NCBI GenBank assembly: GCA_022508465.1
Contig: JAFLVB010000001.1
Span: 1-64,000 of the forward strand
Direction: 5' to 3'
DNA: 64,000 bases
Origin: Clostridiales bacterium
Lineage (GTDB): Bacteria > Bacillota > Clostridia > Christensenellales > Pumilibacteraceae
This document shows positions 1 to 64,000 of the stretch, piece by piece (position 1 is the stretch's first letter; each line of letters begins with the position of its first letter). The notes beneath the pieces are model-generated. The model did no database searches, was not told the DNA's origin, and saw only the letters and a list, made by a program, of their open reading frames with translations. Position numbers and translations under genes: made by a program.

Positions 1-38
1 GGGGATTTTTTTACTACTTAGGACCTGCCGGCCCATTA

Positions 39-308
39 TTATTGTTCTCTTGCGTTACGTTCCTTGTATGCGATGAGCGCTTTTGCGAGCTGGTCGGGGC
101 AAGACGTCGTGCCTTTGCACGGTATGCCTCTGAGCTTATCGATTACTTGATCGATGGGCATTCCTACAACAAGCTTTGATATTGCCTGCTGATTGCCCGA
201 GCAGCCGTGAATAAAAATACACGACGAAAGCTCGTCCTTTTCATTTACTGAAAACATAATTTGTTTGCAGCATGTACCGACTGTGCGGTAAACTTCCATT
301 TTGTCCAT
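39..308 (-). CDS. TSCPD domain-containing protein (TIGR03905 family)
   Basis: 89 aa ORF with the TTSCPDQLAKAL motif and conserved Cys residues; SD upstream. Confidence 0.8.
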   Translation of the reverse strand: MDKMEVYRTVGTCCKQIMFSVNEKDELSSCIFIHGCSGNQQAISKLVVGMPIDQVIDKLRGIPCKGTTSCPDQLAKALIAYKERNAREQ

Positions 309-325
309 AACTAATCTCCTTTATC

Positions 326-850
326 TTAATCTACGAGTTGTTCATAAAGCATGGCGTAAATTTGAGGTGCGTTGGTCTCCCATTTTTTGGCGACCGCTTT
401 TGCGATTTCCTTGCTGGCGACGGTGAACTTTAGGTCAACGGTCGTCTTCATTGAATCGACGATTTTCAGGATACAGGTGTAAGTTTTGTCGGGGTTGAGC
501 CGATATGAAGTCGAATACTCCTGTTTGCGTCTATAAGAGGCGCGGTTGTCTTTGACAAACTCGGTGATTGCCGATCTTAGTGACGCCGGTACGCGAGAGT
601 AGAAGTGAGATATGCACTCTCGCCCGTTGGGTGTAATGCTGTAATACACGGTGTTGTCATGAGTGGTCTTACTTATAAAGTCTGCCTCAAGCAAAAGGTT
701 GAGTGTCTGAACGCAGTCCATATATTCGAGCCACGGGTTTCGATAGTAGCATGCCTCCAAAATGATCGCCTCGGTCATTGGGACATCCATCTTATCGATA
801 AAGAATAGTATTGTAAGTTTGTTTACTGTGCTGTTGTCCTGAAAATCCAC
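326..850 (-). CDS. DUF4364 family protein (winged-helix-like)
   Basis: 174 aa ORF, N-terminus FQDNSTVNKLTILFFIDKMDVPMTE typical of DUF4364. Confidence 0.75.
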   Translation of the reverse strand: MDFQDNSTVNKLTILFFIDKMDVPMTEAIILEACYYRNPWLEYMDCVQTLNLLLEADFISKTTHDNTVYYSITPNGRECISHFYSRVPASLRSAITEFVKDNRASYRRKQEYSTSYRLNPDKTYTCILKIVDSMKTTVDLKFTVASKEIAKAVAKKWETNAPQIYAMLYEQLVD

Positions 851-1226
851 ATTAATTACCCACTTTGTATAAGTATATCATAAAAAATCAAATTTTTCAA
901 TAGTTATTTGAGAAAAAGTGTAAAAAATTTTTTTGGTAAAATTTATCAGCCATAAGGCCTCACTAACGAAATGCATATTTATACGTCAATAAGTCTCCGT
1001 TCAGCGAGTGTCTTTGGCCATCACGCTGCCGGTGGACTTATTTGTGGTAAATCCTAATCGCGTAAATAAAGTTTGGGTTTCAAAGTAAAAAAACGCGAAT
1101 ATGGGTGCAGCCTCTGCAAAATTTCAATTATCAATATCCTAAAATTCTTTAAAATTCGCTTGCGAAAAAACATATTTTATGATAGAATATTTTATATATA
1201 ACACATAAAATATGCAGGAGGCAAAT

Positions 1227-2747
1227 GTGGGCAAAATTCTTAAGTCGAAAATAAAAGAAGCATTGTTTTCTGTTTTGCCTATTACGCTCATTGTCCTTAT
1301 AATTTCATTTACGCCTCTTGTCAATCTGAGCATTAACGAGACGATCATTTTTGTTGTCTCGGCGTTGTTTTTGATATTGGGTATAGGGCTGTTTAATCTC
1401 GGCGCCGACCTTGCAATGACGCCTATGGGTGAGCACGTCGGCTCCGGACTTACTAAGTCCAAAAAGATTAGCCTCTTGTTGTCCGTATGCTTTATTATGG
1501 GGGTGCTAATAACCGTCGCCGAGCCCGACCTTTCGGTGCTTGCGGGGCAGGTGAGTAACGTCATAAACAGCACCGTGCTTATAGTGACGGTTGGCGTGGG
1601 CGTAGGTCTCTTTTTGCTTATAGCCATACTGAAAATAGTATTCAAAAAAGACCTCTCGGCGCTTATAATTTTCTTTTATATGATGCTTTTTGCCATTTGC
1701 GCACTACTGTTCGAGAGCGGCAAGGGTGTGTTTTTGCCGCTTGGCTTTGACTCGGGTGGTGTGACGACAGGCCCCATTACCGTGCCGTTTATAATGGCAC
1801 TCGGCGTGGGCGTGGCGGCTACTATCGGTGGCAGAAAGTCTAAGGAAAACAGCTTCGGTCTTATAGCGCTTTGCTCAATCGGACCTATCCTTGCCGTGAT
1901 GATCCTTGCGCTGACCTCTAACGGCGCACCCGTATACGAGCTGCCCGCAGAGTCGTACTCGTTTGGATCGGATATAGGCGAGGCAATATTTAATTCTTTC
2001 TTAGCAGTCGGCGAGGCGCTCGGTCTTATAGTATTGTTCTTTTTTATATTACAATTTGCCGTATTAAAACTGCCCAAAAAGAAGATCATACAAATCATCA
2101 TAGGCATTGTGTATACGTTTGTCGGGCTTGTAATGTTTTTGTCTGCCGTCGAAATCGGTTTTATGCCAATGGGGTTCAAAATCGGGCAGGAAATGGCGAC
2201 AAATCATAGCGCCGTGCTTATAGTGTTCGGGTTTATCATAGGTCTTGTGGTAGTCCTTGCCGAGCCTGCCGTTCACGTCTTAAACAAACAGGTTGAGGAC
2301 ATTACGGGCGGCGCGGTCAAAAAGCGCTCAATGCTCATTGCGCTCTCGATAGGTGTAGGGCTGTCCATTGGGCTTGCCATGATAAGAATTATCTTTAAAT
2401 TCTCGCTTTTGTATTATCTTATCCCCGGCTATCTTATTTCGCTCGCGCTGTCATTTTTTGTACCCAAGCTGTATACGGCTATCGCGTTCGACTCGGGTGG
2501 AGTTGCGAGTGGACCGCTTACTTCCAGCTTCATCCTTCCCCTTGCTATTGGCGCGTGCGAGGCGATAAACGGAGTGAGCGAGGTCATGAGTTTTGCTTTC
2601 GGCGTGGTGGCGCTCGTTGCAATGACGCCGCTTATCACTATTCAAGTGCTCGGTTTCCGGGCAATCGTGAGTGCAAAAGTGCGCGAGAATTTGGCTATGA
2701 AACGCATAATCAGCGCCGAAGATGAGCAGATAATCAAGTTTATGTAG
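1227..2747 (+). CDS. DUF1538 family membrane protein, two internally duplicated halves
   Basis: ORF track start is 1212, but AGGAGG at about 1216 favours GTG at 1227; repeated FDSGGV(T/A)(T/S)GP and ...AEP... motifs in both halves. Confidence 0.8.
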   Translation: MGKILKSKIKEALFSVLPITLIVLIISFTPLVNLSINETIIFVVSALFLILGIGLFNLGADLAMTPMGEHVGSGLTKSKKISLLLSVCFIMGVLITVAEPDLSVLAGQVSNVINSTVLIVTVGVGVGLFLLIAILKIVFKKDLSALIIFFYMMLFAICALLFESGKGVFLPLGFDSGGVTTGPITVPFIMALGVGVAATIGGRKSKENSFGLIALCSIGPILAVMILALTSNGAPVYELPAESYSFGSDIGEAIFNSFLAVGEALGLIVLFFFILQFAVLKLPKKKIIQIIIGIVYTFVGLVMFLSAVEIGFMPMGFKIGQEMATNHSAVLIVFGFIIGLVVVLAEPAVHVLNKQVEDITGGAVKKRSMLIALSIGVGLSIGLAMIRIIFKFSLLYYLIPGYLISLALSFFVPKLYTAIAFDSGGVASGPLTSSFILPLAIGACEAINGVSEVMSFAFGVVALVAMTPLITIQVLGFRAIVSAKVRENLAMKRIISAEDEQIIKFM

Positions 2748-2756
2748 GAGGTAGCC

Positions 2757-3185
2757 GTGGAAAATCCAGTAGCCGAAAAGCCCAAATGGAAAAGGGGCGG
2801 ACGCAAAAAGTCCGATAATGCAAGCAATCTGACTACCAGCAGATTAAAACTGCTTGTCACAATTGTCGATCGCAGCAAGGGCGAGTTTTATGCTGACTTT
2901 ATTCAGTCGTTCGACGTCAATATGCAAATGCTTTGCTTTGGACGCGGTACGGCAAAGGCGGAAATGCTTAGTTACTTGGGACTTGCCGATCCCGAAAAGA
3001 CGGTAATCTTTAGTGTTATTCGCGAGGACAAGATAGCAGATGCGCTCGCGGCACTCAGCGAAAAGTTCGAGACGATAAAGAAAGGCAAGGGCATAGCGTT
3101 CACCGTGCCAATGTCGAGCATAATAGGGGTGGCAATCTTCGGATTTTTGAGCAATAACCATAGCACGGTCAAGGAGGAAAAGTAA
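2757..3185 (+). CDS. PII-like domain protein with basic N-terminal extension
   Basis: GTG start after GGAGG; KLLVTIVDRSKGEFYADF... and GKGIAFTVPMSSIIG resemble PII beta strands; overlaps next gene start. Confidence 0.6.
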   Translation: MENPVAEKPKWKRGGRKKSDNASNLTTSRLKLLVTIVDRSKGEFYADFIQSFDVNMQMLCFGRGTAKAEMLSYLGLADPEKTVIFSVIREDKIADALAALSEKFETIKKGKGIAFTVPMSSIIGVAIFGFLSNNHSTVKEEK

Positions 3186-3529
3186 TGAAAAACAGCGAAT
3201 ATGAACTGATAATGTGTATAGTAAATGCGGGCTTTGCCGAGACGGTTATGGACGCTGCTTGCGAGTACGGGGCGCGTGGTGGCACGGTCATTCAGGCTCG
3301 CGGTACTGCCAATAAGGAGGCAGAGGCGTACTTTAAAATCTCCATTCAGCCCGAAAAGGAAATACTTATGCTCGTTGTTCCCTCGGCTATAAAGGACGAT
3401 ATTCTCCACGCTTTATATAAGTCGGTGGGACTTAATTCGCCGGGACACGGTATCGCTTTTTCCCTCCCCGTAGATGATGTTGTAGGACTTGCTAAACCAA
3501 ACGAGCAAATCGACTCTGCAAAAAAGTAG
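3185..3529 (+). CDS. P-II family nitrogen regulator-like protein
   Basis: 114 aa; ELIMCIVNAGFAETVMDAACEYGARGGTVIQARGT...PEKEILMLVVP...GHGIAFSLPVDDVVG. Confidence 0.8.
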   Translation: MKNSEYELIMCIVNAGFAETVMDAACEYGARGGTVIQARGTANKEAEAYFKISIQPEKEILMLVVPSAIKDDILHALYKSVGLNSPGHGIAFSLPVDDVVGLAKPNEQIDSAKK

Positions 3530-3552
3530 ATTAAAAATTAATACTAAAAAAA

Positions 3553-3581
3553 GGCGTTGCTTATAGCAGCGTCTTTTTTTT
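3553..3581 (+). terminator. Rho-independent terminator
   Basis: GGCGTTGC TTATA GCAGCGTC followed by 8 T. Confidence 0.85.
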
Positions 3582-3622
3582 GCACCTTAAAGCCCTCCCA
3601 ATAACAAACTTACAAAAATATA

Positions 3623-3651
3623 TTGACAAGGCTTGCTTTTTGTGTTATGAT
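3623..3651 (+). promoter_or_regulatory. Sigma-A promoter
   Basis: TTGACA - 17 bp - TATGAT. Confidence 0.75.
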
Positions 3652-3703
3652 GACTTTGTCGCACAATTGTATGTGCGATATCGACCTTATGTCGGAGGTT
3701 AAA

Positions 3704-4942
3704 ATGAAAAACAAAGTTGTATTATTTTCGGTAATTATGATCATATTTGCAGCTATGGGGTTGCTTGCTTGTACGGCAAACACTACGCCTCCCGATGACA
3801 CACATGTGCACATGTATACAGGTGTGTGGCACTATGACCAAGACGTGCATTGGCATGAGTGTAGCTGTGGCGAAGTTGAATACGCAATACACAGCTTTGA
3901 CAGCGATATTTGCTCGCTATGCGGATATCAAAAAGACGCTAACAGTACGGGTGGACTTAGCTATAGCCTCAATGAGAATGGCGAGACATATTATGTTTCA
4001 GACTACGGCTATTGTTTAGAAAATAATGTTGTCATACCGAGTACATATAAGGGTAAGCCGATAACGGAAATAGGAATGGGTGCGTTTTATGGTTGCGATA
4101 AAATTAAAAGCGTGGTAATCGGTGACAATGTTACAAGTATAGGCGACAGAGCCTTTGACCAATGCGATAACTTAACAAGAGTATCAATAGGAGATGGGGT
4201 AACGAGCATAGGATCAAAAGCATTTTATGGCTGCACCAATTTAATTACTCTGCTTATCGGTGAAGGCGTGACATACATTTCGGGTGATGCGATTAAAGGG
4301 TGCGATTCATTACGATACAATGAATATGACAATTGCCAATATTTAGGTAACGCAGCTAATCCATATGTAGCGCTTATAAAAGCAAAAAACAATATGACTT
4401 CGGTCACGATCAAAGAAAATACAAAATTAATAGGCTGTTCCGCTTTTTATAATTGCTTCAATTTGGTAAACGTAATAATTCCTGAAAATGTAGTTACGAT
4501 AGGCGCAAATGCTTTTACAAACTGCTTTGATTTAGTAAATGTTATTATCCCGGATAATGTTATATCCATAGGGGCAAGCGCATTTGAGAACTGTCATGAT
4601 TTAGAAGAGGTTGTAATAGGTGATTCTGTTGAAATCATTTACGACAACGCATTTGCAGACTGCGTTAGCTTAAAAAGCATAGTGTTGCCAAAAAGTGTAA
4701 AATACTTAAGCGATTATGTCTTTTATAATTGTGGCATATTGACCGCAGTATTTTACAAAGGCACAATGGAAGAATGGAATAACATAACATTAGGCGATGG
4801 TACGTTCAATAGTGGATATGTAGCTTCTACTAATGTAATCTTTTATTGTTTTTCGGAAAATAAACCGACTGAATTAGGATACTATTGGCATTATGTAAAT
4901 GGCAAACCCGCAATCTGGAGCGAAGAAGATACTCCTGTGTAG
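3704..4942 (+). CDS. BspA-like leucine-rich repeat lipoprotein
   Basis: Start revised from 3623 to 3704 (GGAGG; lipobox LLAC; promoter overlaps the upstream ORF part); repeats of ...IPENVVTIGANAFTNCFDLVNVIIP... Confidence 0.85.
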   Translation: MKNKVVLFSVIMIIFAAMGLLACTANTTPPDDTHVHMYTGVWHYDQDVHWHECSCGEVEYAIHSFDSDICSLCGYQKDANSTGGLSYSLNENGETYYVSDYGYCLENNVVIPSTYKGKPITEIGMGAFYGCDKIKSVVIGDNVTSIGDRAFDQCDNLTRVSIGDGVTSIGSKAFYGCTNLITLLIGEGVTYISGDAIKGCDSLRYNEYDNCQYLGNAANPYVALIKAKNNMTSVTIKENTKLIGCSAFYNCFNLVNVIIPENVVTIGANAFTNCFDLVNVIIPDNVISIGASAFENCHDLEEVVIGDSVEIIYDNAFADCVSLKSIVLPKSVKYLSDYVFYNCGILTAVFYKGTMEEWNNITLGDGTFNSGYVASTNVIFYCFSENKPTELGYYWHYVNGKPAIWSEEDTPV

Positions 4943-5002
4943 ACGGCAAGCTTTAGGTGCACAAGCCATATTGGTTTAAATTATTATATAATGGGATAGC
5001 AA

Positions 5003-5029
5003 AAAGGGACGTTAAGTTAACGTCCCTTT
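5003..5029. terminator. Bidirectional terminator
   Basis: AAAGGGACGTTAA G TTAACGTCCCTTT, perfect 13-bp arms between convergent genes. Confidence 0.8.
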
Positions 5030-5050
5030 AATATTGTTTATTACTTTACA

Positions 5051-5995
5051 TTAAATTTTGTTATTGCTGCCGAGCACGTTTACGATCTTATGTCTTACGC
5101 ATTCGGTGATAAGATCTCTTGCGGGTCCGAGGTACTGTCTCGGGTCGAAGTGAGCGGGATTTTCGGCAAGGTGCTTTCTTACAGCTGCGGTGCAGGCAAG
5201 GCGAAGATCGGAGTCGATATTGATCTTGCACACTGCCATGGATGCGGCTTTACGAAGCATATCTTCGGGTACACCTTTAGCGCCCGACATAATGCCGCCG
5301 AATTCGTTTATTGTGCGAACGTACTCGGGGATAACCGAGCTTGCGCCGTGCAATACGATGGGAAATCCGGGGAGACGGTTAGCTACTTCCTCCAAAATAT
5401 CAAAGCGGAGTTTGGGCTCGCCCTTAAACTTGTATGCACCGTGCGAAGTTCCGATAGCAATGGCAAGGCTGTCAACGCCCGTCTTGGTCACAAATTCCTG
5501 TACCTGATCGGGATCGGTGTAGCTACTGTCCTCTTTACTAACGTTTACGTCGTCCTCGACGCCTGCAAGTCTGCCGAGCTCAGCCTCAACAACGACACCG
5601 TGGTCGTGAGCGTACTTAACTACTTCGCTTGTGATGCGGATGTTCTCGCTAAGCGGGTGTTTGGACGCGTCGATCATGACCGAAGTAAATCCGTCTTTAA
5701 TCGACTGCACGCAAATTTCGTAGCTTTCGCCGTGGTCGAGGTGAAGACAGATGGGCAGTCCCGAGTCCTCGATAGCAGCCTCTACGAGCTTGCGCAAGTA
5801 GATGGGGTTAGCGTACTTGCGAGCTCCGTTTGAAACTTGCAAAATTATGGGCGACTTTTCGATTTTAGCCGCTTCCACAATGCCTTGTATAATTTCCATA
5901 TTATTTACGTTAAACGCGCCGATAGCATAGCCGCCGTCGTAGGCTTTTTTGAACATATCGGTCGAAGTAACTAATGGCATTAAAAATACCTCCAA
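5051..5995 (-). CDS. fba: Class II fructose-bisphosphate aldolase
   Basis: GAFNVNNMEIIQGIVEAA, HLDHGESYE, VVEAELGRLAGVED, VLHGASS motifs. Confidence 0.95.
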   Translation of the reverse strand: MEVFLMPLVTSTDMFKKAYDGGYAIGAFNVNNMEIIQGIVEAAKIEKSPIILQVSNGARKYANPIYLRKLVEAAIEDSGLPICLHLDHGESYEICVQSIKDGFTSVMIDASKHPLSENIRITSEVVKYAHDHGVVVEAELGRLAGVEDDVNVSKEDSSYTDPDQVQEFVTKTGVDSLAIAIGTSHGAYKFKGEPKLRFDILEEVANRLPGFPIVLHGASSVIPEYVRTINEFGGIMSGAKGVPEDMLRKAASMAVCKINIDSDLRLACTAAVRKHLAENPAHFDPRQYLGPARDLITECVRHKIVNVLGSNNKI

Positions 5996-6085
5996 AAATA
6001 ATCAGTAGCTGTATTATACACCAATCTAAGCGCAAATGTCACTTAAAATAAAGCAAATAATAAAAATCTTTTTTTGTATTTTCGA

Positions 6086-6114
6086 TTGACTTTTATTTGT
6101 TTTGAGGCTATACT
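6086..6114 (+). promoter_or_regulatory. Sigma-A promoter
   Basis: TTGACT - 17 bp - TATACT. Confidence 0.7.
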
Positions 6115-6146
6115 TAGGGTGACAGGAAAATTCTGGGAGAATTTTT

Positions 6147-6719
6147 ATGGCATTAGAAGATAAACAAAAAGAGCTTTATGAGCGTGCAGCCCGCATTGAG
6201 GAGATGGAGGGTACTGTTAAGTATGCGTATAAAGAAGAACCGGACGACGCGGTCAATTATACCGGTGCGGCAATGAAGCGATTTATTTTGATTATGGCGG
6301 TAATCTTTGTTGGGTTTGCTGTTGTACTTGCTGTTGGAATAATTTTGCATTCCGATACGCTGGTATGTTTCTCTGTTGCTATGTTGGTGTTTGTGTTGTT
6401 TTTTGTTATATTCTTTATAAGAGGAATGCGAAAAAACAAATCGCTCACTGACAAACATCTTGACGACGTAGAGCTTGCTTTTAATTCATATGGGGTAGTT
6501 TTTCGTGTGTGCAACGACATTCGTACTGCCGTCTATGCTTACGAGTGGAAGGAATTTGAAAGCATAACAGAGTACGAAAAAGTGCTTGTGGGAATAAAGC
6601 AGAATTTGGCGTACATCTTCCCCAAGCGCGTGTTCTCGGAAGAAGAGTATAATAGATTTAGGCGCTTTTCACATACCGCTATCGGAACAAAGTGCATTTA
6701 TAAAAATTTTAAACCTTAA
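6147..6719 (+). CDS. YcxB-like membrane protein, hypothetical
   Basis: 190 aa, two TM segments, C-terminal YcxB-like region. Confidence 0.5.
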   Translation: MALEDKQKELYERAARIEEMEGTVKYAYKEEPDDAVNYTGAAMKRFILIMAVIFVGFAVVLAVGIILHSDTLVCFSVAMLVFVLFFVIFFIRGMRKNKSLTDKHLDDVELAFNSYGVVFRVCNDIRTAVYAYEWKEFESITEYEKVLVGIKQNLAYIFPKRVFSEEEYNRFRRFSHTAIGTKCIYKNFKP

Positions 6720-6806
6720 CTTAGGTCCTAATATATCGAATTAAATTCGGTAGAAACGGATAAAAAATTCGATTCCTTATAAAATATAAATAAAAGGAGA
6801 TTATTT

Positions 6807-7820
6807 ATGAAAAATGTTAGAGTTGCCATAAACGGCTTTGGCAGAATCGGTCGTTTGGCGTTCAGACAAATGTTTGGTGCCGAAGGCTATGAGGTTGTAG
6901 CTATCAACAACCGTACATTCAACCCCGGTATGCTCGCGCATCTACTCAAGTACGATTCGACGCAGGGCAGATACGCACTTTGCGACAAGGTGAGTGTAGA
7001 CGGCGATTATCTCGTTATCGACGGCAAAAAGATCAAGTTCTATGCCGAGGCTGACGCAAGCAAACTCCCCTGGGGCGAGCTTAATATCGACGTTGTGCTT
7101 GAATGTACCGGCGCTTACACGTCTATCGAAAAGGCTATGGACCACATCAATGCAGGCGCTAAAAAGGTTGTTATTTCCGCTCCCGCTAAGGGCGATATGC
7201 CCACCGTTGTCTTTGGCGTAAACGAAAAGACGCTCAAAAAGACAGACAAGGTTATTTCGGCTGCATCTTGCACAACCAACTGCCTCGCGCCCATGGCTAA
7301 GGCGCTCAACGAGCTTTGCCCGATAGAGAAAGGCTTTATGACGACTATTCACGCATACACAGGCGATCAGGAAACTCTCGATGCACCGCACAAGAAGGGC
7401 GACTATCGTCGTGCTCGTGCAGCTGCTTGCAACATTGTGCCTAATACTACCGGTGCTGCTAAGGCTATCGGCCTTGTTATCCCCGAGCTTAACGGCAAAC
7501 TTGACGGCGCGGCTCAGCGTGTTCCCGTGGCTACCGGCTCGCTTACCGAGCTTGTTGCAGTTGTAAACGGCACCGTTACCGCTGAGGAAGTAAATGCTAA
7601 GATGAAGGCGTCGGTTTCTCCGTCGTACGGCTATACAGAGGAGCAGATCGTTTCCTCCGACGTTATCGGAATGTCTTACGGCTCGCTCTTTGATGCAACA
7701 CAGACTAAGGTTACACCGCTCGGCGACAAGACTCTTGTCAAGGTGGTATCCTGGTATGACAACGAAATGTCTTATACCTGCCAAATGGTAAGGACGATCA
7801 AATACTTTGCGGAAATGTAA
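6807..7820 (+). CDS. gapA: Type I glyceraldehyde-3-phosphate dehydrogenase
   Basis: [42 protein letters not shown]. Confidence 0.97.
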
Positions 7821-7855
7821 TTTTATTGCAAAGTATCATTTAAAGCAATTAGCTC

Positions 7856-7888
7856 AACAGCCCGAAATTTATTTCGGGCTGTTGTTAT
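7856..7888 (+). terminator. Rho-independent terminator of gapA
   Basis: AACAGCCCGAAA ... TTTCGGGCTGTT then T-rich. Confidence 0.8.
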
Positions 7889-7905
7889 ATCCATAAAAAG
7901 CCATT

Positions 7906-8008
7906 CCACCCTCACCACCGCGCCGCTAACGCTCTGCGGAGCCTCCCCCTGTCCCTGCGGGCATAACTTAGTATGCTTATATTTGCTACACGTTAGGGGG
8001 AGGCCTTT
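7906..8008 (-). repeat. Bipartite-hairpin intergenic repeat, copy E1
   Basis: Reverse complement: AGGCCTCCCCCT...loop...AGGGGGAGGCTCCGCAGAGCG...GTGGTGAGGGTGG. Confidence 0.65.
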
Positions 8009-8096
8009 ATTTATGGCTTAGTTTTAAGGCAATTGCTGTACGATAAAAATCGGTCGGAGTACATAGCCAATAGCTTACGTAATTATCTTTAATGTG

Positions 8097-8320
8097 AGCC
8101 TACCCTTTGGAATAGGCAATTTTAGTAGATTTAGTTTGTCAAGGGGGAAGCTCCGCAGAGCGAGGAAGCACAGGGCTCCCACAAAAAGCTATGCTTTTTG
8201 TGGGAAGAGGAGCAACCGACCAAAAGAGCAAGCCTTTGCAAAATTAGCAAAGGCTGCTTACAAGGGAGAGTTGCGACGAGGTAGGGGTGATACTTGCTGC
8301 CCTCAGCCGAGCGAAGCGGA
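8097..8320 (+). repeat. Composite intergenic repeat, copy E2, with extra nested hairpins
   Basis: GCCTACCCTTTGG...TCAAGGGGGAAGCTCCGCAGAGCGAGG plus TCCCACAAAAAGC/GCTTTTTGTGGGA and AGCCTTTGC/GCAAAGGCT hairpins. Confidence 0.6.
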
Positions 8321-8509
8321 ACAAAAATTTTATAAAAAAATTTCAATTTTTTTGCTCAAAAGTATTGACAAATAAATTTTTATGCTTTATAATATAAGAG
8401 TACTCAAGAGTACATAAAAATTTGCTCATCATTTTCCCCCTTATCATAGACGAGACGACAAGCTAATGTTTGCCGTTTCGTTTTATTTTATCGAATATTA
8501 ATTTGCTTA

Positions 8510-8538
8510 TTGACAAACCATATAAATTGTGGTAAAAT
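8510..8538 (+). promoter_or_regulatory. Sigma-A promoter
   Basis: TTGACA - 17 bp - TAAAAT. Confidence 0.7.
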
Positions 8539-8654
8539 GTGGATATAATACAAGCAAGCAAAATCGTTTGCGAGCGATGTGTTTCAGTATAATCGGCGTT
8601 TTGCAAAATTTAATTTTGTGCCGTAATATGCTAATAAACTTATAAGGAGATAGT

Positions 8655-9851
8655 ATGAAGTCAAGATTTTTTGCAGCAGCCATTGCTATTGTTATAGCAG
8701 TATGCGCACTTTCTTCTGTTGCATGCACCAAAAAGGAGCATCAGCCGGAGTATGTAACGCTTACTTTGGAGCAGTTTAAAGCTAATGCCGAGGAGTTTAC
8801 CGAGCTTACCAATTATTTGAGTGCAACCGGTTATAAGCTTGACCTCGAGGCACAAAGTACAATAGATAATATCGAGTCGAGTTACAACCTTAGTGCTATT
8901 TTAAACTTACAAGACACCACCGACGTTCAGCTTAGTGTAAACTTTACATCAACTAACGGCGGCAATATTCCGGGTGTAATGGACGGTACTTTGTCGTTAC
9001 CGCAAAGTCTCAATGTGTATATGTATGATCACACATTGTATGCTGACGTCGAAATTGATTATCTGATAAGCATGACTTTAAAAGACAGTATGCCTGTTGA
9101 TAACGACCTAACTTCGATTTTAAACACCATTATAAACGGCGATACTAATTTGCCAAACGTCAACGTGCCTACAAGCGATATTGAGGCTATGCTCGATTAT
9201 TTTAAGGATTATCTTACCATAACTTACTGTGAGGAGCTCGGTCATTATATCCTTGATTTAAACTATACAGGCGGCACTTACGATGGCGAGCAGATAGACC
9301 CGTTTACCGCTAAAGCCGAGCTTTATGTGTCGAGCGCACGTATAACTAAGGTTAGTCTTAACTTTGACAGCGCCGAGGCTAAGGCAAGCGGAACGCTCAC
9401 CGAAAGCACCGAGGCTATAAAGCGTCCGTCTAATCCGGGCTCTTATGAGGGCGGTATGTTGTTTGATATGTTGGAGGGATTGCTTGGCGGTAGTTCGGAT
9501 ATTCCTTCAACCGATAATCCTGAAGTTCCGAGCATCGATGATATTTTAGATATGTTGCCGGACGGTTTACTTGATAGTATTATTTCAGCCATTCTGTCCG
9601 GCGAGCAAAATAGTTTGCAGTCGTTGTTGGAAGCGTATCCAGAGCTTGCCGATCTAATGAAAGAGTATCCCGAACTGGGTGCATTCTTAAGCAACCTCTT
9701 TTTAGGTGAGGAAGTACTTGATGATTGGACCCCCGAAGAAGTTGTCGATTTGACTCCCGAACAAAGGAAGATGCTCGAGGATTACTTTGATAAGCTCATT
9801 TTGACTCCCGAGCTTAGGCAAATGCTTGAGGAGTATTTTAATAGCCTCTAA
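8655..9851 (+). CDS. Lipoprotein of unknown function
   Basis: Signal peptide plus lipobox SSVACTKK; AGGAG upstream; C-terminal LTPE(Q/L)R(K/Q)ML repeats. Confidence 0.7.
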   Translation: MKSRFFAAAIAIVIAVCALSSVACTKKEHQPEYVTLTLEQFKANAEEFTELTNYLSATGYKLDLEAQSTIDNIESSYNLSAILNLQDTTDVQLSVNFTSTNGGNIPGVMDGTLSLPQSLNVYMYDHTLYADVEIDYLISMTLKDSMPVDNDLTSILNTIINGDTNLPNVNVPTSDIEAMLDYFKDYLTITYCEELGHYILDLNYTGGTYDGEQIDPFTAKAELYVSSARITKVSLNFDSAEAKASGTLTESTEAIKRPSNPGSYEGGMLFDMLEGLLGGSSDIPSTDNPEVPSIDDILDMLPDGLLDSIISAILSGEQNSLQSLLEAYPELADLMKEYPELGAFLSNLFLGEEVLDDWTPEEVVDLTPEQRKMLEDYFDKLILTPELRQMLEEYFNSL

Positions 9852-9870
9852 GATATAAAAACGAACAAAA

Positions 9871-9894
9871 GGCGAGAGATATCTCGCTTTTTTT
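9871..9894 (+). terminator. Rho-independent terminator
   Basis: GCGAGA GATA TCTCGC then T7. Confidence 0.8.
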
Positions 9895-9956
9895 CTTCGC
9901 AAAAAAAGTCAAGATTTTTGACCACGGGTTTGCTAAACTATACTCACGAGGTGGCT

Positions 9957-10865
9957 ATGGATTACAAAGATTTAAGTAGAGCTATTGATTACATAGAGTC
10001 GCATTTGCTTGAGCGTATTGACTATGGAGAGGCGGCTAAGCGCGCGTATTCGTCGACCTTTCATTTTCAAAAGGTGTTCGCTCTGTTGTGCGGCATAACT
10101 GTCGGGGAGTACATAAGGCGGCGTAGGCTTTCTCTTGCAGGGGCTGAGCTACTTGGCGGCAATGTCAAGGTGATAGATCTTGCGTTTAAATATGGCTATC
10201 AAACTCCCGAAAGTTTTTCGAGGGCGTTTGTGCGCTTCCACGGAATTTTGCCGTCTAAGGTAAAGAGCGACACATTGCTTAACTCGTATTCCCGTCCCTT
10301 GAATATAACTTCCATAGGAGGCAAGATGGACAGTAAAATAGTAGAGAAGAGCGAGATGATTTTAGTCGGGTACAAAAGGCGCTTTACAGGCGCTCCATAT
10401 GGCGACGAACGCACTAAGCAAGAGAACGACTTTTTTTGTTCAACACGGGCAAAGCAATGGCTGTTGATAGGAGCGTCTGATTCGCCGGCGATAGACTACG
10501 CCGTGGTGACTAATGTGGACGACGACGGTTATGACTTTTATATAGCTTACGAGCTGGACGAATGGACAAGAGAGAACTTGTTCAATAAGCATATAACGGG
10601 CGTCGATTTAGCTACTTGGGGGTTATGCACTATAATTATCCCCAAGCAGACATATGTCGTGTTTTCCACCCCAAATGCCAAGTATCCCGTAAAGATGTAT
10701 AGCCGGTTGCGTGAGCAAATAGTTGCATCTTGGCTGCCGCGCTCCGACTTCGAGTTTGTGAACGCGCCCGAAATTGTGGCGTATCATTGGCGAGAGGGTA
10801 GGCGCGAAGAATGGGCAAAGGATAGATATATAGAAGTTTATATGCCGGTCAAACTCAAAATGTAA
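9957..10865 (+). CDS. AraC family transcriptional regulator with GyrI-like effector domain
   Basis: Start revised from 9918 to ATG 9957 (GAGGTGG SD); tandem HTH (VIDLAFKYGYQTPESFSRAFVRFHGILPS). Confidence 0.8.
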   Translation: MDYKDLSRAIDYIESHLLERIDYGEAAKRAYSSTFHFQKVFALLCGITVGEYIRRRRLSLAGAELLGGNVKVIDLAFKYGYQTPESFSRAFVRFHGILPSKVKSDTLLNSYSRPLNITSIGGKMDSKIVEKSEMILVGYKRRFTGAPYGDERTKQENDFFCSTRAKQWLLIGASDSPAIDYAVVTNVDDDGYDFYIAYELDEWTRENLFNKHITGVDLATWGLCTIIIPKQTYVVFSTPNAKYPVKMYSRLREQIVASWLPRSDFEFVNAPEIVAYHWREGRREEWAKDRYIEVYMPVKLKM

Positions 10866-10871
10866 TAACAA

Positions 10872-10902
10872 GACGCTGTAACTTTGATGTTGCAGCGTTT
10901 TT
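10872..10902 (+). terminator. Rho-independent terminator
   Basis: ACGCTGTAAC...GTTGCAGCGT then T5. Confidence 0.7.
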
Positions 10903-10926
10903 AAACATAATAATATCATATTTTAT

Positions 10927-10955
10927 TTGACTTACCTGTAATCGTATGATAGAAT
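10927..10955 (+). promoter_or_regulatory. Sigma-A promoter
   Basis: TTGACT - 17 bp - TAGAAT. Confidence 0.65.
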
Positions 10956-10984
10956 AATGACAGAAAGTTTTCGGAGGAATATTT

Positions 10985-11737
10985 ATGAACAAACCACTTA
11001 TAGAGGCTTGCGTTGACTCGTACGCATCTTGCAAGGCAGCAGCGCAAGGCGGCGCGGACAGATTCGAGCTGTGTGCGCATCTTGCCATTGGCGGAGCGAC
11101 GCCATCCCATATAGTATTTAATCAGGTCAAGAGAGATTTTGACGTAAAGATCAACGTGCTCATTCGCCCGAGATTCGGCGATTTTTTATACACCGATATC
11201 GAAATGGAGGAGATGTGCGAGGAAATCAAATGGTTTAAGGATAATGGGGCTAACGGTGTCGTTATAGGTGCGCTAACAGAGGATGGCGATTTGGACGAGG
11301 AAAAGATGAAGCGTATGATGGCGTGTGCGGGCAATATGGACGTTACACTTCACCGCGCATTCGATATGACGCGCGATCCGTTTGCCGCACTCGAGAGTGC
11401 TATTAAGCTGGGTTGTAAGACGATTTTGACCTCCGGACAAGAAAGCGACGTGGTAAAGGGCAAAGAGCTTTTAAAGCAGGTATATGCTAAGGCGGCAGGC
11501 AGAATAGATATTATGGCAGGCTGCGGCGTTAAGAAGTGGAATATTAAAGAGATTCACGACTACACCGGCATAAAAGTATTACACACAACGGGCAGAAAGT
11601 CGGCAATCGACAGCGGAATGAAGTATCGAAAAAGCACGGTATTTATGGGCTTGCCCTCATTATCCGAGTATGAGATTTGGCGCACAGACGAGCAGGAATT
11701 TCGCGAATGTGCAGAGATAGTACACTCTTTTAATTAA
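10985..11737 (+). CDS. cutC: CutC family protein (copper homeostasis protein CutC)
   Basis: IEACVDSYASCKAAAQGGADRFELCA, LHRAFDM, ILTSGQ, IMAGCGV motifs. Confidence 0.9.
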   Translation: MNKPLIEACVDSYASCKAAAQGGADRFELCAHLAIGGATPSHIVFNQVKRDFDVKINVLIRPRFGDFLYTDIEMEEMCEEIKWFKDNGANGVVIGALTEDGDLDEEKMKRMMACAGNMDVTLHRAFDMTRDPFAALESAIKLGCKTILTSGQESDVVKGKELLKQVYAKAAGRIDIMAGCGVKKWNIKEIHDYTGIKVLHTTGRKSAIDSGMKYRKSTVFMGLPSLSEYEIWRTDEQEFRECAEIVHSFN

Positions 11738-11749
11738 TGGGGGCGGAAA

Positions 11750-14302
11750 ATGTTTAGTAAACAGAAAGTAGAATGGGCAGAAAAAAGATTTGACGAGGTT
11801 ATATCCAAGGCGAGTGAGGAAGTTCGCAAAGAGATTTTAACGCGTCTTTCCGAGGTAAAGGACAAGGATGTGATTTTTGCCATTAAGTGGCTGTATGCGT
11901 ATTCTCCGCTCAGCGATATGGCAAATTATGATTTTTCGCTGTTTAAGTCGTATGCCGAACACGCCATATTCTTGCGTAAAAATTCGCCGTTTTGTAAAGA
12001 GATACCCGAGGGGTTATTCCTCAATTACGTACTTTATACCCGTATGGGCATAGAGGAAATTTGCGATTGCCGCAAGTTCTTTTACGACCTCCTTTGGCAG
12101 CGCGTCAAGGGCAAGTCTATGCACGACGCTATTGTCGAGGTCAACTACTTTAACGCAGAAAATGTAATGTATATTTGGACAGATTACAGGACGATGAGCG
12201 CCATAAATACATATAAGACCGCTTACGGCAGATGCGGCGAAGAATCTGTCTTTGCCGTCAACGTATTCCGTGCGCTTGGTATTCCCGCACGCCAGGTGTA
12301 TACGCCGCGCTGGGCGCATTGTGACGACAATCACGCTTGGGTGGAGGTTTGGTGCGACGGTAAGTGGCACTTCCTCGGCGCGTGCGAGCCGGAGGAGGTA
12401 CTCAACAAGGGATGGTTTACTAACGCGTCGGGTAGAGCAATGCTTATTCATTGCCGTTGCTTTGGTATGCCTTTAGACGATGAAGAGGTTATTTCGGAGT
12501 CTGACGGCTTCTCTTATGTTGTGGGCAATCTTGACACTTATGCCGATACTAAAAAAATCACCGTGCTTGTCAAGGGGGAGGATGGCAAACCCGTAAGCGG
12601 TGCTAAGGTGTCTTTTGCCGTACTAAACCATTCATACTTTTATCCTGCGGTCGTAATGCAAACAAACGAGAGTGGCAAAGTGACGCTTACCGTGGGTAAG
12701 GGCAGCTTAAATATCCATATTCAAAAGGGAGACGTTTTCTGCGAGCATATGATTTATACACCCGACGCAGATACGTACGAGTTTGTGCTAAAAAAGGACA
12801 ATATCGTTTACGACGAATGGACAGACTTTGTTTCTGTCGCGCCCGCCGACGGCATAGTCAAGGGCAACAAGCCGACAGAGGAACAAAAGGAACTCGGCCG
12901 CAAGAAGCTCGCCGCCGCCAATCTTAAACGCGAAAAGCGCGTCGAGGCGATGTTTGACAGCGACCGTGCGAATAAGATAGTATCTAAGTATGGATATAGT
13001 CAAAAGATATACACCGTGCTCAAAGAAAGCCGCAGCAATTTTGAGAGTTTGCTTGAATTTTTAGAGGACCAAAGTTTTGCGCCCGAGCAAAAGGAAGGTT
13101 TGTTATTGGCGCTTTCAGATAAGGACTGGGTGGATGTAGATATCGACGTACTCAAAGAGGCGCTCGAATGTAGTAAGGACTATAAAGCGGACAAGGATAT
13201 GTTGTATCCGTATATCGTAAACCCGCGCGTTTGGTTTGAGCCCTTGACTTGTAGTCGTAAGTTCATTTTAAAGTATTTCTCTGACGAACAAAAGGAAGCT
13301 TTCCGTGCTCAGCCAAAAAAGATTTGGGATTATATATTAGACAATTTCGGCTTTGAGCCTTCGTTTGAATATGGCAATTTGGTTACAAATCCCGTGGGAC
13401 TGATGAGGATGAAGAGCGGCAGTCGCTTGTCCAAAAAGATCTTGTTTGTCACCATATGCCGCACTTTGGGCATTGCTGCAAGGCTTAACCCCGTCAACCA
13501 GCTCGCCGAATATTACGATAACGGCCATTATGAAAGTGTCGAAACTCTCATCACCGAAAAGGGTGACAGCTATATCGTTTTGGAAAAAGAAGAGGGGGAA
13601 AATTGGCAGTACGAGGCAGACTTTGCGCTAACTTTGCTTGAGCAAAACAACTATCGCCTATTAGAGCTTGGTGATGTCGATTGGGAGAATAATAAACTCA
13701 CCGCAAACGTTAAAGGCGGCGAATATCGCATAATTACAGACAACCGTCTCCCAAACGGAAATCTGTTTGCGAGCAAGTATAACTTTAAACTTTTGCCGGG
13801 AGAAACCAAGACTATCAAGCTGAGGAAGTATCAAGCCGATCTATCAGAGATGCTGTATAGCTATACTTTGGATGAATTTAAGGTTTGCGATAGTGATGGT
13901 AGCTTAATGCGCGGCAGCGATCTTACAAAGGGCAGTAGCGTACTTATGTGGCTTGACGAGGGCGCAGAACCTACCGAGCATATTCTCAATGAGATGCTTG
14001 AGCTCGAGTCTGAATTTAAAGCTTTGCCTGCGGACATAATATTTATGGTGCGCGGAAAAGAGGCGTTGAAAAATGCCAAGCTGCAAAAGGTTATAGGTAC
14101 GTTTGACAAAATCAAGGTGTACTTCGACAGTTTTAATCCAAATGTAGAGATAATAGCGCGCAGGTTATTTTTAGACCCCGAAAAACTTCCCTTGATAGTC
14201 GTGACAAAGGCTCCGCTTTGTGCCGTTTATGCGTGCAGCGGCTACAATGTAGGTAGCGGGGATATGATACTTAAGATAGCCAAGTTTCTTAATAAACAAT
14301 AG
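11750..14302 (+). CDS. Transglutaminase-like domain protein with thioredoxin-like C-terminus
   Basis: GRCGEESVFAVNVFRALGIPARQVYTPRWAHCDDNHAWVEVW; C-terminal redoxin-like segment. Confidence 0.8.
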   Translation: MFSKQKVEWAEKRFDEVISKASEEVRKEILTRLSEVKDKDVIFAIKWLYAYSPLSDMANYDFSLFKSYAEHAIFLRKNSPFCKEIPEGLFLNYVLYTRMGIEEICDCRKFFYDLLWQRVKGKSMHDAIVEVNYFNAENVMYIWTDYRTMSAINTYKTAYGRCGEESVFAVNVFRALGIPARQVYTPRWAHCDDNHAWVEVWCDGKWHFLGACEPEEVLNKGWFTNASGRAMLIHCRCFGMPLDDEEVISESDGFSYVVGNLDTYADTKKITVLVKGEDGKPVSGAKVSFAVLNHSYFYPAVVMQTNESGKVTLTVGKGSLNIHIQKGDVFCEHMIYTPDADTYEFVLKKDNIVYDEWTDFVSVAPADGIVKGNKPTEEQKELGRKKLAAANLKREKRVEAMFDSDRANKIVSKYGYSQKIYTVLKESRSNFESLLEFLEDQSFAPEQKEGLLLALSDKDWVDVDIDVLKEALECSKDYKADKDMLYPYIVNPRVWFEPLTCSRKFILKYFSDEQKEAFRAQPKKIWDYILDNFGFEPSFEYGNLVTNPVGLMRMKSGSRLSKKILFVTICRTLGIAARLNPVNQLAEYYDNGHYESVETLITEKGDSYIVLEKEEGENWQYEADFALTLLEQNNYRLLELGDVDWENNKLTANVKGGEYRIITDNRLPNGNLFASKYNFKLLPGETKTIKLRKYQADLSEMLYSYTLDEFKVCDSDGSLMRGSDLTKGSSVLMWLDEGAEPTEHILNEMLELESEFKALPADIIFMVRGKEALKNAKLQKVIGTFDKIKVYFDSFNPNVEIIARRLFLDPEKLPLIVVTKAPLCAVYACSGYNVGSGDMILKIAKFLNKQ

Positions 14303-14322
14303 AAAACAAGAAGGTACTTTTT

Positions 14323-15045
14323 ATGAAAATTTATCGTGCAAAAGACTATGAGGGTATGAGCCGTAAGGCGGCGGATATCGTGGCGGCGAGAGTAATTCTT
14401 GACCCCAACTGCGTATTGGGACTTGCAACAGGCTCGACTCCCGTCGGTATGTACAAGCAGCTTGTAAGGCGATACAACGAGGGCGAGCTCGATTTTAGCT
14501 TTGTTAAGACTGTCAACTTGGACGAGTACGTTGGACTTGCGCAAACGCACGAGCAGAGCTATCGCTACTTTATGCAAAAAAATCTGTTCGACCATATCAA
14601 TATCGACCCAAAAAACACCCACGTCCCCGACGGAATTTCCGACCCCGAGGAGGAGTGCATCAGATACAACCGCGTGCTTAACGGTTTTCGTGACATAGAT
14701 ATTCAGGTGCTCGGGCTTGGACATAACGGACATATAGGCTTTAACGAGCCGGGCGATTGCTTTCAAAAAGACACCCATATAGTAAATTTGCAGCAAAGTA
14801 CCATAGACGCAAACTCGAGATTTTTTGCCTCGCGCAATGATATACCAAAGCGTGCCATAACCATGGGCATAAGGCAAATTATGCAGGCTAAAACTATACT
14901 AATGCTTGTAAGTGGCGAGGGGAAGGCGGATATAATAAAGGAGGCTTTCCTTGGCCCTGTTACGCCGCGCGTTCCCGCGTCGGTGCTTCAACTCCACCCC
15001 AACGTCATTTTGGTGGGTGACAAGGCGGCACTTAGCAAACTTTAA
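14323..15045 (+). CDS. nagB: Glucosamine-6-phosphate deaminase
   Basis: LGLATGSTPVGMYKQL, NLDEYVGL, LGLGHNGHIGFNEPG. Confidence 0.95.
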   Translation: MKIYRAKDYEGMSRKAADIVAARVILDPNCVLGLATGSTPVGMYKQLVRRYNEGELDFSFVKTVNLDEYVGLAQTHEQSYRYFMQKNLFDHINIDPKNTHVPDGISDPEEECIRYNRVLNGFRDIDIQVLGLGHNGHIGFNEPGDCFQKDTHIVNLQQSTIDANSRFFASRNDIPKRAITMGIRQIMQAKTILMLVSGEGKADIIKEAFLGPVTPRVPASVLQLHPNVILVGDKAALSKL

Positions 15046-15060
15046 AATTTTGGTGGGTAT

Positions 15061-16431
15061 ATGGAAAGATTTGGTATTAAAGTACAAGTAAAAAATGTTC
15101 CGCCACTCGATAGCGGCTTTATACCGCTTTTAGCGTTTAATCGTGCCTTTTTATCGGGCGCTAAAAACCCGGTTGCTATTGCGGTAGAGCGTGCGGACGG
15201 GCAAATGGCGGCAACGCATACATATATTTACGGCACGCCCGAGATGGCAGACGCCGATCGCTATTACTTAAACCGCCTTGTCAAGACGATTTTGTGGATA
15301 AAAGGCGGTTTTAAGGTGTATGTAAACGACCAATGTGCATATGCCCATATTAAACACGCTTTTTGTGAGGGCGGCGAACGCGATTTTGATGTAAAATTTA
15401 TGTCGGATATATTCGAGCGTCCCTTTGAAGTTGTAAAGGTGGACAGCGTACCCGAGGAAAAGAACATAGCTAAGTCTATGGGGGGACACTTAGCCGGTTG
15501 TCGCATTGGCTTTGACGCGGGTGGCAGCGACAGAAAGGTGAGCGCCGTTATTGACGGAACCACCGTATTTTCCGAGGAGGTTGTTTGGTTCCCTAAAATC
15601 AACTCGGATCCGCAGTATCACTACGACGGAATTGTGTCTGCACTAAAATCGGCGGCGTCGCATATGCCGCGCGTTGACGGAGTGGGAGTGTCCTCTGCCG
15701 GTGTGTTTATAAACGACCGCACCATGAAGGCGTCGCTCTTCCTTAAAGTGCCGGATGACCTTTTTGAAACCAAGGTCAAGGACATATATATCCGCGCGAT
15801 AAAAGATACGTTTGGAGATATTCCTTACGCCGTTATAAACGACGGCGACGTTTCCGCACTTGCGGGCGCTATGAGTATTGGAGAAAGCAATGTGCTGGGC
15901 ATCGCAATGGGTACGAGCGAGGCGGGCGGCTATGTTGACGGAAACGGCCGCATTACCGGCTGGCTCAACGAGCTTGCCTTTGCTCCCGTTGATGCACAAA
16001 ATGACGGCACCTGGGACGAGTGGAGCGGCGATATAGGCTGTGGCGTCAAATATTTTTCGCAGGATGCGGTTATAAAGTTAGCACCGCGTGCAGGTATTGA
16101 GCTAAATGACAATTTGTCACCTGCCGAAAAGTTAAAGGAAGTGCAGCAGCTTATGGAAGGCGGTGACGAGAGAGCAGCCAAAATTTACGAGACAATAGGT
16201 GTATACTTAGGGCATACGCTTGCACTTTATTTCGACATTTACTGCTGTAAGCATGTGCTACTTCTTGGTAGAGTTATGAGCGGCAAGGGCGGCGACCTTA
16301 TTTTAAGCGTTGCCAAAAAGGTGCTTGAATCTGAATATAAGGAGCTCAGCGGCAAAATTTTGCCGCAACTACCCGACGAAAAGTTCCGCCGCGTCGGTCA
16401 GTCAATGGCGGCAGCAAGCCTGCCCGAGTGA
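15061..16431 (+). CDS. ROK-family sugar kinase with about 145-aa N-terminal extension
   Basis: GFDAGGSDRKVSAV, GVGVSSAG, NDGDVSALAGA, IAMGTSEAGGYV in C-terminal two thirds. Confidence 0.75.
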   Translation: MERFGIKVQVKNVPPLDSGFIPLLAFNRAFLSGAKNPVAIAVERADGQMAATHTYIYGTPEMADADRYYLNRLVKTILWIKGGFKVYVNDQCAYAHIKHAFCEGGERDFDVKFMSDIFERPFEVVKVDSVPEEKNIAKSMGGHLAGCRIGFDAGGSDRKVSAVIDGTTVFSEEVVWFPKINSDPQYHYDGIVSALKSAASHMPRVDGVGVSSAGVFINDRTMKASLFLKVPDDLFETKVKDIYIRAIKDTFGDIPYAVINDGDVSALAGAMSIGESNVLGIAMGTSEAGGYVDGNGRITGWLNELAFAPVDAQNDGTWDEWSGDIGCGVKYFSQDAVIKLAPRAGIELNDNLSPAEKLKEVQQLMEGGDERAAKIYETIGVYLGHTLALYFDIYCCKHVLLLGRVMSGKGGDLILSVAKKVLESEYKELSGKILPQLPDEKFRRVGQSMAAASLPE

Positions 16432-16441
16432 GGAAAATAGT

Positions 16442-17551
16442 ATGCTTATTAAAAATGCGAAAATTTTCATCGGCAAAAACTTTATAGACGGAGATATCCG
16501 CTTTAGCGAAAAGATAGATAGCATAGGCAGTCTTGGCGGTGAGGCAGATTTGGACGCTAAAGGCGGTTACGTCATCCCCGGACTTGTGGATATACATACT
16601 CACGGCGCTGTGGGCGAGGATTTTTCGGACGGAAAACCGGAGGGCTTGCAACCTCTATCCGACTATTATGCCTCGCACGGCATAACCAGTTTTTTGGCTA
16701 CGACAATGACGCTGCCCGAAAGCGTGTTAAAGAACGCCATGCACGCAATAAAAAATTTTAAGCGACATGGGGGCGCAAAATGTGCGGGTGTCCATTTGGA
16801 AGGGCCGTTTTTAAGCTATGCCAAGCGTGGTGCGCAGGCGGCAGAAAATCTGCATCTGCCGGACATAAAAATGTTCGAGAGATTAAATGAAGCGAGCGGG
16901 GGATTGGTAAAACTTGTCACCGTTGCACCCGAGGAGCAAGGCGCAATGGACTTTATTCGTGAAGTTTGCAAGATGTGTACTGTGTCTATCGGGCATACAA
17001 CCGCCGATTATGAAACGGCAATGGCGGCGTTTGAGGCGGGAGCCTCTCATGCAACACACCTTTATAACGGAATGCCATCACTATTACATAGAGCGCCGGG
17101 CGTTATAGGCGCGGCGTTTGACAGCGGCGCATCCGTCGAGCTTATATGCGACGGACTGCACATACATCAGTCTGTAATACGTGCGACATATAAGCTGTTT
17201 GGCGACAAAATCAACCTTATTTCCGATTCGCTGCGCTGTGCTGGAATGCCCGACGGCAATTACGAGCTTGGCGGTCAGCCCATTATCGTAACAGGGGGCA
17301 AGGCAACGCTACTTGACGGTACGATTGCAGGATCGTCCATATCGCTTATGGACGGACTAATTAACGCTGTCCGCTTTGGATTGCCACTTGAAAGTGCCGT
17401 TTATGCGGCAACTACCGCACCTGCGCTCGCGACTCGGCTTGACGCGGGAGTGATAGAGGTTGGCAAGGCTGCAGACTTAGTCGTACTTGACAAAGATTTA
17501 AACTTACGAGCCGTATTTGTGGACGGCGAAAGGCAAAATATCGCTTGGTAG
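16442..17551 (+). CDS. nagA: N-acetylglucosamine-6-phosphate deacetylase
   Basis: Start revised from 16310 to ATG 16442 after the upstream gene; PGLVDIHTHGAVGEDFSD, HLEGPFL, IGHTTADYE, THLYNGM. Confidence 0.93.
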   Translation: MLIKNAKIFIGKNFIDGDIRFSEKIDSIGSLGGEADLDAKGGYVIPGLVDIHTHGAVGEDFSDGKPEGLQPLSDYYASHGITSFLATTMTLPESVLKNAMHAIKNFKRHGGAKCAGVHLEGPFLSYAKRGAQAAENLHLPDIKMFERLNEASGGLVKLVTVAPEEQGAMDFIREVCKMCTVSIGHTTADYETAMAAFEAGASHATHLYNGMPSLLHRAPGVIGAAFDSGASVELICDGLHIHQSVIRATYKLFGDKINLISDSLRCAGMPDGNYELGGQPIIVTGGKATLLDGTIAGSSISLMDGLINAVRFGLPLESAVYAATTAPALATRLDAGVIEVGKAADLVVLDKDLNLRAVFVDGERQNIAW

Positions 17552-17612
17552 GATAACTACTTGACATCGACAATGCTTTGTGCAATAATTGTATCGTAAT
17601 TCGGAGGTATTT

Positions 17613-18158
17613 ATGCACATATTGTTTTTATTAATGTACTTCATAGGCATATTCTTAATGGGTGCAGGCGGGTTCTTTTTGGGAATGCAAAATAGCACGC
17701 TCGGCATTATTCTCGGCGGCGTGGGCTTGCTGTTTATTATTGCAGGCGCTTTCGCATCGAGCTTGCCGAGAAAGAATGTAAAAAAGAAGAGGACCGAGTT
17801 CACGCTTTGGTGCAGATGTGACAAGGCAAAGGCGCAAGAAATCATAGACAACTTTATGCGCGAAAAAGATTATGTAGCCATTAAATACGGCGATGAAGAT
17901 GTTTATAAAAAGGGTAGCGGTTGGTGGACTGCGCGCAAATTTATCAAATGCGAAATATGCGACAACAATACGATGATAGTAGAGGGCTGGATAAGTGCGG
18001 GCATTGGCAACAAGCCGAATACCGAAATAGACCTTAATGGGTTTTATGGCGCGTTGCCAAAAAATGCTGTCAGAGGAGACATCGCAGAGCTTGAACAGCG
18101 CCTACGCAATATTTCCGAATACTATAAGAAGTTGGAAGAAGAACAAATAACAAATTAA
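17613..18158 (+). CDS. Hypothetical membrane protein
   Basis: ATG 17613 after CGGAGG; two N-terminal TM segments; promoter TTGACA-17-AATAAT at 17561..17589. Confidence 0.6.
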   Translation: MHILFLLMYFIGIFLMGAGGFFLGMQNSTLGIILGGVGLLFIIAGAFASSLPRKNVKKKRTEFTLWCRCDKAKAQEIIDNFMREKDYVAIKYGDEDVYKKGSGWWTARKFIKCEICDNNTMIVEGWISAGIGNKPNTEIDLNGFYGALPKNAVRGDIAELEQRLRNISEYYKKLEEEQITN

Positions 18159-18163
18159 CAACG

Positions 18164-18188
18164 AGGGCGAACTTATGGTCGCCTTTTT
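18164..18188 (+). terminator. Rho-independent terminator
   Basis: GGCGA...TCGCC then T5. Confidence 0.6.
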
Positions 18189-18231
18189 GTTTTGCTCTTA
18201 AAGTACAATGGCGACAGCCCAAAAATTATGC

Positions 18232-18260
18232 TTGACAAACGTGGAAAAATGGTGTATAGT
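18232..18260 (+). promoter_or_regulatory. Sigma-A promoter, ATG six bases beyond the -10
   Basis: TTGACA - 17 bp - TATAGT. Confidence 0.75.
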
Positions 18261-18266
18261 TAAATT

Positions 18267-19793
18267 ATGGAATTAATGACCCCGCAAATCTTATGGAAGG
18301 ATTTTGATACGCAGGCGCCGCTTGACGAGACGGTGCTGCGTTACGTTGATGATGAGGGGCGAAAAATAAAAGAGTTTTATTTTAGCGGGCTCAGAACTTC
18401 GGACGGCGTTGTCAGAATTTTTGCGAGATATCTTCATAACGGCGACAATCTGCCTACCATAATATTTTTCGGTGATGAGGATGACTCGCTCAAAATCCCG
18501 CACATAAGCCGCCATAACTTTTTGGTGGTTGACTATACAGGTGTAAAAAAGGATAAAATTCGCGGTACTATGTACCCGTATTCGCTTAAGGACGCACAAA
18601 GTAATGAGCCTGTGTACGGCTTGCCGCCAAAATCGTCGAGGTGGTATGCTTGGGCGTCGGTGGCAATGCATGCGGTGTTATACGCGCAAAGGCATTGCGG
18701 CAATGGCAAAATAGGCGTTATAGGTATAGGACAGGGCGGTAGCCTTGTGTGGAAGTTATCTGCTTGCGTAAATGTGGACGCGGGCGTGACTTTATTTTCG
18801 ACTGGATACGAGCCTAACGCCGACGACCTTAATTACAGAGCGTGTCTTGACAATCGCTCTTATGCGCCAATACTCAAATTCCCGGTTATTGAGATCGTTT
18901 CGAGCAACGAGGGCGATGGGTCGATAGACTTTATGAGCGAAATTTTTGCAAATATCAAACGCAAGGATTGTCGCCTGTGCATTAACGAAAGATCAAATCA
19001 CACGCTTGGCGAGGCGGGCAAGCACAACATCGAGTTGTGGCTGAGGCATTATCTCGAGGGCGATGGCAACATCCCCGAAACTCCCATTTTGCGCCCGTAC
19101 GAAAGTGAAGGCAAGATGTACTTTGAAGTGAAGTATCCCGGCAATCCCGAAGAGATAGAGCTGTTTGTAAGCATAGGCAATGTTCACGGCGCCGAACGCA
19201 ACTGGTCTAACGTTAAGACAATGAAGCTTGGTGACGGTTATCTTGCGCCTGTAAATGTGTACGATATAAACGCGCCTATAAACGCCTATGTCACGATAAA
19301 GGAATGCGGATACAAAATTTCGTCGATACTAATTTCGCGTGTGCCTGCAAAGATGGGCGTAGCCGCCGATTCGACAAAGCACAACAGGCTTATTTATGAC
19401 AGCGATATGGGCATAGACGACTGGGCACATATCGACAACGAAAAACCTGTTATGAAGGAAGGCCCGTTCGGGATAGACGGCGTGTATGCATCAAAGCCGC
19501 TCGTCACGTTTAAACTTGCGGACATTAGGTTTAGAGGCACCGAGGGCGGACTGCTGCAAGTAATGTTCTGCTCTCGTGTAAAGCAGACTATTAAGTTTGC
19601 CATAACCGATTCAAAAAAGAGGACGTTTGTGTGTCCCGTAGAGGGAGATTTCAGACAAGGCTGGGTGACGAAAAACTTCGTAGAGGGAGACTTTAAAATG
19701 CAAAATGAGGCACTTGCCTGGAAGGATATTGTCACATTTGAGGTCATACCCGAAAGCGGTCCCGTGCTCATTTCTTCGTTATTGTGGGTTTAA
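18267..19793 (+). CDS. Acetyl-xylan-esterase-like alpha/beta hydrolase fold protein, nucleophile Ser apparently replaced by Gly
   Basis: GKIGVIGIGQGGSLVWKLSACV aligns to the G-x-S-Q-G-G elbow of AXE1-like enzymes. Confidence 0.65.
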   Translation: MELMTPQILWKDFDTQAPLDETVLRYVDDEGRKIKEFYFSGLRTSDGVVRIFARYLHNGDNLPTIIFFGDEDDSLKIPHISRHNFLVVDYTGVKKDKIRGTMYPYSLKDAQSNEPVYGLPPKSSRWYAWASVAMHAVLYAQRHCGNGKIGVIGIGQGGSLVWKLSACVNVDAGVTLFSTGYEPNADDLNYRACLDNRSYAPILKFPVIEIVSSNEGDGSIDFMSEIFANIKRKDCRLCINERSNHTLGEAGKHNIELWLRHYLEGDGNIPETPILRPYESEGKMYFEVKYPGNPEEIELFVSIGNVHGAERNWSNVKTMKLGDGYLAPVNVYDINAPINAYVTIKECGYKISSILISRVPAKMGVAADSTKHNRLIYDSDMGIDDWAHIDNEKPVMKEGPFGIDGVYASKPLVTFKLADIRFRGTEGGLLQVMFCSRVKQTIKFAITDSKKRTFVCPVEGDFRQGWVTKNFVEGDFKMQNEALAWKDIVTFEVIPESGPVLISSLLWV

Positions 19794-19796
19794 AAT

Positions 19797-20489
19797 ATGG
19801 TAGAAGATTTAGAAAGATTTAACGAGCCCAAAAGACAAAATCTGGTCACAAATATAACTTTTGTGCTCCTTGTTTTTATATTAATTTCGCTTATAATCTT
19901 TTCGCAATTTTACTCGTTTTCCAAGGTGGTGGGCGACAGTATGCTGGACACCATTCATAATGACGATATGGTTATGTGCGTAACGCCCAAAAACTTGCAG
20001 CGAGGAGACAAAGTCACGGCTGTTGCGAGTAAAGATGACGGCACTACGATAAATATAATCAAGCGTATTGTGGCTGTGGAAGGAGACAGGTTGTTTTTTA
20101 GAGCAATGGGGGACGGAAGTATGTACCCTGTTGAGCTTTATTTAGACAGCGGTACCGGGTTTGTGCTTATAGAAGAAGATTTTATAAAGGGCGGCGTAAT
20201 GACACAAAGAGGGTTTGAGCGTCAAAGCCTTTTCGAGCAAGAAAAGTATAAGCTATACTTTGGAGATATCTCGGATATTGATGACAGTTATATAATAACT
20301 ATCGGCGAGGATGAGTATTTTTTGATGGGTGACAATCGCGACAATTCGACCGATTCGCGCAACTATGGTCCGTTTAACCGAAAAGATATCTTGGGAAAGG
20401 TTGTAAAAATACTTTCACCCGGGACTTTTGAATATAACATTGTGGATTTTTTGTTCAGCTTCAGAGATTCAATTGCATACTTGCAATAA
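19797..20489 (+). CDS. lepB: Signal peptidase I
   Basis: VVGDSMLDTI, IIKRIVAVEGD, FLMGDNRDNSTDSRNYG. Confidence 0.92.
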   Translation: MVEDLERFNEPKRQNLVTNITFVLLVFILISLIIFSQFYSFSKVVGDSMLDTIHNDDMVMCVTPKNLQRGDKVTAVASKDDGTTINIIKRIVAVEGDRLFFRAMGDGSMYPVELYLDSGTGFVLIEEDFIKGGVMTQRGFERQSLFEQEKYKLYFGDISDIDDSYIITIGEDEYFLMGDNRDNSTDSRNYGPFNRKDILGKVVKILSPGTFEYNIVDFLFSFRDSIAYLQ

Positions 20490-20541
20490 ACAATAGGGGA
20501 AAATTGAGATTATATTGCAATAAACGCTAAGGAGAAAATAT

Positions 20542-21387
20542 ATGGTAAAAATTTCCTCAGATTCGACGGCAGATCTCGAATATCTTTTTATTGAGCGTAA
20601 CGTTCCGGTTATGCCGCTTTGTGTTATTCTTGACGGCAAAGAACACTTAGACGGTGTGGATATAGACGCACAAATGATTTTTGACCGTTACGAGCAAAAT
20701 CATATTTTGCCCAAGACCTCGGCACGCAGTATCGAAGACTACGAGGCGTTTTTTGCAGAGCATACAAAGGACGGCAGCGCTATTGTGCATTTTATTATTT
20801 CGGGCGAAATGTCGGTGTCATACACCAATGCGCTCACGGCCTCGCGTAAATTTAAGGATGTATTTGTAGTCGATTCGAGGTCGCTCTCAACCGGTCAAGG
20901 CTTGCTTGTCTTAAAAGCTTGCGACTTTAGAGATGCAGGCATGGAAGCGCAGCAAATTTATGATAAGATCACAGAGCTTGTTCCATATGTGCAAGCGTCG
21001 TTTGTCGTTGACACTATGGAATATCTGCATAAGGGCGGCAGATGCAGCGGCGTGGCTAAGTTCTTTGCAAGTGCGTTTTCCATAAAGCCTATGATAATGC
21101 TCAAAGACGGCAAGATGGTTGTCGGACAAAAGTATGTCGGCAAGCTGGGTAAGTGCATAGAAAAGTATGTAGCCGCAATTCTCAAAGAGTTTGATACGCC
21201 AGACACAACCAGAATTTTTATCACACATACCTACGCCGACGATGAGATAGTGGAGAGCGTAAAAGCTCAAATAAGAGAGTTACGTCCCGAGTTTAAGGAG
21301 ATTTTGGAGACACACGCAGGCTGCACCGTGACTGCGCATTGCGGCAAGGGCACACTCGGCATACTCTATATCAATAAGCCCGAGTAA
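20542..21387 (+). CDS. DegV family protein (fatty-acid-binding)
   Basis: KISSDSTADL, PKTSARSIEDYEAFF, VDTMEYLHKGGRCSG. Confidence 0.92.
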   Translation: MVKISSDSTADLEYLFIERNVPVMPLCVILDGKEHLDGVDIDAQMIFDRYEQNHILPKTSARSIEDYEAFFAEHTKDGSAIVHFIISGEMSVSYTNALTASRKFKDVFVVDSRSLSTGQGLLVLKACDFRDAGMEAQQIYDKITELVPYVQASFVVDTMEYLHKGGRCSGVAKFFASAFSIKPMIMLKDGKMVVGQKYVGKLGKCIEKYVAAILKEFDTPDTTRIFITHTYADDEIVESVKAQIRELRPEFKEILETHAGCTVTAHCGKGTLGILYINKPE

Positions 21388-21396
21388 TATCAGAGG

Positions 21397-22599
21397 ATGA
21401 AAAAGGCGAAAAATTATAGGCGTATAATTTTAGGAATGCTGATAGCCGCAGGTGGACTTGTGGTGCTTTTGGCTATACTGCTTCTAATGCGCACCAATTC
21501 GGCGATTGCCGAATGGATGGCGTCAAATTATTCGAGGGCTTGGATATCCGTATTCAGCAGGATAACAAGCATCTTTCCTTTTTCGCTTTACGAGACATTA
21601 TTATATGTAGGGATAATAGGTGCTATCGCGCTTATCGTGATCGCGATAGTTTTCTTTTGTAAAAAGAAACCGCTTAGAGCGGTAACGTATCTGCTTATTA
21701 TTTTGCTTGTAGGACTTAGTATTGGCAATGTGTATACGGTTTCGGCGGGATTTGCCTATTTTAGAGGCGAACCCGATATACCTTTGCACCAAACATCATT
21801 TTTTACAGATGACAATATAGACGAGGTCATTGTTGCGGCCAAGTTTATGATGGACGATTACAATAGGCTGGCATCCGCAATGGATAGGGACGAGGACGGC
21901 AGAACGATTTCGCCATACACCCACGCTCAGCTTGGCGACAAGCTCAAAGAAGAGTATAAACGCCTAAACTCCCAATATTTTTCTTCGTTTACGCCGCGCG
22001 CCAAGACTATAACAAGCAAGAAAATTATGAGCCATATGCACATTACGGGCGTGTTTTTTGCGCCGTTTGGCGAGGCAAACGTCAATCCGCTCACTCCGTC
22101 TATGGATATACCGGTAACAATGGCGCACGAGCTTGCCCACTCCAAAGGCGCAATGCGCGAGAGTGACGCCAACCTTGTTGCGTACTGGCTCACCATAACG
22201 AGCGACGACGAATATTTGCGATACTGTGGTTATAGCTCGTGCTTTTCCCGCCTGCTTTTTGTGCTGCTCGACTATGATATGAATAACGACACTAAGCTGT
22301 ATGCGGAATTGTATTCTGCATTGGATCCTAAGATAAAACAGGAAATGAGGCTTAACAATGAATTTTGGAGCAGCTACGACCTTTTGGATAAGATAACCGA
22401 CGCATTTAACGACTTTTATCTCAAGCTGCAAGGCCAGAAAGACGGAACAGGCTCGTACGTAGAGCCTACAATTCCGCCCGGCATAGTCATAACTCCGGGT
22501 GATGGCGGCGGCGATAAGATAGAAGTGACTTACTACCTCAACAACGTGCAAAGAATGATTTTAAGAGCGGTAGAGGAAAGAATGAATAGTAACGGTTAA
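21397..22599 (+). CDS. DUF3810 family membrane protein with HExxH motif
   Basis: N-terminal TM segments; MAHELAHSKGAMRESDANLVAY. Confidence 0.8.
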   Translation: MKKAKNYRRIILGMLIAAGGLVVLLAILLLMRTNSAIAEWMASNYSRAWISVFSRITSIFPFSLYETLLYVGIIGAIALIVIAIVFFCKKKPLRAVTYLLIILLVGLSIGNVYTVSAGFAYFRGEPDIPLHQTSFFTDDNIDEVIVAAKFMMDDYNRLASAMDRDEDGRTISPYTHAQLGDKLKEEYKRLNSQYFSSFTPRAKTITSKKIMSHMHITGVFFAPFGEANVNPLTPSMDIPVTMAHELAHSKGAMRESDANLVAYWLTITSDDEYLRYCGYSSCFSRLLFVLLDYDMNNDTKLYAELYSALDPKIKQEMRLNNEFWSSYDLLDKITDAFNDFYLKLQGQKDGTGSYVEPTIPPGIVITPGDGGGDKIEVTYYLNNVQRMILRAVEERMNSNG

Positions 22600-22747
22600 A
22601 TCATTAGCCGCTTAGCCGGTAACATCAAAGGTGATTATATTTGTTTTTATGTTGAAATCGCAGAAAAACGCGCGCCAAACGCCTTAAATTGCTTGATATG
22701 TGATTTGCGATTGTGATATACTATAAAAAGGTTTTTGGAGGAATGAA

Positions 22748-24679
22748 TTGAAAAGCGATAAAAAAGGTTTATGGTTGATGCTCGCGATAGTTGCAGTTGC
22801 TGCAATAGGCATTGTAATCTATATGGTGTTTTTTAACACGCCGCGACTTCAAGCCAAAAATTACAGCGAATTGCAGCAGTACATTAGGGGCGGCGAAGTT
22901 ACCGAAATAGATATCGAAAATGATAAGGCGACTTTCAAGCTCAAAAGCGGCACAAGCTACTATGCGTATGTGCCCGAAAGAAACGCTATTGAAAATTTTA
23001 TACAACTTGAGCGTGATAGGAACATATCAGACGATGAGATGGTTGCATACTTAGACAATATATCGATAAGTTACAACAACCGTTACAGAGGCAATATCTG
23101 GAACTACATCACTCCGATACTCACCATAGTCGCTATGGTCGTACTCGGAATAATAGTTTTCCGCTCTATAAATACCAACAACAAGCAGGTAGCTGACTTT
23201 AGTAAGAGTGGCGCAGAGGAGCAAAAGGTTAAGGTTCGCTTTAACGATGTTGCCGGCGCAGAGGAAGAAAAAGAGGAGCTTAAGGAAATCGTCGAGTTCC
23301 TTAAAGAGCCCAAAAAGTTCACAGACGTGGGCGCAAGAATACCGCGCGGCGTGCTGCTTGTAGGACCTCCGGGCACAGGTAAGACGCTTTTTGCAAAGGC
23401 GGTAGCCGGCGAGGCGAACGTTCCGTTCTTCTCTATATCCGGTTCCGACTTCGTGGAAATGTACGTAGGTGTGGGCGCAAGCAGAGTAAGAGACTTGTTT
23501 GCAACAGCCAAGCGCAACAAGCCGTGCATCATCTTTATAGACGAGATAGACGCGGTAGGACGTCAGCGTGGCGCAGGACTTGGCGGCGGACACGACGAGA
23601 GAGAGCAGACGCTAAACCAGTTGCTTGTTCAGATGGACGGCTTCGAGACGAGCGAGGAGATAATAGTCATGGCGGCTACAAACCGCGCAGACATTCTCGA
23701 CCCCGCATTGCTCCGTCCCGGCAGATTTGATAGACAGATAGCTGTGCATTTGCCCGACGTAAGAGGCAGAGAGGAGATATTCAAAGTTCACGCACGCAAT
23801 AAGCCGCTTGCCGAGGAGTTCGACTTTAAGGTGCTTGCTCGGGCAACAAGCGGATTCTCGGGTGCGGACATAGCTAACCTGTTAAACGAGTCGGCAATAC
23901 TTTGCGCGAGAGCGGGCAGAAACAAGATAACAATGGAGGATGTTTACGAAGGTATCGACAAGGTTATCATGGGTCCGCAAAAGAAGTCGCGTATCGTCAC
24001 CGAGGTTGATAAGCGCATCACTGCATATCACGAAGCTGGACACGCGCTTGTGGCAATGTGCGTTCCGGGCTGCGATCCGGTCCACGAGATAACTATCATA
24101 CCGCGTGGTCAGGCGGGCGGCTATACAATGCTCAGACCCGAAAACGATAACTCGTACGTCCCGGTTGGCAAGCTCAAAGCAGACCTTGCCATGACGATGG
24201 GCGGTAGAGCTGCCGAAGAGCTTGTTATAAAAGATTACACCACGGGTGCGAGCGCGGACATCAGACAGGCGTCGGGCACCGCTCGCAAGATGGTTACAGA
24301 GTGGGGTATGAGCAAGTTAGGGCCCATCTACTACGGCAGCGATCACGAGGTGTTCCTCGGCAGGGACTATGGTGCGAGCCATGCGTATTCGGAGGATATG
24401 GCGGCAAAGATCGACACCGAAGTCAATCGCCTTGTAGAGGAGGCTCACGCTAAGGCGACCGAAGTTATATCCGCAAATATGAGCAAGATGGACGTTATGG
24501 TGCGTGTGCTTATAGATTGCGAAACCATTTACGCAGAGGAAGTTGCTATGATTATGAACGGCGCATCCGTCCAGGAAGTTAAGGCTTCTTTGGAAAAGAG
24601 ATATGCCGGCAAAAATAAACAAAACGATTTGACTGATACAGACAAGTCGGCAGGAGAAAATCAAAATGAAGAAAAGTAA
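22748..24679 (+). CDS. ftsH: ATP-dependent zinc metalloprotease FtsH
   Basis: [21 protein letters not shown] region [30 protein letters not shown]. Confidence 0.97.
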
Positions 24680-25313
24680 AAAGCTAATTGTGATTCCGGT
24701 TGTTATTGTGGCTGTTATAGCTGTGGCTGTTCTTGTGCTCAGCCTTATAAGAGTCAACCCCGTTATGGACAACTTCGGCGACTTTGACAGAGTCAACTTT
24801 TTGCAGTCGTCTGATGGCAACGAGTATCGCTCGGACATCGAGGATAAACTTGCATCTTGGCTTAAAGATACAGACTTTAGCATTATGCAGGGCATACTCG
24901 AAGGCAAGTTCTCTTATGCGCCCACGCTCAAGAAGACAACAGTTGACGGCGAGAAGGAAAACATGACCATCACCGCGGCAAGCGTTAAGGCTTATGGCGC
25001 AATCGAGGGCGAGTATATTCTCAAGTTCTACTTTAGTAAGGTTAATGGCAAGTATAGGGAAATTACTATTGACGGCACTACCATTAAGTATGACAGAATG
25101 CTCCTTAGACTTTACGAGAGCAACGGCGAAATTAAGGAAATGGAGTGCGTTCCGTATATCGAGTATAACATTGATAATCAGTCGATTGAGGACGTGGAGG
25201 ACGAAAACGGTCATATCGGTTCTCAATACTATAATGCCAATGTTCTCAGCATTAAGATGAACACTTCCAAGCTTTTGATCAGCTTAAAAGAATATTTGGA
25301 AATTAACGGCTAA
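24666..25313 (+). CDS. Hypothetical membrane-anchored protein
   Basis: 215 aa, N-terminal TM; overlaps ftsH 3' end. Confidence 0.6.
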   Translation: MKKSKKLIVIPVVIVAVIAVAVLVLSLIRVNPVMDNFGDFDRVNFLQSSDGNEYRSDIEDKLASWLKDTDFSIMQGILEGKFSYAPTLKKTTVDGEKENMTITAASVKAYGAIEGEYILKFYFSKVNGKYREITIDGTTIKYDRMLLRLYESNGEIKEMECVPYIEYNIDNQSIEDVEDENGHIGSQYYNANVLSIKMNTSKLLISLKEYLEING

Positions 25314-25328
25314 TTTATAATTTAAACT

Positions 25329-25358
25329 AAGGGCGGTATATAAAGCCGCTCTTTTTTC
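25329..25358 (+). terminator. Rho-independent terminator
   Basis: AAGGGCGG...GCCGCTCTT then Ts. Confidence 0.65.
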
Positions 25359-25365
25359 TTGCTTT

Positions 25366-26658
25366 ATGACATTAGTAATTGTAATAAGTATAATAGTTTG
25401 TGCCCTAATAATTGTGTCCGTTTTGCTTGTGCCGGAGATAAGGATAGGCAGGGTGCGATTTGCGCCCTATTGGGTGATAGCTCTGCTTGGCGGCATAGCG
25501 ATGATTGCGTGTGGCGGGATAAGTTTTTCGAGCTTACTTGACCGTTTTACCGCCGACACCGCTGTAAATCCGTTAAAGATTCTCGGCGTGTTTTTTGGCA
25601 TGACCGTACTGTCAGTCTTTTTGGATGAGGCGGGGTTTTTTGCATATCTTGCGTCTGTTGCTTTATTTAAGGCAAGCAAAAGTCAGAAAAAGCTGTTTAC
25701 CGTGTTCTATTTTACGGTGGCAATACTGACGGTGTTTACGTCCAATGATATTATTATCCTTACGTTTACGCCGTTTGTAATTTACTTTTGCCGTAACGCT
25801 AATATTGACTGCAAGCCGTACCTGATTGCCGAATTTGCGGCTGCAAACACGTTTAGTATGCTGCTTATTATTGGCAATCCCACCAACATTTATCTTGCGG
25901 CGGGTATCGACTTTTTGCACTATGCTGCGGTTATGTCTGTGCCTGCAATTCTTACCGGCTTAGTCTGCTACTTGCTTATAAAAACTTTGTTTAAAAAAAG
26001 TTTGGAGCAGCCTGTGGGTGAGGGCGGAGCTGTCGTCCCCATCAAGGATAAGCCGCTCGCATTTGTTGCTTTGTCGCTACTTGGCGTGTGTACTTTGCTG
26101 CTGGCGATTTCTGGATACATAGGTTTAGAGATGTGGTACATAGCGCTTAGCGGCGGGGGTGCGATAGTAGTTTTTGCCTTTATTTACGGAGCGATAAGAC
26201 ACAGGCTTGTATTCGCTCAACGCGGGTTATTGCGTATTCCGTGGCAGCTTGCGCCCTTCCTCTTGTCTATGTTTGCAATCGTTTCGGCGTTAAGCGATAT
26301 AGGGGTAACGGACTCGATGGCGCAGTTTCTTAACCGCGGACAATTAGATGTCATTACATATTTGGTTGCGTCGGTACTGGGGGCGAACTTATTAAACAAT
26401 ATACCAATGAGCGTGCTGTTTGGTGCGGTACTCGGTTCTGCGAGTGAGGCGGCACTTTATGCTACCGTGATAGGCAGCAATTTAGGTGCGTTACTTACTT
26501 CTGTCGGTGCGCTTGCAGGCATAATGTGGTCCAATATGCTTAAAAAGGAGAACGTGCAATTTACATTTAAGGACTTTGTAAAAAACGGCGCGATCATTGT
26601 CGCTGCCGCTCTGCCCGCTGCCGCCCTCGGACTGTATTTTACCTTGTGGATATTTTAA
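25366..26658 (+). CDS. ArsB/NhaD/SLC13-like anion permease
   Basis: About 10-12 TM; TSNDIIILTFTPFVIYF, IGNPTNIYLA, LLNNIPMSVLFG. Confidence 0.75.
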   Translation: MTLVIVISIIVCALIIVSVLLVPEIRIGRVRFAPYWVIALLGGIAMIACGGISFSSLLDRFTADTAVNPLKILGVFFGMTVLSVFLDEAGFFAYLASVALFKASKSQKKLFTVFYFTVAILTVFTSNDIIILTFTPFVIYFCRNANIDCKPYLIAEFAAANTFSMLLIIGNPTNIYLAAGIDFLHYAAVMSVPAILTGLVCYLLIKTLFKKSLEQPVGEGGAVVPIKDKPLAFVALSLLGVCTLLLAISGYIGLEMWYIALSGGGAIVVFAFIYGAIRHRLVFAQRGLLRIPWQLAPFLLSMFAIVSALSDIGVTDSMAQFLNRGQLDVITYLVASVLGANLLNNIPMSVLFGAVLGSASEAALYATVIGSNLGALLTSVGALAGIMWSNMLKKENVQFTFKDFVKNGAIIVAAALPAAALGLYFTLWIF

Positions 26659-26670
26659 ACCTTTAGTAAA

Positions 26671-26762
26671 GGCTCCCCTGTGTATTCGCTTCGCTCATGG
26701 CGTTCGTCACTCCGTGCCTCGGCTGAGAAGGGGAGTTGGCGCCGCAGGCGACTGAGGGGATG
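26671..26762 (+). repeat. Bipartite-hairpin repeat, copy E3
   Basis: GGCTCCCCT...loop...AAGGGGAGTTGGCGCCGCAGGCGACTGAGGGGAT. Confidence 0.7.
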
Positions 26763-26795
26763 TATAATAAAAGTAACCAAAAAACTTTTAACCTT

Positions 26796-26828
26796 TCAGC
26801 CGAGCGAGTGTAGCGAGTGGTGGGGGTA
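26796..26828 (+). repeat. Partial repeat (3' module), copy E3b
   Basis: CAGCCGAGCGAGTGTAGCGAGTGGTGGGGGTA. Confidence 0.6.
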
Positions 26829-26830
26829 AA

Positions 26831-27190
26831 TTATTTTTCTAACCCAAGCCTAATTAGAATATCGCGACAAACAGCATCAAAATTATAATTAATATCCAAG
26901 TTAGAATATCTGATGACAGTAAGTCCCAACGAATTTAAAAACTCGTCTCGTTTTTTGTCGTATTCCAAACCGGCTTCCTCAAAGTGCTGTGAGCCGTCAA
27001 GCTCAATAACGATACGGGCAGAGGCGCAATAAAAGTCTACTATGTAATTACCGATTACTTTCTGGCGAGAAAAATGAAGAGGTAAGTCGTGCAAGAATTC
27101 AAACCATAGTTTTCTTTCCTCACTTGTTGGATTAGAACGTAATTTTTTTGCAAGAGAAGAAAGGTTAGCATTATGTAGTAATCTCGCCAT
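26831..27190 (-). CDS. DUF559 domain-containing protein (restriction-endonuclease/Vsr-like fold)
   Basis: Start revised from 27253 to ATG 27190 (GGAG SD); LRSNPTSEERKLWFEFL, FSRQKVIGNYIVDFYCASARIVIELDGSQH. Confidence 0.9.
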   Translation of the reverse strand: MARLLHNANLSSLAKKLRSNPTSEERKLWFEFLHDLPLHFSRQKVIGNYIVDFYCASARIVIELDGSQHFEEAGLEYDKKRDEFLNSLGLTVIRYSNLDINYNFDAVCRDILIRLGLEK

Positions 27191-27243
27191 AGTAAAACTC
27201 CTTTTGATTATAGTAACATAAATTGCAACAAATGAATAACTAT

Positions 27244-27331
27244 GTACCCCCATCCGTCTGCTGCGCAGACACCCTCCCCCTTAGTGTAACTTTTTACGTT
27301 TATAGTAGCATATGTCCAAGGGGTAGGGCTT
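27244..27331 (-). repeat. Bipartite-hairpin repeat, copy E4
   Basis: Reverse complement: AAGCCCTACCCCTTGG...AAGGGGGAGGGTGTCTGCGCAGCAGACGGATGGGGGTA. Confidence 0.7.
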
Positions 27332-27572
27332 GCTTAAGGAAAGTCGACTTTATTATATAGTTATTATTCGACCTGTGCCTTGAGGGGCAAAGAACTTTAG
27401 AAATATTTATTATTGTTATAGGTATAGTATTTTTACAAGTTATTTGAAATAAATAGCCCAAAAGAAAGGTCTACCCATTGTAAAATTAATTTGTTAAATA
27501 AGCAATTCCAAATAGTAGGGCTTGTAACGTTGGGCTTCTTTACTGAGAAGTCCTGCCATAACCAAAAAGAAA

Positions 27573-27652
27573 GGCTTACCCCTTGGAATTGGTTTCTTTA
27601 GCGTAATAAACAAATCAAGGGGGAGGCTCTCGCGTAGCGAGTGGTGGGGGTA
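27573..27652 (+). repeat. Bipartite-hairpin repeat, copy E5
   Basis: GGCTTACCCCTTGG...TCAAGGGGGAGGCTCTCGCGTAGCGAGTGGTGGGGGTA. Confidence 0.7.
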
Positions 27653-27677
27653 GTTGCATTTTGTCCCAAAGTAGGCT

Positions 27678-27908
27678 TTAATTTTCTTTCTTATACTCAC
27701 TAATGCAGAAAATATCTGCTGGGTCGACATCGAGAACTAAACAAAGATTTGCAAAGCTATCTAATGAAGGTAGCTTTTGTTTGTTGAGATAACGATATAT
27801 TTGAGCTTGATTTATTCCTACGCGACGAGCAATTTCGCTTTGAGATAATCCGCTATGTTTAATTGCCTCAGCTAACTTTTTATTAATTTGTTCTAATGTA
27901 ATAACCAT
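27678..27908 (-). CDS. XRE-family HTH protein
   Basis: Start revised from 27974 to 27908, directly after the upstream XRE stop; AEAIKHSGLSQSEIARRVGINQAQIYRYLN. Confidence 0.8.
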   Translation of the reverse strand: MVITLEQINKKLAEAIKHSGLSQSEIARRVGINQAQIYRYLNKQKLPSLDSFANLCLVLDVDPADIFCISEYKKEN

Positions 27909-27910
27909 AA

Positions 27911-28123
27911 TTATAAATTTGAATATTCGTCCAATCCGAGCAGATAGTCCGAACTTTCGTTTAATAAAATACAAAGTTTATAAAGTATTTCGATAGAAGG
28001 GAGATTTTCTCCCTTTTTCCAATTTGTTATATTTCCTTCCGATATATTAAGCTCTTTTGCAATTTCTTTTTGGGTGAGTCCACTTGATTTAATTGCATAC
28101 GATATTCTTTCTTTAAAAAGCAT
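27911..28123 (-). CDS. XRE-family HTH transcriptional regulator
   Basis: YAIKSSGLTQKEIAKELNISEGNITNWKKGENLPS; GAGGT SD. Confidence 0.85.
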   Translation of the reverse strand: MLFKERISYAIKSSGLTQKEIAKELNISEGNITNWKKGENLPSIEILYKLCILLNESSDYLLGLDEYSNL

Positions 28124-28139
28124 TTTAATTACCTCATAG

Positions 28140-28154
28140 TTCAGTTTAACTGAT
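28140..28154. promoter_or_regulatory. Putative operator O1 of the divergent XRE locus
   Basis: TCAGTT T AACTGA palindrome next to the XRE ribosome-binding site. Confidence 0.6.
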
Positions 28155-28169
28155 TTTACTTAAAAATGC

Positions 28170-28198
28170 TTGACAATTCAGTGTAGCTGAATTATAAT
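28170..28198 (+). promoter_or_regulatory. Consensus sigma-A promoter with operator O2 as its spacer
   Basis: TTGACA-ATTCAGTGTAGCTGAAT-TATAAT; spacer is exactly 17 bp and is an inverted repeat. Confidence 0.8.
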
Positions 28199-28221
28199 AT
28201 AAATTAAGTGAGGTAACGAAT

Positions 28222-28485
28222 ATGGAAGAAACACCAAAGAAGAAAGAATGTAGACAATGTCATCGGTTTAAGAGATATTATACAAAAGGCGCATATAAAT
28301 TAAGCGGGACAGAAATAGGGCAGTGCTATTTGAAAAATGAAATAGTAGGTCTATATGATACATGCGAAGATTGGCGGCGTAAAGAAACATGGAGAAATAT
28401 ATCAAACAAAAGAGTATGTAGAAATTTATTGCCTGACCTGTTGTTGGAGATATCTACGATAAGGGTGACACTCGAAGATGAATAA
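28222..28485 (+). CDS. Small four-Cys protein, paralog 1
   Basis: GAGGT SD; ECRQCHRFKRYYTKG...GQCYLKNEIVGLYDTCEDWRRK. Confidence 0.7.
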   Translation: MEETPKKKECRQCHRFKRYYTKGAYKLSGTEIGQCYLKNEIVGLYDTCEDWRRKETWRNISNKRVCRNLLPDLLLEISTIRVTLEDE

Positions 28486-28702
28486 CAAGGAATGTAGAAA
28501 CTGCAAGAGCTATAAAGCGTTTTACACTATATATAATGGAATAGTGCAAGATACAGGGCAGGGAGAGTGTACGGCACAAATTAAAATAGTGACGTCAGGG
28601 ACCTGTAAGTTATGGCGCAGGCGAAAAGAAGGCGTGACAATAGAGGAACTCGACGGAGCGATAGAAAATCTTAATGCTATAATGCGCATATACGGCGAGT
28701 AA
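28478..28702 (+). CDS. Small four-Cys protein, paralog 2
   Basis: Overlaps paralog 1 end; ECRNCKSYKAFYTIYNG...GECTAQIKIVTSGTCKLWRRRK. Confidence 0.7.
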   Translation: MNNKECRNCKSYKAFYTIYNGIVQDTGQGECTAQIKIVTSGTCKLWRRRKEGVTIEELDGAIENLNAIMRIYGE

Positions 28703-28753
28703 TAAAATAAGAAAAAAATTTATCTTTTATGCCTTAAAAATCGTTATTTTTGT

Positions 28754-28782
28754 TTGACATTAATAGTTTTTAATTATATAAT
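28754..28782 (+). promoter_or_regulatory. Sigma-A promoter of gdhA
   Basis: TTGACA - 17 bp - TATAAT. Confidence 0.8.
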
Positions 28783-28819
28783 ATGTCTGCAAATAAATAA
28801 TTATCTTTATGGAGGATAA

Positions 28820-30178
<1,359 letters not shown>

Positions 30179-30216
30179 GCCAATTAAGCAAAATAAATAA
30201 TAAAGCTAATGCTTTG

Positions 30217-30250
30217 ATCCGCTTAAAGGAAACTTTAGGCGGATTTTTTT
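30217..30250 (+). terminator. Rho-independent terminator of gdhA
   Basis: ATCCGCTTAAAG GAAA CTTTAGGCGGAT then T6. Confidence 0.85.
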
Positions 30251-30294
30251 ATGCTTAAAACAAAAAAAGTTAATTTGCATCTAACCATATAATG

Positions 30295-30327
30295 TTGTTG
30301 ACATATCAACAAGTTTTGTTGTATATT
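30295..30327 (+). promoter_or_regulatory. Promoter overlapped by palindromic (MarR-type) operator
   Basis: TTGTTGACATATCAACAA (7-bp arms) followed by overlapping CAACAAGTTTTGTTG; -35 TTGACA 30298..30303, -10 TATATT 30322..30327. Confidence 0.65.
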
Positions 30328-30360
30328 TATAATACAAATGCTATATCTAAGGAGTAAGAT

Positions 30361-30795
30361 ATGAAGTCGTATCAAAGTTTTACTTTGCTTATCTCGAGCA
30401 TATACAGGAGCATTTACAAAATCAAGGACAAGGAAATGTCGGCGCTTGGGCTTAAGGGCACGCATTTAACGTGTCTATTTTATTTGCACGAATACGGCAG
30501 CGGTCAAACGGCGGCAGATTTATGCAAGCTGAGCGGAGAGGACAAGGCTGCAATTTCGCGCTCTATCGAGTATTTGGTAGGAAGCGGCTATATTGAGCCC
30601 GGCGAGGGCAATTATCGCCGTCCGCTCAAACTTACTCCTAAAGGCGAGGAGACTGCTCGGTATATTTCAAGCAAGGTGGACGATTTTGTGGCACATGCGA
30701 GTAAGGATTTAACTGACGAGGAGCGGCTTATACTATATAAGGCGCTCGGCAAGGTGGAGAGCAAGCTCAGATTAGATTTAGAAGAGGAAGGTTAA
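30361..30795 (+). CDS. MarR family transcriptional regulator
   Basis: wHTH: QTAADLCKLSGEDKAAISRSIEYLVGSGYIEPGEGNYRRPLKLTPKGEE. Confidence 0.85.
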   Translation: MKSYQSFTLLISSIYRSIYKIKDKEMSALGLKGTHLTCLFYLHEYGSGQTAADLCKLSGEDKAAISRSIEYLVGSGYIEPGEGNYRRPLKLTPKGEETARYISSKVDDFVAHASKDLTDEERLILYKALGKVESKLRLDLEEEG

Positions 30796-30796
30796 A

Positions 30797-31654
30797 ATGG
30801 CAATAAAAGTAGTAGTAGATTCGGCGTCGGACGTCGATGCCGAGGAGGCAAAGGCGTTAGGCATAACGCTATTGTCAATGCAAATACAATTTAAGGATGA
30901 GGAATTTTTGGATGGGGTGGATCTTACTCATAGGCGGTTCTTTGAAAAGCTTATCGAGTCGGACGATTTGCCCAAGACCAGTCAGATAAACGAATTTAGG
31001 TTTGAAGAGTGTTTTACTCAGCTTACGGCAGGCGGCGACGAAGTGATTTCAATTGTCATTTCGTCCAAGCTGTCCGGAACATATGACAGCGCGTGCAAGG
31101 CTGCGGCTAAATTCGACGGCAAGGTTTTTGTTGTGGACAGCCTTAACGCTACAATCGGCGAGCGCATACTGCTGCAATACTGTATGCGCCTTATCGAGGA
31201 GGGCAGGACGGCATCCGAAATTGTGGATATACTAAATGACGCTAAGCATAACATAAAGCTTTTGGCGCTTGTGGGTACGCTCAAATATCTGCAAAAGGGT
31301 GGCAGAATATCCAAGACGACGGCGTTTGCGGGTGAGTTGCTAAATGTCAGACCTGTTGTCGCAGTCGAGGACGGCGAGGTTAAGCTGATAGGCAAGGCAC
31401 TCGGCTCCAATAAGGGCAACAATCTGCTTGATAGATTGGTGGAAAACTCTGGCGGCATCGACTTTAATCTGCCGTACGCGGTGGCGTATTCGGGGCTTGA
31501 CGACAGCGTGCTTAACAAGTATCTTTCTGACAGCGTTCATCACTATGAGGGCAAGACGGACAAAGTTCCTGTCTACATGATAGGCAGCACGATAGGCACT
31601 CATGTAGGACCGGGCGCTATCGCGGTAGCCTTCTTTTCGGGAGAGAATAAATGA
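30797..31654 (+). CDS. DegV family protein (fatty-acid-binding)
   Basis: VVVDSASDVD, LPKTSQINEFRFEECF, LVGTLKYLQKGGRISKTTA. Confidence 0.92.
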   Translation: MAIKVVVDSASDVDAEEAKALGITLLSMQIQFKDEEFLDGVDLTHRRFFEKLIESDDLPKTSQINEFRFEECFTQLTAGGDEVISIVISSKLSGTYDSACKAAAKFDGKVFVVDSLNATIGERILLQYCMRLIEEGRTASEIVDILNDAKHNIKLLALVGTLKYLQKGGRISKTTAFAGELLNVRPVVAVEDGEVKLIGKALGSNKGNNLLDRLVENSGGIDFNLPYAVAYSGLDDSVLNKYLSDSVHHYEGKTDKVPVYMIGSTIGTHVGPGAIAVAFFSGENK

Positions 31655-32559
31655 AGATAGGTATTCCTCGCGCCTTGCTGTACTTTAAGTACGAAAAGCT
31701 TTGGACGACCTTTTTTGACGAGACGGGTATCGAATATATAGTAAGTCCCGAGACGGACAAGGACATTTTGACGGCAGGCGAGCGGCTCGCCATAGATGAA
31801 ACGTGCCTGCCCACCAAGCTTCTGCTCGGTCACATAGAATGGCTTATCGGCAAGTGTGACTATATCTTTGTGCCACGTATTCATTATAGTAACGGCTACG
31901 ATATGTGCACTAAGTTTCTTGCCGTACTCGACCTTGTTATCAACACTTTTAGAGACAGGGACGTCAAATTTTTGTACTACAACGTCTACGACAAAAAGCC
32001 GTTTCGAGAACGCAAGGCTTTTTATAAAATGGGCAAGTTCCTCAAAATCAAGAGGTCGCAGATTAAGTTCGCATACATTATGGGCAGACAGGCGCAAATG
32101 TACTACGACATGTTCAGATACGACGAGCAGGAAAAGCAGCTAAACACGACCAAAAACAAGGTTTTGGTTGTGGCACATTCATACAATATAGGCGATGGCT
32201 ATGTGGGCGGAGTGGTCGTGGATACGATTAAAAAGCTGGGTTGCGTGCCGATTATGGCAGAGTACGCTAACGCTTCCGAGTGCATTAAGGCGTCGCTCAA
32301 TGTGTCGCGCACACTGCCTTGGGCGTATAACAAGCACCTTTTGGGCGCAATCGAACTGTATAAGGATAAGGTGGACGGAATAATTCTGTTTACCACGTTC
32401 CCGTGCGGCACGGATAGCATGGTCAACGAAATGATCGTGCGTAAATACAAGGACAAGCCTATCGTCACGCTTACCGCCGACACGCAAAACGGCACGGCGG
32501 GCATCGAAACAAGGCTGGAGAGCTTTGTGGATATTATCAACTTCAAGAAGGGGCGTTAG
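31651..32559 (+). CDS. Acyl-CoA dehydratase activase-related protein (DUF2229), part 1
   Basis: MKIGIPRALLYFKYEKLWTTFFDETG...DETCLPTKLLLGH; ATGA overlap with degV. Confidence 0.8.
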   Translation: MKIGIPRALLYFKYEKLWTTFFDETGIEYIVSPETDKDILTAGERLAIDETCLPTKLLLGHIEWLIGKCDYIFVPRIHYSNGYDMCTKFLAVLDLVINTFRDRDVKFLYYNVYDKKPFRERKAFYKMGKFLKIKRSQIKFAYIMGRQAQMYYDMFRYDEQEKQLNTTKNKVLVVAHSYNIGDGYVGGVVVDTIKKLGCVPIMAEYANASECIKASLNVSRTLPWAYNKHLLGAIELYKDKVDGIILFTTFPCGTDSMVNEMIVRKYKDKPIVTLTADTQNGTAGIETRLESFVDIINFKKGR

Positions 32560-32560
32560 T

Positions 32561-33625
32561 ATGGACAAAAAGAATGTAGTGTGTTTTCCGCAGTTTGCCA
32601 ACTATGCGTGCGCCTTTAGGTATATGTTTGAAAAAGGCTTTGAGGTGGACTATCTCGTGCCGCCCACTATGACCAAGCGAACGCTCGAACTGGGCAGCAA
32701 GCACAGCCCCGACTATGTGTGTGCGCCGTTCAAACTGTGCCTCGGCTGTTACATTGAGGCGCTCGAGGCGGGGGCGACATGCCTTATGCAGATCTTTGGA
32801 GCGTGCAGGCTCAACTATTACGGAGAGCTGTCCGAGCAGATACTCAAAGACCTCGGTTACGAGTTTAAGATGTTCAACATGGTCGAGATAAATTGGCATT
32901 CGGCAAGCTCGATAATGGAGCACTTCCGCATAGTTAACCCCGACGTGTCGGTGGTCAAGGTGGCGGCGGCTATCCCGACTATGCTCAAAATTATACAGAC
33001 GGTGGACAAGTTCGACGATTTTATAAGGCATAACGTTGGTTTTGAGGTAAATATAGGCGATTTCGAGGATGTATATGCCGAGTTTTTAAGTAAGCTCAAT
33101 AAGCTAGAGAGCAAAAAAGAGCTCAAAAAACTGACGCGTGAGTATTGGAAAAAGCTCAACAAGATACCCGTAAAAAAGCCGAGCAAGACGCTAAAAGTTG
33201 GTATGGTGGGCGACTATTACACCGTGCAAGAGCCTTTTAGTAATTACTTTATGGAGCGCGAACTTGCCAAGATGGGTATGGAAATTTATCGAAAAATGAA
33301 TTTTACGTCGACTATAATCCATAGTCAGTTTGCTAAGCGTACCAAGCTTGCCAAAAAGTACATCAAGTTCAATATCGGTGCGACAAGCAACTATACGATA
33401 GGCGAGGCGGTCGAATTTGCCAAAAACGGCGTCGACGGCATAATTCAGGTCAAGTCGTTCGGCTGTACGCCTGAAATAGACGCCATGCCCATTTTGCAAA
33501 ACATAAGCAGGGACTATAAAATTCCCATCTTGCACTTTAGCTTCGATTCGCAGACGAGCGAAACGGGCGTGAGGACAAGGCTGGAGGCTTTTTACGACAT
33601 GGTTGAGGCAAAAAAGAGTAAGTAA
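32561..33625 (+). CDS. Acyl-CoA dehydratase activase-related protein (DUF2229), part 2
   Basis: Start revised from 32525 to 32561; CFPQFANYACAFRYMFEKG...CAPFKLCLGCYIEALEAGA. Confidence 0.75.
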   Translation: MDKKNVVCFPQFANYACAFRYMFEKGFEVDYLVPPTMTKRTLELGSKHSPDYVCAPFKLCLGCYIEALEAGATCLMQIFGACRLNYYGELSEQILKDLGYEFKMFNMVEINWHSASSIMEHFRIVNPDVSVVKVAAAIPTMLKIIQTVDKFDDFIRHNVGFEVNIGDFEDVYAEFLSKLNKLESKKELKKLTREYWKKLNKIPVKKPSKTLKVGMVGDYYTVQEPFSNYFMERELAKMGMEIYRKMNFTSTIIHSQFAKRTKLAKKYIKFNIGATSNYTIGEAVEFAKNGVDGIIQVKSFGCTPEIDAMPILQNISRDYKIPILHFSFDSQTSETGVRTRLEAFYDMVEAKKSK

Positions 33626-33634
33626 GGAGAGAAG

Positions 33635-34582
33635 ATGAAAGGATATTTGGGTATAGATATAGGGTCGATTTCGACCAAGGGCGTAATAATAGACGCCGAC
33701 AATAATATTTTAGCGTGCGAGTATTTATGGACGGAAGGCGACCCCATTGGCGCAGTTAAGCGTCTACTTAAGGCGCTTCAAAGTCAGATAGGTGATGACG
33801 TGACTGTCGTTTCGGTAGGAACGACGGGTAGCGCGCGCAAGCTCATCGGCTCGATGACGGGCGCAAGCGTCATTAAAAACGAGATAACCGCTCACGCCAT
33901 AGGCACGACGACATTGCACCCCGACGTGAATACCATTTTCGAGATAGGCGGGCAGGACTCCAAGATCATTATTATCGAAAACGGATATGTAGTCGATTAC
34001 GCCATGAACACGCTTTGCGCGGCAGGCACCGGCTCGTTCTTGTCAAGCCAGGCGCATAGGTTGGGCGTGTCGGTAGAGGAGTTTGGCGAGATAGCACTTA
34101 CAAGCCAAAAGCCGACAAATATAGCGGCACGTTGTACCGTTTTTGCAGAGAGCGACCTTGTCCACAAGGCGCAGATAGGTCACAAAAAGGAGGACATTAT
34201 CGCAGGACTTTGCAAGGCGGTAGTAGCCAACTATATCAATAACATTTGCAAGGGTAAACGCATCGCGCCGCCCATTGTATTCCAAGGCGGTGTCAGCAAG
34301 AACGTTGGTGTAAAAAAGGCGTTTGAGGAGGCTGTTGGATGTCCCGTTACCGTAGACCCCAGTGGTCACCTTATGGGCGCGTTCGGCGTCGCCGTGCTTG
34401 CCAAAAAGTCTGGTGACGAGCGTGAGTTTTCGTTTAACGTTGCAGATATGGACTTTAAGACGACGGGATATGAGTGTCCAAAATGCTCCAACCATTGTGA
34501 GGTTATCTGCATACTCAGGGGCGGCAAACTTATCGACTCCTGGGGCAATAAATGCGATAACGGCGCCCCGAAAGTAGGGTGA
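33635..34582 (+). CDS. Acyl-CoA dehydratase activase (BadF/BadG/BcrA/BcrD ATPase family)
   Basis: GIDIGSISTKGVIID, EIGGQDSKIIII, NTLCAAGTGSFLSSQAHRLG, RCTVFAESD. Confidence 0.9.
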   Translation: MKGYLGIDIGSISTKGVIIDADNNILACEYLWTEGDPIGAVKRLLKALQSQIGDDVTVVSVGTTGSARKLIGSMTGASVIKNEITAHAIGTTTLHPDVNTIFEIGGQDSKIIIIENGYVVDYAMNTLCAAGTGSFLSSQAHRLGVSVEEFGEIALTSQKPTNIAARCTVFAESDLVHKAQIGHKKEDIIAGLCKAVVANYINNICKGKRIAPPIVFQGGVSKNVGVKKAFEEAVGCPVTVDPSGHLMGAFGVAVLAKKSGDEREFSFNVADMDFKTTGYECPKCSNHCEVICILRGGKLIDSWGNKCDNGAPKVG

Positions 34583-34775
34583 TTTAGATATTAATAGGCT
34601 TTCTCCTTTACCAAGGGGAAGCTTTTTTTATACCAAATTCGTTTGATAATAAAATCAAACTATCGAGTAAAATTACCGCTACAATATTTGACAAAGGAAA
34701 GAGGAATAACTATAATAATAGCGGTTGCAAAATATGCTGTTTATTTTGTGCCAGTATCTTGCTAAAGAGGCTATT

Positions 34776-35795
34776 ATGTTTGATACGATAATGTTATTTA
34801 TATTCGGGCTGTTGCTGCTTATTAAGGGCGGCGATTGGTTTGTAGACAGCGCGACGGGCATTGCGCACCGCTTTCGCGTACCCGAGCTTATTATTGGTGC
34901 GACGATTGTTTCAATAGGCACTACCTTGCCCGAAGTAATGGTTTCGGCGACATCCGCGGTGAGCGGGCATGGCGAAATCGCTTACGGCAATGCAATAGGC
35001 TCGGTAATTTGCAATACTGCGCTCATTGCCGCAATAACCATAGCAGTGCGTCCGCCCAAAGTCGACCGCAAAACATTCACCCTGCCGGTCATATTCTTTT
35101 TTATAGCGGCAGTGGTGTATATGATTTCGGCATACGTCTTCCAAGAGTTTTCGCTTGCAGTCGGAATCGTTTTGCTTGCAGTCTTTGTAGTTTACATGGT
35201 GTTTACTATTTTGCACGCAATAAGGATGGGCAAGCAAGAACCAACGCAGGAATTGATTTCGCCAGAGGCAGCTGAGGCAAGTGCACAACCTGGAACCGCA
35301 GAAGAAGTAAAAAGCGGCAAATTGACAATTGTCAAGGACATAGTTATGCTTATAGTGGGGGCGGGGCTTATCGCTCTCGGCGCAAATCTATTAGTCAACA
35401 ACGGCACGAAGATTGCTGCCTGGATGGGTGTACCCGAGTCTGTTATAGCGCTTACATTCGTTGCGCTCGGCACATCGCTTCCCGAGCTTGTTACTGCCAT
35501 AACGTCGCTTATTAAGGGACACGGCGCGCTATCGCTTGGCAATGTCATAGGTGCAAACCTATTTAATCTCGTGTTTGTAAGTGGAATTTCGATTGTGCTT
35601 GCGCCGTTTGCCGTTCCCGCAAGTAAAATAGTGTTCGGAATAAATGCGTCGCTTATTATAGACCTACCTGTAATGCTGTTTGTTATGATGTTCTTAACTC
35701 TTCCTGCCATAATAAGGGGCAAGCTGTCGCGCTGGCAGGGCATAACGTTGCTTGCGGTCTATGCGGCATTCTGCGTTGTCCAGTTTGTGATTTAA
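34776..35795 (+). CDS. Calcium/sodium antiporter (K+-dependent Na+/Ca2+ exchanger family)
   Basis: Start revised from 34725; two repeats GATIVSIGTTLPEVMVSATSA and LTFVALGTSLPELVTAITS. Confidence 0.92.
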   Translation: MFDTIMLFIFGLLLLIKGGDWFVDSATGIAHRFRVPELIIGATIVSIGTTLPEVMVSATSAVSGHGEIAYGNAIGSVICNTALIAAITIAVRPPKVDRKTFTLPVIFFFIAAVVYMISAYVFQEFSLAVGIVLLAVFVVYMVFTILHAIRMGKQEPTQELISPEAAEASAQPGTAEEVKSGKLTIVKDIVMLIVGAGLIALGANLLVNNGTKIAAWMGVPESVIALTFVALGTSLPELVTAITSLIKGHGALSLGNVIGANLFNLVFVSGISIVLAPFAVPASKIVFGINASLIIDLPVMLFVMMFLTLPAIIRGKLSRWQGITLLAVYAAFCVVQFVI

Positions 35796-35824
35796 AAGCA
35801 CAATTTAGAATTTTATAGGTTATA

Positions 35825-35868
35825 AAGGCAAATCTTACAAAACAAAATGCTAAGAGTTGCCTTTTTTG
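35825..35868 (+). terminator. Rho-independent terminator
   Basis: AAGGCAA...TTGCCTT then T-rich. Confidence 0.6.
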
Positions 35869-35942
35869 TTGTAATTTTTTGGAAAATGTGGTAAAATATT
35901 TTATCCGACTGTTATTTGCAATCGGAACTCAAGGAGAACTTA

Positions 35943-38900
35943 ATGCCCGATTTTGAATCTTTATACAACGAATGTCAAGCCAATGCTTTTACTGCTGCTA
36001 AAAAGCGGTTTTACGACAACAAGGTCGGAGATATTACCGAAAGCGAGATGGGTGGCAAGACGATTATTTCCGCTGTGGTGCGCGGTCATCGCGACTACCG
36101 TACGCGTATAATCTTTGACGAGCAGGGTGGGCTTTACGACTATTCGTGCGACTGCTATGGCTTCAACTTAAGCGACGGGCCGTGTAAGCATATTATTGCT
36201 ACAGCTCTCACTTATGAGGAGAAGAACCCGCAAAGCGAGGTAGTAAAGGTTAAGCACGTCTCGGACGGTTGCGTTCAGGGACTTATAAGTTCGTACGCAA
36301 AGATGCGCAGAGGGCGCGTGTTGCGCGACGAAACTCCTGCATCTTTGGTGCCCGTTCTCGGCCTTGCCGGTGACGATTCGCTTACCATGCGTTTTGTCAT
36401 AGGTAAAAAGCGAATGTATAAGCTCAGGGACATAAACGAGTTTTGCCTTATTGTACATGGCGGGCAGTATCACCGATACGGTTCGGCTCTCGCTTTTGAG
36501 CATACGCTCGACAATTTCGACGATAAAAGTAGGCCCCTGGTGTCATTTTTATTAAAAACGGTAAAGGAAAAGAGCGAGCAAATCAAGGACAGAATTGTGC
36601 TTAGCCCGTCCGACTTTGACGACTTTGTCGATATTTACGACGGACTTATCGAGGTTGAGGAAGGCGGCGCGAGCGAGGGTATGCGTCAGATAGTCAGACA
36701 GCCCGACGCGCTTAAAGCGGAAATTAATGTAGCTACCGTCGAGGGCGGATATTCGGTCAGCTCGGGGCTTAAAACGTTTAAGCTACTCAGCGGCAAACGT
36801 TATGACTATATTATGACGCCCAATCGAATTTATCGCGTTACCGATGAATATGTCGAGGCATCATACAAATTACTAAAACTACTAAACGCGCGTGAAAAAA
36901 TTTTCGTGAGCGATATGGATATAGCCAGATTTTACAACAATGTCATTTGCGAGGCGGAAAAGTTCTCGGTGATTAAGAGCGACACAGACCTGACGAGGTT
37001 CACCGTGCCGCAGCTTAAAGCCGCACTCTATCTCGATAGAGAGGGGGGCGTTGTCAAAGGAAGGCTCGAATGTTCGTACGGCGATACCGATGTCGACATC
37101 TTTGCCGAGCCGTTCGGCGATCGCGATTACGAGGCGGAGAGTGCACTCAAAGAGTGCCTTGAAGCATACTTCCCGTTCTTCCCGCACCTCGTGCTCGAAA
37201 GCGACGAGGCGGTTTATAATCTGCTTACCGAGGGCATGCGCAGGATTCGTAGGCTGTGCGCCGTATATATGACCGCCGAAATGCAAAAGATAAGTGTCCG
37301 CAAGCCGCCGGGAGTCAAGGTGGGCGTAAAACTCAGCGGCGACCTTATCAATATAGATATTTATGACGACGACTTTACTTACGAGGAGCTTATAAAGATT
37401 ATCAACGCCGCGCAAAGTAATAAGTACATTAGATTAGGTGACAGCTTTATCGACCTTGATGATCCCGGCTTAAAGGCGCTATCCGAAGTTATGCAGCTTA
37501 ATTCCTCGCTTACATTGCCCGCATACTATGCGCCGCGCGTTACCGAAGAACTTAAAGAGTTTTACGACGTGAGCGCGAGTGGTTGCGAAAAGCTGCTTGA
37601 CTTTGAAAATGTAAATGTTACCGTCCCGCCCGAGCTTGACAGCGTCCTCCGTCCGTACCAAAAGACAGGTCTAAAATGGCTGTCTGCACTCAAAGACAAC
37701 GGTTTTGGCGGAATCTTAGCCGACGATATGGGACTGGGAAAAAGTCTGCAAATCATCGCGCTCATACTTGCGCACAAGCTAAAAACGATAATAGTTTGTC
37801 CCACGACGCTTATACTCAACTGGGAGAGTGAATTTAAGAAATTTGCACCCCATCTTAACATTTTGTGCGTTATGGGCAGTCAAGAGGAACGTGCCATCCT
37901 TGTAGAAAAGGCAGGGGAGTATGACGTTGTAATAACTTCGTACGAGCTTATTAGGCGTGACATAGAGCAGTATAAAATGGAGTTTGACCTTGCCGTTATC
38001 GACGAGGCTCAGTATATAAAAAATCCCGAGACCAAAAACGCACGCGCTGTCAAGGCGCTCAAAAGCAAGCATCGCTTTGCGCTTACAGGCACGCCTATCG
38101 AAAACAGCTTGTCCGAGCTGTGGTCGATATTCGACTTTTTGATGCCCGGTTATCTGTTCACATATGCCAAGTTCAAAGAGACATTTGAAATTAAAATCGT
38201 AGGTGGCGACACAAAGGCTGCCGAAGAACTCAGGCGATTTGTTATGCCGTTTGTGCTTAGACGTTTAAAGTCCGACGTGCTCACCGAGCTTCCGCCCAAA
38301 ATCGAAACGGACATTGTTGCGCCGCTTACCGGCGAGCAAGCCGACTACTACAAGGCGCACCTCTCGCTTATACGCAAGAGCCTTATCGCGGACCCCAATG
38401 TCAACAAAATCACAGTTTTAACCATGCTTACCAAGCTCAGACGCATATGCTGCGATCCGTCGCTTGAGGACCATGCCTATAAGGGCAATTCGGCTAAGAT
38501 GGAGGCGTGTATGCAGCTTGTCGACTCGGCAATCAAGGGTGGGCATAAGACGCTCATATTCTCGCAGTTCACGTCAATGCTCGACATTATAAGGGCGGAG
38601 CTATTGACGCGTGGTATAACCAACTACATGCTTACCGGCGATACGCCCAAAGCTGAGCGTATGAAGTTCGTAAACCGCTTTAACAAGGACGAGACGCAGG
38701 TCTTTTTGATCTCGCTGCGTGCGGGTGGTACCGGACTCAACCTTACCGGTGCAGATGTCGTAATACATTATGACCCATGGTGGAATTTGTCGGTAATGAA
38801 TCAGGCTACCGACAGAGCATACAGGATAGGTCAGCAGAAGTCGGTGCAAGTGTATTCGCTGCTGCTTGACGGAACTTTGGAACAAAAGATTGTCGAGTTG

Positions 38901-38978
38901 CAAAAGCGCAAAGCAAAGCTCTCCGGCTTACTCGAAGGCAACTTGGAAGTAAGCGAGCTGCTTTCGCTCATACAATGA
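35943..38978 (+). CDS. SNF2-family helicase with SWIM zinc finger
   Basis: Start revised from 35916 (AAGGAG SD); CDCYGFNLSDGPCKHIIA; DDMGLGKSLQIIALI; DEAQ; DRAYRIGQQKSVQVY. Confidence 0.95.
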   Translation: MPDFESLYNECQANAFTAAKKRFYDNKVGDITESEMGGKTIISAVVRGHRDYRTRIIFDEQGGLYDYSCDCYGFNLSDGPCKHIIATALTYEEKNPQSEVVKVKHVSDGCVQGLISSYAKMRRGRVLRDETPASLVPVLGLAGDDSLTMRFVIGKKRMYKLRDINEFCLIVHGGQYHRYGSALAFEHTLDNFDDKSRPLVSFLLKTVKEKSEQIKDRIVLSPSDFDDFVDIYDGLIEVEEGGASEGMRQIVRQPDALKAEINVATVEGGYSVSSGLKTFKLLSGKRYDYIMTPNRIYRVTDEYVEASYKLLKLLNAREKIFVSDMDIARFYNNVICEAEKFSVIKSDTDLTRFTVPQLKAALYLDREGGVVKGRLECSYGDTDVDIFAEPFGDRDYEAESALKECLEAYFPFFPHLVLESDEAVYNLLTEGMRRIRRLCAVYMTAEMQKISVRKPPGVKVGVKLSGDLINIDIYDDDFTYEELIKIINAAQSNKYIRLGDSFIDLDDPGLKALSEVMQLNSSLTLPAYYAPRVTEELKEFYDVSASGCEKLLDFENVNVTVPPELDSVLRPYQKTGLKWLSALKDNGFGGILADDMGLGKSLQIIALILAHKLKTIIVCPTTLILNWESEFKKFAPHLNILCVMGSQEERAILVEKAGEYDVVITSYELIRRDIEQYKMEFDLAVIDEAQYIKNPETKNARAVKALKSKHRFALTGTPIENSLSELWSIFDFLMPGYLFTYAKFKETFEIKIVGGDTKAAEELRRFVMPFVLRRLKSDVLTELPPKIETDIVAPLTGEQADYYKAHLSLIRKSLIADPNVNKITVLTMLTKLRRICCDPSLEDHAYKGNSAKMEACMQLVDSAIKGGHKTLIFSQFTSMLDIIRAELLTRGITNYMLTGDTPKAERMKFVNRFNKDETQVFLISLRAGGTGLNLTGADVVIHYDPWWNLSVMNQATDRAYRIGQQKSVQVYSLLLDGTLEQKIVELQKRKAKLSGLLEGNLEVSELLSLIQ

Positions 38979-38999
38979 TAAACTAAAAGGAGTATATAT

Positions 39000-40823
39000 A
39001 TGAAAAAATTTAAGGCGGAATCGCAAAGACTTTTGGAGCTGATGATAAACTCCATTTACACCAATAAGGAAATTTTTCTCCGCGAGCTCATTTCCAATGC
39101 GAGCGACGCGATAGACAAACTGCACTTTATATCGCTTACAGACAGCAATGCGAGCAGAGATTTTGAGATAAAGCTCGAGATTGACGACAAAGCGCGTACC
39201 ATTACCGTAATCGACAACGGCATAGGCATGGACGAAAATGACCTCGAGGAAAACCTCGGCACTATTGCAAACAGCGGCACGTTCAAGTTCAAAGCCGAGA
39301 ACAAGACGGACGAGGAACTTATCGGCCAGTTCGGCGTGGGCTTTTACGCATCGTTTATGGTGGCGGACAAGGTGACTGTCATAAGCAAAAAGTACGGCAC
39401 GGATGTCGCTTATAAGTGGGAGAGCAGCGGCAGCGACGGATATACAATTACTCCGTCCGAGCGCGACGACTGCGGCACGACCATAATACTAAACCTTAAG
39501 CCGGACAGCGAGGACAACAAAACCGACGAATATCTTTCGGAATGGCGCATAGGCGAGCTTGTAAAAAAATATTCGGACTATATTCGTTACCCAATTACAA
39601 TGTTATGTACCTCCGAGCGCAAAAAGGAGGGCACGGACGAGTGGGAGGAGTATAAGGAGGTCAGGACGCTCAACAGCCGCCTGCCAATTTGGAAGCGCAA
39701 CAAGAGCGATGTAAAACAGGCGGACTATATTGATTTTTACCGCACTAAATACTTCGATATGACCGAGCCCTTTCACTATTTTACGGCGAAAACCGAGGGT
39801 GCGCTGACATACAATGCGCTCATATATGTGCCGGGCAAAGCGCCGTACGACTACTACACCTCCGACTACAAGCGCGGGCTGTCGCTGTATGCTAACGGCG
39901 TACTCATTATGGAAAAGTGCGAAGATTTGTTGCCCGACTATTTCGGCTTTTTGCGCGGAATAGTGGACAGTAGCGACCTTTCGCTCAATATCTCGCGCGA
40001 AATGTTGCAAAAGGATCGCCAGCTCAAAGCGCTTGCCGCAGGCATCAACAAGAGGATAATATCCGAGTTTAACAAGCTGATGGCTTCCGACCGTGAGACT
40101 TACGAAAAGATTTTCCTTGAATACGGCGCAAGCATAAAGTTCGGCGTGTACGAAAACTTTGGCGCTAAAAAGGACGAACTTAAAGACATAATTCTTTTCC
40201 GTTCGTCGGCAGGCGAAAAACTCATTTCGCTTAAAGAATACGTTTCGCGCATGGCCCCAGAGCAAAACGAAATATATTACGCGTCCGGCAAGACTTTAGC
40301 CTCAATCGAGCGCATGCCGCAAGTGGAAGGAATGAAGGCTAAGGGAAATGAGGTGCTGTATCTTACCGACCAAATCGACGAGTTTGTTATGAAGGTGCTT
40401 GGTGAGTATGACGGCAAAAAAATTGTGCCGGTTGGTGCTGCGGGCGAGGAGGTCAAGGACGACAATCTCAAAGATTTGCTTACATTTATGACAGAGGCAT
40501 TAGACGGAAAAGTCAAGGACGTACGTCTAAATTCTAATATAGGCAGCTACCCGTCTTGCCTTACCGCCGAGGGTGAAGTGTCGCTTGAAATGGAGAGAAT
40601 ATTGAACAATATGCCTACCGGAAAGGGCATAAAGGCGACGCGCATTATGGAGATTAACCCCACCCATGTCATCATTGACATGGCAAAAGACCTGTTTGAG
40701 AGTGATAAGGACAGGCTTAAAAAACTTACAAATATATTGTACGGTGAGGCACTTTTGCTTGCCGGACTTGACATAGGTGACAGTGCAGAGTTTGTGCTCA
40801 GCCTCAACGATATGATTAGCTAA
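39000..40823 (+). CDS. htpG: Molecular chaperone HtpG (Hsp90)
   Basis: [43 protein letters not shown]. Confidence 0.97.
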
Positions 40824-40833
40824 GGAGGGCGTT

Positions 40834-41367
40834 ATGGAGCTTAAAGCAAAGCTGTTGGATGAGCCTGCCGTTTCGCGTGCGCTTATACGAATTTCGCACG
40901 AGATTGTAGAGCGCAACAAGGGCGTTGACGATGTCGTTTTGGTGGGGATCAAGAGCCGTGGGATTCCGCTTGCCAAGCGTATAAGGGATATCATATTTCA
41001 GGCGTATGGTGCGGACATTATGGTGGGCGAGCTCGATATAAGCTTGTATCGCGACGACCTTACCGAAAACGATGGACCTGTCGTAAAAAGCCTAAGCCTT
41101 GATGTCAGCGTTACCGGCAAAAAGGTCATACTTGTGGACGACGTAATGTTTACGGGACGCACGGTAAGGGCGGCGATTGAGGCTATACTTAAACACGGCA
41201 GAGCGGCAGCGATTCAGCTTGCCGTGCTGATTGATAGGGGACATAGAGAGCTTCCGCTCCGCCCCGACTATGTGGGCAAAAATGTACCCACTTCCAAAAA
41301 TGAAGTTGTTTCGGTCAACTTCCCGCCGTATGATGACCATATAGGAGTAGATATTTACGAGTTATAG
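40834..41367 (+). CDS. pyrR: Bifunctional pyr operon regulator/uracil phosphoribosyltransferase
   Basis: [44 protein letters not shown]. Confidence 0.95.
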
Positions 41368-41406
41368 GGGCATTACATAGCCGCCTATATGCCCATTGAT
41401 TTATTA

Positions 41407-41452
41407 GGCTCCCCTGGCAAGGGGAGCTGTCACCGCAGGTGACTGAGGGGAT
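41407..41452 (+). repeat. Bipartite-hairpin repeat, copy E6 (compact)
   Basis: GGCTCCCCTGGCAAGGGGAGCTGTCACCGCAGGTGACTGAGGGGAT. Confidence 0.8.
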
Positions 41453-41468
41453 TGTAAATTAATGATAA

Positions 41469-41516
41469 AAGTTATTTGCACCTATAAGCAATGGAAGTAA
41501 GCATAGTGAGTATTTA
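41469..41516 (+). repeat. Diverged direct repeat copy A
   Basis: aagttatttgcacctataagcaatggaagtaagcatagtgagtattta; partner at 41612..41660. Confidence 0.65.
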
Positions 41517-41538
41517 GTTGCCGAATTATCCTTATTAG

Positions 41539-41596
41539 GGCTTCCACCTTGAGGGGGAAGCTGGCTGTGAGCTTGCGAACAGACTGATGAGGGTGA
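41539..41596 (+). repeat. Bipartite-hairpin repeat, copy E7
   Basis: GGCTTCCACCTTGAGGGGGAAGCTGGCTGTGAGCTTGCGAACAGACTGATGAGGGTGA. Confidence 0.7.
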
Positions 41597-41611
41597 CTTA
41601 AATTTAATGTT

Positions 41612-41660
41612 AAGTTATTTGTACCTAAAAATCAATGGAAATAGGCATAGTGCGCATTTA
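41612..41660 (+). repeat. Diverged direct repeat copy B
   Basis: aagttatttgtacctaaaaatcaatggaaataggcatagtgcgcattta; 143 bp downstream of copy A. Confidence 0.65.
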
Positions 41661-41858
41661 AAAGCTTCCTAACCAATTGTGCTTTTCATGCGCTGAAAAG
41701 CACCAAAAGGCGCCGGGACACTTTCGGCTGTGTCCCGGACCCCGCAACGAGTCGGCTTGCGCCTCCATTGGGGATGGGCGTGGTGGTGTTAATATCTTTA
41801 TTGCAGCTTATTATCTTTTATGTAGCTAATTGTAGCAGAGAAATTATCCATTAAAAAG

Positions 41859-41958
41859 AGCCTACTCCTCCCATACAAAAAATACAAACGGATAAAAACA
41901 TACAGGTGGAGACTCCGCAGAACGAGGAATTAATGACGAGCGTGCGGTGGTGGGGGTG
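41859..41958 (+). repeat. Bipartite-hairpin repeat, copy E8 (diverged)
   Basis: GAGCCTACTCCTCCC...AGGTGGAGACTCCGCAGAACGAGG...GCGGTGGTGGGGGTG. Confidence 0.5.
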
Positions 41959-41972
41959 AAAACATAAGAATA

Positions 41973-42003
41973 AAACCCGTCTTAATTTCAAGACGGGTTT
42001 TTG
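41973..42003. terminator. Terminator hairpin between convergent transcripts
   Basis: AAACCCGTCTT AATTTC AAGACGGGTTT. Confidence 0.8.
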
Positions 42004-42004
42004 T

Positions 42005-42316
42005 TTATGGAATTAAAATATTAACTATTTCAGATGCGACATCTTTTAAATTACAATTTTCATTATAGAGTAATGGCTCAAATTGCCTTTTAAGAATGTC
42101 GTAAATAATATCTTGTATGGTATCTTTTGGTAGATTAGCTATTTTGGTTAATTCCGTTTCAATTTCAGCGACTTCGCTTTCATATTCGTCAGGTGGTGCA
42201 TACGAAAGTAAATCTATTGGGTCGTGCTTATCGATAATTTCTTTTATTTTAAGAAACGTATCGGAGCGGACCGGTTTAGGTCTAATAATATTTTTTGTTT
42301 TCTTTCTAAAACACAT
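42005..42316 (-). CDS. DUF1871-like small protein
   Basis: IIDKHDPIDLLSYAPPDEYESEVAEI motif. Confidence 0.5.
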   Translation of the reverse strand: MCFRKKTKNIIRPKPVRSDTFLKIKEIIDKHDPIDLLSYAPPDEYESEVAEIETELTKIANLPKDTIQDIIYDILKRQFEPLLYNENCNLKDVASEIVNILIP

Positions 42317-42319
42317 TAG

Positions 42320-42616
42320 TTAAATTACAAATTCTTTAAGTGAATCGAGGTTAATAAGTCCTACCGATTTGTCGGCAAGCTTTCCGTCCTTAAAGAGTAG
42401 AAGGGTGGGAATACTCATAATCCCAAAGCGCTTAGCAAGATCGGGCTGTTCGTCAACGTTGACCTTGCAAATTTTAACACCCAGATTCTCATTTTCGAGT
42501 TGTTCGAGGAGTGGCGCGAGCATTCTGCACGGGCCGCACCAGGTCGCCCAAAAGTCAACAAGCACCTTGCCGCTATTTATTTCGCTATCAAAATCGTCTA
42601 TTGTAAGATGTTTCAT
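42320..42616 (-). CDS. trxA: Thioredoxin
   Basis: [21 protein letters not shown]. Confidence 0.95.
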
Positions 42617-42663
42617 AATTACCTCCTAAAAGTAGTATAATTAATTTTTCGCTTTTTATCTCA

Positions 42664-44049
42664 TTATTTTGCAAGTGCGATCATTGCTTTTTTGTAGATT
42701 TCGGCAGCCTTATGGAACTCCTCAATGGACACATGCTCGTCTATGTTGTGGATATTTGTCTCGGTGCCCTCAAAAGTCGGACCAAATGCAACGGCGTTAG
42801 GTAGCTCGCGCGCATAAGTGCCGCCGCCGCAAATAAGGCATTTGCCCTCTTTGCCCGTAGACTCTTCGTACACTTTGAGCAAGGTCTGTATAAGAGTGGA
42901 CGTCTTGTCGATGTAAAGGTTGGGCTTAAAGGTCTCTTCTTCGATCTTGGCGCGGCCGGGGAGCTTGGATAAAATTTGCTTTTTGATCTCCTCGTGAGAC
43001 GCCGAGATGGGCAGACGCATATCGAGGCTGAAGTAGAGCTTGTTGTCATCCACCTTGATTATGCCCATACTCATTGTAAGGTCGCCACTTACCTCGTCAC
43101 ACTTATAAATGCCGAGAGCTTCTGCGCAGATAGGTGTGCAGATGTATTCGTTCATAAACGAAACGATTTCGCTGCTGCCAAAGCAAGCAAGGAATTTGAA
43201 CAGCTTCCAAATAGCGTTATCGGCGCTAAACGGCGCCATTGCATGACCGGCTACGCCCTTGGTCTCTATGGTAATAACTTCGCCCTCGTCGGTTGCCTTG
43301 TAATCTTCGACGCGCACGCCGGAAGCCAAAATTCCGCCAACAACCTGTGAGCTGGTAAAGATCTTGTCGCTTACTTTGCCGCCGCAAATATTCATAATCT
43401 GTTTGCCGAGCGGGCTGTCCTTAAAGATGCTCAGCTTTGCATGGTCAGGGACTACGTTGTAGCTTTCGCCACCGCTTATGTAAGCGATATTCTTTGCAAA
43501 AAAGTCGTCGAGCGGCACCGAATACATAAGGTGAAGTATGCCCTTTTCGCTGTTGATGAGCGGGAAGTCGGAGTCGGGGACAAAGCTCATAGCGGGGATC
43601 TCGCCGTGCTGAACGTAGTATTTGATGCACTCGCTGCCGTGTTCCTCGTTGCAACCTACAATAATGCGGATACGACGTCGGAGCTTAATAGCGCTATCCT
43701 TGATCTCTTTGAGCGCGTTAAGGCACATAACCACGCTGCCCTTGTCGTCAACGACGCCTCTGCCATAGAGGTAGCCGTCTTCGATAACGAGCTTATAAGG
43801 GTCTGTCGTCCAGCCTTCGCCGGCGGGAACAACGTCAAGGTGGCAAAGCACGCCAATACAAGTGTCACCTGTGCCGTACTCGGCATATCCGCAATATCCG
43901 TCCATATTGCAAGTAGCAAAGCCGTAAGACTTTGCCTTAGCCAAAAACCAATCAAGCGCCTTGCGACATTCAACGCCGAACGGCGCACCTTCCTGAGCCT
44001 CGCCCATTTCGCTCTTAATGGCGATAATTTCTGCTAAATCGTTTAACAT
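42664..44049 (-). CDS. pepV: Sapep-type dipeptidase (PepV, M20 family)
   Basis: GVLCHLDVVPAGEGWTTDPY, YGRGVVDDKGS, EEHGSEC, AFGPTFEG. Confidence 0.93.
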   Translation of the reverse strand: MLNDLAEIIAIKSEMGEAQEGAPFGVECRKALDWFLAKAKSYGFATCNMDGYCGYAEYGTGDTCIGVLCHLDVVPAGEGWTTDPYKLVIEDGYLYGRGVVDDKGSVVMCLNALKEIKDSAIKLRRRIRIIVGCNEEHGSECIKYYVQHGEIPAMSFVPDSDFPLINSEKGILHLMYSVPLDDFFAKNIAYISGGESYNVVPDHAKLSIFKDSPLGKQIMNICGGKVSDKIFTSSQVVGGILASGVRVEDYKATDEGEVITIETKGVAGHAMAPFSADNAIWKLFKFLACFGSSEIVSFMNEYICTPICAEALGIYKCDEVSGDLTMSMGIIKVDDNKLYFSLDMRLPISASHEEIKKQILSKLPGRAKIEEETFKPNLYIDKTSTLIQTLLKVYEESTGKEGKCLICGGGTYARELPNAVAFGPTFEGTETNIHNIDEHVSIEEFHKAAEIYKKAMIALAK

Positions 44050-44146
44050 AAAAACCTTCCTTTATAATTTTTCGGATATATTATACTCCTAAAATTTGTA
44101 TATGTCAAGTAATAGGGCGAATATCATTAAGAGTAAAATAGGGCAA

Positions 44147-44187
44147 CAAAAAACAAAGAGGCAAATGGTTTTGCCTTCTTTGTTTTT
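44147..44187 (-). terminator. Terminator of the BspA-like gene
   Basis: AAACAAAGAGGCAAA...TTTTGCCTTCTTTGTTT. Confidence 0.75.
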
Positions 44188-44198
44188 AGAAAATAAAT

Positions 44199-45728
44199 TT
44201 ATTTGCTTTTAATTATAGTGCCGTCTTTTAGAATATCTCCGTCCGTGCAGTGGATAGTGTATTCGCCTGTATCATAATCCCAAGGATACATAGTACCTGT
44301 ATCTTTATCTATTAAATTCCATTGTTTAATTGTGCCTTCGTAATATATGTCTTTTAAATTAATACAGCTAGTAAACACTATAGATCTAAATCTACTAACA
44401 CTTACAGGTATTGTAATTTTAGATAAATTACTGCACAAATAGAAAGTGTTATAATCAATTAAAGTTACACCTTGTGGAATTGTAAATACAGTGAGGCTAT
44501 TGCAACCAAAAAAAGCATAACTGCCAATTTCTGTAACACAATTCATAGATATTTTTGTTAAACTGCTACAATTCAAAAAAGCACGTTCTTGAATGATTTT
44601 TACACTATCTGGAATAATAATTTCTGTTAAACTAGTGCGACCATTAAAGGCATTTTCACCGATAATCGTAACACTGCCGTCAGCAGGGATTTTACTGTTA
44701 TTGCAACCGGCAAGTAATGTTTTAGCCGCAGTTTCTATTAAGCAATTATTATTGCTATGATAAACGGGGTTATCAGGGGAAACAATAATGCTTTCTAAAT
44801 TGCTACAGCCTTCAAATGCATTTCTTCCAATGTCTACAAGGCTGGCGGGTAGCTCTATTTTTTTTAAATTAGTGCAATCAAAAAATGCACAGTCTCCTAA
44901 ACTTGTTAAATTTCGGGGAATCGTTATATCTGTTAGGTTTTTACAATAAGAAAAAGCCCACTCACCAATGCTTGTTACGCTATCTGGAATAGTGACAGTT
45001 GTGATCTCGTCGTAAGTAGCAGTATACAAAATGCTAGTTACAGGTGTTCCGTTTATGTTTGAACGAATATTAATATTTTGTTTACTATCTGTAAATCCCG
45101 TAACTGAATAATTACCATCTGCTCCCACGTGATATCTTATACCATCATATTCTGTTACTATAGATGATTTATTTTTATAAAAATGCCTTGAGGGATGAAA
45201 AATATTAAATGCATCATTTGTTTGGCTAATATATAGTGCGCCGTCTCTGACTCCGCCTATACTGAGCCAGGTATTTTCAACGTAAAATTTAATTTGATGA
45301 TCGTTCAAGGTGTACGTATAATTATAAACTTTTTGAACATAGTCATAATTATTTTCTTCATCGAATTCCAGCATTTGAAATACTTCTTGAGCAGTGCCAT
45401 CTGAATTAATTTTTATAAAAGCCTCTTTATTTAAATCATTTTCTTTTTTAGAATAGTCATATTCATAGGCGTAATATATTCCTGATATATCGCTTGGGTC
45501 ATCAGACTTATTGTTCTCGTCATCGTCAGTTTCATTGTTTCCTTCAATTATTTCAGGGTTTTTGATAGTATTATCTGTAGTGCCTTCGTCAGTTTCATTG
45601 TTTCCTTCGATTATTTCAGGGTTTTTGATAGTATTATCTGTAGCGTCATCCAAATTGCAACCTATAAGCCCTATGCAGAATAGGGATAAGAGCATACAAA
45701 GTATGCAAAAATAAGCTAACTTCTTCAT
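44199..45728 (-). CDS. BspA-like leucine-rich repeat lipoprotein
   Basis: Start revised from 45764 to 45728 (GGAGG SD; lipobox LIGC); repeats ...IPDSVTSIGEWAFSYCKNLTDITIP... Confidence 0.88.
   Translation of the reverse strand: MKKLAYFCILCMLLSLFCIGLIGCNLDDATDNTIKNPEIIEGNNETDEGTTDNTIKNPEIIEGNNETDDDENNKSDDPSDISGIYYAYEYDYSKKENDLNKEAFIKINSDGTAQEVFQMLEFDEENNYDYVQKVYNYTYTLNDHQIKFYVENTWLSIGGVRDGALYISQTNDAFNIFHPSRHFYKNKSSIVTEYDGIRYHVGADGNYSVTGFTDSKQNINIRSNINGTPVTSILYTATYDEITTVTIPDSVTSIGEWAFSYCKNLTDITIPRNLTSLGDCAFFDCTNLKKIELPASLVDIGRNAFEGCSNLESIIVSPDNPVYHSNNNCLIETAAKTLLAGCNNSKIPADGSVTIIGENAFNGRTSLTEIIIPDSVKIIQERAFLNCSSLTKISMNCVTEIGSYAFFGCNSLTVFTIPQGVTLIDYNTFYLCSNLSKITIPVSVSRFRSIVFTSCINLKDIYYEGTIKQWNLIDKDTGTMYPWDYDTGEYTIHCTDGDILKDGTIIKSK
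45524..45643 (-). repeat. 63-bp tandem duplication within the BspA-like gene
   Basis: Two 57-bp near-identical copies (45524..45580, 45587..45643) encoding DNTIKNPEIIEGNNETD. Confidence 0.9.
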
Positions 45729-45919
45729 GATATGTCCTCCTTGTTTATTGTTACTAAATAGCATACACTAATTTACATAATTTGTCAAGTTTATTATAGA
45801 AATTTTTAATTTAAATCACAATTTGGTTTTGTAAAATAGAAATTTTCAAAACCAAACAATAAAACTTGCTTTATTTTTGGTTTTGGCGTATAATACGATT
45901 GCGAAGCCGCTTTGAGGGG

Positions 45920-45991
45920 TTCTAACCGGTTATAGGCTGCTCCCTCAAGGTTGAGGCCTATCACAAGGTTAAAAGTTTTTTGGTTACTTTT
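45920..45991 (-). repeat. Degenerate copy E13 of the hairpin repeat plus 27-nt shared motif
   Basis: 45965..45991 equals the reverse complement of 26769..26795; adjacent GGCCTCAACCTTGAGGGAGCAGCC on minus strand. Confidence 0.55.
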
Positions 45992-46032
45992 TTGCCTAAA
46001 AAAGTAATCCAGCACAGTTTAAGGAGAAAGCA

Positions 46033-47451
46033 ATGAAAGAAGTAAGAACAAGATTTGCGCCGTCACCGACGGGATACTTGCATATAGGCGGACTACGTAC
46101 AGCGCTGTATGCATATTTGTATGCCAAAAAGAACGGTGGCAAATTCATTTTGCGTATAGAGGACACCGACAGGGAAAGATATGTTCCCGGCTCGGTAGAA
46201 ATAATTTATTCGACGCTCAAAGACGCCGGACTTATCTACGACGAAGGTCCGGACGTGGGTGGCGATTACGGCCCGTACATTCAGAGCGAGCGCAAGAACG
46301 CGTATCTCGAATATGCCAAGCAGCTTGTGGAAAACGGTAGTGCGTATTACTGTTTTTGCACAAAAGAGAGGCTGGAGGAGATTCACGAAAAGGGCGCGAC
46401 CAAGTACGACAAGCATTGCGCTTCTTTAAGCAAGGAAGAGGTCGAAATGCGCTTAGCTCGTGGCGACAGCTATGTAATAAGGCAGAATATCCCCGAGACG
46501 GGCAGCACGACATACACCGACATGGTATTTGGCGACATCACGGTGGACAACAAGGAGCTTGAGGACAACATTTTGATTAAATCGGACGGAATGCCCACAT
46601 ACAACTTCGCCAACGTAGTCGACGACCACCTTATGGGCATTAACTACGTAATAAGGGGAGTAGAGTATCTGTCCAGCACGCCCAAGTACAATCTTTTGTA
46701 CGACGGTCTCGGCTGGGAGCGCCCGCACTATATCCATTTGCAGCCCATAATGCGCGACGCGACTCACAAGCTGAGCAAGCGCTACGGCGACGCGAGCTAC
46801 GAGGACTTTATCAAAAAGGGCTTTTTAAAAGAAGCCATAATCAACTATATAGCATTGCTCGGTTGGAGCAGCAAGGACAATACCGAAAAGTTCAGCTTAA
46901 CTGAGCTTGTGGATAAATTCGACCTTGCGGGCGTGAGCCACTCGCCGAGCATCTTTGACGAGCAAAAGATGAAGTACATCAACTCGCTTTACGTCAAAGA
47001 GATGAGTGAAGACGACTTCCATAACTACGCGCTCAAATTCTATGGCGATTATGACTATCTTAAAGGGCTTGACCTTAAATTTTTGTCGACGCTACTTCAT
47101 TCGAGAGTGGAAGTTTTCACCGATATAGGCAAGTTGACCGAATTTCTTACTCAGTTCGACGGTTACAATACCGAGCTATTTACCAACGCCAAGTGGAAGA
47201 CGGATGTAGCGGTAGCTAAGGCGATGCTTCCCGGGCTTATTGAACTGACCGAACAGTCGTTCGAGTCTTTGCACGATGCGCTTATCGCTTACGGCGAGAA
47301 CAATGGGTATAAAAAAGGTCAGGTGCTTTGGGTTTACCGTATCGCCTTGACGGGCGCACAGTCCACTCCGGGCGGAGCAACCGAGATGGCTGAACTCCTC
47401 GGCAAAGAAGAAAGCCTTAGGAGATTAAAGGAAAGTTTGATTAGGTTATGA
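46033..47451 (+). CDS. gltX: Glutamate--tRNA ligase
   Basis: RFAPSPTGYLHIGGLRTALYAYLYAKK, KLSKRYGDASYEDF. Confidence 0.97.
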   Translation: MKEVRTRFAPSPTGYLHIGGLRTALYAYLYAKKNGGKFILRIEDTDRERYVPGSVEIIYSTLKDAGLIYDEGPDVGGDYGPYIQSERKNAYLEYAKQLVENGSAYYCFCTKERLEEIHEKGATKYDKHCASLSKEEVEMRLARGDSYVIRQNIPETGSTTYTDMVFGDITVDNKELEDNILIKSDGMPTYNFANVVDDHLMGINYVIRGVEYLSSTPKYNLLYDGLGWERPHYIHLQPIMRDATHKLSKRYGDASYEDFIKKGFLKEAIINYIALLGWSSKDNTEKFSLTELVDKFDLAGVSHSPSIFDEQKMKYINSLYVKEMSEDDFHNYALKFYGDYDYLKGLDLKFLSTLLHSRVEVFTDIGKLTEFLTQFDGYNTELFTNAKWKTDVAVAKAMLPGLIELTEQSFESLHDALIAYGENNGYKKGQVLWVYRIALTGAQSTPGGATEMAELLGKEESLRRLKESLIRL

Positions 47452-48626
47452 ACAAGAGAATTGTAGCAGTTATAGCCTGCCTTGTAGTGCAGCTATTAGT
47501 CGGCATTTTGTATCTATGGAGTATTTTTAACGAGCCCGTGCAGGCGTTTTTCGGGCTGCCTAAGTCTATGGCATCCATGGTGCAGTCGGTAATGATGTTC
47601 GGATTCGTAACCGGCAACCTGATAGGCGGATATTTGCAGGATAAAACCAACCCGCGCCTTGTTGCTTTTATAGGTGTGAGCCTGTTTGGCGGAGGCATTT
47701 TACTCACGGCATTTGTGTCGTTTGCTACCTGGCTTATCTTTGTTACATACGGCGTAATTGCGGGACTGGGGTGCGGTTTTACGTACGGAAGCGTGCTTTC
47801 GTGCCTACAAAAATGGTTCCCTAATAAGCGCGGTTTTGCGTCCGGATTGTCGGTAGCCGCATTCGGATTTTCGACGGTGGTGTTCACGCCGGTTGCCGAG
47901 GCGCTTATGAATGCATTTGACGGCAATATGCGCAATACGTTTTTGACGCTCTCCCTTATCTTTTTGGTAGTCGGGCTAATTGCTTGCATATTTATTAGAC
48001 TGCCGCAGGGCGAAGCTAATAAGGCTAACGAGGGCCCGTATCTTACGCCCAAGCAAGCACTCAAGGAACCGAGGTTTTGGTGCATAGCACTCACTCTGTT
48101 TTTTGTAAATGCGACCTGGAATATTGTATGTCCCGTAATAAAAGGCATGGGTATAGAAAGGGGATTGTCGGTGAGTGCGGCAGGGGTGCTCGTTATGCTT
48201 ACCGGCGTGCTCAGTGCAACAGGCAGATTGTCAATGGCGACGATTTCGGATAAAATAGGCAGAGTGCTTACCGTTACTTTGCTCGCCGTCCTTACTCTTA
48301 TTTGTGCGGTCATGCTTATCTTTTCGTCAGAGTGGCTGTTCTTTGTTGTCATCTTGCTTGTGGCGTTTGCATACGGCGGACCGTCGGCAACTTTGCCCGC
48401 AATGACGACAGACCTTTGCGGCGCTAAGTACAGCGGCACAAACTACGGTATGGCTATGCTTGGGCTTGGATTCTCGTCCATTGTGTTTAACGGAATTTCC
48501 AACGCGCTTGTTGGAGCCACAGGTGATTTTACGGCAAGCTTTATCCTCGGAGCTGTCACCGCAGTTATAACCGTCGTGCTTATGATTTTGTATAAATTCT
48601 TTACTAAACGTGCCCACCTTATGTGA
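47448..48626 (+). CDS. OFA-family MFS transporter
   Basis: 12 TM; LLVGILYLWSIFNEPVQAFFG, GGYLQDKTNPR; ATGA overlap with gltX. Confidence 0.88.
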   Translation: MNKRIVAVIACLVVQLLVGILYLWSIFNEPVQAFFGLPKSMASMVQSVMMFGFVTGNLIGGYLQDKTNPRLVAFIGVSLFGGGILLTAFVSFATWLIFVTYGVIAGLGCGFTYGSVLSCLQKWFPNKRGFASGLSVAAFGFSTVVFTPVAEALMNAFDGNMRNTFLTLSLIFLVVGLIACIFIRLPQGEANKANEGPYLTPKQALKEPRFWCIALTLFFVNATWNIVCPVIKGMGIERGLSVSAAGVLVMLTGVLSATGRLSMATISDKIGRVLTVTLLAVLTLICAVMLIFSSEWLFFVVILLVAFAYGGPSATLPAMTTDLCGAKYSGTNYGMAMLGLGFSSIVFNGISNALVGATGDFTASFILGAVTAVITVVLMILYKFFTKRAHLM

Positions 48627-48692
48627 CCTTCCCCCTGCCGGAGGCAACGAGGGGGAAGGTGGCTGCGAGGCACGAGCAGACGGATGAGGGTG
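48625..48692 (+). repeat. Bipartite-hairpin repeat, copy E9
   Basis: GACCTTCCCCCTGCCGGAGGCAACGAGGGGGAAGGTGGCTGCGAGGCACGAGCAGACGGATGAGGGTGA. Confidence 0.7.
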
Positions 48693-48780
48693 AATATAAA
48701 ATAACACAATAAGTTGTTACAGCAATGTAGCAACTTATTTTTATATTCCTCAAATTGAGCGTAGCGAAACCAATAATAAA

Positions 48781-48851
48781 GGCCTCCACCTTACTCGCCG
48801 TTGGCTCGTGGCGTTCGCACTCTACGAGTGCTCGGCTAAGGAGTGTGGACT
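48781..48851 (+). repeat. Diverged repeat, copy E10
   Basis: GGCCTCCACCTTA...GGCTCGTGGCGTTCGCACTC...CTCGGCTAAGGAGTGTGGACT; shares its loop sequence with E3. Confidence 0.55.
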
Positions 48852-48855
48852 AAAA

Positions 48856-48900
48856 GGCTCCCCTGTGCAAGGGGATCTGGCGCCGCAGGCGCCTGAGGGA
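48856..48900 (+). repeat. Bipartite-hairpin repeat, copy E11 (compact)
   Basis: GGCTCCCCTGTGCAAGGGGATCTGGCGCCGCAGGCGCCTGAGGGA. Confidence 0.75.
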
Positions 48901-49156
48901 CTGTATTATAGTTGTAAAATACTTGCAATATCGTCCGGCAAGTGTTAAATGTGAACTATCATTGAAACTTTTGCAATCCGCTTGACAATTGCGGATTTTT
49001 GTTTTATAATGTACAATGTATAGATGTGTAAGTATAATATTTGCATATATGTACAAAAAAAGCAATTATACAAATTTTACCTGCCCGTTTTGCTATGTAG
49101 ACACTTAAAAATGCGATATAGCGGGGCCCGTTGGGATATAAGAGGTGAATTTTTTT

Positions 49157-52100
49157 ATGAAAATCGTAAGGAGCACAACGCATACAAAAAAAGCAAGCCT
49201 GACGCGTTTTTGGGTGGGGCTGATATGCATGCTTGCAATATTTTGGGGATTAAGCACGGCGGTCGTTGTAGCTGCCGGGCCTGTTAGAGCGCAATATGAG
49301 ACACGTGCGCAGACAAAGGCGCGCCTTATGCACCAAATTATGTATGATGACTGGGATCCGTATTCCTCGGATATGTCGATTGAAGAGTTCTATGCTTTAA
49401 TGGAGCTTTTTGACGAAGGCAAGCTTCCGCTTGAAAAGGACAAAAACAATGGCACAAACAACAACCGTCCCGGACAATTGACCCCGGGACAGTCAACACC
49501 CAATCAGTCAACACCAAGTTGGGGCGATGGACCTTCCATCGACGAACCCTTCTTTGACGGACAAGAAGGCGGATCGACAACCACACCTTCCACCAAGGGC
49601 GAGGATCTTTACATTCCGCGTAGCATGTTTATGTACACAGGGCTACCCGATAGCTTTGTAGCCAAGGACCCTACGGACCAAAATGTGTTCCTTAAGTACA
49701 AATCCGAGTTTATTGAGCGCGACTCTGAACCCAAGCAGCCATGGCCCAATAATTACGGGAATTATGTGGAAAAAATTCTGCCGTATGGAGAAAAAGAAGA
49801 AGGGGCGACTGTAAAAAAAGATTACAATTACGAGCCGTACGACCCGTATACTAACAAGTCGTACACTGTAAAAAGTATCACACATAACGATAACGGAGAG
49901 GTTACCGCCGGCGAGTTTACGTTGGATGGTGATACATACATATTTAACGCGGAAGACGGCAGACTGTATAATGAGATATGTAAAGATACGATAAAGGCAT
50001 ATCCGTTCGCGTTCAGACATATCGAGTCCAACGGCAACCTTGGCGAATTTTACACGAGAAATGCTGATGGCGGAAAGCTGTACAATTCGACCGGCGAACC
50101 CTATCAGCCGAGCGACGACCCCAAGGAAAACCGCTTCAAATCGTTGAGCACCGAAAACGTTTACATCGTCGAAAAGAGCGGAGAAGGACTTTGGGAATAT
50201 GATGAGAATAATGTGGCTGGCGACTATCTGGGAAGCGTATTTAGCGAGGACGCGGGCGATTATTTTGTCTATACGCAAATGATCAATGGAGCACTAACCG
50301 GCCAAATCTATGAGTGGAAAAACAATGCCCTGTATATACCGGGCTTTGAAACTGCCCAAACCAATATTATCAAAGCACTTGCCTTTTACTATCCCTCGGG
50401 ACTTGACCGGTATGGCGACGGCTACTACCGTCCTGCTATGGACTGGAAGGGCGTCAAGGTAGACAATGAAGACAAAACATCGGATACTTATCACAGGGCA
50501 CTTATCGTACAAGAAGGTAAAAATGCCGACGACAGAACCATTGCGGGTGATGTCGACCAATCATTTTTCCAAAAATACGAGGGCTACTATGTAAAGCAAG
50601 TTTCGCTGGGCGGCATCGAGGCAAAGGTGCTCGGCATCATTGAGATAGAAGAGGGCAAATATGTCTACTACTATCTCTCTGCCGAAGACCAAAGCAACAC
50701 GGTAAGTACAACCACGCTCAACGATAAGCAACGCTTTATCGTGCAATACACCGTCAACGAGCATTTGGTAAACTATGCCGTTGCGATGGCCGGCGAAGAT
50801 GTAAAAACAGTGTCCGAGAATATTAAAAAAGAGGTAAACGGCAAAGTCATCTATAACGACTATGTTACCGATAAGGCTAAAAAAGAAGCAGGCTTTGATG
50901 ATGTTGCGAGCATCTTTGGGGAAGGCCGCCCCTCTAACACAACCGACGGTGCTTACTCTTTTGACGTAACAGCACCTTACGGCTATACAACCACCATCTA
51001 TATCCGGCTTGATATGACCGTAGACAATACTCCCGAGAAATGGCCCGAAGGCTGGCCTAAGACGATCCCCATTATAATTAACCATACCGGTAAAAGGAAG
51101 GAGGCGGAAAAAGACTATCGCGAAGCATTTGAGAAATTTCTTGCAACGGTAGACTCTTCTTTTAACATTGGTGATGACATTGATGATTTCGTTTACGAAA
51201 CCGGAAGCGGAGATAACCGCGATTTAAAGTTGACATACAAGGGTTCCTCTCAGTATAAGGACGTCATTCAGGGTGTGCTCGATAAGATGGCCGAGCGTAT
51301 CAACGAGTTTAGCGAGCATAATGACGCGCATCCCCTCGGAATGTACCCTGTCTATGAACTGGACGGTGACGCGTTGACTCCGAATACCGAGGAGGGACCA
51401 TCCGTCTTTAACTGGAATGAAACCTTCTATAACCATAACGTGCGCGCAGACCGCATAATTATTGCGGTGCTTACAAAGCTCCATGACCCGCAGTTCAGCG
51501 TTAAAGAAATGTTGAAAACTAGCAACTTGTCCGGCCGCGGTACATCGTCTACTGAAAAATTTGCAAAGAATTCGGTTAAGCCTTATACCGAGCTTGAAGG
51601 ATTTGAGGGTGACTATTACGATGCCGACTTTATCTGGCATGATGATGACAACGCTCACGGGGGAATAAAAAGTGAACCTATGACCGGTCATGCCGACTAT
51701 CCCAATATCGAAACCGGAGATGGCTGGAAATGGTCAAACACGGATTATAATAAGTATGATAACTTGTTCCATTCTCCCAAGGATATGTGGGACGATGACA
51801 AAGACGGACTCTACGACTTTGTTTGGGTGTTCCAGACGAATAACGATAGCGGAGGCTATCTTTTAGACTCACTCTCCATCAATGGCGTAGCATTTGAAGT
51901 CCCATTCTACCCGAAATATGTGTACAGAAACCGTACCAACAGCTACAGAGATACCACTTACACATTTGCGAATGCAAGTACGAATAACGAGACCGAGCCC
52001 TGGCAGACAAAAGGCACCCTACCGGATGGGGCAACCGTCTATGTGGAAAAGCTGATGGGCGCCGATCACTTTGCTGGAAACGGTCATCCGCAGCGTGTCT

Positions 52101-55100
52101 ACCGTATCCGAGTGGTGGGTGCGCGCGCCGATGTTACGATCACAAGTATGAATCTGATGCAGGGTACCGGCGCAGACGAATTTTCCGTCTTTAACTTGGA
52201 GGGTATCTATGCCGATCAAGACGATGGGACTGTAAATCAAAACGTGGGCGGAATCCAGTTTTATAGGAATGGAAATTGGATATGGCAGTCGCAGGCACAG
52301 ATCGTTGTCGAGACGGGGGACGCTTGGAGTGGTGGTACGAACTTCTTCACGGGCGATACAAATTCAAATGATAATGACGGGGTAAATCATTACGGTGCCA
52401 ATATCCGATTTAAGATTGCAGACGGCTATGGTGACCCTTACTTCATTTGGCAAAGCACTAAAGATGGCGTTATTGGCACGCAAACATCTATAGAGTACGA
52501 AACTGATGACAGTGGTAACCCGATATTAAAAGATGGCAAGCTGAAATTATTGAAAGATGCGAACGGAGACTATCTATATAATCCTGTTATTTCTCTAAAG
52601 GATGCTACAACCGACGGCTATACCGGAGAGGGTGCCTTGACGGGGGGCAAGCTTTCATCGCAATATATCTATAAGGACGATGACGGCTGGTACTATATCC
52701 GCATGGACAACCAAAGGACTCCCGACGGTAAAACGACGTATAAAATCGCGTTGCTTACCATTATTGCTCGTACGCAGAAATATGTGGTGCGCTATTATCC
52801 CGGAATTATCCCCGCAACCTTTGACCAAAGAAACAACGAATTGATAGTGGCGCACGGTCCAATAGATATGCCGGAATTTGTGCATATCAAAGGCAGCAAG
52901 CTATGGAATATGGCTGCAACAATAGACGAAGAGAGCGGAGAATTAGTCCTCTCCAAAGCAAGTGAGGCAATTCTTCCGCAATACGATAACAACAATGGCA
53001 TCTTCTATGACCTATTGAATAATAAGATCGCCACGCTTACAGGCGGTAGCCCAACCGACCCTTATAACTTATATCGGTTTGTAAGATGGGTGATAGTCGA
53101 CGAAAACTTTGTACCCATCCGCATTAACGCAAACGGCAAGATAATAGGGTACGATATCGACGATAGATGGAAGTTTAACGGGAAAACTGTCATCATACCC
53201 GTCAAATATAAATGCGACAAAAATGGCAAGCTTATACTTGACGAAAATAATAAGCCTATACCAATAATGCACAGACTTGAAAACGGCAATATTGTGTATT
53301 ACGAGATAAATAACGGCATCGAGACTATCGGAGTTGACGGCGCTTATAACTACCACGAAGAAGGTACAGAAATCTACTTTACCGGTGGTGCAATCGACCT
53401 TTCGCTATACAGTCAATATGCCGTGCAGCACGCATCATTCCACACCGCGGGGCAGGACCTCTATGTCCTTCGTCTTATGCCTGTGTGGGAAAGGATAGAG
53501 CACCCATACTTCTACAACGTCGCACTCAACTGGTTAGACGCACAGGGCAATATTCACACCGAAAACTTCCAAGGAAACTGGAAGACGGTTTTGACGGAAG
53601 CTCCGAGTGAGGGCGAATTGTACGTCTTTATCAACAAGGATGCAGAGCCTCTCAATGACTGGATTGCTCAAAACCCCACCTATACCTTCTGGGACGCACT
53701 CAACAATGCTATGACAAATGATGACATCAAAAAAGCGTTTGATGATTATATTGTTGCCAATAAAATTGAAAAAGACAGTATCCCGTATGATGGGATTTTA
53801 GATGCTTTGCAATGCCTGGACTTTACCGGTAATTATACGGACAAGGATGGCAACGTCAAAAATTCCGAACCTGGCTATTGGGTGGAGGATAAACAAGACA
53901 TTACTAAGTCCTACTACCATCACGGCGGTAATGGTCAAGACGACTTTAGGCGATTAGGCAGTAAAGACACCTTTGCCGTCCTCGAGGACAACGCCACCAT
54001 TATCATTTGGATGTACGAGAAGTTAGGTGGCTTTATCTTCCACAAAGAGGTTGCCGAGGAGCCGCTTATCCCCGACGATGAGTTCTACTTTACCGTTGTG
54101 GATGCAAAAAACGTTGTCAAGAATGCGAAAGGGGAACCTGTCAATGCAAAAGGAGAACCTGCCGGCAATAAGGAAGATTACCAATATGAGTCGTTGGACG
54201 GAACTTATAAGGCTTATCCTCAGCCGGACTACTACGACGATGAAAACAACAATAAGTACATCTCCGACCCGACCGGTGATGTTTGGTATGTGCACGGAGA
54301 TAATAAGATAACCAAAGAGGAAAACGAAAATCTGGTGCTTGTAAGACCTATCGTCAACTCAGACGCCATGCTCGTCACCTTTAAGAGCGGCGTAATTTCG
54401 CAAATCGAACAGAACGGCATCGTTTGGTTGGACGAGAATCATGAAAAAGTCACTTACTTTACCTTAAAGCACGGTGACGGTATCGAAATCTACGTTCCCG
54501 ACGGCATGTACACCATCGTCGAGCTGGGCAGCAAGAGCGGCGGTGCCTATCGTGCGGATGTCGTGTATACCGCGGAAAATCTTACCAGTGGCGAAGAGTG
54601 GACCCTGCCGGATAACTGGTATATCCCGAACGGAGACCCGGATGATAAAGACGGAGAAGAACTCTGGGTGATTGGTAGCGAAAAGAAGTATATTTCTCTG
54701 CAACCGGGAGAGAAATATAACGAAGGCGATTACAAAGATAAATCGCAAATTGCCGCTACGGTGGACTTTGATATCGGTGCCGCCAATGTTGTCACGATCC
54801 TCACCTTTAAAAACATGACTATCTCCATCTCTATCGAAAAGTCGTTGGATATGATTGAGGATGATGAGGGCAATAAGCTTATTCCGGATGCGTATTACGA
54901 GACGGTCTTCACTATCAAGGTAACGCTCAGACTTATAGAGGGCATGACGCCGATTGAGGAAGAGATAGATGGAGAAAACGGACAAAAAACGAAGACGGGT
55001 AAGTACTACTTCCAAGTCAACCGCTATATACTTACACAAGTCACAAACGACAAAACAAATAGAACCGAGGAAGTCGTTCTTCCCGCCGAGGAAGGCCCGA

Positions 55101-55960
55101 CAATCTTCTACTTCAAACAAATCGACGTTAAAGAGAATAAATGGGAGACGACCTTCAAAATCAAGGCAAAAGAGCGCTTTATTATCGTAATGACAGCAAT
55201 GCATAAAGAGGTCAACTACTGGATCGATGAGCTGGATAACACGGAGGATAATATAACCAATATCACCGGTTACGTCCACGCTAAGCTTGGTACCGATGAA
55301 AAAGGGAATGTTAAGTATGAATATACTTATTATTTGACTTTGGAGGAAGCAAAAGCGGCAGCACCAAACATAGAACCCAAGAATGTTTTTGAGAAGCCGT
55401 ATGATGATAGCGACAAGTCGCTCGATGAGTATATTCAGCCCGCAACCCTTACTAAGATGGATTTGACACCGCTTATTTCTCCCGACTTCGGCAAAGCAGA
55501 GGTTGGCAAGAAGGAAGTCGTTGATGTTGTCAACTGGTTTGGCGAGCTTCCGGGCTACGGCTATTTGGCAATCACGGTAAAGGGTGATAGTATAAGATCA
55601 AGTGATAGCTTTATTTTCCGAATTGTCTCATCGAAAGATAAATCGGGGATCACCGTTTCCGTAAAGGGCGGCGCGACTGTCTACATCTATCTCCCGTGCG
55701 GAACGTATTCGATCGAGCTGACCGACTGGTCTTGGCGCTATGATCAAAATAATGCGACGGTTATCGATCCTTCCAAGGAAAAGCAAGCGGGTGACCAAGG
55801 AAAACTTGATAAACTTAGCGTAAGAGTTACTAACAAGCACAAGCTGCGCAAAAATGCGATTAAGGCCGAGTTCACCTATAACCCCAACAATAAAGGCTGG
55901 GTCGGCGGCGAAGTCGGTAATGCGTGGGATAATAATTCGGCACAGGCCACTAATAAATAA
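49157..55960 (+). CDS. Giant secreted/surface protein with C-terminal Cna-B/SpaA-like (prealbumin-type) domains
   Basis: About 2267 aa from ATG 49157 (ORF track 49145); signal peptide ending near AAGPVRA; Pro/Thr-rich linker; three C-terminal beta-rich repeats; no LPXTG seen. Confidence 0.7.
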   Translation: MKIVRSTTHTKKASLTRFWVGLICMLAIFWGLSTAVVVAAGPVRAQYETRAQTKARLMHQIMYDDWDPYSSDMSIEEFYALMELFDEGKLPLEKDKNNGTNNNRPGQLTPGQSTPNQSTPSWGDGPSIDEPFFDGQEGGSTTTPSTKGEDLYIPRSMFMYTGLPDSFVAKDPTDQNVFLKYKSEFIERDSEPKQPWPNNYGNYVEKILPYGEKEEGATVKKDYNYEPYDPYTNKSYTVKSITHNDNGEVTAGEFTLDGDTYIFNAEDGRLYNEICKDTIKAYPFAFRHIESNGNLGEFYTRNADGGKLYNSTGEPYQPSDDPKENRFKSLSTENVYIVEKSGEGLWEYDENNVAGDYLGSVFSEDAGDYFVYTQMINGALTGQIYEWKNNALYIPGFETAQTNIIKALAFYYPSGLDRYGDGYYRPAMDWKGVKVDNEDKTSDTYHRALIVQEGKNADDRTIAGDVDQSFFQKYEGYYVKQVSLGGIEAKVLGIIEIEEGKYVYYYLSAEDQSNTVSTTTLNDKQRFIVQYTVNEHLVNYAVAMAGEDVKTVSENIKKEVNGKVIYNDYVTDKAKKEAGFDDVASIFGEGRPSNTTDGAYSFDVTAPYGYTTTIYIRLDMTVDNTPEKWPEGWPKTIPIIINHTGKRKEAEKDYREAFEKFLATVDSSFNIGDDIDDFVYETGSGDNRDLKLTYKGSSQYKDVIQGVLDKMAERINEFSEHNDAHPLGMYPVYELDGDALTPNTEEGPSVFNWNETFYNHNVRADRIIIAVLTKLHDPQFSVKEMLKTSNLSGRGTSSTEKFAKNSVKPYTELEGFEGDYYDADFIWHDDDNAHGGIKSEPMTGHADYPNIETGDGWKWSNTDYNKYDNLFHSPKDMWDDDKDGLYDFVWVFQTNNDSGGYLLDSLSINGVAFEVPFYPKYVYRNRTNSYRDTTYTFANASTNNETEPWQTKGTLPDGATVYVEKLMGADHFAGNGHPQRVYRIRVVGARADVTITSMNLMQGTGADEFSVFNLEGIYADQDDGTVNQNVGGIQFYRNGNWIWQSQAQIVVETGDAWSGGTNFFTGDTNSNDNDGVNHYGANIRFKIADGYGDPYFIWQSTKDGVIGTQTSIEYETDDSGNPILKDGKLKLLKDANGDYLYNPVISLKDATTDGYTGEGALTGGKLSSQYIYKDDDGWYYIRMDNQRTPDGKTTYKIALLTIIARTQKYVVRYYPGIIPATFDQRNNELIVAHGPIDMPEFVHIKGSKLWNMAATIDEESGELVLSKASEAILPQYDNNNGIFYDLLNNKIATLTGGSPTDPYNLYRFVRWVIVDENFVPIRINANGKIIGYDIDDRWKFNGKTVIIPVKYKCDKNGKLILDENNKPIPIMHRLENGNIVYYEINNGIETIGVDGAYNYHEEGTEIYFTGGAIDLSLYSQYAVQHASFHTAGQDLYVLRLMPVWERIEHPYFYNVALNWLDAQGNIHTENFQGNWKTVLTEAPSEGELYVFINKDAEPLNDWIAQNPTYTFWDALNNAMTNDDIKKAFDDYIVANKIEKDSIPYDGILDALQCLDFTGNYTDKDGNVKNSEPGYWVEDKQDITKSYYHHGGNGQDDFRRLGSKDTFAVLEDNATIIIWMYEKLGGFIFHKEVAEEPLIPDDEFYFTVVDAKNVVKNAKGEPVNAKGEPAGNKEDYQYESLDGTYKAYPQPDYYDDENNNKYISDPTGDVWYVHGDNKITKEENENLVLVRPIVNSDAMLVTFKSGVISQIEQNGIVWLDENHEKVTYFTLKHGDGIEIYVPDGMYTIVELGSKSGGAYRADVVYTAENLTSGEEWTLPDNWYIPNGDPDDKDGEELWVIGSEKKYISLQPGEKYNEGDYKDKSQIAATVDFDIGAANVVTILTFKNMTISISIEKSLDMIEDDEGNKLIPDAYYETVFTIKVTLRLIEGMTPIEEEIDGENGQKTKTGKYYFQVNRYILTQVTNDKTNRTEEVVLPAEEGPTIFYFKQIDVKENKWETTFKIKAKERFIIVMTAMHKEVNYWIDELDNTEDNITNITGYVHAKLGTDEKGNVKYEYTYYLTLEEAKAAAPNIEPKNVFEKPYDDSDKSLDEYIQPATLTKMDLTPLISPDFGKAEVGKKEVVDVVNWFGELPGYGYLAITVKGDSIRSSDSFIFRIVSSKDKSGITVSVKGGATVYIYLPCGTYSIELTDWSWRYDQNNATVIDPSKEKQAGDQGKLDKLSVRVTNKHKLRKNAIKAEFTYNPNNKGWVGGEVGNAWDNNSAQATNK

Positions 55961-55974
55961 CGTATACTAATTTC

Positions 55975-56009
55975 AATAGCCGTAAGAAACACTTACGGCT
56001 ATTTTTTTG
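55975..56009 (+). terminator. Rho-independent terminator of the giant gene
   Basis: AATAGCCGTAAG...CTTACGGCTATT then Ts. Confidence 0.9.
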
Positions 56010-56030
56010 TTGTGTAACGAAACTTCTCTT

Positions 56031-56056
56031 CAGCCGAGCGAAGCGTGGTGGTGGAA
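56031..56056 (+). repeat. Partial repeat (3' module), copy E12
   Basis: CAGCCGAGCGAAGCGTGGTGGTGG. Confidence 0.5.
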
Positions 56057-56149
56057 TAACTAAAAACGAACAAAATTCAGCTCTTGATTACTGGACAATT
56101 ACAGCAATTTATGGTAAAATTAATATGTTGATAGTGCAGGTAAAAGCTA

Positions 56150-56572
56150 ATGAGTTTTGAGGAAGTCAATTTAATAAAATGCACGACGCTGGCGTACGTT
56201 GGGGACGCGGTGTTTACGCTGTACGTTAGAGCTAAGTTTAGCGGCGATCCGTCTATACCTACGCGAGACCTTATGCGTAATTGCTCGCGTATAGTAAGCG
56301 CAGTTGTGCAAGCGCGCATTCATGACGGCATAATGGAACTTCTCACCGAGGATGAACAGGCACTTATGAACAGGTGCAGGAATGCGCATGTAACCAACAA
56401 AGCCAAAAACGCAAGTATGCGCGAGTACAAAAAGGCTACTGCGCTCGAGGGCTTACTCGGCGCGCTATATCTCACCCATAATAAAGAGAGACTGGACGAG
56501 CTACTAAGAAAATGTTTGGAAATAGGAGAAGCTGATGAGCAGAGCGGACAAGATATTTATAGACAACCTTAA
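56150..56572 (+). CDS. mrnC: Mini-ribonuclease III
   Basis: LAYVGDAVFTLYVRAKF, RCRNAHVTNKAKNAS, KATALEGLLGALYL. Confidence 0.92.
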   Translation: MSFEEVNLIKCTTLAYVGDAVFTLYVRAKFSGDPSIPTRDLMRNCSRIVSAVVQARIHDGIMELLTEDEQALMNRCRNAHVTNKAKNASMREYKKATALEGLLGALYLTHNKERLDELLRKCLEIGEADEQSGQDIYRQP

Positions 56573-57365
56573 GGATATAATAAACAACGGTTTTTGGGAT
56601 ACAGGGTACGATGTAAGACCTCATTGGGAGGATGGAACGCCCGCTCATACGGTAAAAAGGTTTTGTATTGTAAACCGCTATGACTTAAGCGAGGAGTTCC
56701 CCATAATCACCGTGCGCAAGACCAACTTCCGCAATGCGGTAGACGAAATTTTATGGATCTATCAAAAGAAGAGCAACAATGTAAACGAATTAAATTCGCA
56801 TATTTGGGACGCCTGGGCGGATGAAAGCGGCAGCATAGGCAAAGCGTATGGATACCAGTTGTCGGTTAAGCATAAGTATAAAGAAGGCGAATTCGATCAG
56901 GTGGATAGAGTTTTGTATGACCTTAAGCACAATCCGCTGTCGAGGCGAATTATGACCAACCTTTATGTCCACGCCGATTTGCACGAGATGAATCTTTATC
57001 CATGTGCGTATTCGGTTACTTTTAATGTGACGGGTGACAGGCTTAACGCCGTACTCAATCAGCGTTCGCAGGACATGCTTACCGCCAATAACTGGAACGT
57101 CGTTCAGTACGCCGTGCTTGTGCATATGATGGCGCAGGTCAGCGGACTAAAAGCGGGGGAGCTTGTTCATGTTATCGCCGACGCACATTTGTACGACAGA
57201 CATATCCCCATTGCCCAAAAGCTGATTGCGGCAGAGCAGTTCGATGCTCCCAAATTTGTAATAAACAAAGCTGTGCACGATTTTTACAAGTTTACGCTTG
57301 ACGACTTTGATTTGATAGATTATAAATACACTCCCCTTGGGGAAAAAATAGAGGTGGCGATATGA
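56535..57365 (+). CDS. thyA: Thymidylate synthase
   Basis: GSIGKAYGYQL, SRRIMTNLY, LYPCAYSVTFNV, LNQRSQDMLTANNWNVVQYAVL. Confidence 0.95.
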   Translation: MSRADKIFIDNLKDIINNGFWDTGYDVRPHWEDGTPAHTVKRFCIVNRYDLSEEFPIITVRKTNFRNAVDEILWIYQKKSNNVNELNSHIWDAWADESGSIGKAYGYQLSVKHKYKEGEFDQVDRVLYDLKHNPLSRRIMTNLYVHADLHEMNLYPCAYSVTFNVTGDRLNAVLNQRSQDMLTANNWNVVQYAVLVHMMAQVSGLKAGELVHVIADAHLYDRHIPIAQKLIAAEQFDAPKFVINKAVHDFYKFTLDDFDLIDYKYTPLGEKIEVAI

Positions 57366-57853
57366 AGATAATAGTTGCCGTAAGCGAAAGCTGGGGCATA
57401 GGCAAGGACAACAAACTGCTCTTTTCGCTCAAAGAGGATATGAAGTTTTTTAAGACTGCCACGACCGGCAACGTTGTCGTTATGGGCAAAAAAACCTTTT
57501 TGTCGCTGCCCAAGCGCCCGTTAAAGGATAGGGTCAATATAGTGCTCACATCGTCCGACCTCGATGATGAATGTGTAAGAGTGAGCAGTATGGACGAACT
57601 TTTTAAGGCACTTAAAGAATATAATAGCGACGACATCTATATCATAGGCGGCGCGAGTATGTATAAACAAATGCTGCCGTACTGCGACACGGCGTATATA
57701 ACAAAGGTTCATATGGACGCCGAGGCGGATGCGTTCTTTGACAACCTCGATCGTTTGCCTAACTGGGAGTGCGTGAGTAAACGCGAGGGCGAGGTAGACC
57801 CAATCACGTTCTGCACATACAAAAATAAAAATACTTTGGAGTACAAGTTATGA
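57362..57853 (+). CDS. folA: Dihydrofolate reductase
   Basis: VAVSESWGIGKDNKLLFSLKEDMKFFKTATTGNVVVMGKKTF. Confidence 0.95.
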   Translation: MKIIVAVSESWGIGKDNKLLFSLKEDMKFFKTATTGNVVVMGKKTFLSLPKRPLKDRVNIVLTSSDLDDECVRVSSMDELFKALKEYNSDDIYIIGGASMYKQMLPYCDTAYITKVHMDAEADAFFDNLDRLPNWECVSKREGEVDPITFCTYKNKNTLEYKL

Positions 57854-58578
57854 AGATAGAAGGAAGAAATGCGGTATCCGAGGCGCTTAAGGCGGGCACG
57901 ACCATAGATAGGTTGCTTGTAGAAAAGGGCTTAAAGGATATAGGCGCACAAAAGATCATAGACGAGGCTAAAAGCCGCGGAGTTAAGATTTTCTTTAGAG
58001 ACAAGCAGGCGCTTGACCGCGAAAGTGTCACGAGTCGCCATCAGGGCTTTATCGCCGAAATCACCGACTATAAGTACAGCGAGCTTGAGGAAATCCTCTC
58101 TCTTGCAGAAGAAAAGAACGAGCCGCCCTTTTTGCTTATACTCGACGGAGTGGAGGACCCGCATAACCTCGGCAGTATTTTGAGGGTGGCAGAATGCGCA
58201 GGTGTTCACGGCGTAATCATTCCGCGCCACCGCAGCGTGTCCGTCAACGAGACTGTTATCAAGGTGAGCGCGGGTGCGTCGGCTCATATCAAGGTGGCTA
58301 AGGTGACTAACATCAATGACACGATAGATGAAATTAAGCAGCGCGGCATTTGGGTGTACTGCGCAGACATGGACGGGCAGTCGGTGTATAATACAGACCT
58401 CACAGGACCTATCGCGCTTGTTATCGGCGGCGAGGGCAAAGGTGTGGGCAAGCGTACGCGCGCCAACTGTGACGGAATCGTTTCGCTGCCTATGTTTGGC
58501 AAAATCAATTCGCTTAATGCCTCGGTGGCGACCGCGGTTGTCGTGTATGAGAGAATCAGACAGACGCTCAAAAAATAG
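57850..58578 (+). CDS. rlmB: 23S rRNA (guanosine(2251)-2'-O)-methyltransferase (SpoU family)
   Basis: EGRNAVSEALKAG, LDGVEDPHNLGSILRVAECAGVHGVIIP, SLNASVATAVVVYE. Confidence 0.95.
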   Translation: MKIEGRNAVSEALKAGTTIDRLLVEKGLKDIGAQKIIDEAKSRGVKIFFRDKQALDRESVTSRHQGFIAEITDYKYSELEEILSLAEEKNEPPFLLILDGVEDPHNLGSILRVAECAGVHGVIIPRHRSVSVNETVIKVSAGASAHIKVAKVTNINDTIDEIKQRGIWVYCADMDGQSVYNTDLTGPIALVIGGEGKGVGKRTRANCDGIVSLPMFGKINSLNASVATAVVVYERIRQTLKK

Positions 58579-58586
58579 GAGGAGTT

Positions 58587-59309
58587 ATGAGAAGAAGAAT
58601 TATTGCAGGTAACTGGAAAATGAACATGACTAAGGCGGAGGCTAAGGCGTTTATGCTTGAGCTTTTGCCGCTTATAAAAGATGCTAAGTGCGATACCGTG
58701 CTTTGCGTTCCGTTTACCGATATTCATAGGGTGTATAAGCTCGCACTTGACTCAAATGTCAAGGTGGGGGCGCAAAACGTCGCTTGGGCGGATAAGGGCG
58801 CCTTCACCGGCGAGATATCTGCCGAGATGCTATTAGAGGTTGGTGCCGAGTATGTTATTATAGGACACAGCGAACGCAGAGCATACTTTGGCGAAACCGA
58901 CGAGAGTGTCAATATGAGGCTTAAGCAGGCTTTAAAGACGGGCTTAAAACCTATCGTTTGCGTGGGCGAAACGCTCGAGCAGCGTGAGGCGGGCAAGACC
59001 GAAGAAGTTTTATCTCAGCAAATCAAAAAAGGCTTAGAGGGCGTAACAGAGGAAGTTATTATCGCATACGAGCCTGTTTGGGCGATAGGCACGGGCAAAA
59101 CCGCTACTCCGGAAATGGCTAACGAGACAATAGGATTTATTCGCAAGGTGGCTAAGGAACTCGTTGGTGAAGTCAGCATACTATATGGTGGAAGCATGAA
59201 CGCTGCTAACGCTCAAACCCTGCTTGATATGCCCGAAATTGACGGCGGACTTATTGGCGGAGCGAGCCTTAAGCCTAACGATTTTGCGACAATCGTAAAT
59301 TGTCATTAA
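58587..59309 (+). CDS. tpiA: Triose-phosphate isomerase
   Basis: RRRIIAGNWKMNMTKAEA, VIIGHSERR, AYEPVWAIGTGKTATPE, ILYGGSM. Confidence 0.97.
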   Translation: MRRRIIAGNWKMNMTKAEAKAFMLELLPLIKDAKCDTVLCVPFTDIHRVYKLALDSNVKVGAQNVAWADKGAFTGEISAEMLLEVGAEYVIIGHSERRAYFGETDESVNMRLKQALKTGLKPIVCVGETLEQREAGKTEEVLSQQIKKGLEGVTEEVIIAYEPVWAIGTGKTATPEMANETIGFIRKVAKELVGEVSILYGGSMNAANAQTLLDMPEIDGGLIGGASLKPNDFATIVNCH

Positions 59310-59319
59310 GGAGATTGGT

Positions 59320-60822
59320 ATGAAAAAGACAGATGCGCTCATTATATTGGACGGATTCGGATATGGCGAAAAGAACGATAGCAATGCTATTGAAGTAGCC
59401 GGCATACCTAACTTCAAAAAACTTTGGGACAGCTGTCCGCATACGTTTATCAATGCGTCGGGACTTAGTGTAGGATTGCCCGACGGTCAGATGGGTAACA
59501 GCGAAGTCGGACACCTCAATCTCGGTGCAGGCAGAGTTATCTATCAGGATATTACACGCATAGACAGAGCGATAAATGACGGTAGTTTTTTTGCCAATGA
59601 GCAGTTTAACGGAGCTATCGATAATGCGATTAGTAATGGGACGTACCTTCATATTGCAGGACTTTTGGGCAACGGTGGAGTGCATAGCTCTATTAATCAT
59701 TTGTTTGCGCTCTTGGAGTTATGCCGTAGGCGCGGGCTCAAAAAGGTGTACGTTCATGCTATAACAGACGGCAGAGATACTGCGCCCGATAGCGCGCTCG
59801 GCTTTGTTCAAATCTTAGAGGATAAGATAAAAGAACTCGGTGTAGGCAAGATTGCGACGGTTACGGGCAGATATTACTATATGGACCGCGACAACCGTTG
59901 GGAGCGTGTCGAGGCGGCTTATAGATGTGTTTTTGAGGGACAGGGAGCTAAATTCGCGTCTGCGACCGAGGCGATCAAGGCTTCGTATGCGGCAGATAAG
60001 CGCGATGAATTTATCGAACCGTGCATTATAGGCGACTATGACGGAGTTAAGGACGGAGACAGCTATATCTTTTATAACTTCCGTTCAGACCGCGCAAGAG
60101 AGATGTCGCACGTTCTTTTGGACGACGACTTCAACAGCTTTGCTCGCGATAAAAAGGATATTTTTTATGTAGGAATGACCGAGTACGATGCTTCGCTCGA
60201 TATGCGAATAGCGTTTGGTCCAAAGGAAATCAAAAACACTTTGGGCGAATATGTTTCGGCTAAGGGGCTTAACCAAACCCGTGTTGCAGAAACAGAAAAG
60301 TACGCCCACGTCACCTTCTTTTTTAACGGTGGAGTGGAAAAACCGAACGATAACGAGGACCGTATCCTTGTACCCAGTCCCAAGGTTGCGACCTACGACC
60401 TTAAGCCCGAGATGAGCGCTTACGAAGTTACCGATAAGGCTCTCTCCGTTGTGGGCAAGACCGATCTGCTTATTATGAACTACGCCAACTGCGATATGGT
60501 GGGACATACCGGCATTTTGGACGCGGCAGTAAGTGCTGTCAAGGCTGTGGACGAGTGTTTTATAAAGGTCGTCACCGCTGTCGTTAAGACGGGTGGCTGC
60601 GTAATAGTTACCGCCGACCACGGCAACGCCGAGTGCATGAAAGTAGGCGTCAAGCCGATGACCGCGCATACGACTAACCCCGTTCCGCTCGTAATTGCGG
60701 GCGACAAGGTTAAGGGCAAAGAGTTAATGGGCGGCGCATTGTGCGATGTTGCGCCCACGCTACTCACTCTTATGGGTCTGCCTATCCCGAGCGAAATGGA
60801 AGGCAAGTCGCTTATAAAATAA
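59320..60822 (+). CDS. gpmI: 2,3-bisphosphoglycerate-independent phosphoglycerate mutase
   Basis: LDGFGYGEKNDSNAIE, GQMGNSEVGHLNLGAGR, VHAITDGRDTAP, VTADHGNAECM. Confidence 0.97.
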   Translation: MKKTDALIILDGFGYGEKNDSNAIEVAGIPNFKKLWDSCPHTFINASGLSVGLPDGQMGNSEVGHLNLGAGRVIYQDITRIDRAINDGSFFANEQFNGAIDNAISNGTYLHIAGLLGNGGVHSSINHLFALLELCRRRGLKKVYVHAITDGRDTAPDSALGFVQILEDKIKELGVGKIATVTGRYYYMDRDNRWERVEAAYRCVFEGQGAKFASATEAIKASYAADKRDEFIEPCIIGDYDGVKDGDSYIFYNFRSDRAREMSHVLLDDDFNSFARDKKDIFYVGMTEYDASLDMRIAFGPKEIKNTLGEYVSAKGLNQTRVAETEKYAHVTFFFNGGVEKPNDNEDRILVPSPKVATYDLKPEMSAYEVTDKALSVVGKTDLLIMNYANCDMVGHTGILDAAVSAVKAVDECFIKVVTAVVKTGGCVIVTADHGNAECMKVGVKPMTAHTTNPVPLVIAGDKVKGKELMGGALCDVAPTLLTLMGLPIPSEMEGKSLIK

Positions 60823-60828
60823 AAGCCG

Positions 60829-61302
60829 CTAAACAGCGACCCCCTTAATAAGAGTTTCAATAGTGTCGGCGACTTGGAGCGCAAGCGAATAGACAAATCC
60901 TAATCTTACGGAAGCAAATCTTTTGTCGGACGGGGGATAAGATGATGTCACAGCGGTTACACTTATATCGCCGACCATTGGCAGGTCTTTACCCCCTGCC
61001 GCGCCGGGCAGCAGTCCTCCGCTATTTACGCTTATGCGTCCCACGTTTTCGCCGACGCACGAGTCAACAGCGATGACGGTTGAGATATGGTTCTTTTTGA
61101 TAAAGGCGTAGTAATCTTTTAGATTGAGCGCCGTAATTGGATCATAAAGCGTGCCGTATACAAAGCAAGGCAGGTTTCGGGCTATAAGAAGCTGTCCAAC
61201 GAGCGGGCCGAGGCAATCGCCGCCCACAAGGTCTGTACCTATACACATTATTACCGGTAAATTCTCTCTTTTCATAAGACTGATTATGGACAGAATTAAC
61301 AA
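60829..61302 (-). CDS. yyaC: Spore protease YyaC
   Basis: CIGTDLVGGDCLGPLVGQLL, AVDSCVG, ISVNSGGLLPGAAGGKDLPMVGDISVT. Confidence 0.9.
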   Translation of the reverse strand: MLILSIISLMKRENLPVIMCIGTDLVGGDCLGPLVGQLLIARNLPCFVYGTLYDPITALNLKDYYAFIKKNHISTVIAVDSCVGENVGRISVNSGGLLPGAAGGKDLPMVGDISVTAVTSSYPPSDKRFASVRLGFVYSLALQVADTIETLIKGVAV

Positions 61303-61329
61303 GTTTAATACTATAAAAGGAGGTAAAAA

Positions 61330-62139
61330 TTGATACTCGACATAATATTCTTTGCACTTTTGGCTGTATTTGCCGTGCTTGGGTTTATGTGCGGCTTTTT
61401 CAAAACGCTCGTATCATTTTTCGGGTGGTTTATTAGCATACTGGTATCATATCTCTTAGCTAAGGCGGTGGCTAATTCCTTTTTGTCTGTCGGCACCGCA
61501 CAGTGGCTTGTGGGAGACGGTTCCATATTCGACAAAGTGTATAACATTTTGCCGGAAGGATTAAGAGAGATTTCAATGGATTCTATCCGCGAGGCGGTTA
61601 ATAGTGGCATGTCGCAAGAGCAAATAGCAGCGATGATAAAAGCGGAGTCGCAAGGGCTAATGGTCTTTGTCACCTCGCTGCTTCAAGACGCCGCTACTAA
61701 GGAGATGTATCTTAATAGTACAATCCAAAACGTAAGGCAGGTCATTGCGCTCGAGCTTACCTATCATATATATGTAATTATCGTAGGAGTGATCTTTTTT
61801 ATCGTTTTGCGTATTGCGGTTATGGGTGTATCGCTTATCTTTAAAAACAAGATGGGCGGTAGCGAAATCAGAAATTTAGGCAGGGTTACGGGACTTTTTA
61901 TAGGTGCTATCCGAGGCTTCGCCTATGCGTGCATTGTGCTTATGGTGGCAAGCTATGCTTCGGGTATGTCGCCAAAGATAAAGAACCAAGTGGACGCATC
62001 TAAGGTCAGCGTGCCGGTTACGACCTGGACTTCGACAGTGACCGGCAAAATGCTCAGCGGCAAGCTCGAGGACAACAAGCATTACAGAATAATGATAAAT
62101 GTGCTCGAACAAAGAATAGAGAACGGAGAGATAATTTAG
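61330..62139 (+). CDS. CvpA family membrane protein
   Basis: TTG start after AGGAGGT; multiple TM; DIIFFALLAVFAVLGFMCGFFKTL. Confidence 0.8.
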   Translation: MILDIIFFALLAVFAVLGFMCGFFKTLVSFFGWFISILVSYLLAKAVANSFLSVGTAQWLVGDGSIFDKVYNILPEGLREISMDSIREAVNSGMSQEQIAAMIKAESQGLMVFVTSLLQDAATKEMYLNSTIQNVRQVIALELTYHIYVIIVGVIFFIVLRIAVMGVSLIFKNKMGGSEIRNLGRVTGLFIGAIRGFAYACIVLMVASYASGMSPKIKNQVDASKVSVPVTTWTSTVTGKMLSGKLEDNKHYRIMINVLEQRIENGEII

Positions 62140-62150
62140 TTGGAGGACAT

Positions 62151-62990
62151 ATGAAATTAAAAAGATTAATTGTTTTAGGTTTAATAATGGTTTTCGCGGT
62201 TGCATTATGCGCTTGCGTACACAAGGAGGATCCGCCCGTACCGCCCGAACCGACGCCGTACGAAGACGACTTTATGTGCGGTTACTTTCTTACGTTCTAT
62301 GATAAGAACGACAAGGACTATGTTTCGCCGTCGTCAAATGACTTTAACGGCAATGACGCAGTAAGATGCTATTTTTACAGAAAGGGCAATGTCTCGTATG
62401 TTATAAACGGATTGAATGTGACTGACAGGACTACTGCTCTCGACGGTGTGCCGCTTGACATATCTAAAAGCGGCAAGGTGACTATGCACCACACTTTGTA
62501 CTACACACCCGAGCTTATAGGTAAGACGATGGTACTACACATAGTGTTTTATAATGCACAAAGTGACAGCATTCATGTCGAAAAGATAAGCGACCATGAC
62601 GTACAGACTATATCGTCAATCAGCTTTGGTGCGCCTATGAATGGTACTGCCGTAGAAGGAGACGAGCTTGTAGACATAACGTATATGTTTGACGGAGAGC
62701 TTACTTTCAAGATGATCGACGTGTTGACTAAGATGGAAATTGCTCAGTATGACGAAAATGATGAGCTTATATCTACGGACACAATCGAGACGGAAGATAT
62801 AACGGGACAGTATGATACTGTAAGCGATTGTGAGTATATCATCATCACCAAGCACTATGTTGACCGAGATGGCAATGTTTACAAGCAGCGTAGCTTGATA
62901 AACAGACAGCCGGACGCGACCGAGGAGCTTATGCTGCCTTACGGAAGCGGGCTTGCAACGTTTGAAAGCCTTAAAATTAATTTTGCTTAA
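62151..62990 (+). CDS. Lipoprotein of unknown function
   Basis: GGAGG SD; lipobox LCAC; 279 aa. Confidence 0.65.
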   Translation: MKLKRLIVLGLIMVFAVALCACVHKEDPPVPPEPTPYEDDFMCGYFLTFYDKNDKDYVSPSSNDFNGNDAVRCYFYRKGNVSYVINGLNVTDRTTALDGVPLDISKSGKVTMHHTLYYTPELIGKTMVLHIVFYNAQSDSIHVEKISDHDVQTISSISFGAPMNGTAVEGDELVDITYMFDGELTFKMIDVLTKMEIAQYDENDELISTDTIETEDITGQYDTVSDCEYIIITKHYVDRDGNVYKQRSLINRQPDATEELMLPYGSGLATFESLKINFA

Positions 62991-62999
62991 AATAGAATT

Positions 63000-63030
63000 G
63001 ACCTTTTGCGCGGAGCAAGAGGTCTTTTTT
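63000..63030 (+). terminator. Rho-independent terminator
   Basis: GACCTTTTGC...GCAAGAGGTC then T6. Confidence 0.75.
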
Positions 63031-63041
63031 AGGAGATACAA

Positions 63042-64000
63042 ATGACGCGTAAAAAGCTGCTTATTATTGCTATTAGCCTGATTTTGATTGTCGTTATCAT
63101 ATCGGTGGTTTTACTTTTGACTAAAAGTGGTGTACCCGGCGGTTCGGAACCTCCTCCGACAACAGAGGCGCCTAACGATGACCCAAATGATAAGCCCAAT
63201 GACAATATAGAGTCAGTTATCTTTACCGTAACCTATGATTACGGCAATAAAGGCGAGGGAGTTATCGCCGACGAAGCAGTTTTTAGCACACAGGTGGAGC
63301 TTAATAAGCCGTTTAGCTTGATTGTGCCTTTTGTTATAGACACAAGATTTGTGTTTGAGGGTTGGTTTGATCCGAGTGGCAGACAATTTACAAACGAGCA
63401 GGGCAGCGGACTGTTTAACTGGGATATAAAGAGCGATATAACACTATACGCCCATTGGATAGAGGCGTTTGAGTTTATGCCTATTGGCGACGGCTACATT
63501 GTTAGCTGTGGTGCGGAAATAGATAAGTTATCTAATATCACAATACCGCTAAGCTATAACAGTTTGCCCGTTATCGCGGTAGGCGACTTTAAAGACTGTC
63601 ACAACTTGATGGAAGTGCACTTGCCTCAATCGATAAAGATTATTATCTCGCGAGCATTTTATAATTGCACTAAGCTAACAATTGTTGAGTTTGAGCGAGG
63701 CTGTAAACTGAATAGTATAGGGACGTATGCCTTTTATTTAAGCGGTATAGAGGACATAGACATTCCGAGTAGTATAACCGAAATAGGAGCTTATGCTTTT
63801 AGTAGGTCGGCGATAAGGTCGGTAACATTTAAAGAAAGCAATATGACAAGGCTCTCGGAGTCACTCTTTCGTGATTGCGAGAATTTGACAGAAGCTATAT
63901 TTGAGGGCGGAAAACTAACTGCGATAGGAGAATATGCGTTCGCAAATTCGGGAGTACAAAAAATTGTTCTGCCGCCGCTTTTAACTGATATTGACGGAAG
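63042..64000 (+). CDS. BspA-like leucine-rich repeat protein with InlB-type beta-repeat, truncated by window end
   Basis: ATG after AGGAG; TM anchor MTRKKLLIIAISLILIVVIISVVLLLT; VFEGWFDPSGRQF...ITLYAHW; LRRs SSITEIGAYAF; open to the edge and absent from the ORF track. Confidence 0.85.
   Translation, partial: MTRKKLLIIAISLILIVVIISVVLLLTKSGVPGGSEPPPTTEAPNDDPNDKPNDNIESVIFTVTYDYGNKGEGVIADEAVFSTQVELNKPFSLIVPFVIDTRFVFEGWFDPSGRQFTNEQGSGLFNWDIKSDITLYAHWIEAFEFMPIGDGYIVSCGAEIDKLSNITIPLSYNSLPVIAVGDFKDCHNLMEVHLPQSIKIIISRAFYNCTKLTIVEFERGCKLNSIGTYAFYLSGIEDIDIPSSITEIGAYAFSRSAIRSVTFKESNMTRLSESLFRDCENLTEAIFEGGKLTAIGEYAFANSGVQKIVLPPLLTDIDG

Follow-up and report, generated by a model that had tools for sequence, protein, structure and literature searches.

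In the REP/REPIN-RAYT system, the gene for the presumed enzyme is itself flanked by the extragenic palindromes that are otherwise dispersed, enzyme and repeats co-vary, distinct enzyme copies occur in one genome, and the repeats form inverted doublets (PMC3116915). The same features recur in the combination of DUF559 genes and hairpin repeats described here. The enzymes are different, RAYT being a Y1 HUH transposase (PF01797) and DUF559 a Vsr-like nuclease of the PD-(D/E)XK type, and the DUF559 repeats are distinguished by two adjacent hairpins with a G-rich tail, the gene often ending inside the repeat. MITEs and classical insertion sequences resemble the DUF559 units in their terminal inverted repeats, which surround the DUF559 gene, and differ from them in that the units have no DDE transposase and no target-site duplication was seen. 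Homing genes such as that of I-Bth0305I (an EDxHD, Vsr-like enzyme) share with DUF559 the fold, the organization as one small nuclease gene, and the insertion into otherwise tight operons. I-Bth0305I is encoded within a group I intron, and we know of no free-standing homing gene that is wrapped in dispersed hairpin repeats of its own type; DUF559 resembles homing genes in its predicted fold, a likeness that does not by itself establish membership.

DUF559 (COG2852, YcjD) is a common bacterial family whose role is not settled. Vsr, YcjD, NGO0050, and Caulobacter VsrA belong to the same family, and the ycjD gene of E. coli likewise has its end within a hairpin repeat; YcjD, NGO0050, and VsrA have been studied or annotated solely as nucleases or repair enzymes, and the papers that we found on them mention no partnership with repeats. 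The DUF559 genes of Sinorhizobium and Shinella have palindromic mosaic repeats at their flanks that resemble RIME and other rhizobial intergenic mosaic elements in general build, and no enzyme tied to RIME was found in the literature. Among open-access papers, we found none that links DUF559 (COG2852, ycjD) to repeats.

Here we report an analysis of a DUF559 gene and its surroundings in a 64-kb stretch of clostridial DNA, referred to as the window, together with DUF559 loci from related Clostridia and from other phyla. We consider it probable, at roughly 0.6, that DUF559 and its hairpin repeats belong together as the two halves of a single miniature mobile element, made of a nuclease and hairpins.

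The DUF559 gene of the window and its repeats

The gene and the repeats around it, as well as four dispersed copies in the window, are as follows.

26831 to 27190, minus strand: DUF559 gene encoding a 119-aa single-domain PD-(D/E)XK (Vsr-like) nuclease (PF04480, 106 bits, E 1e-30)
26671 to 26763, plus strand: left hairpin repeat, with hairpin A (GGCTCCCC..GGGGAG), hairpin B (GGCGCCGCAGGCGAC), and tail GAGGGGAT toward the DUF559 gene (R1 match at 26716-26763, E 1.1e-6; pattern match)
26799 to 26828, plus strand: second left repeat end, CGAGCGAGTGTAGCGAGTGGTGGGGGTA, its tail 2 bp from the DUF559 stop codon (from sequence; identical 19-mer at 27634-27652)
27245 to 27290, minus strand: right inverted repeat, TACCCCCATCCGTCTGCTGCGCAGACACCCTCCCCCTT, tail toward the DUF559 gene (R1 match, E 2.4e-4)
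27617 to 27652, plus strand: outer repeat copy, AAGGGGGAGGCTCTCGCGTAGCGAGTGGTGGGGGTA, tail away from the DUF559 gene (from sequence; shared 19-mer)
41407 to 41454, plus strand: dispersed repeat of the same type as the flanks of the second DUF559 gene of the genome (R1, E 3.5e-14)
41540 to 41595, plus strand: dispersed repeat with a GATGAGGG tail (R1, E 2.5e-8)
48627 to 48692, plus strand: dispersed repeat with a GATGAGGG tail (R1, E 5.1e-10)
48856 to 48904, plus strand: dispersed repeat (R1, E 1.4e-9)

DUF559 is placed in the PD-(D/E)XK/Vsr-like endonuclease group, to which the first-pass annotation had also assigned the protein, and structure prediction agrees. The AlphaFold2 model is confident (pLDDT 92), and its closest match in the PDB by Foldseek is NGO0050 (3hrl), a gonococcal DUF559 protein, followed at ranks 2 and 3 by the homing endonuclease I-Bth0305I (3r3p; E 1e-4, TM 0.67/0.81), where the match covers the catalytic domain and gives DUF559 the predicted fold of a known homing endonuclease family; Vsr (1cw0) stands at rank 5 (E 5.5e-3), in line with a Vsr-like fold. 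Residues E25, Q43, D52, E63, D65, H69, and R81 are invariant in an alignment of 66 relatives, and suit a PD-(D/E)XK-like site, of which they are the putative catalytic residues. DUF559 (PF04480) is the sole protein encoded by the window unit, which has no DDE transposase gene. Elsewhere, in-frame stops interrupt 3 of 85 DUF559 genes (L037, L122, L140), so some units are dead. A scan of viral contigs gave only two relatives. In Faecalibacterium prausnitzii A2-165, a DUF559 gene is reported to lie immediately upstream of the gene for the anti-inflammatory protein MAM (PMC8836110).

The first-pass annotation had described the gene as packed between inverted copies of a hairpin repeat with facing 8-bp ends, giving a unit of about 430 bp. 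The inverted arrangement was borne out by the covariance model R1, whose training repeats came from the neighborhood of other DUF559 genes and included no copy from the window: of its only six matches in the 64 kb, two lie on either side of the DUF559 gene with their tails inward, so the larger repeats are not a chance occurrence. Both 8-bp ends exist: TGGGGGTA occupies 26821-26828 and leaves 2 bp to the stop codon, and TACCCCCA occupies 27245-27252, shifted to the right by one base from the position first given (27244..27251). This octamer occurs three times in the 64 kb, about as often as base composition predicts, with all three occurrences inside 830 bp, and in view of that frequency we rejected it as stand-alone evidence. 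A unit bounded by the 8-bp ends is weakly defined at this locus; the larger inward-facing repeats are significant. The two flanking copies are both degenerate and differ in subtype, and their pairwise score, 9.0, is no better than that of control genes; the unit thus stands out far more clearly at other loci.

The tail of the second left repeat end recurs beside relatives at loci L085 and L086, and the GGTGGTGGGGGTA type of the window was found again at these two loci, which belong to another family; the L085 protein is among the closest to the window DUF559 in the alignment (60% identity). About 45 nt are nested inside the loop of hairpin A in the left repeat. Other hairpins are nested in hairpin A loops, one of the CGCTTCGCTC..TGGCGTTCG..CTCGGCT type (window positions 26690-26727 and 48780-48840; L043) and one of the GCGACGCGT..AAACAGTCC..GGACTGTTT..GCGGGGAGCAATCTATGATTGC type (L032 and L038, with related forms in L037 and L123), which makes the repeats mosaics. 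Between the DUF559 and HTH genes there is also a separate inverted repeat of 21 bp, TCCAAGGGGTAGGGCTTGCTT, with arms at 27315-27335 and 27567-27587 that are 86% complementary and 231 nt apart.

Besides the window gene, the host genome (1.55 Mb in 88 contigs) has one other DUF559 gene, likewise sandwiched between repeats, with three tandem GGCTCCCCTTAGTAAGGGGAGCTGTCACGAAGTGACTGAGGGGAT copies upstream, one of them slightly varied, and one inverted copy downstream. The pattern GGGGAG(N8-24)GAGGGGAT has six matches genome-wide, five of them beside the two DUF559 genes, and the reversed control pattern has zero matches in the whole host genome. A Y1 (HUH) transposase of the RAYT type (PF01797) gave no match in the host genome. 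This bears on the idea that DUF559 is mere cargo and the repeats owe their movement to a RAYT or IS200-type (Y1/HUH) transposase, which we regard as very improbable: a Y1 transposase is present in 17 of 52 genomes that have both DUF559 and repeats and is absent from the other 35, and the link to DUF559 was seen in every phylum sampled. RAYT was accordingly rejected as a general mobilizer.

Association of DUF559 genes with hairpin repeats

DUF559 genes were gathered from the family (74 genomes) and from the order (396 genomes), with 80 regions retrieved, and the 200 bp on each side of every gene were compared with each other in both orientations. With the 99th percentile of 621 ORFs of these loci as the threshold, matching flanks were found for 67 of 84 DUF559 genes of the same order (51 inverted and 46 direct matches). 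In the second sets this percentile threshold was distorted by a small number of control ORFs located in repeat arrays, and we instead applied a rank test and a fixed score cutoff of 18. In 73 named clostridial loci, a score of 18 or more was reached by 50 of 73 DUF559 genes, compared with 13 of 417 control ORFs (rank test p = 1e-19) and, among small ORFs, 8 of 116. The first-pass annotation had proposed a search for matching repeats beside the DUF559 genes of related Clostridia; in both surveys, they flank most of these genes. Inverted flank matches scoring at least 14 surround 93 of 157 DUF559 genes, which thus have terminal inverted repeats. Under a stricter definition of repeat shape, the tail of the upstream copy points toward the DUF559 gene in 38 loci and away from it in 13; the tails observed were GAGGGG, GGAGGG, GATGAGG, and GGTGGGGG. 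Left-end and right-end repeats no more than hinted at a difference in subtype (Fisher p = 0.09), from which no claim is made. At loci of genomes G021 and G022, hairpin repeats often have another dispersed, abundant sequence, GGGCGCGGCGAGCGT..CTAAATATAC..TTGCGCAAAAACTAATAAAA, immediately to their left.

The gene and the repeat are frequently fused. In 37 of 157 cases, the downstream repeat overlaps and encodes the 3' end of the DUF559 ORF, the C-termini ..KQSLSQLR*, ..PLSHLR*, and ..QSPQSPYGDSSPC* being translated repeat. Many genes have their stop codon inside the inverted copy (TGA-CAGCTCCCTTTACACAAGGGAGCC), and many start directly after a tail (GACGGAGGGATTGT-ATG), so that GGAGGG could serve as a ribosome-binding site. 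Judged from the sequences, a 3' overlap of this frequency would not be expected of a gene that had merely landed near repeats.

These observations bear on a role of DUF559 as a gene for Vsr-like mismatch repair or a restriction-like function, retained through addiction or a benefit to the cell and brought by ordinary horizontal transfer into repeat-rich, recombination-prone intergenic islands. YcjD had been assigned to the PD-(D/E)XK group by 2005 and is profile-similar to Vsr (PMC1189080). In Caulobacter, the DUF559 protein VsrA is responsible for the DNA-damage response of cells without the methyltransferase ScmA and was proposed to work in mismatch repair with ScmA (PMC12907096), so DUF559 members can act on DNA in vivo. 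No methyltransferase gene was found among the searched neighbors of the window DUF559 gene. We judge such a role quite unlikely to account for the loci, where the DUF559 gene ends are encoded by the repeat and other genes, small ones included, are sandwiched in only 3-7% of cases, and where DUF559 is also found within operons, among them pnt, suf, paa, and hpa.

Repeat type tracks the phylogeny of the nuclease across host families, and different DUF559 clades have different repeat types, for example GGAGGGATTG and GATGAGGTG. Protein identity predicts the similarity of flanking repeats across host families (rho 0.275, against a maximum of 0.119 in 500 permutations), and among pairs from different host families a repeat is shared by 92% of those with more than 70% protein identity versus 1% of those below 40%. 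In multi-copy genomes, the DUF559 that is closer to an outside protein is the closer one by its repeat as well in 444 of 620 contrasts, a value reached in 0 of 200 permutations.

To compare whole genomes, we used a repeat model of 36 sequences, in which 8 of 10 base pairs have compensatory changes. A repeat match at E <= 1e-6 was present in 63 of 68 DUF559-positive and in 50 of 328 DUF559-negative genomes (odds ratio 70, p = 1e-35), and in 41 of 46 versus 50 of 328 after removal of the genomes that contributed training copies (p = 9e-24), these p-values being nominal given the non-independence of species and a ceiling of about 15 scored matches per genome. Repeat occurrence is thus strongly tied to DUF559 presence, the relation across genomes that the first-pass annotation had put up for comparison. 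DUF559 is missing from 27 repeat-rich genomes, so the repeats persist, and perhaps spread, without it. For 20 dispersed solo copies, the median score was 34 against the DUF559 flanks of their own genome and 17 against those of other genomes, with the own genome in the top three of 59 for only 11 of the 20. Copies inside one genome are at most about 75% identical, which speaks against a recent transposition burst.

In other phyla, all 21 DUF559 loci from a plasmid collection that includes some chromosomes have a hairpin by eye at or near one or both gene edges, mostly C-rich; matching flanks scoring at least 18 were found in 13 of 21, versus 26 of 1179 windows, the remaining 8 genes having one hairpin only and no matching flank pair. 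The flank anatomy is as in Clostridia in Alphaproteobacteria (Sphingomonas, Sinorhizobium, Shinella), Deinococcus, and cyanobacteria. Copies from Sphingomonas, Shinella, and Sphingobium have the clostridial build of hairpin A, a GGGGACCG or GGTGGCCC hairpin B, and a GGAGGGG or GGATGAGGGGG tail, and a repeat-encoded C-terminus was also found in Sphingomonas DUF559. The 3' end of E. coli ycjD translates the repeat CACCCTCACCCCAACCCTCTCCC (C-terminus ..LSPSPQPSP*). Whereas DUF559 genes occupy many different intergenic sites, ycjD has one fixed site, and the full sapF-ycjD-fabI locus (L280) is present in 3364 of 5426 complete E. coli genomes. Presence and absence of ycjD were rejected as a case of clean excision, as O157:H7, the one other genome examined, has an efflux operon upstream of fabI. 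The NGO0050 gene of Neisseria gonorrhoeae (L278), whose protein structure is solved, lies between long direct repeats (score 80). Repeat flanks are present at most of the roughly 180 other DUF559 copies examined in several phyla, and the association of the gene with flanking hairpin repeats is real and general.

Sites without the unit and a candidate mode of spread

Empty sites, which the first-pass annotation had suggested looking for in sister strains, were found in relatives at two clostridial loci. The first is that of the window itself.

26659 to 28712, no strand assigned: arsB-gdhA block of 2.1 kb with DUF559, repeats, two HTH genes, and two small ORFs, absent in sister species (L182, L183)

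In the sister species G022 and G023, about 170 bp separate arsB from gdhA, where the window has its 2.1-kb block. The two small HTH regulators and two small ORFs (27678-28123, 28222-28702) share the block that is missing from the sister species. At the second locus, genome G008 has the order gyrA, repeat, DUF559, inverted repeat, iscS, and genome G006 has only a single hairpin-A palindrome, ATAGGCTCCCCTTGCACAGGGGAGCCTTA, between gyrA and iscS, with DNA 92.5% identical to G008 up to the junction. On a Sphingomonas plasmid, a 450-bp unit lies between pntAA and pntAB; in Sphingobium (about 78% identity) the two genes overlap, and this empty site has no hairpin. Further DUF559 intrusions were seen between sufB and sufC, between paaD and paaZ, and at two different hpa-cluster positions in two Deinococcus species, hpa also giving a site without the unit. 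No exact unit junctions and no target-site duplication were found at the compared sites, including the G008/G006 junction inspected by eye, and the EF-P locus and the G022 rplL-rpoB doublet gave no clean empty site because their surroundings differ too much.

The strongest rival to a joint mobile element holds that DUF559 is a free-standing homing endonuclease gene, for which older, independent repeats are only landing or cleavage sites and homology arms. The fold near that of I-Bth0305I, the lone palindrome of G006 exactly where G008 has the unit, and the existence of repeat-rich genomes lacking DUF559 all agree with it. We still consider it unlikely, as repeat type co-varies with nuclease clade even where one genome has several DUF559 genes, genomes lacking DUF559 rarely have repeats, and the related empty site of the Sphingomonas pnt operon is without a hairpin.

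A further set of elements fits a joint mobile element. The sister species G022 has gene-less inverted doublets of 150-160 bp around about 50 bp of other sequence (L322:1403-1554; L334:1399-1556), with both end types as in the DUF559 unit of that genus, similar to MITEs or REPINs. They look like non-autonomous derivatives of the DUF559 unit.

Under the preferred reading of one miniature mobile element, the autonomous unit of about 450-600 bp would consist of a repeat (hairpin A, hairpin B, G-rich tail), the nuclease gene, and an inverted repeat, and the dispersed single and paired repeats would be its non-autonomous relatives. The nuclease would recognize its own repeat, in duplex form or as a single strand folded into a hairpin at the replication fork, and would cut or nick at or beside it. 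Repair of the break with repeats as homology could then copy the repeat or, less often, the whole unit to another place, in a mode like that of REP/RAYT or of a homing endonuclease but with a Vsr/I-Bth0305I-type PD-(D/E)XK enzyme as the engine. Linkage, repeat-encoded 3' ends, co-variation, genome co-occurrence, unit-free sites in relatives, and the anatomy in other phyla are established at the level of sequence comparison; we infer that the nuclease moves, spreads, or maintains the repeats. The analogy to RAYT/REP drawn in the first-pass annotation fits well, with an enzyme inside its own repeats, distinct intragenomic copies, co-variation, and no RAYT in the host, and its suggestion that a nuclease spreads the repeats keeps its conjectural standing. 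A mobile unit that works like REP/RAYT or like a homing endonuclease is the best explanation for DUF559 and its repeats; the Y1 enzyme that defines REP/RAYT was absent, so we do not count the unit as a member.

These comparisons suggest that the DUF559-repeat element is a so far undescribed kind of miniature mobile element, and there is a real chance that the DUF559-hairpin system forms a class of its own. It is possible, although we would hesitate to call it probable, that DUF559 proteins are the engines of unrecognized, phylum-spanning mobile hairpin elements that are driven by a PD-(D/E)XK enzyme without a transposase or recombinase, and that many C-rich repeats, such as those of the CTCACCCCAACCCTCTCCC type and the CCTCCC..GGGAGG repeats of gut clostridia, are their non-autonomous products. 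A fixed partnership of DUF559 and repeats, if true, would give a partial answer both to the role of DUF559 and to the origin and upkeep of dispersed hairpin repeats, and it would add a nuclease-driven route for the mobilization of non-coding palindromes alongside RAYT.
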